Source: Hexactinellida sp. DTS-2022
Lineage: Eukaryota; Porifera; Hexactinellida
Assembly (NCBI GenBank): GCA_028753945.1
Contig: JAPNXP010000001.1
Span: forward strand, 1,240,001-1,304,000
Length of the DNA stretch: 64,000 nt
Direction of reading: 5' to 3'
The notes beneath the pieces were generated by a model. That model had not been told where the DNA came from, ran no database searches, and saw nothing but the letters and a program-made list of their open reading frames with translations. Both the position numbers and the translations under genes were made by a program. Below, in pieces: positions 1-64,000 of this stretch; position 1 is the first letter of the stretch, and each line of letters opens with the position of its first letter.

Positions 1-2
1 CG

Positions 3-308
3 ACCGAGAGCGAGAACAAACAGGAGTTGGACAGGTACTGCGACGCTCTTATCCAAATCAAAGCGGAAATAAATGAAATTGTTAATGAGAAGTATCCAAA
101 GGACGATAATGTGTTGAGGAACGCTCCGCACTCGATCCCACGGCTGATGGAGGACATCTGGACACACCCTTATAGCCGCAAGAAGGCGGCCTATCCGCTC
201 CCGTGGGTCACGGAACGGAAGTTTTGGCCAAACTGCAGTCGCGTTGATGACGTGTACGGAGACAGACATCTGGTGCTGACTCATCAAGATGTGGCCAATT
301 CCCAGTAG
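3..308 (+). CDS. GLDC: Glycine decarboxylase (P-protein), last exon, 5' partial
   Basis: This is the C-terminal end of the pyridoxal-phosphate P-protein of the mitochondrial glycine cleavage system, which decarboxylates glycine and passes the aminomethyl group to the lipoyl H-protein. The frame is open from the window edge and runs 101 codons to a TAG stop. The peptide opens TESENKQELDRYCDALIQIK and continues through PYSRKKAAYPLPWV, KFWPNCSRVDDVYGDRHLV, closely following the end of animal GLDC (TESEDKAELDRFCDAM, PYSREVAAFPLPFV, FWP-ARIDDIYGDQHLV). The PLP lysine and the rest of the enzyme lie to the left of the window. No intron interrupts the visible part. A polyadenylation signal follows about 100 bp after the stop. 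Identification is firm; only the fragment length is limiting. Confidence 0.95.
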   Translation, partial: TESENKQELDRYCDALIQIKAEINEIVNEKYPKDDNVLRNAPHSIPRLMEDIWTHPYSRKKAAYPLPWVTERKFWPNCSRVDDVYGDRHLVLTHQDVANSQ

Positions 309-724
309 TACGAGCTTACACTATAATCACACTTATTATTATACTGACTATTTCGCTTTTACACTTTCGAGTAGTTTTTCTAATTATTTATAGTTGCCGA
401 CGTCGAATAAATTTAATTCCAATATTTATTTACTAGCTAGCGGGCCAGTATTGTTTTTCCGTTTATTCATTCCATATTATAAAATTATAATTAATCGATC
501 TATTCAAGCTTGTCGATTGATCTTCACAAGGCAAGTACGCGATAGAAAAGAAATTGTAAATTCTTAAATTATAAGATTGTCGTGTTGGTATAGTTGAATA
601 TTTTTGGCATAAATCTGGTTATTATTAAGGCTTGACTCACATACTTAACAGCTTTCTCCCTTATACGTATAATCCCATTCCAAATTTCCAATCTGTTTCA
701 GAACTGAGCAGCTTTTATAGAGCT
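309..724. other. Intergenic spacer between GLDC and the SLC37-like gene
   Basis: These 416 bp of AT-rich DNA hold the GLDC 3' UTR and whatever promoter the SLC37-like gene uses. The reading frame of the transporter stays open upstream of its first ATG to about position 632, and possible splice acceptors occur near 650 and 702. A short upstream coding exon therefore cannot be excluded. No repeat was recognised. Confidence 0.4.
406..411 (+). terminator. Polyadenylation signal AATAAA of GLDC
   Basis: A canonical AATAAA hexamer lies about 98 bp after the GLDC stop, in AT-rich sequence, and before the next gene starts. It is the only good candidate in this gap. Confidence 0.55.
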
Positions 725-2254
725 ATGGCCACAGATGCAAACTGCTGTGCCGCCAGTAAAGCGAGTATATCTACATTCCTTCGGAAGATTGGGGTAAATA
801 GAGACAGTTTTAAAGTTCCACTGCTTATCAAGTTGCTCGAGAAATCTCAAATTATCAGCGGTGTTTCTCTGAGAACAAAACGAAGATGCTACATGCTAGT
901 CTCTTGGCTAATTCTATACTACTTCAACATCACATGGGCAATCTCTATACGAACTATAGGTGTTATAAAAGGTACCCTTAATCCACCTTGTTGCAGAGAG
1001 ATAAACTCGACTCAGACCGCTTCACCTAATTGCTCGTGTTGGGAGCCGTTTGTCGGGGACTACGGCACTTCTCTGATAGGAGCTCTAGATGGGGCGTTTC
1101 TAGTCCCATTCACACTGGGCACCCTGGTCTTGGGAAATTTCGCTGACCATTTTAACTATCGTTATGTTCTAACTGTTGGTGGAATTGGAGTAATTATTTT
1201 CTTGAACCTTTTTGGACTCGCATACTTTCTTAACATCCATTCATTCCCTTATTTTCTTGTAGTTCAAATTATGTACGGTATCAACGCGTCGGTATACTCG
1301 AGTTGTTTCGCGGTTATTGGCATCTGGTTCCATAGCTGTAGAAGGAAGAATACCATCATTTCCCTCTGGGCCACTTACAGTGGCGTGGGGAGAATCCTGG
1401 GCGGACTGTTGCCATCTATCTTCGCCGACGGACCATGGGGGTTTGCATACATAATGAACTCTAGCTTAATTTGTATCGCAGTTATTTTGGTATTTCTGAT
1501 TCTTGTACCCTATCCAGAATATATTGGGATAGACATTGATGGCAAATCCTCAGTGAATCGTGAGAAACAGCCCAGAGCTAAAGGGATTAATTTCTGCCGG
1601 GCCCTGTTGGTCCCTGGCGTGATAGAGTTCTCCATAACGTTCTTCTTCAACAAATCTGTGTACTATACATTCCTGTTCTGGCTACCCTATTTGATTAGAA
1701 ACACTGTTATTGGGGGCGTCAGCTACCAGTCCTCTCTCTCAGCTGTTTTCTCAATTCTCTTCGATGTCGGCAGCATTTTTGGAGTTGTTTTGGGTGGAAT
1801 TATAGCTGACAGAGTCCACAGCTACTCCTTAATTTGCATTGTTTACTTGTACGCCGGAGCAGTCTTGATATACGTGTATAGTTTCGTGAGCAGTATCCAC
1901 TTAGCGGCCAACTTAGTTTGCCTATTCTTCATCGGGTTTACGGTTAACGGGACGCACGCTCTGATCCTCAGCTGTGTATCGATTGACCTCGGAAGGAATA
2001 AAAAGATTACGAAGGATAACACCAGAGCGATAGCCACTATGAATGGCATCATTAACTTCTCAGGTTCAGTAGGCGCTAGCCTAACTGTGTCCCTCGTTGG
2101 AGTTGTGTTCCAGCTGGGCACTAATGCCGTGCTATATATAATGGTCGCTGGTATGATACTCTCTGCTCTCTCCATAACGAGAATAGCAGTCAAAGACGCC
2201 CTGCGAATCGTTAGGGATAACTACCGCTACGTTTACGTTGTAGAACAGGATTGA
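725..2254 (+). CDS. SLC37-like major facilitator transporter, intronless
   Basis: A 509-residue membrane protein of the major facilitator superfamily, read from the first in-frame ATG. It resembles the SLC37 family (ER glucose-6-phosphate/phosphate exchangers): the N-terminal half has LDGAFLVPFTLGTLVLGNFA followed by DHFNYRYVL, corresponding to MFS motif A after the first helices. The middle has WFHSCRRKNTIISLWATYSG, like the WFGKAGRGVVFGLWSACASVG of the family. The C-terminal half has FDVGSIFGVVLGGIIADRV and NGTHALILSCVSIDLGRNKK with GSVGASL, matching FDVGGIxGG-AGLxSD, NGPYALITTAVSADLGTHKS and GSIGAA. About twelve hydrophobic segments are visible. The family loop between the halves is short. 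It is a single exon, whereas animal SLC37 genes are usually split. It is divergent, so the substrate (phosphorylated sugar or other anion) is inferred only. A bacterial-type GlpT relative is the main alternative. Confidence 0.85.
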   Translation: MATDANCCAASKASISTFLRKIGVNRDSFKVPLLIKLLEKSQIISGVSLRTKRRCYMLVSWLILYYFNITWAISIRTIGVIKGTLNPPCCREINSTQTASPNCSCWEPFVGDYGTSLIGALDGAFLVPFTLGTLVLGNFADHFNYRYVLTVGGIGVIIFLNLFGLAYFLNIHSFPYFLVVQIMYGINASVYSSCFAVIGIWFHSCRRKNTIISLWATYSGVGRILGGLLPSIFADGPWGFAYIMNSSLICIAVILVFLILVPYPEYIGIDIDGKSSVNREKQPRAKGINFCRALLVPGVIEFSITFFFNKSVYYTFLFWLPYLIRNTVIGGVSYQSSLSAVFSILFDVGSIFGVVLGGIIADRVHSYSLICIVYLYAGAVLIYVYSFVSSIHLAANLVCLFFIGFTVNGTHALILSCVSIDLGRNKKITKDNTRAIATMNGIINFSGSVGASLTVSLVGVVFQLGTNAVLYIMVAGMILSALSITRIAVKDALRIVRDNYRYVYVVEQD

Positions 2255-2511
2255 GTTACTCTTATTTAGCTTTAATATTTTAACACCAGCCATTATACAC
2301 TCCAACAAACGAATAGGAATAGTATATAAATTATATCCCAACTAGATTCTTATATGCAAAAAGTAATTTCTATTTATATCTTTACCCCACCGCCAGCGGT
2401 ATTAAAGTTACCACTTAACAACTGATAGTTTCTTACTTTCACATTCCGGTGCAACGAAGTATTTCAAGTAGAATCTCAAACAAATTATTCAAAATAATTT
2501 ATTTTTAATTA

Positions 2512-2695
2512 CAGGTAAACCTCCCAAAGCGGCACCCATCGGGAGAATGATTTTGTGCCGCTTCTCGGAGGTTGCCGCTTTGGGAGGTTGCTCGTAAGGT
2601 AAAACTCCCAAAGCGGCACCCATCGGGAGAATGGTTTTGTGCCGCTTCTCGGAGGTTGCCGCTACTCGGAGGTGCCGCTTTGGGAGGTTTACCTG
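2512..2695. repeat. Foldback/MITE with internal duplication
   Basis: The ends are inverted copies of each other: caggtaaacctcccaaagcg at the left and its reverse complement at the right, about 24 bp each. The inside is two tandem copies of an ~85-bp GC-rich unit (from about 2519 and 2603) that itself contains inverted motifs built on cctcccaaagcggca and tgccgctttgggagg. The whole block can fold into a multi-branched hairpin. Flanks share only TA or TAAT, so the superfamily is not clear. It sits 258 bp after the SLC37-like stop. Confidence 0.75.
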
Positions 2696-3023
2696 TAATG
2701 GAAATACAAAAACAATGAAATTCTTGTTCAAGCATTCCCAAATATTACTTTGACATGCTATGTTTCCAATTATAAAGAAAATTAGTTTTTCGGTAAATTT
2801 TTACCTTTTGGCGTGACTATAGATTAAAAAAATCACCGATTATTTTTTAATTTCAGAAAGTGACCTTGTTTATGTAGGACTAGAGGTTATTTCAAAAAGT
2901 ACAAGTCAGAAAGACCCAACTTAAAACTTTAAAATGTTCCTTATCAGGAGAGCTACCAATTAAGTGACAATGAAGATATAATATGTTAATGTCACCGCAG
3001 TGGCATATTCCTCTCATACGCAG

Positions 3024-4318
3024 AGAGAGTGCGAGAAGAAATAAAGCACAGGTTCCTGCGAGATTATCAGCTCCTGGCGAACAGAGAAGCGGAACTGCAG
3101 CGACTAGTGGATGAGTACACCGGAGCCGGCGTGCGAGAAGAGATACAACAGATCTCAGACTCAAGAGATGCTCAGTTGGCCACACTGAGGGCTAACCAGA
3201 GCAGAGAGACACTCGATCTGAGCCTGGCACCGCTTGATGCCAGAATGCACGGATAGACAAGCACGAGAGAGCTAAATGTAGCTACAGGTGCGTGTCGTTG
3301 CTGTGGGACAGAGCAGACACTGAGTGGGACGGGAGGTACGGGTTAAGCCGACAGGACGGTGGTACCAGACTACTGTAGGGTAGATAGGCCTGTTAGGGCG
3401 TTTGGGAGATGTAGCGAGGATAAGTCAGCTGGTGTGTTTAGGTTTCCTGCTGGCATAGCTATTGACCCTGTGAGTAACTACGTTATATCTGTGATGTAGG
3501 AAGGAACAGAGCCCGATTAAGCTAGATGGGGGCCTGAGGCACAGCTCAATTTGGGGGCCCCTTAGACCTCCCGATAGAGCCCCTAGAGGCTGGGGGCCTG
3601 AGGCCTGTGCCTCAGGTGCCTCATGGTTAATCGGGCACTGGGAAGGAATTGTGTTCAGGTGTTCAATACATCTTATGACTTTATATTCTTGTTTAATGAG
3701 AACATGAACGGGCCAAATGGTATTTGCATTAAGGAGAATAGGGTCTATGTAACACAGTTTATTGGTAGTTGTATGAATGTCTATTCTACCAAAGGAGACA
3801 TATTGCAGTCAGTTTGCAAGAAAGGGAATAAAGAATTAGAGTTGGATAAGCCAACTGGCTAGATGTATCAACAGATTTGAACAGAATTTATATAGCTGAA
3901 GGTGGAAATGGTCGTATACAATGTTTGAAGCTAGACCTGACATTTAATTCTTTCATTAAAGATATCTTTGTAGCTTGGGATGTTAAACTGACATCTTTTG
4001 ACATAGTGGTATTGTCCAGCGCTAGTCCCTGTGTATCTCTGTATAACTATTCACACCAATCCATCCGACATATGGTAGCTATAGGAGAAGGGTGTCTGGT
4101 GGTACAGCCACACTGTATATGCCTATACGCTGCTTCTAATATTATTATTTCTGATATCGAGTCTCATTGCGTATGTGTATACTCCCAATGATGGTATGTT
4201 GATGCACAAGTTCGGAAGAGAAGGGGAGTTTATACAACCGAGAGGAATAGCTATCGACTGTAAAGGGAGGATTATAGTGGTTTCTAGGAACCCAGTGCAT
4301 TGCATACAAATGTTCTAA
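3024..4318 (+). pseudogene. TRIM/NHL-repeat protein remnant, frameshifted and transposon-split
   Basis: The first segment (about 3024-3256, after a good acceptor) encodes a charged helix with RDYQLLANREAELQRLVDEY, like the coiled coil of TRIM proteins. From about 3430 the translation shows NHL-repeat features: FRFPAGIAIDPVSNYV, VGRNCVQVFN, GPNGICIKENRVYVTQF, LNRIYIAEGGNGRIQCLKLD, then GEFIQPRGIAIDCKGRIIV and a final VHCIQMF with a stop. These pieces lie in different frames: shifts are needed near 3490, near 3860 (a premature TAG) and near 4180. A 134-bp transposon interrupts it at 3507. No RING or B-box was found upstream. NHL domains form beta-propellers used in RNA or protein binding. The piece is most simply a decaying copy of a TRIM2/3/71-like gene; a living gene with odd introns is unlikely because the shifts are single bases inside the repeats. 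Confidence 0.75.
3507..3640. mobile_element. hAT MITE inserted in the NHL pseudogene
   Basis: Terminal inverted repeats cagagcccgattaa / ttaatcgggcactg bound a GC-rich 134-bp interior. The 8 bp on both sides are identical (ggaaggaa at 3499-3506 and 3641-3648), the hallmark of hAT transposition. Removing the element and one duplication rejoins the NHL coding sequence apart from the neighbouring frameshift. Confidence 0.9.
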
Positions 4319-4870
4319 CTCCGATAATTCATTTATATGTTTCTATACTTTTAGTGTTATTTCTAATCATTTGTTATACGTATATCCTCAATTATTGATT
4401 TTGAATTAAAAGAGTTAATCATTTAAGCTACGGCTAATCTTATTTAATTTATATTTTAATAATGAATTATTATATATCAGCGAGATTTCGACCATGCCAG
4501 TTCTAATTTAATCGTTTTTTACTATGCCGACTACTATGTAGTGGGCCAGTATTGAAATCAATTCCTTCATTTATATTATTATTATTATTATTTCTCCGTA
4601 TACGATACCCTGGCCACACCATTATAGATTGACGGTTGATTATTGGCATGTAGGTGCGGAGTAACCGTCTAATTTAAATAATTATTAATTGCGGATAATA
4701 TTGTTAAATTTATATATTAAATAATAAATAATAATTTATTGAATAAATGTTAATTGTTATCAATCGTTCCTTATTTCAGGTAACACCTTCACAAAATGGG
4801 TCTAAACACTTAGAAGTGAAGATGACATGACGAAAAATCTAAATCACCTAATCTACAATCATTTAAATTT

Positions 4871-4974
4871 AAAATTACAGCCGTGCCGACAGCATTTTCT
4901 TTTGGAGACTATCAAAACCAAACATCAAAATATAGTGCCTTCAAAAGAAATGCAGTCGGCACAGCTGTAATTTT
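4871..4974. repeat. MITE with ~36-bp inverted ends
   Basis: The arms aaaattacagccgtgccgac... and ...gtcggcacagctgtaatttt pair over about 36 bp with a few mismatches, leaving a ~30-bp loop. It lies between two copies of a gacgaaaaatctaaa-type motif (4829 and about 4975) that also ends the palindrome at 5096. It may therefore have landed inside an older copy of that element. Confidence 0.7.
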
Positions 4975-5095
4975 AGATTTTTCTTTAGGAATTAATCTGG
5001 CGTTATCTAATTAAATAATAAAATCAACTTTAATCAACTTTATTACTTTACTTCATATAATCAATTGATTACTTCATATAATCAATTGATGCCAT

Positions 5096-5142
5096 GACGA
5101 AAAAATCTAAAATTATACGGTATAATTTTAGATTTTTTCGTC
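5096..5142. repeat. Perfect 23-bp-arm palindrome
   Basis: The arm gacgaaaaaatctaaaatta plus three further bases is followed by one central base and its exact reverse complement. It shares its arm with the flanks of the hairpin at 4871. It probably is the collapsed remnant of a MITE whose interior was lost. Confidence 0.7.
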
Positions 5143-5466
5143 CTTACAGTTTGGCCTTACAGTTTGCGAGGCACAAGGCCAGCTAGACAGTTTGCGGGGG
5201 CCTAAACAAAAAGTAAAATACAGTGTATAAGTTACATGTGATCAGAAATGAAATTCATTTACTTTCAAAATTCATTTACAGTTCAAAGAGTAATATGCGG
5301 GTACATACTAACCTTGAACCCATATCTATAAAGATTTAGAGCAATTGAACCCATATCTATAAAGATTTAGAGTGAAGTGCGGGGCCCCACTACCGCGGGG
5401 CCCAAGGCCCCTGCCTGCCTTGCTCGCCTTGCCCTAAGGCCGGCCCTGATTATACCTGTAATTATA

Positions 5467-5576
5467 TAGATACCGACCCTGTAAAGCATGTTTTGATAAA
5501 ATTATTCGATATTTATGGTAAATCACGGTAAATCTCGAATAATTTTATCAATCACGTTTTAGAGAGTCGGTATCTA
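5467..5576. repeat. MITE-like hairpin
   Basis: The ends tagataccgac and gtcggtatcta are inverted, and the inner parts (gataaaattattcga / tcgaataattttatc) also pair, so nearly the whole 110 bp folds back on itself. No coding capacity. It lies 238 bp upstream of the CCT2 start codon. Confidence 0.7.
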
Positions 5577-5813
5577 TGTAATTCTACTCAGGTAGCTAAC
5601 TGGAGTCGAAAGAGGGGTCATTGGCTAAGGACTCAAATTGAGAATGGATATATAGGTCTCTTTTATTGCCTCAATATCCAAAAATGTTCGCACTACATCA
5701 AAGTACATGTGTACAATTTTGGTGCTTTTATCAGAAAAATGAACAATCTGTTGATATTTATTATTTTTAAAGTTAATTAAACTTTTAGCTCTAGTACTAT
5801 ATTGTGTGCCATA

Positions 5814-8800
5814 ATGACGTCACTGCACCCGGTTCCAATATACAGCATGGGGGCGGACGAGGAGAAGGGAGAGACCGCTAGGCTCTCCTCCTTTGTGGGG
5901 GCTGTTGCCATCGGAGACCTCGTGAAGAGTACGCTCGGGCCAAAGGGCATGGACAAGATTCTGTGCAGCAGTGGTCCTGGGTCCCAAGCGTCCGTACAGA
6001 TAACTAACGACGGTGCTACTATTATGAAGGCTATCGGGGTAGACAATCCCGCCGCTAAGGTAGTATCTCTAATTCTCTATTGTAGCATCTAACAGCTGAT
6101 ATACTGTCGAATCTAGCACAGGCATGTAGCCAGAAAGTTATAGGAGGGGTATGAGAATTTCAGGGGGGCTGAATCTTATTTATCAGGAAAACCCTAAGTA
6201 TATTCAATGTAGTTTTTACTTGGATAGTAAGGGTTTCAGGGGGCTCAGCTCAGCCCCCCTGGCTACGGGCCTGATCTAACAGCTGATATATTGTAGTATC
6301 TAACAGCTGATATATTGTAGCATCTAACAGCTGATATATTGTAGCATCTAACAGCTGATATATCGTAGCATCTAACTGCTGATATATCGTAGTATCTAAC
6401 AGCTGATATATCGTAGTATCTAACAGCTGATATACTGTAGCATCTAACAGCTGATATACTGTAGCATATAACAGCTGATATATCGTAGCATCTAACAGCT
6501 GATATATCGTAGTATCTAACAGCTGATATATCGTAGCATCTAACAGCTGATATATTGTAGAATCTAACAGCTGATATATTGTAGTATCTAACAGCTGATA
6601 TATTGTAGCATCTAACAGCTGATATATCGTAGTATCTAACAGCTGATATATCGTAGTATCTAACAGCTGATATACTGTAGCATCTAACAGCTGATATACT
6701 GTAGCATCTAACAGCTGATATATCGTAGTATCTAACAGCTGATATATCGTAGCATCTAACAGCTGATATATTGTAGAATCTAACAGCTGATATATCGTAG
6801 CATCTAACAGCTGATATATCGTAGCATCTAACAGCTGATATATTGTAGTATCTAACAGCTGATATACTGTAGCATCTAACAGCTGATATATCGTAGTATC
6901 TAACAGCTGATATATCGTAGTATCTAACAGCTGATATATCGTAGTATCTAACAGCTGATATATCGTAGCATCTAACAGCTGATATATCGTAGCATCTAAC
7001 AGCTGATATATCGTAGCATCTAACAGCTGATATATCGTAGCATCTAACAGCTGATCTATCGTAGCATATAACAGCTGATATACTGTAGCATCTAACAGCT
7101 GATATACTGTAGCATCTAACAGCTGATATACTGTAGCATCTAACAGCTGATATTGTGTGTAGGTTCTGGTGGACATAAGCAGGGTTCAGGACTCGGAGGT
7201 GGGGGACGGGACGACTAGCGTGGTGGTTCTGGCGTCAGAGCTGCTGAGACAGGCCGAGATCCTGATAGCGCGCAAGCTGCATCCGCAGACCATAATATCC
7301 GGCTGGAGACAGGGCGTGGAGGTCGCCAAGCTGGCTCTCTCCGAGGCGGCCAGGGACTGCACGGAGGTGAGACCACCAATATGTTAGGCGTCTTGTTTCT
7401 TCTCGAGTATGTGTAAATACAGGAGACTCAGCTTAAGCCACCGGTTAACTGGCAAACGTGTGACAAGTTTACGGAACGGAGTTACAGGTTGGCTTTATTT
7501 TCGGTTAATCGGTTGTCCACCAAAGTGACCAGTGTCCTATTTAAGCGGAGTCGACTGTATTGTAATTCACAACTGTTTCTTAAAGAAAATATGTTAATTA
7601 GTCTCTACTACCAAATCTCTAGAAATCGCGTGTGCTAAATCGCTACTCTCGTTATTTAGGAAGAATAACTTATATGTTGACCGTCTATTTGTCGGCCACG
7701 TTTCTCTACTTAAATAGTAATTCCCATAGACGGCAAGGCTTTGGTCTGCAACAATTATTGACGGGCAAAATTTTTTAAGCTTAGTTTGTATGGGCTTTTC
7801 TTGAAATAGACCGTCTACATACATATAAGGAAGTTTATTTCGGAAAATAGGAATTCGATTCTATAATCACTTTAATTTCATTAGTTGATAATATTTTCAC
7901 TAAATTGCTTAAATTTAATGTAATTTGAATTTCAATGTGTAATTTGATAATTTCCTATCTTCAGAACCTTAGTTAATTTAGTCTCTATGGTCCATGGTCC
8001 ATAACATTATTAAACTGGGTGTCTAGGCTAACATGCGAGATGACCTCCAGAAGATCGCCGAGACCACAATCTCGTCTAAGATTATATCTCAGCACAAACT
8101 CCACTTCGCTACGCTCGCAGTGGACGCTATGCTGCGCGTGTGGAACAAGGAGGATCCCACCTCCAGTCTCGAGCTGATCAGCATCGTAAAGAAGCTGGGA
8201 GGGACTATGCTGGAGTCCTATCTGGACGAGGGGTTCTTGCTGGAGAAAAAGATTGGAGTCAATCAGCCTAAGAGGATGGAAGACTGTCGCATTCTGATTG
8301 CGAACACTCAGATGGATACTGACAAAGTTAAGATATTCGGCACCAGAGTCAGGGTGGACTCTACTGCCAAGGTAAGAATAGAATTGTGTGCATTATATAT
8401 ACCGTATTTATTCAATAGTACCCCGGCTATTATTAATCTTAAACACTCTTTAGGGTACTATTATTTGAGTTGAACTACTATTTGCTATTTAGGGAATACC
8501 AATAATCTATTTACAAATTCCCCTTTGTGTGGTGTAGTATGATAATCTATAGTCCTGGATTTTCCTAGTTTTTTTTCTTCTTAGTTATTTTTGATGTATT
8601 TTGGATTTTTGGTACCTATATTTAGCATTTATTCGTTAATATCGAGTACATACCGTATTTATTCGAATAGTAGCCTAGGCGATTATTGTTTTTTAGGCCA
8701 TTTTGTGACCAATAATTTTTGTGACTTTTCGAGAATATCACATGTTGATACAATTTATTTAGTATAGTCGGTTGATAATTGTATTGCGACTAATATTAGA

Positions 8801-11800
8801 TAAAGAAATTTTCTCAGGGTACCCGTGGTAAATTTGTAATTGCTAATTTGGGGGGGCTATTATTGGAGGTAGGCGATTATTCGAATAGGGGCTACTATTA
8901 GAGTATATACGGTATATACGTATATAATTATATATTAAATAGGTAGCTCAGCTGGAGCTAGCAGAGAAACAGAAGATGAAGGAGAAAGTAGATCTGATTC
9001 TCAAGCACGACATCAACGTGTTTGTGAACAGACAGCTGATCTACAACTACCCGGAACAGCTGTTCGCTGACAACGGAGTCATGGCGATAGAACACGCGGA
9101 CTTTGAGGGCGTGGAGCGACTGGCCAGAGCTCTCGACGGAGAAATAGTGTCCACGTTCCATAACCCGGAGAAAGCTAAAATCGGACACTGCGATATTATA
9201 GAGGAGGTTAGTTTATTATATAATTATGACTAATATAATAGATATAATTTTCTGGATCTCGATAATAAGCGAACTGGTATTAAATCTGAAATATTTGTCT
9301 ATTACACTCGCTTAGTATTTAATATTTGCATGTAGCTAATGATATTTATGATTCTTAATTCGATAAATCAGGGAATACATTTAAGGGATTGATTATAGCC
9401 AAGTAGTAGGATGGATAATATTGTTTTAATCTTGTGTAATTATTCAAATTAGCCTTTGTGTTCTTCCAGCATTTTCAGGATTCGCACATGTCTCTGAGAA
9501 AGCCCGTCAGCTGATAGCGTTATTGCGAAATCCACAGCATTCTTGCTGTACTTGTTGCTGAGTAGCGGGTCTGATCCATGGTTCAGCAGCAGCCCCACCA
9601 GCTCCTCGCGCCCGTTTATCACTGCTAGCATGAGCGGGGTCTTGTACTCGTCGTCCCTGGCCCCGGTCGAGGCGCCTCTCTGCAGCAACAGCTCCACTAT
9701 CTCCACACTCGTGCCCACGACCACGCCCCTCATGAGCGGGGTCCACTTGGTGCTGGTCTCTTCCAGGTCCGCGCTCACGCCTCTGTCCAGGAAGTACCTC
9801 ACCACCTCCAGGTTGCCGCCCGAGACGGCCGAGTGTATGGGATACAGACCCGACTTGCTGGGCACGTCCCACGGGGCGTGGTGCTGGATCAGCAGCTCCA
9901 GCATCTCCACGTGTCCGAAGAAGGCGGCCATGCTCATGGCGGTCTTCCCGCTGCTCGTCGTGAAGGTCGTGTCTGCGCCGTAGTCGAGCAGCAGCTTGGC
10001 GATGCTGGTGTACCCTTTCTTCGCGGCGTGCATTAGCGGGGAGAGCCCCTCGTCGTTTGGCACGTCCACACTCAGTTTAGTCTCCTTCAGGATCTCGATC
10101 AGCTTCTCTTCGCTCCAGTTGTTTATCGCCCGGTGCAGGTCCTTGCCCGTGACGGGGAGGGGGCAGGTGTCGAAGGGAGAGGGCTGGGACCAGGGGGAGA
10201 CGTCTCCCTTGTACTTGTAGCAGACCCGGAGCATGTAGCGCAGCCCGCTCTCCAGCTCTTCGTGCTCGCAGGAGAGAGCGTAGCCCTGGTAGATGGTCTT
10301 TGGTGGGTAGTCCTTGGCGGCTTCGCTGGAATAGAGTTGCAACTCAATTTGGAAACACGGTCTGTCGGCGTGTGGGGCGGACAGGGTGGGCGGGATTGAC
10401 CAGACAGCCCTGACTGAATGGTGAGTCAGCTGCTGGATTATGGGAGGGTTCGCCGGCTCCAGGTGCGAAGAATCGTTTGCGATGAATGTAGTAAGTGACC
10501 ATTTTGGCATTTTGAGAATCGAGAATATATCGAGTGATAGGTTGTCAATGCCTTTTATAGTTTGGGGAATTATGTTGCGTCTACCCACCCTTTAGGGGAA
10601 GAAATATATACTATTAATAGATTGACTAGCAATTTTCTTGATAAGTGTTACTGATTAAACATATAATGGATGAGTACGCTTTGTTCGAAAATATTTAAAT
10701 GAGTAGCATTTTGATCTTCGTTGGCATTTGGGTCTTTCCATTAATTATGATCGGAATATCACATCGGATCCTTTTGAGGATGGGGGAGGATCACCGATCC
10801 ATTTTACACTTATGATCTTTATCGGGATCTAATCGAATTGTTTGATGGAAACTCGATCCTGATTATTTTACATTTGGGCCAAAGACAAATTTCGTTTTTA
10901 GAAAATTTATGGAAATTAAGAATAATTCGTGTATTAAATACAAAGTGGTGCTACAGAGGATGCCGGTTAACATCGTCGGGAACTGCATACAATAATCATA
11001 TAACCGTCATAAATTATATGGAGTATTGTATAGGGCAACCGTTTTCCAAGTAGAATGCATGAATGTTATTATATCCTGCATCTACTGTATTCTTATAGTA
11101 GTTTGCATTTATTAGCTATTTTCGGTACATAACATTATCTTTCGATTTGACGTTCAATTAAATATCCATAGAAAATTTTGTCGTCATTTTTCTAATCAAA
11201 ATTATGAAAAGGATTGAAAAAGTAAAATTGTGAAATGAGATCGAATTAAGGAAAGCCGATCATAATTTGAACAATGCATGGGATTTTGATCTTTTTTTTG
11301 TTAATCGACATTTGCCCTACTTTTCGCTTGAAATAAAATCTTACTTATTAGTAAGTTATTACGTATATAGAGCTTAAAATTTGTAAAAGGGTTGAATATA
11401 TTTAAAAAGCTATGCTACATTCGCAGTTTGCAGTTACGTAATTCCTAATATTAAATAATGACGCAAAACTAGATAATGATAATGCAGGAATATGGAATTA
11501 GTGAATTGCATAAATCGCTCGAGTTTATAACAGTATGGATACAAGTTTCAAAAATTTGAAGTATAATCGTTCTCGTTGTCAAACAAAATAATTCCTAAGC
11601 AGTTTGTCCAGGAATCTCAGAATTTACCTAGAGACTAGCTTTCGATATGCAAATTTATTATTGTCTATTTTCAAGTAAGACCATTTGTTGTTAAGTTGAA
11701 ATAGCTAAGAAATCAAGACCGCCTACCATTTGAGTCATTCATCGCTAAGCGACCGAGACCATTTGTTTGTACGTATTATTCGACATCTATTGTATTAGGC

Positions 11801-13828
11801 CATATAAAATAAATAACTTGTTTATCATCCCCGTCCGTCCCTATATTTACCCCCCGTCCGGATCTATTTATTATTATTTTATGAACATAATCGTACAGAT
11901 ATTAACTATAAACTTGTGTAAAGTACTCCTAATTTAGCAATTTTTAATTAGTCTTGTATTTAGAACATTACTTTCATTATTTGGGCATTGTTATGTGATT
12001 TTATAATTTAATTTAATTATTAATATATATTGTTTGGCATAGGGTAATGTTGCATATTAACGGAAATAAAAAATAAAAATAAAATCCCGTCCGCCGTCCG
12101 TATTTTCTGAAAAAATCCGGATGATAAACAAGTTATTTATTTTATATGGCCTTAATTAAGTTATTTAATAAGGACCCAAACTAACATTTCCAATATACTG
12201 TGGACACGATTATAAATTAGTATGGTAAAAATATCGTGAATTGTTATAGCTTGAATGATTAATTAATTAAACACATGAACAAATGGGACGACAAGAACAC
12301 ATTCGCTATAACAATGAATTCGTTATATTTGTGTTCTAACGCAGAGGCGTCGGAAGCAAAATATAAGTGGGGCGGCCATAATTTTATTTTAACTGAGTTA
12401 GTGAGCGACCAAAACGGGCCTGGCAATGGGTGACCGCTAGGCCGCTCCACTTTTCGTCATAAGTATATTTGTTCCTAAGAAAGTGGTTCGACGAAGAGTA
12501 GAAATTGATCTGAGGATGGCCGAGGACATATGTACATCCTCAGCCAATATGTTGTATTTTTTTAATTTCAACAAAAAAGTGGGGCGGCCATGGCCGCTGC
12601 AGCTCCGACGCCTATGCCGATATAATTTATATTTACAAACATCGTGTCTTCATATATCAAAATGTATGTATCCAATTGTCGTCTATAGAAATGCTGTATA
12701 ACATATATACTATTCCGTTTTATATAACAAGTCTACGTATATATTATAACACGTTTGAGTCTCTTTCTCTTGGTAGCAATATTAATAATAATATATTATT
12801 ACAGTCACGGTTGTTTTATTATGAACTTTCAAGGGACCAAAAATTGTATTCATAATAGAGAGACTTCATAATATCGAACTGAACGTAATACAAACCCTAT
12901 GTAAGTTGTTAATTTGGGACCATAGGGCTTGTTCATTGTTCACAATAAGCAGACCTGACTATTATTAATCACTATGCAATATCAAAAGGTGATAATCGGC
13001 GAGGATAACTTTATTCATTTCTCCGGGGTGGCCGGAGGCCGCGCGTGCACAGTTGTTATCCGTGGTGCGACGCAGCAGATCCTCGACGAGGCAGAGCGCT
13101 CCCTGCACGACGCGCTGTGTGTGCTGCAGCAGACTCTGAAGGAGCCGAAGATGATATACGGGGGCGGGTCCGGGGAGATGCTGATGGCCCGAGCAGTGCA
13201 GGAGCTAGCTGACAAGGTCTGTTACATAGGACTGTTGTGCGGTTAGTTACCGTCTTGTTATGGCTCCTATTACACATCTACACTTATAAGGATTCACATC
13301 AACATAGTATTGCATAACAGTTTAGCATAGATATTTTGGAGCATAATTCGAGATGTGAAGTGTTGTGTAATATGAAGTATAAGTGTGAAGCCATAACAAT
13401 GATGGTAAGTAAACCGTCATGGATAGAAAGTATCCCTGGTTATACTAGTATAATGCCACACAATATGCTAGCACATATGATTGACACATGTGTGTGTGTA
13501 GGTTCCTGGGAAAGAAAGCATAGCAATCGAGGCGCTGGCGACCGCGCTGAGACAGCTCCCCACGATAATAGCGGACAACGCAGGGTACGACTCAGCCGAC
13601 TTAATCGCGCGTCTCCGATCCCTGCACAGCGAGGGCAAGACCAGCATGGGGCTGGATATGACGTCAGGCGGGGTGGCTGACATGGAGGTGCTGGGCGTCG
13701 TGGAGAGCTACAGAGTGAAAATCCAGATGTTTGTGAGTGCCGTGGAAGCGGGAGAAATGCTGTTACGCGTGGACAACATAATCCGCGCAGCCCCCAGACC
13801 CAGGAGCGAGGACAACAGACCTTGCTAG
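5814..13828 (+). CDS. CCT2: T-complex protein 1 subunit beta (chaperonin CCT2)
   Basis: Cytosolic group II chaperonin subunit; eight different subunits form the double ring that folds actin, tubulin and many other proteins with ATP. Exons: 5814-6059, 7163-7366, 8027-8371, 8943-9206, 12989-13216, 13502-13828, giving 537 residues against 535 in human. Diagnostic stretches: [14 protein letters not shown] and TNDGATIM (ATP site, exon 1), [16 protein letters not shown] (phosphate-binding Asp, exon 2), [20 protein letters not shown] and [12 protein letters not shown] (exon 3), [18 protein letters not shown] (exon 4), [20 protein letters not shown] (exon 5), [15 protein letters not shown] and the -RPC end (exon 6). 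Every intron is phase 0 with GT-AG ends; the exon 5 donor (GTCTGT) is weak. The ATG used gives MTSLHPVP as in other CCT2. Intron 1 carries a minisatellite, introns 2 and 3 MITEs, and intron 4 the antisense gene FANK1. Confidence 0.97.
6080..7155. repeat. 24-bp minisatellite in CCT2 intron 1, ~37 units
   Basis: The unit gtagcatctaacagctgata+tatc (24 bp) is repeated head to tail with few substitutions (T/C in tatatygtag, R in catcta). One unit at about 6080-6105 is separated from the main array (6274-7154) by a hAT insertion. Because 24 is a multiple of three and the unit lacks minus-strand stops, the reverse strand stays open for about 300 codons as YQLLDATI-type octapeptides. There is no conserved start or family, so this frame is taken as a by-product. 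Each unit contains GTAGYATCT, similar to the real donor of this intron (GTAGTATCT at 6060), plus CTAAC and ACAG. Confidence 0.95.
6119..6273. mobile_element. hAT MITE inside the minisatellite
   Basis: Ends caggcatgtagccag and ctggctacgggcctg are inverted repeats. The flanking 8-mers, atctagca and atctaaca, differ by one base and both come from the minisatellite unit. The array therefore existed before the insertion. Confidence 0.85.
7420..7557. mobile_element. TA-flanked pogo/Tc1-like MITE, family H copy 1
   Basis: In CCT2 intron 2. It starts cag.gactcagcttaagcc and ends ttaagcggagtcgactg, both flanked by TA. The same family (ccaccggttaa inside, ...gagtc-actg end) recurs at 60460-60631. Confidence 0.6.
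7674..7815. repeat. Dispersed repeat family L, copy 1
   Basis: About 140 bp in CCT2 intron 2 that aligns along its length with the reverse complement of 47499-47640: shared acttaaatagta, tttgtatgggctt and the outer gaccgtctat. Its class is not clear. It lacks good inverted ends and an obvious tRNA-like head. Confidence 0.6.
8650..8915. mobile_element. MITE with ataccgta...tacggtat ends
   Basis: In CCT2 intron 3. Left end ataccgtatttattcgaata (tagtagcc follows) and right end gggctactattagagtat (atacggtat follows) form inverted repeats of about 30 bp. A shorter relative of the left end occurs at 8398-8472, and fragments at about 26075 and 46580. Together these make up most of the 571-bp intron. 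Confidence 0.7.
9449..10510 (-). CDS. FANK1: FANK1-like fibronectin III plus ankyrin-repeat protein, nested in CCT2 intron 4
   Basis: A 353-residue intronless gene (human FANK1 345), lying wholly inside CCT2 intron 4 on the opposite strand. Residues ~20-115 form one fibronectin type III domain, with [12 protein letters not shown] at strands A-B, GYAL, and [19 protein letters not shown] near its end. From residue ~122 ([17 protein letters not shown]) come about six ankyrin repeats: [100 protein letters not shown]. The domain order and the DVPN-GxxPLMxAA junction match FANK1, a testis-enriched protein linked to spermatogenesis and cilia. The frame stays open to a GTG at 10588, but the first ATG (10510) gives the family length. 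Its exons are much more GC-rich than the intron around it. No promoter element was recognised. Confidence 0.93.
   Translation of the reverse strand: MPKWSLTTFIANDSSHLEPANPPIIQQLTHHSVRAVWSIPPTLSAPHADRPCFQIELQLYSSEAAKDYPPKTIYQGYALSCEHEELESGLRYMLRVCYKYKGDVSPWSQPSPFDTCPLPVTGKDLHRAINNWSEEKLIEILKETKLSVDVPNDEGLSPLMHAAKKGYTSIAKLLLDYGADTTFTTSSGKTAMSMAAFFGHVEMLELLIQHHAPWDVPSKSGLYPIHSAVSGGNLEVVRYFLDRGVSADLEETSTKWTPLMRGVVVGTSVEIVELLLQRGASTGARDDEYKTPLMLAVINGREELVGLLLNHGSDPLLSNKYSKNAVDFAITLSADGLSQRHVRILKMLEEHKG
10954..11086. mobile_element. Degenerate TA MITE, family A copy 1
   Basis: Recognisable by atgccggttaacatcgtcgg near the left, ggcaaccgttttccaa in the middle and catctactg at the right end, but shorter and more diverged than the other three copies (16740, 20983, 47689). 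Confidence 0.6.
11798..12151. mobile_element. PIF/Harbinger-type MITE, copy 1
   Basis: The 354-bp element begins ggccatataaaataaataac (ttgtttatcatcc follows) and ends with the reverse complement, a perfect ~33-bp inverted repeat. It is flanked by TTA on both sides, the 3-bp target typical of PIF/Harbinger. No transposase frame. It sits in CCT2 intron 4 upstream of FANK1. Confidence 0.88.
12342..12615. mobile_element. hAT-like MITE without clear target duplication
   Basis: Ends cagaggcgtcgga and tccgacgcctatg are inverted, and gtggggcggcca occurs near both ends. The flanking 8-mers do not match, so it may be old or rearranged. In CCT2 intron 4. Confidence 0.6.
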
Positions 13829-14445
13829 CACGGCTGGGGTAGAGTTATGTTAGAGGAATGAGCCAGTATAGTATAGTTATGTAGTTAGTGGAAATTATTA
13901 GTGTTCAATGACTAAATGGGAGAGTATACCATGACTTACAATAATAGGCTTGATAAGAATTGAATGTAAATCACCAACCAAGCATGATTTCGAATTCCTT
14001 TGTTTTGTAGTTTGTGCCAGCACAATTGCTAATTTTTGTGAAAAGAGACAGCAGGCATTTTAATTAAAATAGGATATCAAGGAGTTATGGACGGTTGTGC
14101 CATTGCACTGATCAGCACTAGCGGCGATTGTGACAAGAGGCCAACGCGAAATTTAGCGCTTGTGCCTATCACTTACCCAGTTGTTTGCAAGCACCTATCA
14201 ATATATTCCCATTTAACAACACTCACTCGATCTAAATGTGGAAATTCAATCAAAGGATTTCTCGATAGTTTCTGAATCTCGAATATGAAATAATGGAATA
14301 ATTTGTTTATTTTCACAAGTGATGTGAGACATGTTGAATGCAGAACGTTAGAATAAGTAAATATACTATTGGACTTGTGAATACTAGTCAGTACTTTCTA
14401 CCAATTGAGATTACTATCGGGCACAGTAGCGCATAGCATAGTATA
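13829..14445. other. Intergenic spacer CCT2-LCA5
   Basis: 617 bp of AT-rich DNA with the CCT2 3' UTR and the LCA5 5' region. No repeat, RNA gene or convincing small coding exon was seen. An ATTAAA near 14064 is a possible poly(A) signal. Confidence 0.4.
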
Positions 14446-17400
14446 ATGTCAGAAGCTTCGGACGGCTACTCAGAGGACTTCGACGAGGAGATACACAGCG
14501 ACCCCGACTCTAAGACGCCCTACTCCAAGGCCCGACAGAAAACCCCCGCGTTTATCCTGAACAAACCCGAGGGACGCATCAAGGAGATGACCATGGAAGG
14601 GAGGAACAGACAGGTCGCGAACAGGGGCGCCAACAGCCTCCCCATCCTGGGAAGAGGGAGCGACCGAGAGGGCGCGTTGGAGCAGTCTCCCGTGCGGCCG
14701 GGAAAGAAACGCGTGACGTCACATGACGCGAGGAAGCTGCCTAACAACCGGGTCCTGTCCGTCAACCTGCGCGCCATACGGTCGCTGCAGAGCGCGCTCA
14801 AGGAGAAGGAGCTGTTGGTGGAACAGCTGATGAGGGAGAACAAACTGTACAAACGGTGCGTGTGTTAATATCAGCCGGAGTTAAATATACGTACAGTAGA
14901 CCTCGTTAGTACAACACGGTTAATAGGATATTCTGGTTAATACTAATAGGCTATCACTATTTCAGTCCCCTTCAAAGCCTTTTCAATAGAAATGATATTG
15001 GTTAATACGAATTCCGGAAAGACGAACGAATTTTGACGGTCCTCTGGTGTTCGTACTAACGAGGTTCTACTGTATTATGTTCTCGTGTAGATTTGACATT
15101 TTGGCTCAGAAAGAAGTTTCTAGAATAGAGAGAGAACACAAGAATCTGCCCGAACTGATAAAACGTCACGAGACAGATATGACGATACAGAAGGAGAGGT
15201 TTAAGAAGCTGTTGAAAGAAAGTATGGACGCACTTCGCAGAAAGGAGCATTTAGAGAAAGAACTATTTCAGTGCAAAGCTAAACTCACAGAGCTGAAGAA
15301 GATATCAGAAAACAGGTGAGAAATAAACTGGTGTTCTTAAAAATGTAGGATTAGGGGAGGCATAAACACTGGGAAAATTCCAAAAATACTCAACTTTTTA
15401 CTGATACTCAAATATAAAACTAGATCTTTCCGAATCTACTCAAGTTTTTCAAAATAATTCCAATTCTACTCAAGTTTTTTCAATAAATTCCAAATCTACT
15501 CAACTTTTCAGTAAATTCACAGATCTACTCAAGTTCAGAAAGGCTATATTTAGTCTATCTTATATATTAAATCACAACGTTTTTGTGTTTGTTTGTTTAT
15601 GTGTTTGTTCAGAATAGATTGAGGAACTGGTAAAAGCTACAGACCTAAAATTTGGCAGTGGGGTGGGGAATACTGTATGTACAAACAAGTTCAATATCTA
15701 AAAAGATATTCACATCTTCCATCACAAAAGGTGTCAAAACCTTTAGCCAATTAAATTCGAGGGTTGTTCCAGTATGGATTAGCAGCTAGCATTTCAATTA
15801 ATATAATTGAATGCTTTAGTGTCTGTCAAATGTTAAGTGTGCATTATGGAATACTGAGAAAGTAATCTAATTGATCGAGAGGAAGTTCAGGCATCTAATC
15901 AGTTATTTGTGTTCTGTCTGTCTAGCCATACATGATTTATTACATTCCATTGTGTTATTTGATATCAAATTATTATCAATCAATACAATAACTTCTCCAC
16001 ATCCCAAAGTTAGGGGTCCACTGGTACAGTTTCTTAGTGATATTTAATTTTATATTTGGAATTGGTATATTATTATACACGGACAAGCTTATATATCTAG
16101 AAAATTATCTGTTCAAATTTTGCATAAATATCCAAATTATTTAATCTGTCCTTATAGAAACCTGTAGCTAGGATGAACGGATATAAATAGACAGCCAGCG
16201 GCCACTAATCAAGAACGACATTTAATTTGAAAAGGAACATGCTTGAAATACAAGCGAGGGCCGCAGGCCCGAGTACAAGTTGTAAGGACGCGCGTAGAGC
16301 AGACGAGCAGATTGTACTAATAAATATTTTTTGTGGTTGGGATCTCCATACTAGTTTCAATAATCCAATAAAACTTGAGTATATTTGGAATAACCAATAA
16401 AACTTGAGTATATTTGGAATAATCCAATATAACTTGAGTATATTTGGAATAATCCAATAAAACTTGAGTATATTTGGAATAATCCGGTAAAACTTGAGTA
16501 TATTTGGAAAAACTTGAGTATATTTACAAATTAGTTGAGTATTGTTGAGTATATTTGGAAATTTTTAAAAAACTTGAGTATTTTTGGAATTTTCCCCATA
16601 AACACTACTCTATATATGTCTGAATGGAGATATACTATGTTTCATTTATTTTTCTAATAATAATTTTACATTTCAACCCTCTAAGATTATTTGAAAGTTT
16701 GTCCATGGGAGGCTTTGTATTTTGCATTGAAAAATTGTACAGTGGATGCCGGTTATAAGCACATAGTCGGGAACTGCACTTAATGTGCTTATAACCGACA
16801 TATATTATACTGGCTATATGGCAATCGTTTTCCAACATAGTGTTCTTATATCCGATATGTTCTTATTACTGGACTGCTTATATCCGACATCTACTGTACT
16901 TATATCTTGGTAATATATTTCTTGATTTCAATCACATTATAAATGTATAATAAAGTAATGAGAGTTACTACCAACTCAATTTCTAACATAGTACAAGTTC
17001 TATAGAATCTATACTATATCTAATATCTGTAATAACTGTAAATTATTTACTTTACGCCTCTCGTCACATGTATTACAATCTAATATAAACCTACCAATGC
17101 AAAGTACTCATTTCTTTATTTATTAAAAAATAAAAAATAAGCCATATTGAGCTGAGTATTTCGTTATTGAGTATCCTAGATTAGGCCACATAAAATAAAT
17201 TACTTGTTTATCATCCATATTTTTCGAGAAAATTGGGACGGCGGACGGGATTTTATTTTTATTTTCTATTTCCATTAATATGCAAATAACATCATCCTAT
17301 GCTAAAAGAAAATTCTAAATATTTAATTTAATCAGAAAATAACATGACAATGCCCAAATAATTAAAGTAATGCTCTAAAGTATAGGACTTATTAAAAATT

Positions 17401-19866
17401 CAGGCATAGTAGATACTTTACACAAGTTTATTGTTTATATTTTGTACGATTATGTTCCTAAGAAAATAATAAAATAGATCCGGACGGATAGTAAAAATTG
17501 GGGCGGGCGGGGATGATAAACAAGTTATTTACTTTATACGGCCTAAATATCTCGAACATACTTTTGAAAATACTTGTTTCAGAATTAGATTTATAGATTC
17601 GGATGTGAAAAAGTAGGATTTTGAACCTTATTACAGTAGAACCTCGTTAGTACGAACACCAGGGGCGTCAAAATGTGTTCGCCTTATCCGGAATTCGTAT
17701 TAACCGTGTTCGTATACTAAAGAGGTTCTACTGTACGTATTTTGTTAATGGAATGCTTCGTAAATTAATTAATTTTGGTTAATTATAATAATTCTTTTGC
17801 AAGAATATCCATTTAACACAAGGCAATTAGTAATTATGTTCCTTGTACAAACAGGTTGATACATCGATGTCTTCTGTCGCTGACTTTGAAAATGTTGGAA
17901 TGTGTTCTACGTAGTGCTAGCAAATCTTTTGTAGCTAAATAAATTTAAACACACGAATGTCGTTCATGATTTGAAGGTTTAAATCAGCGATCTGTTGTTC
18001 GTCATACGTACATTGTGTATGTATAATTTAACTATATTCCTAGGAAAGAATACCCTGCATATTTGCATAATGGGAATTAAATAATTTTAATGGTCGTACC
18101 TAACAGTAATGCTATATTTTTTAAAGAATTGTAGTCTAAAGTTAATAAGAATTACTGTATTAATAATATATCTGCTAACACACACATTTATTGTCGCTAA
18201 CAAGGATTGAGCAGTGGTTACTGAGTTTACATATTCCAGGCATCTGGAGGAGCGCCATATGCTGAGCATACATTTGCAGGAAGAATTGAATCGCAACCAG
18301 CAGCTGAACACACGTCTGCAGGAGGCGGAGCGGAAACTCGAAATGCAAAATAAATCCACCAAGCGAGAGAGGGCGGAGCTAGAAGATCGATGCAATAAAA
18401 AGGAAAAACGTATCTCTCTGATGGAGCAGAATCTGAGAGACATTGATTTCCAAATGCGAACAAAGAGAAAGCAGCTGGAGAAACTGAATCTCTACAGCCA
18501 ACGGATTGAGAAGAACCTGCCGCCTAACCTGAACATGTCGGATCTGTTCCCCTCTCAAGAGGACAGCTGCACCATGACGTCACCGCTCCCAGAGTACCAG
18601 TCGGCACAGGACAGGGGACAGCCCCCGGTCGAGGAGGAGCGGTTCTCTCTTCCTCCCACGCGCTCTCAGGCCCAGTCAAGCAGCTCCACCACCTACACGA
18701 GAGCGAGTTTCCTACCAGACCCCGCCCACCCCTCCGAGACGAGCATGTACCCCAAGAAGCAGCCCTGCGACCTAACCTCCGCCCTGTACCCTCCCCTCAC
18801 CCACTCGGAGATCGGGAACTGCTCCGAGTCGGACACGATGCCCACTCTGCACACCAGCTCGGATCTCACTAGTCTCGCCACCCGCGCCACGCCCACCGAA
18901 GCCAAGAGCTCCAGCGACCTCGTATCCCCTCCAATGCCCCCCGCCCTCCCCGACCCACCCCTCTCTACCATAAAAGAGATATCTACCAGCTCTAAAGAGT
19001 CACCGCTTAAAGCCCAAAATCCCAGAATGTCCAAAACAACTACTCAGGTGAATGCTCAGTTAAACCCGATTCAACAAAACTTCCCAGATAACCCAAAGCC
19101 CAGAAACCAACAAATTGATCCTACAAAGAAAGAGATGCTCTTACATAGACTCAAGCAAATCGATTCCTCTTCAACCGACCAGTCCCTCTCCACGGATATT
19201 CTGGCTTCCAGCAAGAGTCCGTCCGACAGACAACCCGACAGCTTAGAAACGCATGCTCTTTCTCTGCGACAGGGCGACGCTTCCGAGAGCGACGCGCCTG
19301 CCAATCCCCAGTTCGAGTCCGGCGGCAACAAGGGAAGGAAGAAAAAGACTTTCGCGTTGGACGATCTCTTCAGCAGTTCTTCCGCTCAGAGCTCTGAAAC
19401 GAAGCTCCACGGGTCTAACATGGACCCAGCTCTCTTCACCGCCCCCAGACAGGACTCCCCTCTCCTATTCACTCAGGACACGCACAAGTTGGCGTCTCAA
19501 GAACAAGACCTGTCTTCTGAAGTTAATCACCTGTTGGGAGAAGACACACTAGAGATGGGAAGGAAGGCTAGCGTGGTCGAGAACATGTACCTCGGTAGGC
19601 CGGCCTACTCGACAGAGGACGATTTCTATGGAGCGAAGCAACGCAGGGTCTCTCCCAATAAGACTTCTCACGAATTCCTCTCAGAACCCCAACCAGAGAA
19701 GTCGCAGGGCGCGCAACACGGCAGGAGAGCCAGAGAGACAAACTCCCCTACCAACTCAGCCAAGAACTACTTCTGGGAGAACAGCGTAGCGGCTTCCAAC
19801 ACGCATAAACCGTCCGCTGCTCCTGTTGATGACGTAGATGATGATCTGGAAGTTATACAGCTGTGA
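14446..19866 (+). CDS. LCA5: Lebercilin, ciliary coiled-coil protein
   Basis: Lebercilin acts at the base and axoneme of cilia in intraflagellar transport; human LCA5 loss causes Leber congenital amaurosis. Exons 14446-14855, 15091-15315 and 18240-19866 join in frame (introns phase 2) to 753 residues; human has 697. The acidic start MSEASDGYSEDFDEE precedes the lebercilin coiled coil at about residues 100-290: NRVLSVNLRAIRSLQSALKE, LVEQLMRENKLYKR across intron 1, LPELIKRHETDMTIQKERFK, KLTELKKISENRHLEERHML across intron 2, and KKEKRISLMEQNLRDIDFQ with KQLEKLNLYSQRIEKNLP. These match human RVLSARLLKIKELQNEL, AENKLLKR, LKEISEARHLPERDDL and ELDIKNIYSNRLPK. The remaining ~440 residues are Ser/Pro-rich, low complexity, ending DDVDDDLEVIQL. 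Intron 1 is mostly MITE; intron 2 (2.9 kb) holds four transposons. Confidence 0.92.
14894..15072. mobile_element. TA MITE, family B copy 1
   Basis: Starts cagtagacctcgttagtac, ends gttcgtactaacgaggttct plus actg, TA on both sides. It fills 179 of the 235 bp of LCA5 intron 1 and stops 18 bp before exon 2. Related copies: 17634, 26850, 27466. Confidence 0.88.
15371..16596. mobile_element. Mutator-like non-autonomous element with subterminal repeat arrays
   Basis: Ends gggaaaattccaaaaatact and the reverse complement at the right; exact 10-bp direct repeats cataaacact at 15361-15370 and 16597-16606. Inside the left end are about five imperfect units of attccaaatctactcaag (15371-15540). Inside the right end is the inverted array, at least seven units of aacttgagtatatttgga (about 16370-16590). 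The ~800-bp centre has no transposase frame. Target duplication length and long repeat-built ends fit Mutator-like elements. In LCA5 intron 2. Confidence 0.85.
16740..16896. mobile_element. TA MITE, family A copy 2
   Basis: Starts cagtggatgccggttataag, ends tatatccgacatctactg, TA on both sides, 157 bp, inverted ends of about 23 bp. In LCA5 intron 2. Confidence 0.9.
17184..17543. mobile_element. PIF/Harbinger-type MITE, copy 2
   Basis: 360 bp, begins ggccacataaaataaattac, ends with the inverse (aagttatttactttatacggcc). Flanked by TTA on the left and TAA on the right. The interior aligns with the reverse complement of the 11798 copy, so the two are inserted in opposite directions. In LCA5 intron 2. 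Confidence 0.85.
17634..17733. mobile_element. TA MITE, family B copy 2 (short form)
   Basis: Starts cagtagaacctcgttagtac, ends actaaagaggttctactg, TA on both sides. At 100 bp it is an internally deleted form. In LCA5 intron 2. Confidence 0.88.
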
Positions 19867-20034
19867 TCTCATGGCGTCACTCTTATAGGTCAATAACCTG
19901 TTTATATTACCTACAATTTTACCCTGCACTTCTTCAATTCTCTAAGTCATTTATTATTATATCTATTTGAGAGAATGTTGATTAGATAAACTGCAAAAAT
20001 AGTATTTAACAATTCAGCATTTTAATTGTTAGAA

Positions 20035-20643
20035 ATGAGCGCGAATCCACAAGCCCGCCTAAATGAGGGAACCATCGCCACAGACAACAAAATGCACCAA
20101 GGTGTCATCAGGAAGAACACCACGAGGTTCAAATCTCCCCCCTCCCCGCCCCCCGACCCCAACTCGGAGTCCAAGAGCCTCGTCATAAAACGTATGAAGA
20201 GCTTTATGCAACTCTGGGAGCGGGAGCTGGACACGATAAACTCAAAGAAATCTGAAGAAGACACTGAGAGGAAAATAGCATTCGTCAAATGTCAGCAGTC
20301 AATTATAAAATTGAGTGATGATCTCTCAGATACTTGTAACAAGCTCAATGCTAAAATCGGTGAGAACAGCGACCTCTACCGCGCAGTGCACGAAGCAAAG
20401 TCCCTGCTCATGGACAAGGACGCCAACATATCAGATCTCAGCGTACAGATGGAATATCTACAGATCGCATTCAACGAGTCAGAATTGAGAAGAAGCGACT
20501 TCCAAGAGCAAGCCTCGCTCCTGAGCCAGCAGTTGCAGCACAGCGAAGAGATGCGCAAGAGACTGCACGAAGAGTTCGCAGAGCTGCAGGGAAAGCTGGC
20601 TATCGAGGAGCAGAGGAACTCTAGGATATGCTCCCTCATGTAA
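20035..20643 (+). CDS. Orphan coiled-coil protein behind LCA5
   Basis: A 202-residue intronless frame read from the first ATG (169 bp after the LCA5 stop); the frame opens three codons earlier at a TTG. The N-terminal ~45 residues are polar with a proline run (SPPSPPPDPNSES). From about residue 52 (IKRMKSFMQLWERELDTINS) nearly everything is predicted helical with heptad-like spacing: FVKCQQSIIKLSDDLSDTCN, ISDLSVQMEYLQIAFNESEL, LSQQLQHSEEMRKRLHEEF, then ICSLM and stop. Base composition is that of the neighbouring exons, which supports a real gene. I do not recognise a family. Closeness to LCA5 may hint at a ciliary job, or it may have been a terminal part of the same transcript unit; neither is shown. 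Confidence 0.7.
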   Translation: MSANPQARLNEGTIATDNKMHQGVIRKNTTRFKSPPSPPPDPNSESKSLVIKRMKSFMQLWERELDTINSKKSEEDTERKIAFVKCQQSIIKLSDDLSDTCNKLNAKIGENSDLYRAVHEAKSLLMDKDANISDLSVQMEYLQIAFNESELRRSDFQEQASLLSQQLQHSEEMRKRLHEEFAELQGKLAIEEQRNSRICSLM

Positions 20644-23067
20644 CATACACATTTTCTACACTTTATTTCTATACGTATTATTTCTTTGGTCACATGATCA
20701 CTTATATAATATTATTTTTATCTATAAAATAACATGCTAATTTTATTAGATAAGGCAACATGAATCATAATAGTAATTCAATAGCGAATTGAATTAAGAA
20801 ATTATTATTGGGCAGTCAATATTCATATTCATATCCCAGGTCAAAAGTCAATAAATAATTATGGCGGTATGCTATACCCTCGGTATCATAAGATTGGAGT
20901 ATAATCTCTAAGGTGAAAATATCTCCAATAATTAGAGATTCGTATTAGGATAAATGAAGCACTTGTTGCGATTCGTAAAATACAGTGGATGCCGGTTATA
21001 AGCACATCGTTGGGAACCACTTAATGTGCTTATAACCGACATAAATTATATAGGGTATATGGCAACCGTTTTCCAACATAGTGTTCTTATAGCCGATATG
21101 TTCTTATAACCGGTGTGCATGCTTATATCCGACATCTATTGTAGTAGTTTTCAAGAAAAAGTTCTCTTATTTGTGAAATCGTTCGGAGAAGTGTAAATCC
21201 GTAATATCAATTATGTTGAGTAAATAACGTATTTAGCTACTAAACGAATTATAAGATTGCTCCTGATCTTTCTACCCTGAATACAACAATTTTCAAATTC
21301 CTAATTCCCTTGGAAATGACCCCATCTAAGCTCTTATTCTCTCCTTTAACTATAAACGCATTATGCTATAAGATCACATCAGATTGGAGGACACAGGAAT
21401 GTTATACTACTTTCATACAAAAAAGGTACCAAAGCAGTTAACGTAGCAAATAGCGGCGAGCAGTATCAAATATAGAGTTGATAATTACAGATCGAATTAT
21501 CATATCCTATAACGAACAGATTGCCACTTTATACTTAACGTTTACCTTACTGCGCTATTTACACTTGTTAATTAATACCAACTATGTATTGGCTGCAAAC
21601 TTAATTAATAATTAATCTCCATTTCTATACAAGACAGGTGAAATTTACATTTGGAGATATAATACTACAAATTTTTAGAGTACGTTGTTCACTTATGTCG
21701 TAATTTCCCCTTCGGACTTCGCGACAGGATGCAATATGGCTGGGTTAATACTAAAAATACCTTATGCATACCTATGAACACAACTCGTTGCTATAATAAC
21801 GCCATCGAGTGAGATGTTCACCATTCACAACAAACTTGAAGTATTTTCTAAAACGCAAAGGGCACGGTTTTACCGAGTGGCTGTTACAATGACAATATCA
21901 TAGGGCTTTTGTTATTTATCATATCGAAAGCAGACATGGTGAAAATCTAACACATCTCACTATACTAACTCCTCTTCTTAATTCCTGAACTCATTAAACG
22001 AACTGTTTGATGTCTCAGCAACTTTTAACAACAAAACTCGAGTCATTTTGTTAATTTCTAACTCTAACTTTCCACTTAGTTTTAATTGCTAAATGCACGC
22101 TAGTCATTAGTTTACACTGTCTGGGTTACTCTCCTTGTTGAACATATTAATCAAATGCTATCTTTTGGTTCTTCATAAATAACATGTACAGTATTCAATT
22201 ACTGAGCCACGATATTAAGATATGAAACACAGTGAAGACCTGGCTCTATTAATTGTCTCCTGTTTTACTTCAGAATTCCCATCTGTCAATCACAGCGCAC
22301 TTGTATTAATGAATGTAATTAGCAAATAATTTGTTCGAATTAATTTAAATTTCTCTGAACTTCGGTTATTAAAATGCTAAATTTAGTTTTTACATATTCA
22401 GATATTTGAATAGTTGCGTACAGTTTTATAAAAAGAATTCGCAAAGCATTAAACCCACTAACTGCGATGTGTTTCTTGTAAGAAGCAGTATATTCTCAAA
22501 TGATAAGAAATAAATATATTCATATATAGTATACACATACAGTGCCTTTAGTAAGAAGCAATTCTTAATAATTAATTATTATATCCGTAAAGTAATTTGT
22601 TAAACGAACTAATAACAGAAAGCCAGTGAAAGTAAACTGTATTTTCAGTAAACATATGGTTCATATATGTACCTAATTAAGTAGGGGTATAAATGCTAAT
22701 GTATTTGTAATCTCACATATCTCTTACTTCGGAAGGTTATTTTGTACCCTGGCCTCATTAATTATCTCTCCAATTAGTCCTATTCATAGTCTAATTAAGA
22801 ATATACATTTATGTAATCTCCTAAACTAATCTGTATATAGAATCATGCGTCATAGTAGAAACGTGGAAACCAACTTTTTCACGAGTTTCTTTAGATAGGT
22901 TAATAGGTTAAATGGATGTAAGGAAGAGCTATTCAATATAAGCTGAGAAGTTAATTATTCAATGTTGATGAGAGAATCTACTATTATGTGTAATATAGCT
23001 TTTGATGTGACAAAACGCCAACTTATTATATTCTTATAGCAATATTAGCTAAACGAAGACTCTGATA
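20644..23067. other. Intergenic region upstream of RAB14
   Basis: 2.4 kb of AT-rich DNA. Apart from the family A MITE at 20983-21141 I see no gene, RNA gene or coherent repeat. It should contain the RAB14 promoter. Confidence 0.4.
20983..21141. mobile_element. TA MITE, family A copy 3
   Basis: Starts cagtggatgccggttataag, ends tatatccgacatctattg, TA on both sides, 159 bp. Its interior (ggcaaccgttttccaacata) is shared with the copies at 16740 and 47689. Confidence 0.9.
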
Positions 23068-27760
<4,693 letters not shown>

Positions 27761-27981
27761 AACGAACCTGCATGTCACCGTATGAAATGTGTAGATAAAT
27801 CTATGAAATACGAACACTTGTGATTGGTGAATTCACCTATTTTCTTAGCTCTGTATGTATCGCTCTCATTATTTTAAACTGTTACTAATTAATAACATAC
27901 TAGCCCTAATATTCAGTTTGTTTGTGACCCTGTTATTTGCATCCCTTGTGTATCGTTAATTATTTGTATCCTTGTTTGGAC

Positions 27982-27987
27982 AATAAA
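27982..27987 (+). terminator. Polyadenylation signal AATAAA of RAB14
   Basis: First canonical AATAAA, 222 bp after the RAB14 stop; further AATAAA-like hexamers follow within 30 bp. Confidence 0.5.
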
Positions 27988-28481
27988 CTATAATAAATTA
28001 GAAATAAACACTTAGCTGTTACGTAACCTGTTTACAACTTGTACAAATTTCACGAAGTGTATGCATTATTAATAATATGAACTCGTGTGTTATCCGTATT
28101 ACACTTAATTGATTTCAGTCAAATTCATTAACCACCCACTTTGCAAAATAACCAAACAGTATATCCATTCATTAAAATATTATTCCGTCTACCTAACTAC
28201 ATAAATCTCAATATATAATAGGTTTGAACTTTTAAGTATAAGCGAAGCCGGTAAGTCCTAGTGCAAAATGTGAAAACGCCCGTAGCGCGGAATAAACAAC
28301 TGTTAATAATTGATACAGTCGAGGTAACTTTTATAACTGGACAAAATACATTTAATTGCTGCAAAACAGTTACTTTAATAATGTCAGTAAAGTATTGTTA
28401 ATGATCTTCGCTATAAAGAGAGATAAAACACAGGCATGAAGTAGACAGGAAAATAACAGTGATCACCAATTTGGCGAAGTT

Positions 28482-28598
28482 TAATCCTAATCCTGGACAA
28501 ATTAATGTTACGGTATAGGAGAGGATTCAAATTATTGCGCTCCTAAATCAAAATCATGCTCCAAAAAGGAGCGTCTCGCACTCCTGGATAATTCCTTG
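28482..28598 (+). repeat. Dispersed repeat family K, copy 1
   Basis: Shares taatcctggacaaattaatgt, ggtataggagaggattc, gcgctcctaaat and aaggagcgtctcgcactcct with copies at 32341-32630 and (reverse strand) 55690-55844. Possibly a SINE-like unit; no clear tRNA-like head or inverted ends. Confidence 0.7.
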
Positions 28599-29510
28599 AT
28601 GTATCCTATTATGACTATTGTGCTGGCTGTAGTCAATACCTTGAAATTTCTAAGCACTTTAGTGCAAATACAGTACTCGTTTCTAATTCTAGCCAATACA
28701 AAACTTTGAGCTCTATTTAGTTAGTATCATCATTGTGCGACTTAATTTGATTCCAAAAAAACACGAAAATTATAAAACTTTGTCGCCGCATTTAGTTACT
28801 CTGTAAACAGTTATGAATTAATAGGAATAAGTGATATTCGTCCGCTTATAATAATCATATTGTTTCTCAATGAAAACAGCGAATAAAACAACGTAGAAAT
28901 ATCATGGGTAATGTTGTTCAATTGTTTTGGCTACACTGAGAAATCAGTTTATTTCACATATCATTGAAATATTTTCACTCCAAAGTACCAGAAAGATGAT
29001 TCGCGTTAACATAATATATATTTCAACTAACCAACCCAATGCTAATCTTCTTCACGACACTTAGAAGCAAAAGGCGATTATTAATTCAGTGCTAAGAATA
29101 AGTAAGTTTGAATTTAAAATGGATTTTCTCGTTTGAAAAATGCCAGCTGTTTTCAGGCCTGCGTAAGTATTAACTGAGAAATACCAGCAAACTACCCACT
29201 CTCTGTGAGGGATTAGCTGAGTAAAGAATAAATATAATAAATCAGTTTGTTAGAGAGTAATTAACTATCCAGGCCGACTTAGTTCAAAATTATTTAGAAC
29301 CTAGAATGTTTACTGATGAACTATAAATATTATCTTTATCAATTTGTAAATCACATCGTTCAAGACTACTGTTAAGAATTAATTTCTTAAACATTGAAAT
29401 ATAAATACTCAGGACACGACTCCAGTTAACGAAAAAGTTGAGTTCTCAGGCTTGTATAAAAACTAACGGCCAATTCGGGCCAAATAGTATTACTAGATTT
29501 TATATTCATA

Positions 29511-29656
29511 CCCCGTTACAACGAATTTGGATATAACGAAATCCCCGCTTACAACGAAGTTTATATATTCCCAGACGGATAATGTAGTTTATTTTACTCA
29601 GCTTATATCGAAGTAATCGATGGATCCCTTGGAATTCGTTTTAACGCGAGTTCACT
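29511..29656. mobile_element. TA MITE, family F copy 2
   Basis: Right end aattcgttttaacgcgagttc plus actg followed by TA; left part ccccgttacaacgaatttgg lacks its terminal cag. Relative of 24539-24677. Confidence 0.6.
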
Positions 29657-31015
29657 GTATGAAAAGATTAATTAAGATTTGCCCCAGGAAGAATAGAGCA
29701 CCGTTAACAGCAACGTTTATAATAACAATGCAATCAATGCCATTGGTATATTAATTTTGTATTATTTGAGCTCAGATCTAACAATGCGTAGTATGTTGTC
29801 ACGTATTATTCATAAGTCTAGTACCGAAGCTAATTACTTTATCAACTACATTTAGCTAGAGGGTACAGTATATTCTCAGAACGGTAATGGGATTAATACT
29901 AACTAGAAATACAAGTACCGTATTCACTCTAATTCAGGCGCTCTGAAAAATTCCAGGTTCCGAGGTAACCATAATTTGGAATTGGAACCTAAGAACTAAC
30001 TAGATCCCAGCGCCGCTATTAGTTACCTTAAGGGCGTTCTTATAGGAAGAGTAAGGGCACTTAACTTAGCAGGTCGTCTATATTAGCGTAAATCGGTAAT
30101 CAAGTATCGCAATTAATCAATTTGTTAAAATTTAAGGAACGTGGAATATTATATAACTTGCCACTATATAAGTTGAGGTATAGCACAGTTCTTGTACACG
30201 AATGACATTTATCATGATATTAAATCATCAATTATGAATGTAGGTTTTAATAATTAGAAATTTGAGTGTTGTTGTAGCTATAATGGGTTTTAAGCAGAAG
30301 TAGTATCGTCGTAAGTGTTGAGGCGTATTCCTGAAAGCTTATTGAAATAGCTAGGATAACTACACTCAGGAATTTAATAAACTTTAATATGTCCAAATGG
30401 TTAATAACTTTAGGTAGTCAAATACACAGAATATAAGAAATTCCAAGATACTAATTTAATGTTTATATTCAATAACAATCTCATTTACTAGTTTAAAAAT
30501 AACATTTGTAGTATAATTATATTATGTCACTACCCACATCTCCATGTTAACGGAATTAAATTCGGTTAACATAATATAAGGTGGCAATACTGACATCGAC
30601 TTTTACAGACAACATATAAGGTATTAACATAGATGTGCGAAGTGCATTCTGGTTAGAACATAAGTGTATTAACAAAATAAACAAAATTATTATTAACCAT
30701 TTAGAATATACGTAAGAGTGTTTTATTACAGTGCACGCTCGCTATCACGTACCTGATTAATTCGTATTTCGCTCACAGAACAGATTTAACATTTTCAAAT
30801 GTGTCATAGAATGTTCCATGTTGGCTTCTTTCTCAAACCAAATTTATACTGGGTAACAAAAAACGAGGTTTCGGATTAGTGAGGGATTTTCGTCCTAATA
30901 TGTACGTATTTAATGGCCACTGTTCCAACGGGTGGCTTTTAATTCCCGAAAAGCCAAGATCCGTATGGGATTCAGCCATAGCCATAGATTTGGAATCTAA
31001 TTATTTACATTAAAG

Positions 31016-31347
31016 CAGGGTTCCGCAAACTTTCATTTATATCAGGCCACATAATCTTAATAAAATTTTCCTCAGCCCGCAAACAATATCGATAAATTTT
31101 TCGAAATTTATAACAAAACTATTATGTTGTTGTAATACTAGAACTATAATAATTACTCTAAGCAAAAAGTGCCTAAAGGATTCTAGTCAAAAGGTAATAC
31201 AGTTATGATAAAAAGTGATGATATTAATATTTAGTGAGAAGGGTGGATTTGTCCTTATGTGTGGCCTGATAGTCATTGGGCTATCAGGCCACACATAAGG
31301 TTGTTTCAGGCCGCATGCGGCCTGAAAACCTAGTTTCCGGAACCCTG
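31016..31347. mobile_element. hAT MITE, family N
   Basis: 332 bp. Ends cagggttccgcaaact and agtttccggaaccctg are inverted repeats; exact 8-bp duplication cattaaag at 31008-31015 and 31348-31355. Internal caggccacataa / ttatgtggcctg-type repeats occur. Confidence 0.9.
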
Positions 31348-31565
31348 CATTAAAGGGCTATTCTATTGGAATGATCAATTGAGCAATAATTATAATAAAT
31401 AAATAATATACGTACTATATAAAACTGAAATTAAGAGTAAATACTCAAAAGTCAAAATATATGTTGGGATTCTTGGGAATTTATAAATTTTAATTGGTAT
31501 GGAAAGATAGTCGCGTAGGGTTGTTCAAAAGATGAGATTTTCTGATTTGAACTTTGAGCCTTATA

Positions 31566-31752
31566 CAGTCGAAACCGGTTTTTTCTAACCAATTCTTTGC
31601 ATGGAAATAAAGTAAGAAAAATCCGATAGTTAGAATAAACCGATTGAAAATAACACAAAATTGGAATTTCTTACACGTTTAGAATAAATAGTTAGTTAGA
31701 AAAAACCGATTAGTTAGAATAAACCGGTGTTAGAATAAACCGGTTTCGACTG
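31566..31752. mobile_element. TA MITE, family E copy 1
   Basis: Starts cagtcgaaaccggttttttc, ends gaataaaccggtttcgactg, TA on both sides. Several ttagaataaaccg repeats near the right end. Second copy at 54584. Confidence 0.88.
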
Positions 31753-32340
31753 TATTAGCAACTGCTAGCAAATTAATCTACATAGTAACATTGCAAACTC
31801 GATTTACTTAACAATTATAATGTTACTAATCATTTTAATCTTTTAACCAAAAGTCTGATTCGGCATTATATATTTATAATTCCTAGTAATACGTATATAT
31901 AATAGTAAGTATCATAAATGTAAATACCGCAATATAATAATTTATTTCTTATTGAACTTTGTATAATGTACTTATTAGGCATTGTTAAAAATGAATTTGC
32001 GGAAAAATGTTGAGAAATAACAACACTTGCATTTTAGGTGTAGCTTTACTCTCATGCAATAATAATTTCCGGAAATCTGAAATAATTAATACTCAATTAA
32101 ATTATTTCTTGATTAAAATGTTTAAAGAAAGTACCAAGACTTTTAACAAATCACCAAATTAATCTGTGTTGATGTATTAAAACTAAAATCAGTGGACTAG
32201 TTCAGGCTGCTGCGTCAGTCTCATTTATTCACATAATAATACGAGACTCGGGATAGTCTTATAGAATCTTACATTCCACTTTCCATATTCCCTAGAGAAG
32301 TACGTACCAACCAGTGTATTATACAGCCATTTGTAAATAC

Positions 32341-32630
32341 GCTCCTAATCCTGATCCAAATTTAATACGTCTAAATCATGGGCGGCGCGGCCGCACCCCG
32401 CACGGGTGATTCACCCGCGGGCCCCTCAATCGATTACAAAGGGGGAGCCCTGGACGAAGGGGACTAGTAGATCGATCACCCGGGGGCCCCCAAAAGCCGC
32501 GCCGCCTCTGGTCTAAATCACAAATTAATGTCACGGTATAGGAGAGGATTCGAAATTTTCGCGCTCCTAAATTCAAATTTTCCAAAAAACATGCTCTAAA
32601 AGGAGCGTCTCCCGCTCCTGGATAATTCTT
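32341..32630 (+). repeat. Dispersed repeat family K, copy 2, split by a hAT insertion
   Basis: gctcctaatcctgatccaaa and gtctaaatca precede the inserted element; caaattaatgtcacggtata, ggagaggattcgaaat and aaggagcgtctcccgctcct follow it. Removing the insertion restores continuity with copy 3 at 55690. Confidence 0.75.
32377..32510. mobile_element. GC-rich hAT MITE inside repeat K
   Basis: 134 bp, very GC-rich in an AT-rich setting. Ends catgggcggcgcggc and gccgcgccgcctctg are inverted. Exact 8-bp duplication gtctaaat on both sides (32369-32376, 32511-32518). Confidence 0.9.
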
Positions 32631-34301
32631 TGGACTACCAACGATATACGTATTTTATTTTAAGTGCATTTTAGTCAACTAATTTCGATCTAGAATGGAG
32701 AAATAAATTGAAGGAAATAAAATAATAACTATCACTTGCAGCAGACAGTACGTAATCATCTTAATAAAATAAATAATTTAGCTAAAATGTCAGACTGTTG
32801 TAGGAATAATTTTCAATTTCGTTATTTTCCTTTAATTAAAAAGTTCAAAAATGACTGACAATTTATCCTCTTACACTGGTTAGCTTAAATTAATAGTGCC
32901 CCTTGTACATTAGAGCTGCCCGTGTTTCATAATACGTACAAGCGTAATTTAGTAAATTTGCTAATATGCTTACTATAATTAACCTATCTATTAGTGAAGA
33001 GATAGATACAATCTTAGTGATTATGTGATAAAGGAATGGTTGTAATTGAATAACTATTTTATAATAGACTTACTGCATTTGTATTAGAAAGGGTGTGGGA
33101 ATAGTATTAAGATTGGGACACTGCCCTAGCTGATAGTTACACAATCTATTCGTGTACATTCTCCAATTTTATTTACGGCTGTACGTAGTATAATAAGCCA
33201 AATGGATTTGAATAATTAAATGGAAATGAGGAATTACCTTTACACCTTTACCTTTACACTACACCTTTACGTAACAGTTGGAACCACCAAATAACGTATA
33301 TTGACTACAAGTTTTGTTTACATAACTATGTACCAGTATTACTGCTTAACTTCGTTACCAGTGGTGATAACTAATAACTAATGTTACACAATTTGGATTA
33401 TTATAGATTCCAATTAGCCACAATAAATTCCTAAATAGATAATTCTAACTAATTGTTTGGGTTGACGTTGGCTAGACTCGCTCAGTAAGTCTTGATTTGA
33501 GTTGAAGACCTACAGCAACTACTTATAAGGACATAAATAGTTTAGAAAATATTTGAAAATCATTGCTGATGTGAAATAATTGGGGCGGCTACCAGTTTTA
33601 ATAATATTATTACGAAAATAATTTTAATCTGTGCTTATTAACTTAGGATACCACATTCAATAATATGTGGTTCTAAATGCCCACTTGGACAACTAATAAG
33701 TTGGAATGGTGGGCAGAAATATAATAATTTAAATTCCAAAGAACTAGCTAGAGCGGTATACTTAGAAACATTTTGCAAATTTAATTGACAATTAATATTC
33801 CCCCCATCAAGTGTTTATTAAGAAACAAAAAATCGATTATTGCACCCAAAGTCCCTAGCTAACTATCTTAAGAATTGAAAATAAAACAGTATATTAGATT
33901 GAGTTTGTAATAAACCTGCGTTAAGAGTTTGGGTAATCAAAGCAAGTTCTGTCAATCTATTAACAAATTTAGTTAATCTATTCAAATAAGTTATTCTACT
34001 TCATTGAAATTGTATTTAATTCAGATTGTAAATAAGATATTTAATTCTGAGAGAACAGTTGTTTATAACAAAGTTAATAAGTAATATTAGTTACTCTTGA
34101 AACTTGTGAATGCAAACAAGGATGTGAATTCATTTTGTTATTGAATCAGTACAATTTAAAAAGAATAGTTATTAGCTGAAATGCAAATAATTGAGCTAAT
34201 AATAAAAATCTAGCATTGGGAAAATGTTCCCACAGAACATATATATTTATAAATATACAGGAGTCTTTCCGCATTTGAATGAGATTAGAAATTATGAGAA
34301 G

Positions 34302-37300
34302 TTAGTAACTGGGCGTTATGTAGTTAGATGTGAAGGCGGTCTCGTACTTTTGGTAGTGAGCTGTGTTCCAGTCGTGCTCTGTGTGCGTGTAGCCTCTCAT
34401 TAAGTCCAGGTTATCTAACAAGGGTTGAGGGTGCTCTAAGTGATGCGGTGATTGTGTGTGACATTCATCTGAAGGAAGAAAATAATATAAAATCACATCC
34501 AAACTAACCTATACCAGACATAGAAAGTCAATACTTAGTTCGTATTTCTTATACTGTCGGGTTCTCTAATTTAGTTCAATTAAACAGCTATTATGAATCT
34601 AATGAGCTGGCTATGTTACACTGCTCAAGTAGCCGTAATCTGACCTAGTGCAATTAGTCTGACGATTTGATTGACAGGGAGAAACAGTATTTGAAGTGAG
34701 TCCATATCAATTTCATATAATGCAAATATAGCACATAAATTAAGACTGCACGACTGGACAATTACTCCGGTGTTACTAGGTTACAAGTTTATATTGGACT
34801 AGTGACAAACCTGTGCTCGGTTCTAGAGACTCGAAGCTCTGCATAGGCGGGGTGTCGGGGCCCGTGCAGGCGACCTGGTCGGAGGAGAATTGGATTGGAA
34901 GTGATTTTAAGCTACAAAGCGGTTGCGAATCTTCTTTCGCTTGTTTGCTGGCTGTCTCTCTCTTGGTCTGATAAGGAACAGATTTGTTCCTTGACTCCTT
35001 CTTGAGACGCTTCTCTTTGGCTCTTCTGTTCTGAAACCAGACCTACGGAAGAACAACCCAGTAAGTGTTGAGAAAAGTAAATTAGTTCCTTAGTAAATAC
35101 GTTGTTTTTACAATTAACTGGTAAGCTAAATAACCACCGATTCCTTGATATAATATCAACTAAAACATTACTATTAATTTCATATTGCTATGCTGAGAGA
35201 GGATAAGCAATTAATATTAAACTGAATTTGACTTAGATATAGTTTCAAATAAATAAGGATATGTCTTGACCAATATCTCCATGATATAATACTTATTCCT
35301 CCTATGTTTGTCTTTCAATTTACTTTTAGTTCGCTTCCTACTGAACTTCATTGTACTTGCTATGTACTAATACAGACAGACAGAGACAGTACGTAATAAA
35401 TATGTGAGGAGGGTAATATATTAATTCCAATTAGCAATGAACTTGGAAGAAATGCTTTCTCACTCCCCTCAAACAAAGAACTGAAAGTATGTCTTTTACG
35501 GAAGATAAATGTGGCTTACTGTAACTAACTGCTATAATCTACCCAGTTTTTATGCTATAGTTCCAGATAAAACCACAATTTAGTCTAGTTAGTTATCTTT
35601 CACACAATTTAAAAAGACTCACTTGCACTACTCTCATGTCTAAGCTCGTGTCTTGTGCTAACTGCTCGCGTGTCTGTCTGGATGGCTTAGAGCTGCGGTT
35701 ATAAGCTGTCTTGAGGAGATCGACCTGACTTGATGTTATGCTAGTTCTGGGTCTCTTTTGGTGAACCTCCATATCAACCTCTAATTAATTAGAATGCTCA
35801 TAAATATATTCTTTATTCATTAAGCAAGTGCTCACTATTAGTGGTCAATTTGCATACTGCGATGTTAGTAATTAAGTTATACTGTAAATTGAGGTGATAG
35901 TAACTGATAACGTTATTGTTTTTAGAAGCAGTTGTTAAGAACTAGATGATGTTGGCTCGTAGTTACTAAACATTCCTGTAAAGTTAACGTAGCTAAATCA
36001 ATGAGCAATGTAGTTTAGTAACTGAAATCCAATCCTTACTAATTGGCTTATATCCATGTAATTTGAGGTTGAGTTAAGTAATAAATTCTCAGAATAGCCC
36101 AATTTGATAAAACCAATTTCACTACAAATTCAAATGAACAGCAATTAGTCAGTTTAATGCCAGGAACAAAATAGTTTTCAAAAGTAATTACTAGCCCACA
36201 ATTTCCTATTCAATGTGCAGCTCTCAAACTAGATATAATTATTTCGACGCCAACAATACACGTATTATATTTGTTTGCAAATATATTGCAGAATACGCAT
36301 GACGATTTTATAATGATCATCCTATTGAATGCCAAATAACAAATTTTCCAATCAACTCCAATATGAATAATTCCACCCTAATCTAAATAGCTAGCTATAT
36401 ATAAATTAGCTCAGTTAAACGAAATATTTAATACCTACCTCTACTTCTCACACTGTCATAATCCTGTTTGCAAATGACACGCCTGTCTTCAAGAATATAA
36501 AACTCATCCCCAGTGTTAAGCTGCCGAGCACACATGTAACAGGAAAAGCAGTTAAGATGATACACGTAGTTCTGCGCTCTTCGCACTACTTGTTTCGCGT
36601 ATATGATGTCATTGCAGCCAGCACACTTTGGGGCTTGACGAGTTGAAATGAATTTATCGTTCAAACTACAAATGTATTGCATTCATAAACTATAAGAAAA
36701 TACACAATGCAAATAGAATGAGAAGGTTACTTACCGTTGGAAATCATTTCTACAGAAGAGAAGCCCGTTTTTTGAATAGCACTTGTCTGTGAGTTGAGTC
36801 TGACAATCGTAACACTTCAGACAAGAGGAGTGCCAGGTCCTGTCCAGCACCTTCATGACGTAGCTATCAACAATAGGAGCATTGCATCCAGCGCAAATAC
36901 TGGGATACGGACCTAAGGAACATTTGAGTTATAAAATAATGTAATTTGTGCATGTTAATTGAATAAATTCTCTTATTTCAAGGTTCAATTATGTATTAAT
37001 CTAGTGAAGATAAATGGATGTAATTAATGAAAATAAGATATTAAATATATGTAGATAATTAAAGTTTATATAAAACGCCTTTAATTATTAAATCAATTTA
37101 TTATGAAATCCACTTTTATCTGTAGACAATTCAATTAATTTCAAAATTAATAATTCCGTTTGTCAATAATAAATTGCCTAATTTTTATAAATTAAATAAT
37201 TAGTCTAACTTTGTACATTGACTTGTGTAATGAATTAAACGATTGACTTACCATTTGATGAAGGCGAGCAAGGCAGGATGTGAGTTGCAGAGTCACCATA

Positions 37301-37384
37301 GTAATTGTAAAACGGAGTTTGATAGTCGTAATTAGGATAAGGAAATCGAGAAAGATAATCTCCGTTAGGAATATTACTAGCCAT
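34302..37384 (-). CDS. LIM-homeodomain transcription factor, LHX3/4 class
   Basis: Six exons on the minus strand: 37384-37252, 36912-36735, 36665-36439, 35780-35623, 35042-34811, 34468-34302; joined they give 364 residues, all phases matching. LIM1 (about residues 51-101) [20 protein letters not shown] then [15 protein letters not shown]2 (about 118-172) [20 protein letters not shown] then [16 protein letters not shown] and [33 protein letters not shown] and TGDEFY-ED are LHX3/4 signatures. The homeodomain (about 187-246) has [40 protein letters not shown], with the intron splitting helix 3 and Gln50/Asn51 intact. The C-terminal ~115 residues are low-complexity, with [11 protein letters not shown]3/4 factors specify motor neurons and pituitary in vertebrates and LIM2-bound LDB cofactors regulate them; the role here is inferred only. 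Naming to LHX3 or LHX4 separately is not meaningful outside vertebrates. Confidence 0.95.
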
Positions 37385-37988
37385 TTATAGTATATCACAG
37401 AAAATATGTATTTTGAAGTTAGTTTGTATATAATTTATACGAGTTCTACCTGTGCTTGGTGGTAAGAAGAGCCTTTATATATATATCCGAGACATTGTCC
37501 AGGTCAATGCAGATGCTGTACTATATTATTATGCATGACTTAACAGTCTAATCGAAAATCCACTTCCTAGTAGTGGGGTTTAAGAGATAGTTACGTATTT
37601 AGTGCAACGACTTTCAACAATGAAAGTTATCGTAATGTGTGCGGAAACAAGCTGGCTACGTAACTCCACACCTCGGTTGACGCGAAGAGAATATAGCATG
37701 ATGACAAAGATGTTTCTATCTAACAGTTAGCCATTTTAAAACGTAGCCATGAGAGTGGGTTGTTAATGGAACATCCCATTCAATCTTAACAAGGAAAAGT
37801 TTACAAATAATAATCCAAAGAAATAATATTGAATCTAAGATTAGTTTTCCACACTGATATCGAGAGAGTATGAAAGAATGCAATTCCAGTCCTTATTCCT
37901 CAAATGCTGGTGCGATTATTAATTTAGAATTCAAAGAGATTGTGAGATAGATATTCTATCTCGGGAATTTGGTATTAAAAGTTGCATG

Positions 37989-38138
37989 CAGTCGACAACC
38001 GTTAACTTTCACAAATTCGAACAAATTTATTTTCCCTGGAAGCCCCTCCTATACAATATCCGTTCGATAGTTCGAAAATTCGCTAATTCGACCAAATTTA
38101 TGTTTCCCTTGAGTGTTCGAATTAACGGATGTTGACTG
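37989..38138. mobile_element. TA MITE, family G
   Basis: Starts cagtcgacaaccgttaac, ends cgaattaacggatgttgactg, with TA after the right end. Inner parts aattcgaacaaatttat / aattcgaccaaatttat also repeat. Only copy seen in the window. Confidence 0.7.
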
Positions 38139-38851
38139 TATTACAGTGTTCTAGTCAGGCACATAAATATTGTCAGTCTTGTGTGCGAAAATTGGAAACA
38201 CTCCCAAAAACAAAATACAAAACATTGTTCTAGACAAGTTTAATTCTAACCCTGGATAAGATGCTTGCTTTGTATCTTGTTATAAAATAAAACAGGAATT
38301 ATACATTAAATACACCCCAAATTGCAGTAATCTTTTATAAAACGAGATTTTTCAATCAAATCCATCTCTGTGATAATATACCAATTTTCGTTACAATTAA
38401 TTGTATTGCAGAGGCCTATTGTGAACAAGTACCATTCGACTGAAATGAGATCTTCAAATCAGGTAACACAATCTGCAAACGTAAGACGGATAACTTGCAG
38501 TCTTATAAATATATTCTAAACTAGATTACAATATTTATTCGCTCATTTTGGGCTAAATAAATCGATCATCCCAATTGACCCTAAAAACATTTATGTAAGT
38601 ATCTAATTGGGAAATGCTATTCGGTAGTACATATAAATATCTAGACTTCAAAGAACGTACACAAGAACCTCGCTAAACTGAACAGTGGTGTTCTGATTCC
38701 AAATTAACAATTCTGATTAATGAATTCGTTTGGATTAGTAAAGTAATACATTTTCTATAAAATGAGAACCACGGTATCCGAACCAAAGTTATCCAAACCT
38801 TTTTAATCTGAATAAAATATTAATGCACTACTTAAAATACTTGTCTGCGCC

Positions 38852-39640
38852 CATGGCCTACTTAATATACGGCTAGATATGTCACCGAGAAGGCCATAAA
38901 ACGAGAAGGCCAGTTTCAAATTTTCATTTTAGGATAAACTATGCCTCCTATTGTTGTTATTTGGGTTGTATATGGGGTAATCAACCATTGCGAGTCCATT
39001 AGAACCACTTTTGAGTATATCAGATTTGTGGTTAAGCTGTTTAGGCGCAATTTAATGATGACGGTAACAATTTATGGTAAAATGAAATTTTTTTCAAATA
39101 TCATAAATTTCAGTTTCTTCCTATTTTCTAATAATTTTATAATAGGAATACTAATATAGGGATATATTTCATACCCCAAAGACTACTAAATCACAAAATG
39201 GCGACATTTTAAAAAAATTTAAAAATTATTAAGCAACCACATGCTAAAATACAAGTAGTATCCGAATTAAAACTTACTATTTTTGTACATAAAACGTTTA
39301 TAATTGCTGGTTTATATATATTCTTTCTCATTATATATTCGGAAAATGTATTCTAAGTATATTAGCAAATTATTTTCATTTTCTCGCAGTTCTTTAGACT
39401 CGAATTTTACATTTTTGTATATTTGTGGTGTCATCATTAAATGGCGCCTAAACAGCTTAACCACAAATCTGATATTCTCAAAAGTGGTTCTAATGAACTC
39501 GCAATGGTTGATTACCCCATATACAACCCAAATAACAACAATAGGAGGCATAGTTTATCCTAAAATGAAAATTTGAAACTGGCCTTCTCGTTTTATGGCC
39601 TTCTCGGTGACATATCTAGCCGTATATTAAGTAGGCCATG
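38852..39640. mobile_element. Foldback element with ~210-bp inverted arms
   Basis: Left arm 38852-39062 starts catggcctacttaatatacg; right arm about 39428-39640 is its reverse complement with few mismatches. The ~365-bp centre is AT-rich without inverted structure. Direct repeats ctgcgcc (38845-38851 and 39641-39647) flank it, or 8-mers with one mismatch. The open frames read across both arms are mirror copies and have no known domain. Class uncertain; a hAT-derived foldback is likely. Confidence 0.85.
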
Positions 39641-41523
39641 CTGCGCCTTATTAGTAGTTTGTCTTCAATGTATATAGCTAGATTATATTTTTCTTCTCAC
39701 TTTCATTAGAAATATAAATTTGGATCTCCCGTTCGGATTTCGAGGGTGTACTGTAACTTTATTTAGTAAATACTCTAATCCTGGGATTCTTGAATAAATT
39801 ACGTATTTTAATCAAAATATTAGTATAAGCATCAACTTTAATATGACCATATATGTACAGGGGCTGTATTAATTTGACAAAATTCAAATAAATGTTCATA
39901 ATTGTTCAATTAATAGCAATTCTCGATTGTAAACAAGTTACAATTATGAATACGTATGTAAATAAATTGTTACACACACAATCAATATCTAGCAGTTGGT
40001 TTAACAAAATAACCTCTAATTGAATTTGGGTAGAATTTTCTAAGTAACCTAGAACCGAAAAGCGACTAATCAAACAGTTCAAGATTGACTTCTATGTTTC
40101 CCCTATTTCCAACCAACTTAAGGTTATAAAAATGGAGTTTGTTGGTAAATTAAATATTTGAGTACAAATAGATGCAATGTGACTGTAAATGTGTTACAAC
40201 TATTCAAAATAGAAGTATAAGAGAATGCAAAACAGATTTTACGTTGTGAATTAATTAGAAGAGGAATACTGAAAATTTCTCTTAATACCAACCAACAATC
40301 AGAAGATTAGTATATAATAAATTACAAGCCTAATATGCCTAAAAATAGCTTAATCAAAATACATCTATAACTGAATGGATTATATAAATTGTTTAACCCT
40401 AGACCCAAGGTTTTCAATGATTCATTGTTTACTACAGAGTTTAATTATTTAAGACTAAGTATTTATTATATTTATGAAAGTCACAAAAATTATTTAAAAC
40501 ATTTGCAACATTCCTTGAGTGTGTAATATTTAAACAAAATTTCTTCAATTTGCTATTCTATTTATTGCCCACAGTATAAATAAATAATACCTAAATAATA
40601 ATAATAATATATAATATAGACTAACACAATATCCCAGTTTAATACAAATACCATGATATTTGAGCTAGTATTATCTTAGATCCAAATGAAATTGTTTCCT
40701 TCTCTTTAAGATGATTAGACACATGCTTATAAGTACATTCATAAACTGAAATGCTTATACTTGTTTACCAGACAATTATAAACTATTTAGTGTCAATAAA
40801 TAAATCCCTTCATTAAAAGTGTATATAAGGTGAAATTGCTAATATCCTTACGATTAAATTAATTACAATTAGTTAACAACTATGAGAAGATTAGACATCC
40901 ATTTAGATTGATAAACCTGGACTGTCTGGACTAAACGGGTTATGCTCTTAATACTGCCAGCTCATTGTATACTGTATTACGATTCCTCACACACTTGTAC
41001 TTAGGCTTAGAGGAAGGGACACAAATTTCGCACTACAATGATAAGTGATGAAAGTAAATCTATATGCCCTTGATATTTATATCCCAATTCAATGAATGAT
41101 TGAGGAGGTTTCGTCTATAGATCTTGTTAAATTCAAATGATATTTCATCGATAACATCATAACCATTCGCTAAGGGAATCACAGTGTCTCAATTTCGTTA
41201 AGTTTTATGGGTAAACATATACCAGACAGGATTAACGATTATAAATGTAGTTCGTAGACAGTGCAATCTAATACATTAATATTAGGATGTTTATAAAAAC
41301 AGTTAACACGTGTTTTTCACTCAAAATAAAATAATGACTCAATCGTACCTATTGCTGATTTAATATAAGTTTAATGTAGTTCAAGGGTAAAATTCATAGA
41401 TCGAATATACAATGTTGTAAAATGTTAATGTCACACACACAGTATTGCATAACCGACTACACTTAAAGAATGTGTGTGTTGAGACGAGTGTAGTCCTGAT
41501 GCAGGCTAGCTGGGTAAGTAATT

Positions 41524-44500
41524 TCACACAGACGAATGCTTCGACAGCACCTGGCTATTTCTCTTAGTAATCTAGAAATACAACCTAACACAGGTTGCAA
41601 CACCTGCACAAGGGAAGCGCTTATATTCGCGCAGAGGACGCAGCTTGGCATTATACAGCCGTTATAACAACACTGAAGAAGAGGTTTCCACATGTGGTCT
41701 GCACAAATAATTAACATTCCTATACAAAGTTTCTGAAAAATGTGGCGTAAGAAAAAGCGCAAACATTCAATTAAGAAAAACGTAAAAAAGCTGACAAATA
41801 AACGCAAACAACCGAAGGCTTCCTGCCAGAATCTCTGTATCTTTCTTTCAGACCTAATTTATAAAGCATGTTAAACACTCATAAATATGTGACAACAAAT
41901 CATTTTACAGTCAAATTATAATTCATAGAAATATACACTTGTCTATAAACAGACCTCATCGCAAGATTCATCATGTAAGCATCTCCGAGATCTCTTTCGT
42001 ACTCTACACGATCAGAACTCATTTCTTCGAAAATATAAATTCTAAAGGAAATAAAATTTCAATTAAATTAGAATGTAGTCAATTTTGCATGATTGGAATA
42101 ACTCATTTATGATAGCTTATACTGACCCATCAATAGTATTACTCGAGTGCATGTGTGTAGTGCCTCGGGAAGGAGATTGTTGTGATAATTGGGTAAGTGA
42201 CCGGGTAACTTTCTCAAGGCCCCCTCCAGAGGTCTGTTGTACAAAACATTATACAATTTAATTTATGGTTAGTTATACGTATACAGTGGAGTTCGCTTAA
42301 TAGCAACCCGTGTTTACCACTAAATCTGGTTGCTAATAGGGGAATGAAATTAACAGTATTATCACGCTTGGGACCCGAAAAGCGGTTGCTAATAAAGCAA
42401 TATTGCTACCAGGGGAGTTGCTAATAAGCAAACTCCACAGTATATCTTATTACATTATTCCTCTCTGTGTTGGAACTGAGTTGAGGATTGTTAGTATCCT
42501 GTATCGAAAAAGTATCTGTTTTATGTGGGGGACTGTGTATATTTTCCAGAGCTTCTTGCTAGGATTGAGTTATTAAGTTTTGCAGTTAATTTCGTTGGCT
42601 ATAATTAATGTAATTAACCTACTTGAGTGATAGGAAAAAGCTTGGGCGGAAAATCGGTAGCGATTTCTACAAATGTAGTTTTTAATACGATCGGATCTGT
42701 ACAAATATCATCTTGCTGGACAGGAGCTATCTGAATAGTTTTCTCAATCAGTGTCGGGAAGTTATCTTCTTGTAGCTCACTCACCTGTCGAGGCAGAGTA
42801 TAATAATATCAGAAATAATGTTACAAGCAGGGTTGATAAAAATCATGATTTTTTTAAAAAAATCAAAAAAATCCGATTTTTTTGATTTAAATCAGATTTT
42901 TTTGATTTAAATCAGAATTTTGATTTTAATTGTTTTTTTTTGCAATCTATATCACACTGGCGTATATTATTTGGCTAATAGATTAATTACATTGTTAATG
43001 ACTCATTATCAATGTAATTTGACTCATTATCAATGTATTTTCTTTTCTTTTCGCAAAAAACAATAGACATAAAAAATCTGATTTAAATCAAAAAAGTTTG
43101 ATTTAAATCAAAAAAGTCCGACTTTTTTGATTTAAATCAGACTTCTTTGATTAAAATCAGATTTTTGATTAAAATCATGATTTTTATTAATAAAAATCAT
43201 TGATTTAAATCATGATTTAAATCAATGATTTAAATCACTTGATTTAAATCAAACAACCCTGGTTACAAGTGAGGGAAATATGAGATTTCATGACATGCAG
43301 TGATCGGAAAAAAACGCCCTTTTCTAGAAATGACCGGGGCAGGTGGAAAAAACGCCTTTTCTGGACTTTTCTACCTTTTTCTATTGACTGGCTTACGCAT
43401 AATTAATCTATTTCGTTGACAGTTCGGCTACTATTGTTACTGTCTACAATCAATTAAATGCTTATTCCACAACTCTTTCACATCGTTCATACCTGCCAAC
43501 CGTACAGGGATTTTGACCATTTTGGCTGGACCGTGCAGGGATTTTTTAATTTGTACAGGGATTTTTATCTAGGGAAAAATTATTGATTGTGAGTCTATTA
43601 AAATACCTAAACATGTCTACACCATCTAAATATAGCATTTTGTTTTGTGTAAATAATCTGTTCCTATTCGAGCATACAGGGATTCCCTGTACAGTCTATA
43701 TAAACTAATGTTTTCACCTTTATAAGAAAGATTTTTTGGGGGTGTACAGGGATTTTGGCCAATGTACAGGGGGAAATAGGAGCCTCGTACAGGGATATGT
43801 CTCAAATAGGTTGGCAGGTATGATTCGTTAGACGTAATTACTTTGAAATGATTTGTTTGGTTGAAGAATTCCTAAAAAGAATTCATATAAAGAATTCCTA
43901 AACACTTCATGTATCAGCATTCATCTTTGGTATACTATAATGTTGGTTTGTTTAACATTAAGGACCACTCTCAAAGGTACTAAATTCAACAATCGGTGGT
44001 ACTAGAAGAGTAGAATTCCTATAGAACATCTGTCTCTTGGATATACATAGAAGCTGACTATAAATGGGCCTGGAGTGTTTTTTTTACAAAAATACTGCCC
44101 TTTTCCGGTGTGGGAAAAACCGGTTTTTTCCAGGGGATTTTTTCTGGGGTGGTCTTTTCTGGCAAACACTGATGACAGCCTCTGTGGAATGCTACACTAC
44201 ATATATAGAGTTACAAACTGTGGTTACTAACTTCATCCCATGAATTTCTCTTGTGCACAGGGTTACTAGTTCTGTCTGCAACCTTTTCAGTTTGATAGTA
44301 TTTGTTAGATTTCAGAGGAGCTGACACAGCCTTTGAGAGACTATACTTATCGCTTTCGTCCGTAAGAGAACTAAATAAGACAAATATAATAAAATACAAA
44401 ATTCATAAAGCAAATGAATCGAGTCTTCTCCAAAACGAATGAAAATATAATTGAGTTTATCCTCAATAAATATAGAATCTAGCGATAGTCTGCAACTTCA

Positions 44501-46786
44501 ATGTGAATAGCAGTAATTACACAAAGATGAGTACAATTGCAAAGCCATATGATATTAATTACATACATTATTTATAGCCTTGATTAGATAATTACAATTA
44601 ATCAATTTAGTTGATTGTTTTTATAAATAAATATTAATGCATAAGCATTTAAGCATTTAATGACTTTGCATATGATAAGTAACAAGTTTTAAACTCCTCG
44701 TATTACCAAAGGGTCTGATGTTAGTATGGTATTTGTACATTAATATTGAATTTAATAACTTTATGGTGAAAGGTTGAGAATTAATAATATGATGGAAAAC
44801 AACATAATATACAAGGGGTCTCAAAATTATCCACTTTTCACATTCGAACTGAACCACACGAACTCTGATCAAAATCAATCGGATTAATATACGTATGACT
44901 TAACTCAGTATAAGAGAATCTCGATCGTGTTTATACTAAATAATTTACAAAAGTAAGTACGTATAAATTTTGTACAAAATATCTAGGCCATCTTCGTAAG
45001 AATCTTCCCTCTTTGGAGCAAAACAATACAAAGTGAAGACCAAATATAAACCTATAATGTAAGTGTTTTCACTCTTTATATTCTAGTCAATACACATCGT
45101 AGACACGACTAGTAGACTAAATATAAATGTTGTGTATAACTTGTCAGACTACCTCACTACTTACCTGAACTCATATGGAGGGTCCACGGACCTCTCTTGT
45201 CGCCTCCTCCCCTGTCTGGGCTTGTGTGAGAGGGGAGGAGTGGGAACTGAGTGGCCTAGCTTCGGCAATGTGCGAGACACGCCCAGAGACATACCAAATT
45301 GTTTCGTCTGTATTTGAGACTCTACCTTAGGTGCATTGGCTGTGACGGCTTCAACTACAAATGCAACTAACTAGAATGTTTTCAGAGTCAATTCGAATAC
45401 ATATAATTACCCCATTCTATGAGAGATTCATTTAATTAGCTACCAATATTTATTCGCCCTAATATCTATTTATAAAACACTTTGGAAACGAATGTGCCCA
45501 CTGATGACAGGAAAATAACTTGGCTACTTTCAGCAATGCATGAATAGTAACAAGTAAACTGAATTAAATAGATTGCGTGTATAAATTTTAAGTTATTCTG
45601 TGGAACTATAAGATATAATCGGTTATAAATTTCATAAGAACTGGAACTAGTGTGTAACCTAGACTCATTAAGCACAACTAGGATGTGGTGTCTAATTAAT
45701 ACCATTGCTACTATAGTGTATGATTTTCAAGAGCAGAGTAATGTTGTGAACTGAAAATTAAACTTGCTGTAAATCGCGTTCTAGTTATAAATGGGGTATT
45801 GGTTTTAACACAAATTTTGCATTACTGTGGGAGTCAATTTGAGAGAATAAGGTAGTGATAGAAAGTGAACCAAAACGATTACTCTTGAACCAAAGTCAAT
45901 GCAAATGGTGCTAACATATTGCTACTACTGGATGAACTTCTCTATATACTACACTAACAGGACTTTATTATGGAGTGATTAGTCTGCTGCATTATGTGTT
46001 CTAATGTCCACGTTTCAATTCTCATAGGTAAGGGTTATTTTCCGAAAGATTGTGTCCAAGAGGATAATATGTAGAATCCGTCAATAAGTGCACAGTTTGC
46101 ACAGAACAGCTACGTATCTTCAACACAACACTTCACTATTAATTCCGGTCGATTAGTAATTAACTACCTTCCTCTTTCTCTTTAGATTTTCCGTGGCTCT
46201 CCTCTTTGTGAGTGAGTTTAGTGCCATTCGCATTCGTGTCCTCAATAACTGTAGAGTGCTCCACCACTGGCTGCGTAGTCATATCGTCCCAATCAGAGTC
46301 GCTATCATCTTCCAACTTCTTATCTGTATACTAAACAATTTGTCGCTATTATCGCTCGATTAATTTAGTACAATACTACTTCGAATATACTACGTACTTT
46401 AAAAAGTATGCTATAAAATATAGTTTCATTATGTTCATTGAACACAATAATCACTTCACTATGAATTAGCAAGTTTATTAACCTAAATAATAACTTACGT
46501 AATTGTAAATATGTACATATAAACGTATTATAGAATTAAGGGAAAACATTAATTTCAATATTTAGGCTACGTATCATTGAAGGGTGGCTATTATTTGAGG
46601 AAATACTAACCCTAGCATTCAACCTAGCAGTATTGATTGTGTTCTGTTGGATATTTATATTAATGTATCATACATGTACATGCAAATTAGTTTAATTAAT
46701 TAAGTTGCTTGATATTGATCTTAATTAATTTAACAAAAATGCATCCCAAGAAAAAATGTAACATTATTCGAAATACTTACCATCAT
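41524..46786 (-). CDS. Orphan eight-exon gene, acidic Ser-rich protein
   Basis: Assembled by hand from minus-strand exons bounded by GT-AG: 46786-46781 (ATGATG only), 46318-46168, 45354-45165, 44370-44232, 42784-42623, 42233-42127, 42017-41955, 41554-41524. Phases agree at every join and the sum is exactly 283 codons (282 residues). The start is acidic (KLEDDSDSDWDDMTTQPVVE), then a basic stretch (KPRQGRRRQERSVDPPYEF), then VSELQEDNFPTLIEKTIQIA, TSGGGLEKVTRSLTQLSQQS, and the end DRVEYERDLGDAYMMNLAMS. Mostly disordered; no domain or signal peptide seen. The six-base first exon is the weakest point: the true start may lie further upstream with other exons. Intron 4 (42785-44231) is almost all transposon. 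I do not recognise a family. Confidence 0.6.
42284..42440. mobile_element. TA MITE, family D
   Basis: Starts cagtggagttcgcttaatag, ends gctaataagcaaactccacag, TA on both sides; internal ggttgctaata repeated several times. In intron 5 of the orphan gene. Confidence 0.8.
42828..43261. mobile_element. hAT MITE built of gatttaaatca palindromes
   Basis: 434 bp. Ends cagggttgataaaaatcatg and (reverse) cagggttgtttgatttaaat; exact 8-bp duplication gttacaag at 42820-42827 and 43262-43269. The interior is dominated by the self-complementary word tgatttaaatca and variants, at least ten copies. In intron 4 of the orphan gene. Confidence 0.93.
43298..44171. mobile_element. hAT-like element, host of a second insertion
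   Basis: Left end cagtgatcggaaaaaaacgc, right end (reverse) cagtgtttgccagaaaagac; the flanks atgacatg and atgacagc agree in six of eight bases. aaaacgcc..ttttctgg-type words recur at both ends. No transposase frame. Interrupted by the element at 43488. Confidence 0.65.
43488..43822. mobile_element. MITE with catacctgccaacc ends, nested
   Basis: Exact 14-bp inverted ends catacctgccaacc / ggttggcaggtatg. Interior has at least six copies of gtacagggat. Flanks share tcgtt but no full 8-bp duplication. It lies inside the hAT-like element 43298-44171 and so is younger. Confidence 0.8.
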
Positions 46787-47498
46787 GCTATTTGTCTACT
46801 AATTAATGAGTTAGCTAGATTGATCTAAAGTTTAGAAAAACAATACAAATATATAAACATGGCACAAACGAAACAAAATAGTAATCACACCATAGTATAT
46901 GTAAAATAGAACTAGTTAGTAAGCACTTAAGAAGTACTACGACCTAATTATGATTATAATAATTCTCAAAACAAGTTTGCAAAATTAAAGTATTTCTTAT
47001 AAGGTTAGTTTATGTAGTACGTACATAGATAATACGGACTTTTCTTAATTCTCCGAAGAGTACGTACTATGCGAATTGTAATCTAGCTTAAAAATGAAAA
47101 TATAATTTATATATTTTCATTTTAAATAGTAGTGAAAATATTAAGATGTTTAGAATAATTTTGTAATATTAGAGTGAAATCTATTTTTCGCAAGTATTTT
47201 GTGCTGAAACAATGTCGCTACTAGGATTTGCTCAAGCAGGTGCTCAATTTCGTTAGGGTTGCGATTATGGCTAAGTAAACACGACAATCAGTTGACATCT
47301 GGCCAATAAAATATTGTAATCAAATATTTGAAATCCTAATTTCATCAAATAAGTAGTGATTTTTAAACAACAACATTTTGTAAAAAATGTCCGATTTCTA
47401 AAGGAACATTTAAGAGTGCGAGAGAAAAGCAGGAGTCCAAGCATTAATTCGTTGTAGTACTGTGAAGTATTGAGTTTATGAGCTTCCTAATAGATGTG

Positions 47499-47640
47499 AC
47501 GGTCTATATAAGCCCATACAAAATAAGAAAAAACTTTGTAGACCGCCTAAAGTCTGTAGAGCAAAAGCCCTTTCCGTCAATGGGAAATACTATTTAAGTT
47601 AAAAAAAAACCTCGTCTAGAAATAAACGGTCTACATAAAG
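47499..47640 (-). repeat. Dispersed repeat family L, copy 2
   Basis: Reverse-complement relative of 7674-7815: gacggtctatataagcccat, aaatactatttaagtt and aacggtctac correspond. Confidence 0.6.
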
Positions 47641-47688
47641 TTATTTCTAAGTTTATACCTTTGCATATAATTCGGTTTAAAATTATTA

Positions 47689-47861
47689 CAGTGGATGCCG
47701 GCTATAAGCACATCGTCGGGAACTGCACCTAATGTGGTTATAACCGGCATGTTCTTATAAACGACATAAAGTATATAGGGTATATGGCAACCGTTTCCCA
47801 ACATAGTGTTCTTATATCCGATATGTTCTTATAACCGGTGTGCTTTTATCCAAAACTACTG
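47689..47861. mobile_element. TA MITE, family A copy 4
   Basis: Starts cagtggatgccggctataag, ends tttatccaaaactactg, TA on both sides; 173 bp, slightly longer than copies 2 and 3 through a short internal duplication. Confidence 0.88.
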
Positions 47862-48549
47862 TATCAGTATAAAGGATTAGATAGCTAAATCAATAATCAG
47901 CAACTACGATTGCTAACATATTCAATACTTCCGCCCATTCCCTTAGCTTATCAAATTCTCATTAATACGTACGTATAGCAAACACATGGTAGCTAATTAT
48001 AGTTGAGATAAATTAAATTTCAATATAATGCATCTCTGCGGGCATGAGCGACCGTATTTGGATGACCAATTCATTATGTAAGAATGGGAAATTGAATAAA
48101 TATGCCCGGATTAAAGCAACCAAATATCAATACGACATTGGTATCTCGGATATTGCGTCTATTTCTATCAGCATTCTCGGTATAGTACAGTGGTGCGATT
48201 TCCGAATAGCAAATAGTCAAGTGGATCAGCATACCAATCATAACTTTTCTACAATATAAGTTATTGAGACAAAGAATTTAGAGATCTAGCTATAACTCTT
48301 AAATCAATCAATTATGCATTGTAATAAACCAATTGCCTCATACGTTCTAAATCAACGATTTATTGATAGGATAAGCTATTTTGTAGTTAGCAAGTTATGC
48401 CTCGTATTAATTGCTATTTGTATAATTGCAAATAAAGAATTAATTTAATACTTATCCTTAAATTAGAAAATTTGGATATCAAATTATAGTAACGTCACTG
48501 AAACATTAAATACTAGACTCAAATCCTAATTATGCTTAAATACAGATAA

Positions 48550-48887
48550 AGTATACTGCAGCTGGAAAGCCACGCTCTCCAGTCTCTCCCTAGCCTAGCA
48601 GAGAAGATTATACTACACTACCCGGAGGGATTAAGTTACGCTAGGCTAATAAGATATTTAAATGATAGAGCAATCAAGTTAGGGACTCTAGTGCTTGCTA
48701 GTAGATGGCGGTGTTCCATTCCTCAGCTGCAGGCCCCTGGGGCAGCTTGAGCGAGTAGGTGAGAGTTGGGACTGGAGAAGATCATCCGAGATGTTCTCTC
48801 TTCACGGGAGAATGTGAAGAGAGAGAGTTAGTGGGAAGGTACTGAACAGTATACGCATTGGCCACCCTGGCACAGCCTGAATATGGT
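48550..48887. other. Coding-like GC-rich block, strand unclear
   Basis: A ~340-bp island with the composition of exons, in AT-rich DNA. Minus strand: after an acceptor at 48888, one frame reads SGCARVANAYTVQYLPTNSL, SHSPVKREHLG, a TGA at 48784-48782, then in the same frame SSPVPTLTYSLKLPQGPAAE and EWNTAIY with a TAG at 48700. Plus strand: 48550-48750 is open (LESHALQSLPSLAEKIILHY, PEGLSYARLIRYLNDRAIKL) to a TGA. Neither matches a family I know and no adjoining exons were found. It may be a terminal exon, a decayed gene piece or a repeat. Confidence 0.3.
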
Positions 48888-49074
48888 CTGTAATAATGCA
48901 GCTAAATAGCACGTTTCTATGCTTAGAATATATCGAAACTGAGCTCTCATTATTCAAACATATATTCCAGTCTGAGAACATGCAGGAGTTAAATGGGATA
49001 AGTATAATAACTGGTCGCTAGTCATTAGAAATACGAGGAAACTTATCGTTTTGAAATTAAACCATGGATGAGAC

Positions 49075-49531
49075 CAGGCTTGGGCTGATTATGATTACAA
49101 TCGCAATCGATTGTAATCGATTACAACTTTTCCTGTAATCGTAATCGTAATCGTAATCACCCACTAGTAATCAGCCCCAGGTATGGCACCAGGCCCCCCC
49201 CCAAATTTTCCACAATAACTTTAAATAAGGATATAGTTTGAGGGTTCGCTGATCTCATTGCACCTCCAAAGATATATCCGGCCCCTACAAATAATTCTTG
49301 GTGGCTACCCCCATGCACACGGGCATTATTTTCGTGCGCATGAAACTCCGGGGCTTAATCGGAACAATCGTAATTGCATCGTAAAGAAAATGAATTGTAA
49401 TCGATTGTAATTGATTGTAATCGATTACAACATTTCCTGTAATCGTAATCGTAATCATAATCAATCTGTTTCTGAAGGATGTAATCGTAATCGTAATCGT
49501 AATCACTCACTAGTAATCAGCCCCAGGTCTG
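49075..49531. mobile_element. hAT MITE with GTAATC repeats and an internal insertion
   Basis: Ends caggcttgggctgatta and taatcagccccaggtctg, exact 8-bp duplication gatgagac (49067-49074 and 49532-49539). Both halves carry runs of aatcgtaatcg and attgtaatcgattacaa. The middle (about 49180-49360) is unrelated sequence with a C run, and the half-element end actagtaatcagccccaggt occurs on its left too, so it looks like two copies or an insertion into one. Confidence 0.88.
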
Positions 49532-51438
49532 GATGAGACATATATGTAAGGAGTTGTTTATACTAAGTAATGTAGCCCTTACACTGCCAACTGTAGACCC
49601 ACGCTACCAATGGATACGGTAGGAATTGAGAGAATTCTGATAAGAATATGTGGCGCTGAAATATATGGTACATAATTAGGTCGATTTGTGAGGAGACTAA
49701 CTATATCGGCCTACAGCCCTACACTATTAGTCTATTACAACTACATAAACATTTAGCACATTCATTATGTTGATTAATTAAACATATATTAGACACTTTG
49801 GTTGTATCATGTTTTACTATTTATTTAATTTGAATAGCGAGTACGTTACTGAGATGACCACAAAATCATAAGACAGATAAGATTTAGGCAAGGATGCTAT
49901 TGGCTTATTATCCATTTCATGAATGTTGAATAAATTAGTTTTAGAACTAACAACCATCTCATCCTACGCCGGTTTAAAGTGCATCCATTGGAGAATACAT
50001 TGATGAGCTGTAATAAGCTAGAATATTTGAATCAGCAGAAATGAATACGTGTTGTATCACCATGGCACACGTGCAGTCTCATAACTCGAATGGAGTTTGC
50101 TATGTAAGCAATGCATTGCAATACAACCACTGCATCTGATTAACTTATCGTCGAGACCTGTTGCGCAATAATATAATCTAGACACACAATGACATACTAT
50201 TATTCAATTGTCTCAATTCAAGCCACTTTATAATTCTAGAGGGTCGAATATTGGATAACTGAAAGTAAACTATGTTAATTTCAACTGCTACACGGAAGAC
50301 AGTGAAACTGATATTACTTTACTACCCACCGTGTAAAAAGTAATGACCAATTTCACTCACTCACATACGTATAAAGTTCAATATATAAAATGTTTAATTA
50401 TAAGCGAGGGCATTAATTAAGTCCTAGTGCAAATGTGAAAGCTGGTAGCGGCAACAGCTTGCAGACAATTGATAAAATCGAGACAGAATTCAGAATGCAT
50501 GGAATTGCTGTAGTAAATGCCTCTAAGCTTTGAAGCAGCGGCGTAGACAAGGGGGGGCTACACCAGTCATTATAGATACATTAATGTCTTTGCATCGTTT
50601 TCAGATTTATTATTGCAACTACTATCTTGACAATTAATGTACACGCTATCTCTCTTCTGTTACTAAGTATATAAAGATGTTTTAACTGTAATCATTCTTA
50701 ACAAGACAAAGCTGATATTCAAAATATTATAAATGCTTTTGCTTATTCAAAAACACAACTTCTATTATCATCAGGGCTGTAAAACAATCGTAAGCAATTT
50801 GCTGTAAACAGTCTCTTTATGCTGTTAACAGAAATAAAATTGTGAAGATCATTGTACTATTAGATATTTTTCAGTATTATTTGCACAGTTGGCTGTTAAC
50901 AGTATACTCCTGCTATTAAATGCAAACTTGTATGTTAATTAACAGCTTTTCCTATTCTAGAAACTGGATATTATTCGCTTTTACAAGGGACCGTAATAGC
51001 TAAATGGTTTTCCTAACTATCGATTCTAGTTATAACAAAATACTTCTATGATGTAAGGAGAAATTTGTCTATGATAGACATTAACATTTGCTGCTATGAA
51101 CACATTTAGAGGATAAAATAACATTTGGCTGTCAACAGTCGATAATTTGCTGTATAACAGCAGGTGATGTTTCCACCACTGGTTATTATAGATTGATTAG
51201 TTATAGTTGCATCTATTTCTCATTCTCACTCTAATAAACTTGTACATTAAAATGCTAAGTGTTTGGATGTCCCTAGTTAATGTGATACTTTTGATCAAGC
51301 GATCCAATGTGGAGACGCCACTGTTCGGAAGGTTCGTCTAAAAATGCAACAAAACATCGCAATACAGTACAAGTATAAATTTGTAGGAGAATAGGGATTA
51401 GCTTCTAAAAACCAGCATTTTATGCATAGGTGTCGATC

Positions 51439-51470
51439 ATGCCGGGGCGGCCACTATTCCGCCCCGGCAT
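51439..51470. repeat. GC-rich hairpin
   Basis: atgccggggcgg, an 8-base loop, then its exact reverse complement, in a very AT-rich setting. Probably the core of an unrecognised repeat. Confidence 0.55.
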
Positions 51471-51978
51471 AAATGTGCCGAAATTCGGTGATTTTTGGTG
51501 GTGTTTCGTGATAATTTGGATGGATCTACAATGATTGCTATTTTTATTGATTCTGAACTCTTTTAAGCAAATTTCCTGCATGTTTGGAACCATTGCGAAC
51601 ATTGCTGGAAAAGTATTCATACGTTTAATTCGACACGAACCTATTTGGTGAAAACAATTTTCGGAAAACATGTTTTATTATAGGTGAATTAAAAAAATTA
51701 ATAACTCGCCCCGGAATGATTTTCCGAAAAATGGCATTATTTTATGTACTGTCAGAAGAGAGCTAGTGAAAGATATATCACGAAAGAACTCTTGTTATAT
51801 CAAACATATACAAGTTAAATACAAAATAATATATTATCCCAGCATTTTAAACAAAATACAAATGTTGAATTGCTTGAAATTAGAATGCTAAGTACATGCT
51901 CCGTAATATCTGTAGAATTCCATATAATTCTGTAATTATTAATAAACCAATTAATTAATCTGCGTAAGAATAAGTAAT

Positions 51979-52977
51979 CTATGACCTATTCTTCCTATTC
52001 CCACTGCCCCTCTTATTGTCATCTTTAAACTCGTCGAATTTTATATCTTTATTTCTCTTCGCCTCTTCGTCCTCATCGGACTGGTCCCCCTCGCCCCCCT
52101 CCCTGTCCGGCCCCTTCCCCACCCACCTGCTCATGTCCCTCTCCTCCCTATGGCTCGGTTCCGCAGGGATCTCGCCCTCTCTGACCCGCTTATCGTACCA
52201 CTCCTCTACGCTCATGGTGGGTAGGCTAGGGTAGCCGGCTCCGAATACCTTCTGTTGCAGCATGTCCCTGGTTATGAGGATGGGTTTGATGGGGGCACAG
52301 GGGGGCTGGGGAGGGGGGACTCCGTTCTTAAAGCCCTCCATCTTATCCAGCAGCTCCAGCTCCTGCTTAGTTGCGTCTAGCTCGTCAACACAGCGAGTTA
52401 TCCATAGTCTTATTGTGGTAACGGTGTGCTCTCTCAGCGTAGCATCATCTATGTGCTTGTTCCCTTCCAGCTGCTTTAGCTTCTGCTCAAAAGACTTCTT
52501 GGCTCGGAGTCTGGCTATCTTGTTAGCGCGCGTTGCCGCTGCGTCCGCCAGCTCTGCGGTTACCTTGGTCCCGAGGCCGGCCTCTCCCGACCTGTTATCC
52601 ACCGTGCTGGTGATGCCGTAGTCGTCCGTGCGTCGGGCGAAGTCGCTGTAGTAAACAGCTGCCCTCTCCAGGTCCTGCTTTCTGTCCTGCGAAGTCAGCT
52701 GACAGGTTAGGCTCCCCAGCAGAGCTGGCAGCAGCAGGTACTTGAGGTCCGCGGTGGGTATCTCCTCCATCTCCTCATTGCGAGAGAATATGCAGAGGGA
52801 GTTAACCATTCTCGTAGCTTGTATCAACAACTGTATTCCATTCTTGACTTGGGTCTGGTAGTCAAGGCTAGCGGAAGCTAGATCTGAGCTTTCAATAGTT
52901 TCTTGGCACTTGAGAGCTTCTGCGAACAGCGCACTAAGCCCCTCGCTGGAGTTATCCTCGGAGCTCATACTGGCCAT
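51979..52977 (-). CDS. IGBP1: IGBP1/TAP42/alpha4, PP2A-binding regulator
   Basis: TAP42-family protein that binds and protects catalytic subunits of PP2A-type phosphatases (PP2A, PP4, PP6) downstream of TOR signalling. 332 residues from the first ATG (human 339); the open frame begins four codons earlier at a TTG. Family stretches: SLCIFSRNEEMEEIPTADLK followed by YLLLPALLGSL (helical N-terminal phosphatase-binding domain), LWITRCVDELDATKQELELL, and the hallmark KVFGAGYPSLPTMSVEEWYD in the C-terminal half; the tail is acidic then ends KRGSGNRKNRS, like the GYGNRQN end of human IGBP1. Intronless, unlike the vertebrate gene. The next gene upstream, FARS2, ends 253 bp before its ATG in the same direction. 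Confidence 0.95.
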   Translation of the reverse strand: MASMSSEDNSSEGLSALFAEALKCQETIESSDLASASLDYQTQVKNGIQLLIQATRMVNSLCIFSRNEEMEEIPTADLKYLLLPALLGSLTCQLTSQDRKQDLERAAVYYSDFARRTDDYGITSTVDNRSGEAGLGTKVTAELADAAATRANKIARLRAKKSFEQKLKQLEGNKHIDDATLREHTVTTIRLWITRCVDELDATKQELELLDKMEGFKNGVPPPQPPCAPIKPILITRDMLQQKVFGAGYPSLPTMSVEEWYDKRVREGEIPAEPSHREERDMSRWVGKGPDREGGEGDQSDEDEEAKRNKDIKFDEFKDDNKRGSGNRKNRS

Positions 52978-53159
52978 ATCAATAAACAATTAATGATATC
53001 TCTACAAGCTATAAAGTAACAATGGATAAGTAAGCTAATCCAACAGATTTAGCACAAATATGCTTGCTAGTAGGCGAACTTGCCACTGTAATTACTATGT
53101 AGGCAGATTTTGTTCTAAGTTATTATTAAATAAGAATGCAATTGATTCTAGTGTGAAAA

Positions 53160-53165
53160 TTTATT
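53160..53165 (-). terminator. Polyadenylation signal AATAAA of FARS2
   Basis: AATAAA on the minus strand 66 bp past the FARS2 stop, inside the short FARS2-IGBP1 gap. It argues for separate transcripts rather than one unit. Confidence 0.55.
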
Positions 53166-53230
53166 CAATGTTATATTTCGAAAATTCGGATTTAATTAAA
53201 ACAAATAATTTGTAGCTAACAAAAGGCTCC

Positions 53231-54541
53231 CTACCTGAGAGAGACCGACATCTCACTTTGCAACCTGTCTGTTATTCTGGAATGTAACTCCTGTATTTCT
53301 GACCCCAGTAAGGTACGCTCCATGCACCTGTATGTAATCCTAAAACACAAACTCTTCCTGTCTGTTTCTGGGTGTCTGTATTCATCCAACAATTCAACAT
53401 TCTCTATCCACTCCTCTCCCTCCTCTCGCACTATCTCATGCAAGTCGTTGCACTCAAACGCTCCGTCAACCCATAGGGACATATCCCGCGTGGCTGGGGG
53501 GTGCACTGAGAAAGGTTTGAATTCCACAGATTGGTTTCCCTGTAGCTCAACAAACTGATTCAGGAACCTCTGGTCTCTGCTCCAGAACAGCCGGATATCA
53601 GGAATGCTGAACAGTATCATTGCGAGTCTCTCCAGTCCCAATCCGAACGCGTACCCCGCCCTATCTCCCGCCCCCGCCTCCGCTAGGATGCGCTGCCGCA
53701 TGACCCCGGACCCCAGCACCTCGAGCCACCGCGCCCCCCAGCGGATCTCTAGCTCGTAGGAGGGGTGAGTGAAGGGGAAGAAAGTGTCCACCCAGCGCAT
53801 ACGCAGGTCTCCGCCGAATAGGTGCCGCATCAGACTCTCCAGTTTGGATTTGAGATTTGCCTCGATGGCCGCGACAGCCTCTAACGAGTGTTCGGCTTGT
53901 TTCTGCGGAGTCTCGACTCGAGAAGGGTCGAATAGAGCGCCGCTGCTCTCAGACCCGAAGAGCTCTCCCGCTCGGAACAGCTGCACCCCCTCCATCTGGT
54001 GGAATACGGGGTAGTGTCTCGTGTCAATCTCATCTCGGCGGTATACGTCGCCTGTCACTAAAAACCGCGAGTGTCCTAGACGTATAGTGTCACCTTGATG
54101 TGCGGAGGTGTGCGCTCTCAACATGTGGTGTCTGTTGATATAATAGTTGTCGCTTCTGGATCGGGTCACGTGATCCATAGGCACACCTAAACTATCGAAA
54201 TTCTGTTCTAAGGTCACCACAGGAGATAACGTATCAAATGATTTGAATAAAGGATCGCCATTGGAATCTACCCAAGTGTGAGAGAAGTGTGAAACTATTC
54301 TCCGCTTTATTATCTCAATCGGGTGTTGCTGCTGGTTGTGCAGCTGTCTGCCGACCTTGCTGAGTATGCTGGGTGTGACAGTTGTTAAGCTGTCGACTTT
54401 GTACTCTCTTCCCAGCACTGAAATCGCAGCTGCTTTAGCAGGTGTGTCCACCTGAGAGGAGCTGCAGTAGTGCTGTGTGGAATTTGTATGCGTGCAGCTA
54501 ATAAGGATAATTTTGTTGCATTGGAGACGGAGAGGGTGCAT
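53231..54541 (-). CDS. FARS2: Mitochondrial phenylalanyl-tRNA synthetase
   Basis: Monomeric class II synthetase charging mitochondrial tRNA-Phe. 436 residues (human 451), one exon, starting with a Cys/Arg/Lys-containing leader suited to mitochondrial import. Catalytic core: MLRAHTSAHQ and GHSRFLVTGDVYRRDEIDTR with HYPVFHQMEGVQLF (motif 2 and amino-acid site, as in human GDVYRRDQIDSQHYPIFHQ), FFPFTHPSYELEI, GWE-like region WLEVLGSGVMRQRIL and motif 3 GYAFGLGLERLAMILFSIPD. The C-terminal FDX-ACB anticodon-binding domain begins near residue 340 (FKPFSVHPPATRDMSLWVDG) and ends LQSEMSVSLR. The gene is intronless here. The last codons AGG-TAG overlap a donor-like CAG|GTAGGG, but the domain is complete, so no further exon is needed. 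A TA MITE starts 43 bp upstream. Confidence 0.96.
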   Translation of the reverse strand: MHPLRLQCNKIILISCTHTNSTQHYCSSSQVDTPAKAAAISVLGREYKVDSLTTVTPSILSKVGRQLHNQQQHPIEIIKRRIVSHFSHTWVDSNGDPLFKSFDTLSPVVTLEQNFDSLGVPMDHVTRSRSDNYYINRHHMLRAHTSAHQGDTIRLGHSRFLVTGDVYRRDEIDTRHYPVFHQMEGVQLFRAGELFGSESSGALFDPSRVETPQKQAEHSLEAVAAIEANLKSKLESLMRHLFGGDLRMRWVDTFFPFTHPSYELEIRWGARWLEVLGSGVMRQRILAEAGAGDRAGYAFGLGLERLAMILFSIPDIRLFWSRDQRFLNQFVELQGNQSVEFKPFSVHPPATRDMSLWVDGAFECNDLHEIVREEGEEWIENVELLDEYRHPETDRKSLCFRITYRCMERTLLGSEIQELHSRITDRLQSEMSVSLR

Positions 54542-54583
54542 TGGAATGTAGAATAGAGTCCAAGGCTTTAGCTAATTAAGGTA

Positions 54584-54757
54584 CAGTCGAAATCGATTTT
54601 TTCTAACATGGATTTTTCTAACTAACTATTTATTCTAAATATGTAAGGAATTCCAATTTTGTTTTACACGTATTTTCAATCGGTTTATTCTAACTATCGA
54701 ATTTTTCTTACTTAATTTCCATGCAAAGATTTGGTTAGAAAAAACCGGTTTCGACTG
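54584..54757. mobile_element. TA MITE, family E copy 2, upstream of FARS2
   Basis: Starts cagtcgaaatcgattttttc, ends agaaaaaaccggtttcgactg, TA on both sides; 174 bp. Interior matches the 31566 copy. It lies where the FARS2 promoter would be expected. Confidence 0.88.
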
Positions 54758-55301
54758 TACAACGTTTTAACATTTGTTTTAATTCTTTGTCTGCACTCGA
54801 GTTTGTTACTAACAATTCAATAGTTACTAAATGTTAATCAACTTTTCAAAAGTCCAAACAAATTTCTGAAGTATAATATATTATTGCTTCTAGGCTAGCA
54901 TGAAGGTGAGCATTTCCACATGTATAAAAATATTCGATAGACATATTCTTTTTTGGGCGAGGCCTGTGCCCAAGTGTCACATACAAACATATTTAACATA
55001 AGTTAACGTTAGAAGCTAAATAATATCAAATATATCTGATATTGTTTTGAAGAGCCTAGTTAATATACTAACAGAATTAATTTCGTATATAGTTTGCTAA
55101 TTGTAGAATAAAGTTGTGACTGTATTTCTAGACAAATCGGAAATGTAACAAACATGTTTATAGTAATAAGAGTTTTATTAATATAACACAACAACAATAA
55201 ACAAGGGTTATTAAGTAATCAATGATTCATAACAAATAAAAAGGCATTCATACTTGAAAAGCCTTGAAGTGATCAAAATCTCAATTATGTAAACCAACCG
55301 T

Positions 55302-57180
55302 TCAGTTAACTGTACTGACATCTTTCAAAACCTCAGATCTAGAAATTTTCCACCACCTAGTCTTGATCGGCGATGCTTTTATGGTTTTATACTCATTTGT
55401 TTTTCTTTTACATGAACATTTTTTACGCATTGCTTGTCTCACGTATTTTGTCATCAAAAAGTATATCACGAATATAACGAGTCCCTGTGAGCAGTCTCCC
55501 ACACTCTACATGGAACAGTGCATACATATAAATAATGTAATGTAATAGTGAGAACTAATTATAACTAGCTCATGATTAAATAATATATACAAGTATAGGT
55601 CAACAAACTACACTTAAGACGAACAAGTCTATCGCTAAAGACTAAGAGAGGGCCGCCAAGAGGGGAGACAGTTAGGCGTTACCCCAGAGCAAGGAATTAT
55701 CCAGGAGTGCGAGACGCTCCTTTTGGAGAATGATTTTTGGAAAATTTAAATTTAGGAGCGCGAAAATTTGGAATCCTCTCCTATACCATAACATTAATTT
55801 GTGATTTAGGCGTATGAAAATTGGATCAGATCAGGATTAGGAGCTTATTAACAAATGCTGTATAATACACTGCCCCAGAGGTTAAGGGAGCAAGTGGGAG
55901 AGTGTATGCCAAGGGGCCGTCTGTTATTATGGTGAATTTGTCTATACATATATGAGTAGCTAACCTAATACGAGGGGGCTCGGGAGATAAAATGCCCTGG
56001 TACTACTTGTATGGTCTAAAAGACAATATATTTTAATTTTGAGCTAAAGTAATCTGGTATAGGTCCTTGGGGATGGTTTGTACAATGTTCCCACAGTTAA
56101 AGCAATATCAGACTTTGATAACTAATCAGCTGAGTAATGAGTTATGAGTGCCATGTGATTTAGGGTCTGGACAGATAATATATAAATAATACATGTACAA
56201 TATAGTTTCTAGTTGTTATTCAAACCTGTAGTATGACAAGCCAGTAGTAATCATTCTTTCGCTGCATTAGGAATAGGATGTCCCGTACAGTTGACCATAC
56301 GTTAATGAGAATAAATGCGAGTGGGATGAGCAGAAGTTTGACATCAATCTCTCGAGACGATTTGAGACATTGTTCGTACAGAGTAGAAAGTCTTGATGCC
56401 TGTACAAACAATAATAAACTCAGGTATTTAATAGCATGCTGGCTATTCCGAACTAACCTGTTTCTTCATTGCTAGCTTGACTAGAATGAATATCATCGGA
56501 AGAATCAGATACCCCATAATTAACCAAACATCAAAAGCCAAGACGTTGATCAGTATTCTACTGTTTTTAGATTGTACCTTAGAGTATGCGATAGTACACC
56601 AAAGAGCTGAGACATCGACCTCAGTTATAATCGTACTGTTCGTCTTGTTAATAGGCAGACATGAATAGCCCAGATAATCATATACGACGAGGTATACGAG
56701 AATAACAATAGGAACTAGCCACGAAACGACAAGGAAGAAGTAGAATGTGATGTTACTCATAACCTTGCTTTGTAGCACGGACATTAGAATGTAGAACGCA
56801 ATACAGTATGTCCAGAATATAGCTGCTATGTAGAAGAACACAGCTATACCAGCCTGCACCTTACACACTGTATCTAGCACAGTAGAATTTGTTACAAGTG
56901 TTGACAGCTGTGAGTTATTAGCGGTAGACACACTTTTCTGCAGGTGTGTCACCCCGATACCAACCAGATTAGCTGTTGTGTAACAGAACACTGAGAACGC
57001 GAGGAAAACTACGACTAGCCTCGCGCGTGTACGCAGCTCTTTGTACACACAGAACGAAAATATAATCAAGAGACAGCCAATAATTGAGAACAGACAAATA
57101 ACGCCAGTGACAACCTCTAAGATAAGCAACCGAAGTGAATAGGTTGAGTTTGCTGGATTTATTTGGCAGGAGAGATCCAT
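55302..57180 (-). CDS. GPR157-like seven-transmembrane receptor
   Basis: Three exons, 57180-56458, 56399-56226 and 55505-55302, all joins phase 0, giving 366 residues. Seven hydrophobic segments follow an N-terminus with glycosylation sites. Matches to GPR157 (cAMP-receptor-like group): RTRARLVVVFLAFSVF after TM1 (human RSRARRLLLFLSLADL), TM4 FLVVSWLVPIVILV (human HVVSWGVPLVITV), Trp-Cys in loop 2, LPMIFILVKLAMKK, and KLLLIPLAFILINVWSTVRD (human LVLIPLIFIGLRVWSTVRF). The last exon ends TM7 and a Lys-rich tail; its Cys pair (KKCSC) may be palmitoylated. Human GPR157 is a ciliary Gq-coupled receptor in neural progenitors. The extracellular loop before TM3 is unusually long and Asn/Ser-rich. Intron 2 contains repeat K. 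Poly(A) signal AATAAA at 55179-55174. Confidence 0.85.
55690..55844 (-). repeat. Dispersed repeat family K, copy 3 (uninterrupted)
   Basis: Reverse-strand copy in GPR157-like intron 2: reads gctcctaatcctgat, cctaaatcacaaattaatgt, ggtataggagaggattcc, gcgctcctaaattt, aaggagcgtctcgcactcct. It shows the unbroken state of the site split at 32377. Confidence 0.75.
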
Positions 57181-58159
57181 GATACTGCAAGTGATTCTAG
57201 AATAAGCAAATTATACGCTTTTATAACTTCACATATAAATAGACAAATGATTCTTTGAATTATTTTATTAACAAACTTGTATTGAAATATACAACAATTC
57301 TATAGCTATACAAAGACTAAATAAAAGCTGACTAGTCCTATAACAGAGCATATAAGCACTGTTGAGGACTCAGTCATATGGCACAAAAGACTTTGATATG
57401 TTCTAATAGAACGCGTTTGATACCCTTTTGTGCTTCATAGAGTTCAACTGCTGCCATTTCTATAATTAAATGGCACTCCTAACAATGAATAGATAATCAT
57501 ATTGGAATTACATATATTACTGAGTAACACAAGAATAGTCCAGTAAAGCGATAATGGGATGTACACGTACGTATAATGGAATATTTAGTTGTTGTCTAGT
57601 TATATTTGAGAACCCTGCATTCTAATTATACGTATATCAGTAATGAGTAATCCCATCTACATAGTTATTCAACAACACTTAATTTACACTAACAAGAGGG
57701 TTCCCATTTCCCAAGTATGGAAAAAGTTTGGAACTACAGTGGAGCCTCCTATAACGGACACTCCAAATAGCGGACAACCTCTAAATAACGGACAACGGTT
57801 CCGGTCCCAAGGTGTCCGTTGTTCAGAGGCTCTACTGTATACTTTATCAAGGAGTTATTTATGACAAATAATTTCGGACATAATCATTTTGCAGCTCGAA
57901 CATAGTGGTTTTCTAAATGTATCAAAAATGAGTTTTCCAGAGATAGTAAATGTATTTTAGATGTATTATAAAAGACTTTCCAAATAATGTTCTGAACAGA
58001 GACTATGGGTTTTTGTATAATGAAATAGCAAATCTCTCATCCATCAATAAATCTGACAGGAATAGTATTGTGTGACACGTGTATGGAAATATAATATTAC
58101 TACGGTCTAGAAGAATATACACAACTATTGTTTGATGTAAGAGCACAAACACTAGGCCA
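57181..58159. other. Intergenic spacer GPR157-like to ATP6V1C
   Basis: AT-rich, no gene. Contains the 101-bp family C MITE. Both neighbours are on the minus strand, so this holds the ATP6V1C 3' UTR and the receptor promoter. Confidence 0.4.
57737..57837. mobile_element. TA MITE, family C
   Basis: Starts cagtggagcctcctataacg, ends gttcagaggctctactg, TA on both sides, with ggacaacc..ggacaacgg repeats. 101 bp. Confidence 0.85.
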
Positions 58160-59362
58160 TTAAGGTATGAAATCCATCACTAGTTTGCAGAACACATAAG
58201 TATAATACTCCTGTCCCATTAGATTGAGGCCCGGGACTTCCAGCGCCTCAGCCATGCTCACGGACCCAACGCTTGAGTCCAGATGTGCGAACTTCTGTGC
58301 AAGTATTTCCCTCACTTTCTTCTGTTTCTTTGTAGACAGGTGCAGTAGTGTTGCGTTGAGGGAGGTTGTGGGGCCGTAGCGGATAACTGACTCTACGAAC
58401 AGGCGCAGTATCTTGATGTGTGTCTGTGCTATGAACACTTCCCCGAAGTTAATCCTCAGCCAGCGAAGCAGCGGTCCCTTCTGAATCTTCAGTTCCTGCT
58501 CGAGTTTCTTAAACTCCTGTTTTTCTCTCAGCATTCCCTCCTCGTCATACTTGAAGTCCCGCATTATGAACTTCTTTTCCCTCGCGCGAGTCTTGAATTC
58601 GTCTATGACGCGGGCGAATAGCGTTATGCCGTACAAGTAGTGCTCCGAGTCGCTGGTTATCTCGATGCAGGAGCGGGGCACTATCATGTCAGTAAGCTTC
58701 TCGTAGGAGTTGTGCCAGTCCGAATTAAGGGACTTGGGCACCACGATGAGCACAGTCTGTATGTACTCCGAGTCGAGCACGAACTGCTCCTTGCGGACGA
58801 TGTCGTAGAGAGACCGCGTGAGGAGACTCCCCGTGCTGCGACGCAAGGTGGCTTCCACCTGGTTGCGTAGGCTGTTGAAGTTAGAAGACTTTACTTTCAA
58901 GTCCTGTTCGATCTGAACAACCTATTATTGAAACATTGATTGAATGCTTTCGGAATATTATTATTACCCTACCTGCTTGCCAATCATCTCGGCGATGCTG
59001 GGAAGGGGCTGTCTGATGGGAAACTTGGCGGCGTCCCATTGGAATTTGTTGAGGTATTCGTCTATCGGCATTCTAGCGGCTAAATAGTTCTCTGTAACAT
59101 TCCCCTCACTCTCGTGTTTTAAGTTGTCTGCCAGCTGTTGAGCCACTTTCTTCAGAATGGCCTCTGTCGAGGTGTCAAGTTTCGCTAACTCGTCCATTAG
59201 TCCCATTAGACTGTCGAGAGTGCCGACTTTGAAGTCCGGGAGTTTGAGTTTAGAACATACCGCATTGTCCTTGGTAGAGTCCTGCAGAGATTGGACACCA
59301 CTGGTGCTCTTGTCCTTCTCCGGAGTACAAACGAACCAATATTCACTGGACGCAGTCGCCAT
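58160..59362 (-). CDS. ATP6V1C: V-type proton ATPase subunit C
   Basis: Stalk subunit of the V1 sector that links the peripheral stators and controls reversible V1-Vo assembly; proton pumping into endosomes and lysosomes. Exons 59362-58973 and 58912-58160 (phase 0 intron of 60 bp) give 380 residues (human ATP6V1C1 382). Start EYWFVCTPEK parallels EFWLISAPGE; then LKLPDFKVGTLDSLMGLMDE and LAKLDTSTEAILKKVAQQLA, FQWDAAKFPIRQPL, GSLLTRSLYDIVRKEQFVLD, TVLIVVPKSLNSDW, MIVPRSCIEI, EKKFIMRDFKYDEEGM, GPLLRWLRINFGEVFIAQTH, ESVIRYG and the end PGLNLMGQEYYTYVFCKLVM. The upstream in-frame MLAISILL is excluded because MATASSEYW fits the family start. All conserved blocks are present and complete. Confidence 0.97.
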
Positions 59363-60286
59363 TAATAATATGCTAATAGCTAACACGAGGCATTATTGTT
59401 ATGCGAACACATCGGAAGATTGGACTTGAAATGAAGAAATACAGATATTTACTCAATTATTCTAACAAACTGCACTGACTTCTGGTAACAAAATAAATAA
59501 GTTCAGTTATGTAGACAAATGCAAGTGAAAAGAAAACACAATTTAGTAGGTGGACTATCTCAACAAAAATACATGGCTAAGAAATTACGTAGAGCCTTCA
59601 TTGCTATTTCTGAATTAGATTAGAACCTGCTAAATCTGAAGCTCGTTGGAGGAAAATGTCGGATTTAGTTGAATTCCGGATTACCTATGCAGATTCTACT
59701 GTAATTATTTAGAGTATTACTAATCCTTGAATTGTTTATAGATGTAACAAATATAAATAATTACTAACTGGTGAAGAGAGAGAATACTCCACATAACAAA
59801 CTAATTAATAATGAAATTATAGTTTAGTAATTTGGTTAATTAACTGAATTAATAGAAGTTAGTGGATGCTAAAATGATTTGTTTGCTGAAATAAATATTT
59901 TGCAACAATATACGTACAGTATTACCAATATTTATTTGTTCAGAATTTTGTAGGATGATAATAATGTAAATCGAAACACACCCAACTAAATAGAAATATA
60001 TTATTATAGGTTATCAATTAAAGTTAATCAGGCTAAGCACTTCCAATTCACTTAAGCATATCCATATTTTGTTTCATCAGCAGCAAGCTGGTATATAATA
60101 GGACAAAGCAAACAGCAGTCTTGCTAGCCATACAACTGTCGAGACCATATGACTATTGATGTATTTGTTTTAACTAAACTGAACAGAATTGAACAGAACA
60201 GAACAGAGAGAGAATCAAATTAAGTAGAGTAGAATACACTCAATATATGTACGAATTATAAGTGCCTCTGCTTCAACCACCACCCC
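59363..60286. other. Intergenic spacer ATP6V1C-ODF3
   Basis: AT-rich. A decayed TA MITE may occupy about 59622-59701 (end gattctactg followed by TA), and gaacaga repeats lie at 60175-60205. No gene seen. Confidence 0.4.
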
Positions 60287-61863
60287 TCACACCATGAGAG
60301 GTGTTATGTATTCTGAGTGTCTGATGGACATTGAGTAGATGGGAGCCTTCTTCTTATTGAGTCTCACCTGCTCGGGGCTGTACGTGCCAGGCCCTGGCTT
60401 CTTCGTATTGTCTACAAAAGTAGAACATTTATACGTAATACAATTATTCATATTAAATACAGTAAACTCCGCTTAATAGAGCCACCGGTTAATAGATTCT
60501 CAGCTTAAAGGGGTCAAAATTTCATAGGATTTATAGGACGGAATTACAGTTTGACTCAACATATTTTCGGTTATTAGATTTATCCACTTAATCCCTGTAA
60601 CAAATCTGACCCTATTAAGCAGAGTCAACTGTATTAATATAAAAGCCATTGATAATGACCATGTGTTTACCAAAGCGCACACCACTTAGTATTATCCATG
60701 GTCCTATCAAATGGAACGTGACTCACCTGCCACTTGCGTGGTCCTGCTCTGGATGGAATAGGCGGGGGCCTTCTTAGCGGTTATGTTGGGCGGGACGGGA
60801 TGGTAGCTGCCTGGGCCCGGGGTGCCGGCCAGGTCGTCAGCATAGCCCCCGTTGGAGCCGCGACTGCAAATCGTGTAGGCGTGAGAGGCCTTCTTGTTGG
60901 GAACCTTCTGTCCCAGCATGTTGGGCAGGGTGTACGAGTTGGGAGAGGGAGTAGCAGCAGCTGCATACAGGTTATAATTGTAAGTTAAGCTACGTAACGC
61001 CTACAAGTTAACCAATGTGTGACAGACTATCCTTTTTATAATATAAATGGTTAAAATCGTGACATAAGGCTGTCTAATATATCGCTACGTAACGTTTAAT
61101 GGTGCCTTTGCATGCATTCTTACTTGTGCACATCCTGGTGCGAGCTCCCATGGAGAAGGCGGGAGCAGACTGCTCGTTGGGCGGATGCACTTTCTCGGGG
61201 TAGTAGGTCCCGGGCGCGGGGGTCTGGAATATCTCTAAGGATTCATAGTCAGTACTGTTATGCTATGTAACGTACTGTGTATAAACTAACTCTGGGACTG
61301 CTGTCTGGTGAGCATAGAGTGCGTCCTGGCGCCGCCCAGGCCGTGTCTGGTGACCTTAGGGTTGATCCAATAGACGGGCCCGGGAGAGGCGTCTTTCCAG
61401 TGGTCTGCAGGTTGTGTATTAATTCCAATTCAAACATAAAGTCATAGTATAGTAAACTCTCCAAAATTAACTAACTAAGTAACTAACTAAGTAACTAAGT
61501 AACTAACTAAGTAACTAAGTAACTAACTAAGTAAGTAATTAAATATACATAAATCTACGTTTTACTAATTTAGTTACAACAAGATGCCAAAATTAAACTA
61601 GCAATCAGAATATAATAAAATATATTTATAAGGTATCTCACTTAGCTTGTCGAGTCTCTGTCCGAACGAGTAGGCTGGATTCTGCTTCTTGGTGTTGTCG
61701 TGATTAGCCCAGCCGCAAGAGCTAGGGAGCACGTATCTGCCAGGGCCTGGACCTACAGCATAGTAAACCTAGATACGTTATAGGCACAAAGATATGTACC
61801 TCTCTCCTTGGCAGCAATGATGGGCAGTGTTCGCTCTTTTGTATTTGTTGTATTTGTTGTCAT
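60287..61863 (-). CDS. ODF3: ODF3/CIMAP SHIPPO-repeat protein
   Basis: Six exons: 61863-61800, 61752-61642, 61404-61291, 61234-61124, 60960-60727, 60411-60287. All introns are phase 1 and the joined frame is 252 residues (human ODF3/CIMAP1A 254). Proteins of this family bind the luminal or outer surface of axonemal microtubules in cilia and sperm tails through Pro-Gly-Pro repeats. Repeats seen: RGPGPGRYVLPSSCG, ASPGPVYWINPKVTRHG, TPAPGTYYPEKVHPPN, TPGPGSYHPVPPNITAKKAP and KPGPGTYSPEQVRLNKKKAP with AYSF/AYSI/IYSM anchors. The end IRHSEYITPLMV matches the family end (IRHSPYLAPLIV). Exons almost coincide with repeats, and uniform phase 1 introns suggest growth by exon duplication. Intron 5 contains a MITE and intron 2 a short tandem repeat. 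Confidence 0.93.
60460..60631. mobile_element. TA MITE, family H copy 2
   Basis: Starts cagtaaactccgcttaatag, ends attaagcagagtcaactg, TA on both sides; 172 bp in ODF3 intron 5. Related to 7420-7557. Confidence 0.85.
61468..61538. repeat. AACTAACTAAGT microsatellite
   Basis: About 70 bp of interleaved aact and aagt tetranucleotides (ctaactaagtaactaactaa pattern) in ODF3 intron 2. Confidence 0.8.
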
Positions 61864-62301
61864 AGTTTGAATAAGAAGAGAAATTACTTGTTAGTTGAGA
61901 GTATGTATGTCATGTTTCGAGAATCATTGCAATTTATGAAGGAAGAGCCGCGAAATAAATTCAAACTTTTGGATTTCATTCATTTGTCAAATTGCGCTTT
62001 TTCTTTGTGTAGTATGAATATAAGTTGGCTGATAGATAACTTGAAATATAACTGGGAAATGTAATGACATATTTGTCACAAGTACAAAACTTTTATTTAT
62101 TATATAAAATAGATAAATTAATATATATTTCTTGTATCTAAATTAGACTTACTAAATGCAGGATTGTTATTGTTTAATTAAAACTTTATTTAAGATCAAT
62201 AACGTGCATTAATGAAAGCGATGAATATTGATATGCATGTGATTAAATGGAGTGTTATGAAAATAAGAGATTGCATACTCTGTAGAGTTGCTCACATTCC
62301 T
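61864..62301. other. Spacer ODF3-IMMP1L
   Basis: 438 bp, AT-rich; holds the ODF3 promoter side and the IMMP1L 3' UTR with an AATAAA on the minus strand at 62190-62185. Nothing else seen. Confidence 0.45.
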
Positions 62302-62790
62302 TCACTCCTCTTTGGCAGTTAGGGACGGCATTTGAAAAGACTTGTTGCCCGCCAGAGGCCATATCTTGCAGAGAGCTCTCCCTCGCAGGAGCGCGTAAGG
62401 GATCGGTCCGTACACACGACTGTCTTTAGACTGATCCGCGTTGTCCCCTTCAAGCCACACGTGCCCTTTGGGGACAGTAATCATCTCTGCTTTATGTGAG
62501 CTCTGGTTAGTGTTCAGAATCCTATCTCCCTCCATTCCCATTAATCGCTTGCATATATACATGCTGGGCTGGTGAGGGTGTTTGGCAGTTACTACGTCAC
62601 CAACTTTTAATCGCTCCTTTCTGACACTAATTTTCTCGAAAATAGCGATTTCTATTTTGCGATTATTATTGATTGTGGGCTTCATAGACGGGCCTTCTAA
62701 GAAAGTAGGCTCTGCCACGTATTCCGTGAGCACGTGATAAGCGCAGTAATATTTGAGCAAAACCCATGATGAGCGGGCGACCCGACGCAT
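62302..62790 (-). CDS. IMMP1L: Mitochondrial inner membrane protease subunit 1
   Basis: Signal-peptidase-like Ser/Lys protease that removes sorting signals in the intermembrane space. 162 residues from the first ATG (human 166); the frame extends eight codons further to a TTG, which is not needed. One N-terminal hydrophobic stretch (SSWVLLKYYCAYHVL) serves as membrane anchor. Catalytic Ser in EGPSMKPT (residue 35) and catalytic Lys in YICKRLMG (residue 81) are both present, followed by GDRIL and the conserved PKGHVWLEGDNADQSKDSR then YGPIPYALLRGRALCKIWPL. LEGDN with S-DSR-YGPIP is diagnostic for IMP1 rather than IMP2. Intronless here. Confidence 0.95.
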   Translation of the reverse strand: MRRVARSSWVLLKYYCAYHVLTEYVAEPTFLEGPSMKPTINNNRKIEIAIFEKISVRKERLKVGDVVTAKHPHQPSMYICKRLMGMEGDRILNTNQSSHKAEMITVPKGHVWLEGDNADQSKDSRVYGPIPYALLRGRALCKIWPLAGNKSFQMPSLTAKEE

Positions 62791-62944
62791 TAAAGTACTA
62801 ACAAAGCTAGGCAAATAACATCATTAGTTAAGTGTCCGAAACTTATTATTAAAGACAATAAACAGAAGAATTAAAGAGAGAAAGTTCTTTATAATTATTC
62901 TATTTATTGCCTTTTTATGTTGCACCAATCAATAAAATTATGAA

Positions 62945-63711
62945 CCAGTGTCAGAGGAGATCCTGTTCCCCCGTGAAAATTGTTCCCCCGAACAAAATTT
63001 CCTAGGGAATATTGTTCCCCTCTGCCTAATAGAAAATATTGTTCCCCCGAACAGTATTCACTAGGGAATACTGTTTCCCCTTTTAGTACAGTAATAATAT
63101 TAACATCCGTACAGTATGTTATATTGATATGACACAATCGAAAGTAAATTCGAGAAAATCCAATTAGTAGTTATCCATAAATTAATTAATTAAACAATTA
63201 TTAAACAGTATTACGCATTATTCTGCATTTATACATAACACAATGGAGAAATTTGACCATATTCCATATATTGAAAAGTAGACAACACATGTGTACTATT
63301 CAATACCTCCATATTCTCCTATATCTTCCGGGAGGAAAGTATACAGCAAATGTTCAAAGAGCGAGAAGTATGTAATAATAGGTAATTCATAACTTTTCTA
63401 CATATTCTAGTAACCTTAGTTCCATTTTGTATTGAGGGGAAGATAATTTTCTAGTGAATCTGCACTGTTCGGGGGAACAATATTTACTAGCGAATACTTT
63501 TCGGGGGAACAATATTTACTAGCGAATATTGTTCGGGGGAACAAAATTAACCAGGGGGAAACACTCTGGGGGGGGGGGTACATTATTCCCTAGGAAATAT
63601 GGTGTGGGGAACAGGATTTCCTAGGAAATATTGTTCGGGGGAACAGTATTTCCTAGGAAATCCTGTTCGGGGGAACAAAATATTTGGGAACAGGATTTAC
63701 TATGACACCGG
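62945..63711. mobile_element. Element of TTCCCC/CCTAGG repeats with inverted ends
   Basis: Ends ccagtgtcagaggagatcct and the reverse of the right end ccggtgtcatagtaaatcct agree in 22 of 26 positions including cctgttccc. Inside each end lie several units of tgttcccccgaacaa alternating with the palindromes ttcctaggaa or ttcactagggaa, pointing inward on the left and outward on the right. About 350 bp of plain AT-rich DNA (63080-63430) separates the arms. No target duplication was found, so the class is open. Confidence 0.8.
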
Positions 63712-64000
63712 ACTGGATCAAATCTGTATTATTTTTCTCCCATTTATTGTCATGTATTAAAAAAAAATTGATACTCACTCAATTAGTAAGAAATTGGATT
63801 TTCAATGTCAATTAAATAAGGAAATGCTTATATAGAGCTTATTCTACTAACTAGAGCAGTCGGTTGCTTTGCACTGATCAGTGATCACTCTCTCACAAAG
63901 TCCGCTTGGGAGACTTTGTCCGTTCTTGTAGGCATTAGACGACGCAATTATTAGCCGCTCTTCGCGGCCTTACAGTCCTAAATTCAGGAAAAAATTAATC
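63712..64000. other. Right edge, no gene seen
   Basis: AT-rich sequence ending in a slightly GC-richer stretch (about 63860-63980, with cactgatcagtgatcactc and gccgctcttcgcggcc hairpins) that may be the start of another repeat. Confidence 0.3.

Follow-up and report, generated by a model that had tools for sequence, protein, structure and literature searches.

Human minisatellite VNTRs are the subject of a survey (PMC8096271). Among described systems, CeRep25B of C. elegans is a 24-base minisatellite with 75% of its repeats in introns; it is over-represented in introns near alternate exons of genes with multiple alternative splicing decisions, and minisatellites are statistically linked to alternative splicing in that species (PMC4039745, available excerpt). 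Tandem duplication touching an intron is also a feature of intron gain by tandem genomic duplication (PMC4974935, available excerpt). Many splice-like motifs within one intron are a feature of recursive splicing, the sites of which, in the study discussed in the available part of PMC5126111, conform to YAG/GT. A minisatellite built of splice cassettes is not described in the titles and abstract openings covered by a literature search, which is not proof of absence.

The window, that is, the whole 64,000-nt stretch of DNA that was analysed, carries an array of 24-bp units in the first intron of CCT2 (T-complex protein 1 / TCP-1 subunit beta), an essential chaperonin gene with a role in protein folding. 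It resembles CeRep25B in having a tandem 24-base unit within an intron, the location of most CeRep25B repeats, for which the author suspects an influence on splicing. However, CeRep25B is clustered along chromosomes III and II and was described as palindromic or nearly so (PMC4039745, same excerpt), whereas the CCT2 unit was found arrayed at one place only. Minisatellites consist of head-to-tail units of about 10-100 bp in many copies, and with 24 bp and 36.7 copies the array is an ordinary intronic minisatellite. Its period, its approximately 37 copies, its 94% matches and its place inside an intron are shared with intronic minisatellites generally, but it differs from them in occupying nearly the whole intron. 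Read from the sequence, it is very probably a locus-specific minisatellite that expanded in an already old intron of CCT2, into which a MITE later inserted, with no specific job and with the intron removed whole.

CCT2 spans positions 5814-13828 of the window, and TIGR02341 is the best family for all six of its exons examined by profile search. Exon 1 (5814-6059, plus strand, also a gene-finder exon) covers profile positions 2-73 and ends in GVDNPAAK, with AAG as its last codon, and exon 2 (7163-7366, plus strand, beginning VLVDISRVQ) covers positions 74-138. As exon 1 ends at profile position 73 and exon 2 begins at 74, intron 1 is placed at 6060-7162 (plus strand, 1103 bp, phase 0), a homology-constrained and predicted junction with the borders AAG/GTAGTATC ... 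TGTGTGTAG/GTTC. The same junction is picked by a simple gene finder trained on the genome's open frames, CCT2 exons included. These are the borders that an earlier note on this DNA had given, and the donor reads GTAGTATCT, as was said there. The gene-finder run that was kept has the CCT2 exons right, but breaks the gene into two parts at intron 4 and includes false exons at 9470-9514 and 10418-10462; a run with lenient penalties, which was discarded, split intron 1 at 6121/6149, beside and inside the MITE. With its 1103 bp, intron 1 ranks 40th in rising order of length among 44 predicted introns, some of which are artefacts antisense to real exons.

Within CCT2 intron 4, on the opposite strand, lies an uninterrupted ankyrin-repeat ORF of 353 aa (9449-10510, minus strand), which presumably resembles FANK1 and is either a nested intronless gene or a retrocopy. 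Elsewhere in the window, neighbouring ORFs at 51979-58900 and 23286-24512 (both minus strand) have Pfam matches to a TAP42-like protein and to a class II tRNA synthetase core with FDX-ACB, the latter of which we take to be phenylalanyl-type; further Pfam matches in these ORF regions are a secretin-type 7TM fragment, V-ATPase subunit C and acyl-CoA dehydrogenase. A TAAC/TAAG short tandem repeat reported by TRF (61468-61542) is in a predicted intron of a minus-strand gene.

The array consists of 37 full 24-bp units and a last partial one, from 6082 to 7154, in agreement with the approximately 37 tandem copies reported previously. In the TRF analysis, 6274-7153 has a period of 24, 36.7 copies, 94% matches, 0% indels and a score of 1466, the highest among the 30 rows in the window. 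The earlier note had drawn the array across 6060-7162; the 24-bp array is real, but this interval is uneven. Of the first 22 bp of the intron (6060-6081), nine bases equal the unit start and the other 13 are unlike the unit. These are followed on the plus strand by a left part (6082-6118), made of a full unit (6082-6105) and the first 13 bp of the unit that the MITE interrupts, then by a transposon-like insert (6119-6273), and then by the main block (6274-7154), made of the remainder of the split unit (6274-6292), 35 full units (6293-7132) and the partial one (7133-7154). With units split at GTAG, the consensus is GTAGYATCTAACAGCTGATATAYY, and most of the variation falls on base 5 and on the two final bases. 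The intron holds 36 CTAAC and 38 ACAG, and the presence of both motifs within the units, reported from the letters alone, is thereby borne out. The two overlap in the unit (CTAACAG), and therefore ACAG begins within the branch-like motif.

The unit pattern, searched with up to 3 mismatches in the 112.4 Mb of the eukaryotic assembly (18 contigs), has 45 matches, 38 of them in CCT2 intron 1. The remaining seven are isolated, with 2-3 mismatches each, and the reversed control pattern has a single match under the same conditions. The array is a single-locus minisatellite in this assembly, and arrays of the unit at several places, as expected of a dispersed or transposon-borne satellite, were not seen in the 112.4 Mb. 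Higher-order repeat structure is not supported within the array: the longest exact internal repeat is 95 bp, against a mean of 94.5 for shuffled unit orders (29/60 with a repeat at least as long), and the best of 19 lags, nine units, has p = 0.075. No unusual RNA fold was found for the intron (z = +0.7 against 30 shuffles), the tiled real unit was equalled or exceeded in stability by 22% of tiled shuffled units (n = 60), and an Rfam scan of the window returned nothing at gathering cut-offs.

The insert that splits one unit is 155 bp long (6119-6273, plus strand), begins with CAGGCATGTAGCCAG, ends with CTGGCTACGGGCCTG, and was not reported previously. It has hAT-like ends, and we take it to be a hAT-type MITE from these ends and the length of its putative duplication, both of which resemble hAT-type elements. 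The putative target-site copies ATCTAGCA (6111-6118) and ATCTAACA (6274-6281) are 8 bp long and equal at 7/8 bases, but such a sequence is provided by the repeat unit itself. A genome search found the MITE at at least 30 places including itself, with 70-100% identity. For 11 copies that were fetched, the alignment begins exactly at 6119 in six and stops exactly at 6273 in two; by pattern, at least one end is seen in four and both ends in one (L046), which has the shared flank TGTCATT (7-8 bp, depending on end placement). The insertion is thus one with terminal inverted repeats common to dispersed copies. With the MITE and one duplication copy taken out, the split unit is restored to exactly 24 bp (5 + 19), and the array therefore predates the MITE. 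Another repeat, which contains TACTAACGAGGTTCTACTGTA or close variants and carries a TACTAAC branch-like motif, is met repeatedly close to the 3' ends of predicted introns, for example in the window near 15045-15075 and in three fetched loci (L051, L055 and L085); it is possibly a MITE end recruited as a branch site.

The age of the intron can be compared with that of the array through a paralogue. A CCT1-like gene (on C4; TIGR02340 best) has a 251-bp intron at the codon boundary and in the phase of CCT2 intron 1 (HPAAK/VL aligned with NPAAK/VL), and no array was found by TRF in that intron. Since the paralogue has an array-free intron at the same site, CCT2 intron 1 is probably older than its array. 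Creation of the intron by an AGGT-bearing tandem duplication is not indicated, as the 1103 bp contain no AGGT and the intron of the paralogue shares its site and phase; unlike introns gained by tandem genomic duplication (PMC4974935, available excerpt), the CCT2 intron lacks a duplicated AGGT, and its site is probably older.

An origin of the array in the first bases of the intron had also been proposed. The intron start is in register with the unit at 9/9 bases, which fits the proposal, but the next 13 nt have no similarity to it (2198/5000 shuffles as good), and the match falls short of showing growth. In a wider form, the array would derive from both ends of the intron itself: a precursor of about 50 bp, composed of GTAGTATCT and a branch/acceptor segment, would have been tandemly duplicated, and the unit would be a copied splicing signal. 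The nine bases in register are joined here by three further points, namely that none of the 43 other predicted introns starts with GTAGNATC, that the last unit continues into the acceptor and leaves hardly any unique intron sequence, and that units ending in TT give TTGTAG on running into the next unit, similar to the GTGTAG of the intron end. However, the likeness of donor and unit stops at base 9, and 192/5000 shuffles and 4/43 other predicted intron starts, as well as 2/167 AG/GT places of the window, match some part of the unit equally well. Growth from the intron ends is possible on these grounds, but we consider it unlikely. Under the favoured reading, the locus-specific 24-bp minisatellite would have expanded within an already old CCT2 intron by slippage or unequal exchange, and the MITE would have landed in it after the expansion.

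The unit was described in the earlier note as a splice-site cassette, and splice-like letters are present in it, but they are weak. Donors were scored with a model from 16 donors of CCT-gene introns of the same genome, with CCT2 intron 1 excluded; the three introns of the minus-strand CCT gene on C4 and the doubtful CCTb intron 2 and CCTc intron 1 were left out of the splice-site set. The real donor at 6060 scores 7.63, first among the 65 GT sites of the intron and its 20-bp margins and within the range of the 16 known donors when each is left out in turn (4.79-10.46). The best GTAG of the 37 units scores -1.56. GT sites outside the units reach 3.59 at 6209, in the MITE, and 1.47 at 7155, just past the last unit. 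The low unit scores are explained by the preceding base, which is C in 20 and T in 17 of the units and never G, whereas it is G in all 16 model donors. The choice of donors for the model used a score favouring G at -1; nevertheless, for seven of the 18 CCT junctions a single donor follows from homology and frame alone, and G precedes GT in 7/7. Among the 44 predicted introns, some of them artefacts, eight are without G at -1, four of these having C or T.

In 12 of the 37 unit GTAG sites, all nine intronic bases are the same as in the real donor, and only three exon-side bases separate these sites from it. The duplex with the 5' end of U1 has an energy of -7.9 kcal/mol at the real donor, against -1.0 to -3.0 kcal/mol at the unit sites; a GTAG overlapping the true acceptor reaches -5.1 kcal/mol. 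It is thus probably the bases before each GT that decide against the decoy donors, and U1 would pick 6060, where GT follows the AAG of the exon end.

Acceptors were scored with a model from 15 CCT-gene acceptors of this genome, again with CCT2 intron 1 excluded and with none of the candidates for the CCTd intron 1 acceptor entered. The real acceptor at 7162 is first among 94 AG sites with a score of 10.78, although the model is weak and this value is raised by the similar acceptor of CCT2 intron 5. The unit GTAG sites score up to 2.49 as acceptors and the 37 ACAG/CTGA sites up to 0.08, compared with 0.69-9.3 for the 15 known acceptors, each left out in turn, so that the best unit GTAG falls within the low tail. 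AG sites at the MITE reach 3.66 (6129) and 2.17 (6121, an ACAG). The AG of GTAG sits 16-17 nt past the CTAAC adenine and is better spaced than ACAG; judged from score and spacing, the ACAG of the unit is a poor acceptor and GTAG is better placed. In the last CTAAC (7140-7144, plus strand), the second A (7143) is 19 nt upstream of the final intron base, and this motif probably serves as the branch site of the real acceptor. Acceptor 7162 would win by its TGTGTGTAG/G context adjoining exon 2, and the whole 1103-nt intron would be spliced out as a single unit.

Weak unit sites bear on the suggestion that the array regulates CCT2, in which redundant branch- and acceptor-like sites would slow splicing or cause retention and nonsense-mediated decay, and copy number would tune expression. 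Acceptor use at any of the 39 GTAG (37 in units, two in the MITE) or 38 ACAG leads to a stop before the end of exon 2, CTAAC and GTAG are well spaced, and some unit acceptors score among the lowest known ones; in addition, minisatellites of C. elegans are statistically tied to alternative splicing (PMC4039745, available excerpt). However, the decoys score far under the real donor and acceptor, and all three forward frames of the unit hold a stop, so that stops after mis-splicing need no selection. We regard regulation by the array as improbable. A more elaborate version, in which the array is a length-variable splicing rheostat, with cassettes that hold the spliceosome, mistaken acceptors that give stops and a copy number that sets chaperonin output, seems very improbable. 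Under the favoured reading, the array would be neutral, without a specific job.

The earlier note had left two ways in which such an intron could be handled, stepwise splicing or disregard of the units through weak flanking context, and its interpretation is supported in part, as is its description of the array. Weak context is the alternative favoured here, given C or T before all 37 GTAG and scores that do not exceed -1.56, compared with 7.63 for the real donor. Stepwise (recursive) splicing by way of the units would draw on the donor-, branch- and acceptor-like letters in every unit, but the intron, at merely 1.1 kb, contains no AGGT, so there is no ratchet point, and none of the YAG/GT sites to which recursive sites conform in the available part of PMC5126111; it is scarcely credible for this intron. 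That the reverse strand encodes a repetitive octapeptide protein is the least credible of all, as the approximately 300 open codons noticed previously are real (two frames open stop to stop, of 311 and 323 aa; two of three reverse and no forward unit frames open) but are expected from the 24-bp period, 81% of shuffled 24-bp units likewise having two or three open frames on at least one strand, and a Pfam search with the 311-aa frame (6250-7185) gave no match.

CCT2 is not the only CCT gene here with a large intronic array. TRF on 139,190 bases of fetched loci, which were chosen by searches, are not random and partly overlap, gave 89 rows, and two arrays outscore that of the CCT2 intron: a 185-bp satellite (L086) and, downstream of a CCT7-like exon (TIGR02345 best), an array of 20-bp units. 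The latter (C11:410484-412803; L063 and L087) has 115.7 copies over 2.3 kb; it begins about 240 bp past the matched exon and is followed by the gene's next exon. A 28-bp repeat is present in the same intron, with 4 copies directly after the matched exon and 2.6 near the far end. As in CCT2, this is a large minisatellite in an intron of a CCT-subunit gene, but the CCT2 array has a different unit. Intronic minisatellites are therefore not peculiar to CCT2 in this genome.

The spliceosomal RNA genes of the assembly were also searched. Two U2 snRNA genes were found (C8:399459-399647, plus strand, L080, and C8:555682-555870, minus strand, L079), with Rfam scores of 145.4 and 145.8 bits, in a search in which 46 of the 6648 candidates from a first look were scored. 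When up to 3 mismatches are allowed, a pattern for the U2 5' domain is found at 2 places in the assembly and a canonical U2 pattern at none. The two genes agree at 187/189 bases and at 62/65 upstream bases, and in place of the GUGUAGUAU-CUGUUCUU of the Rfam consensus both have GUGAAAAAUACUGUUCUU; they are without GUAGUA, and the branch-recognition stretch is altered. In a pairing comparison with 31 predicted introns, canonical GUAGUA gave z = +1.8, the variant -0.8 and -0.7, and other registers -1.7 and +0.4, with -3.1 and -2.3 for two control motifs. Either the assembly lacks a canonical U2, or U2 has changed strikingly. The sequence GTAGTATCT also occurs in canonical U2, and a likeness of the unit to U2 snRNA was considered and rejected, as the organism's own U2 genes lack the GTAGTATCT stretch. 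Two U1 snRNA genes are inverted about 1 kb apart (C7:726263-726427, minus strand, and C7:727283-727447, plus strand) and identical over 155 bp upstream, and their 5' end has the usual ACUUACCUG. One U12 snRNA candidate (C7:420693-420833, minus strand, L085) scores 65 bits against the Rfam cut-off of 53, and a minor spliceosome may thus be present.

The altered branch-recognition stretch of U2, which lies outside the window, is the most unexpected observation and is possibly more interesting than the array. For gene prediction, the array is an example of a 24-bp period that mimics long open frames and may mislead. For splicing, the CCT2 intron offers a tidy natural case of how the spliceosome ignores tens of GT...CTAAC...AG cassettes: 12 decoys match the real donor at all nine intronic positions, and the sequence suggests that the bases before GT decide.
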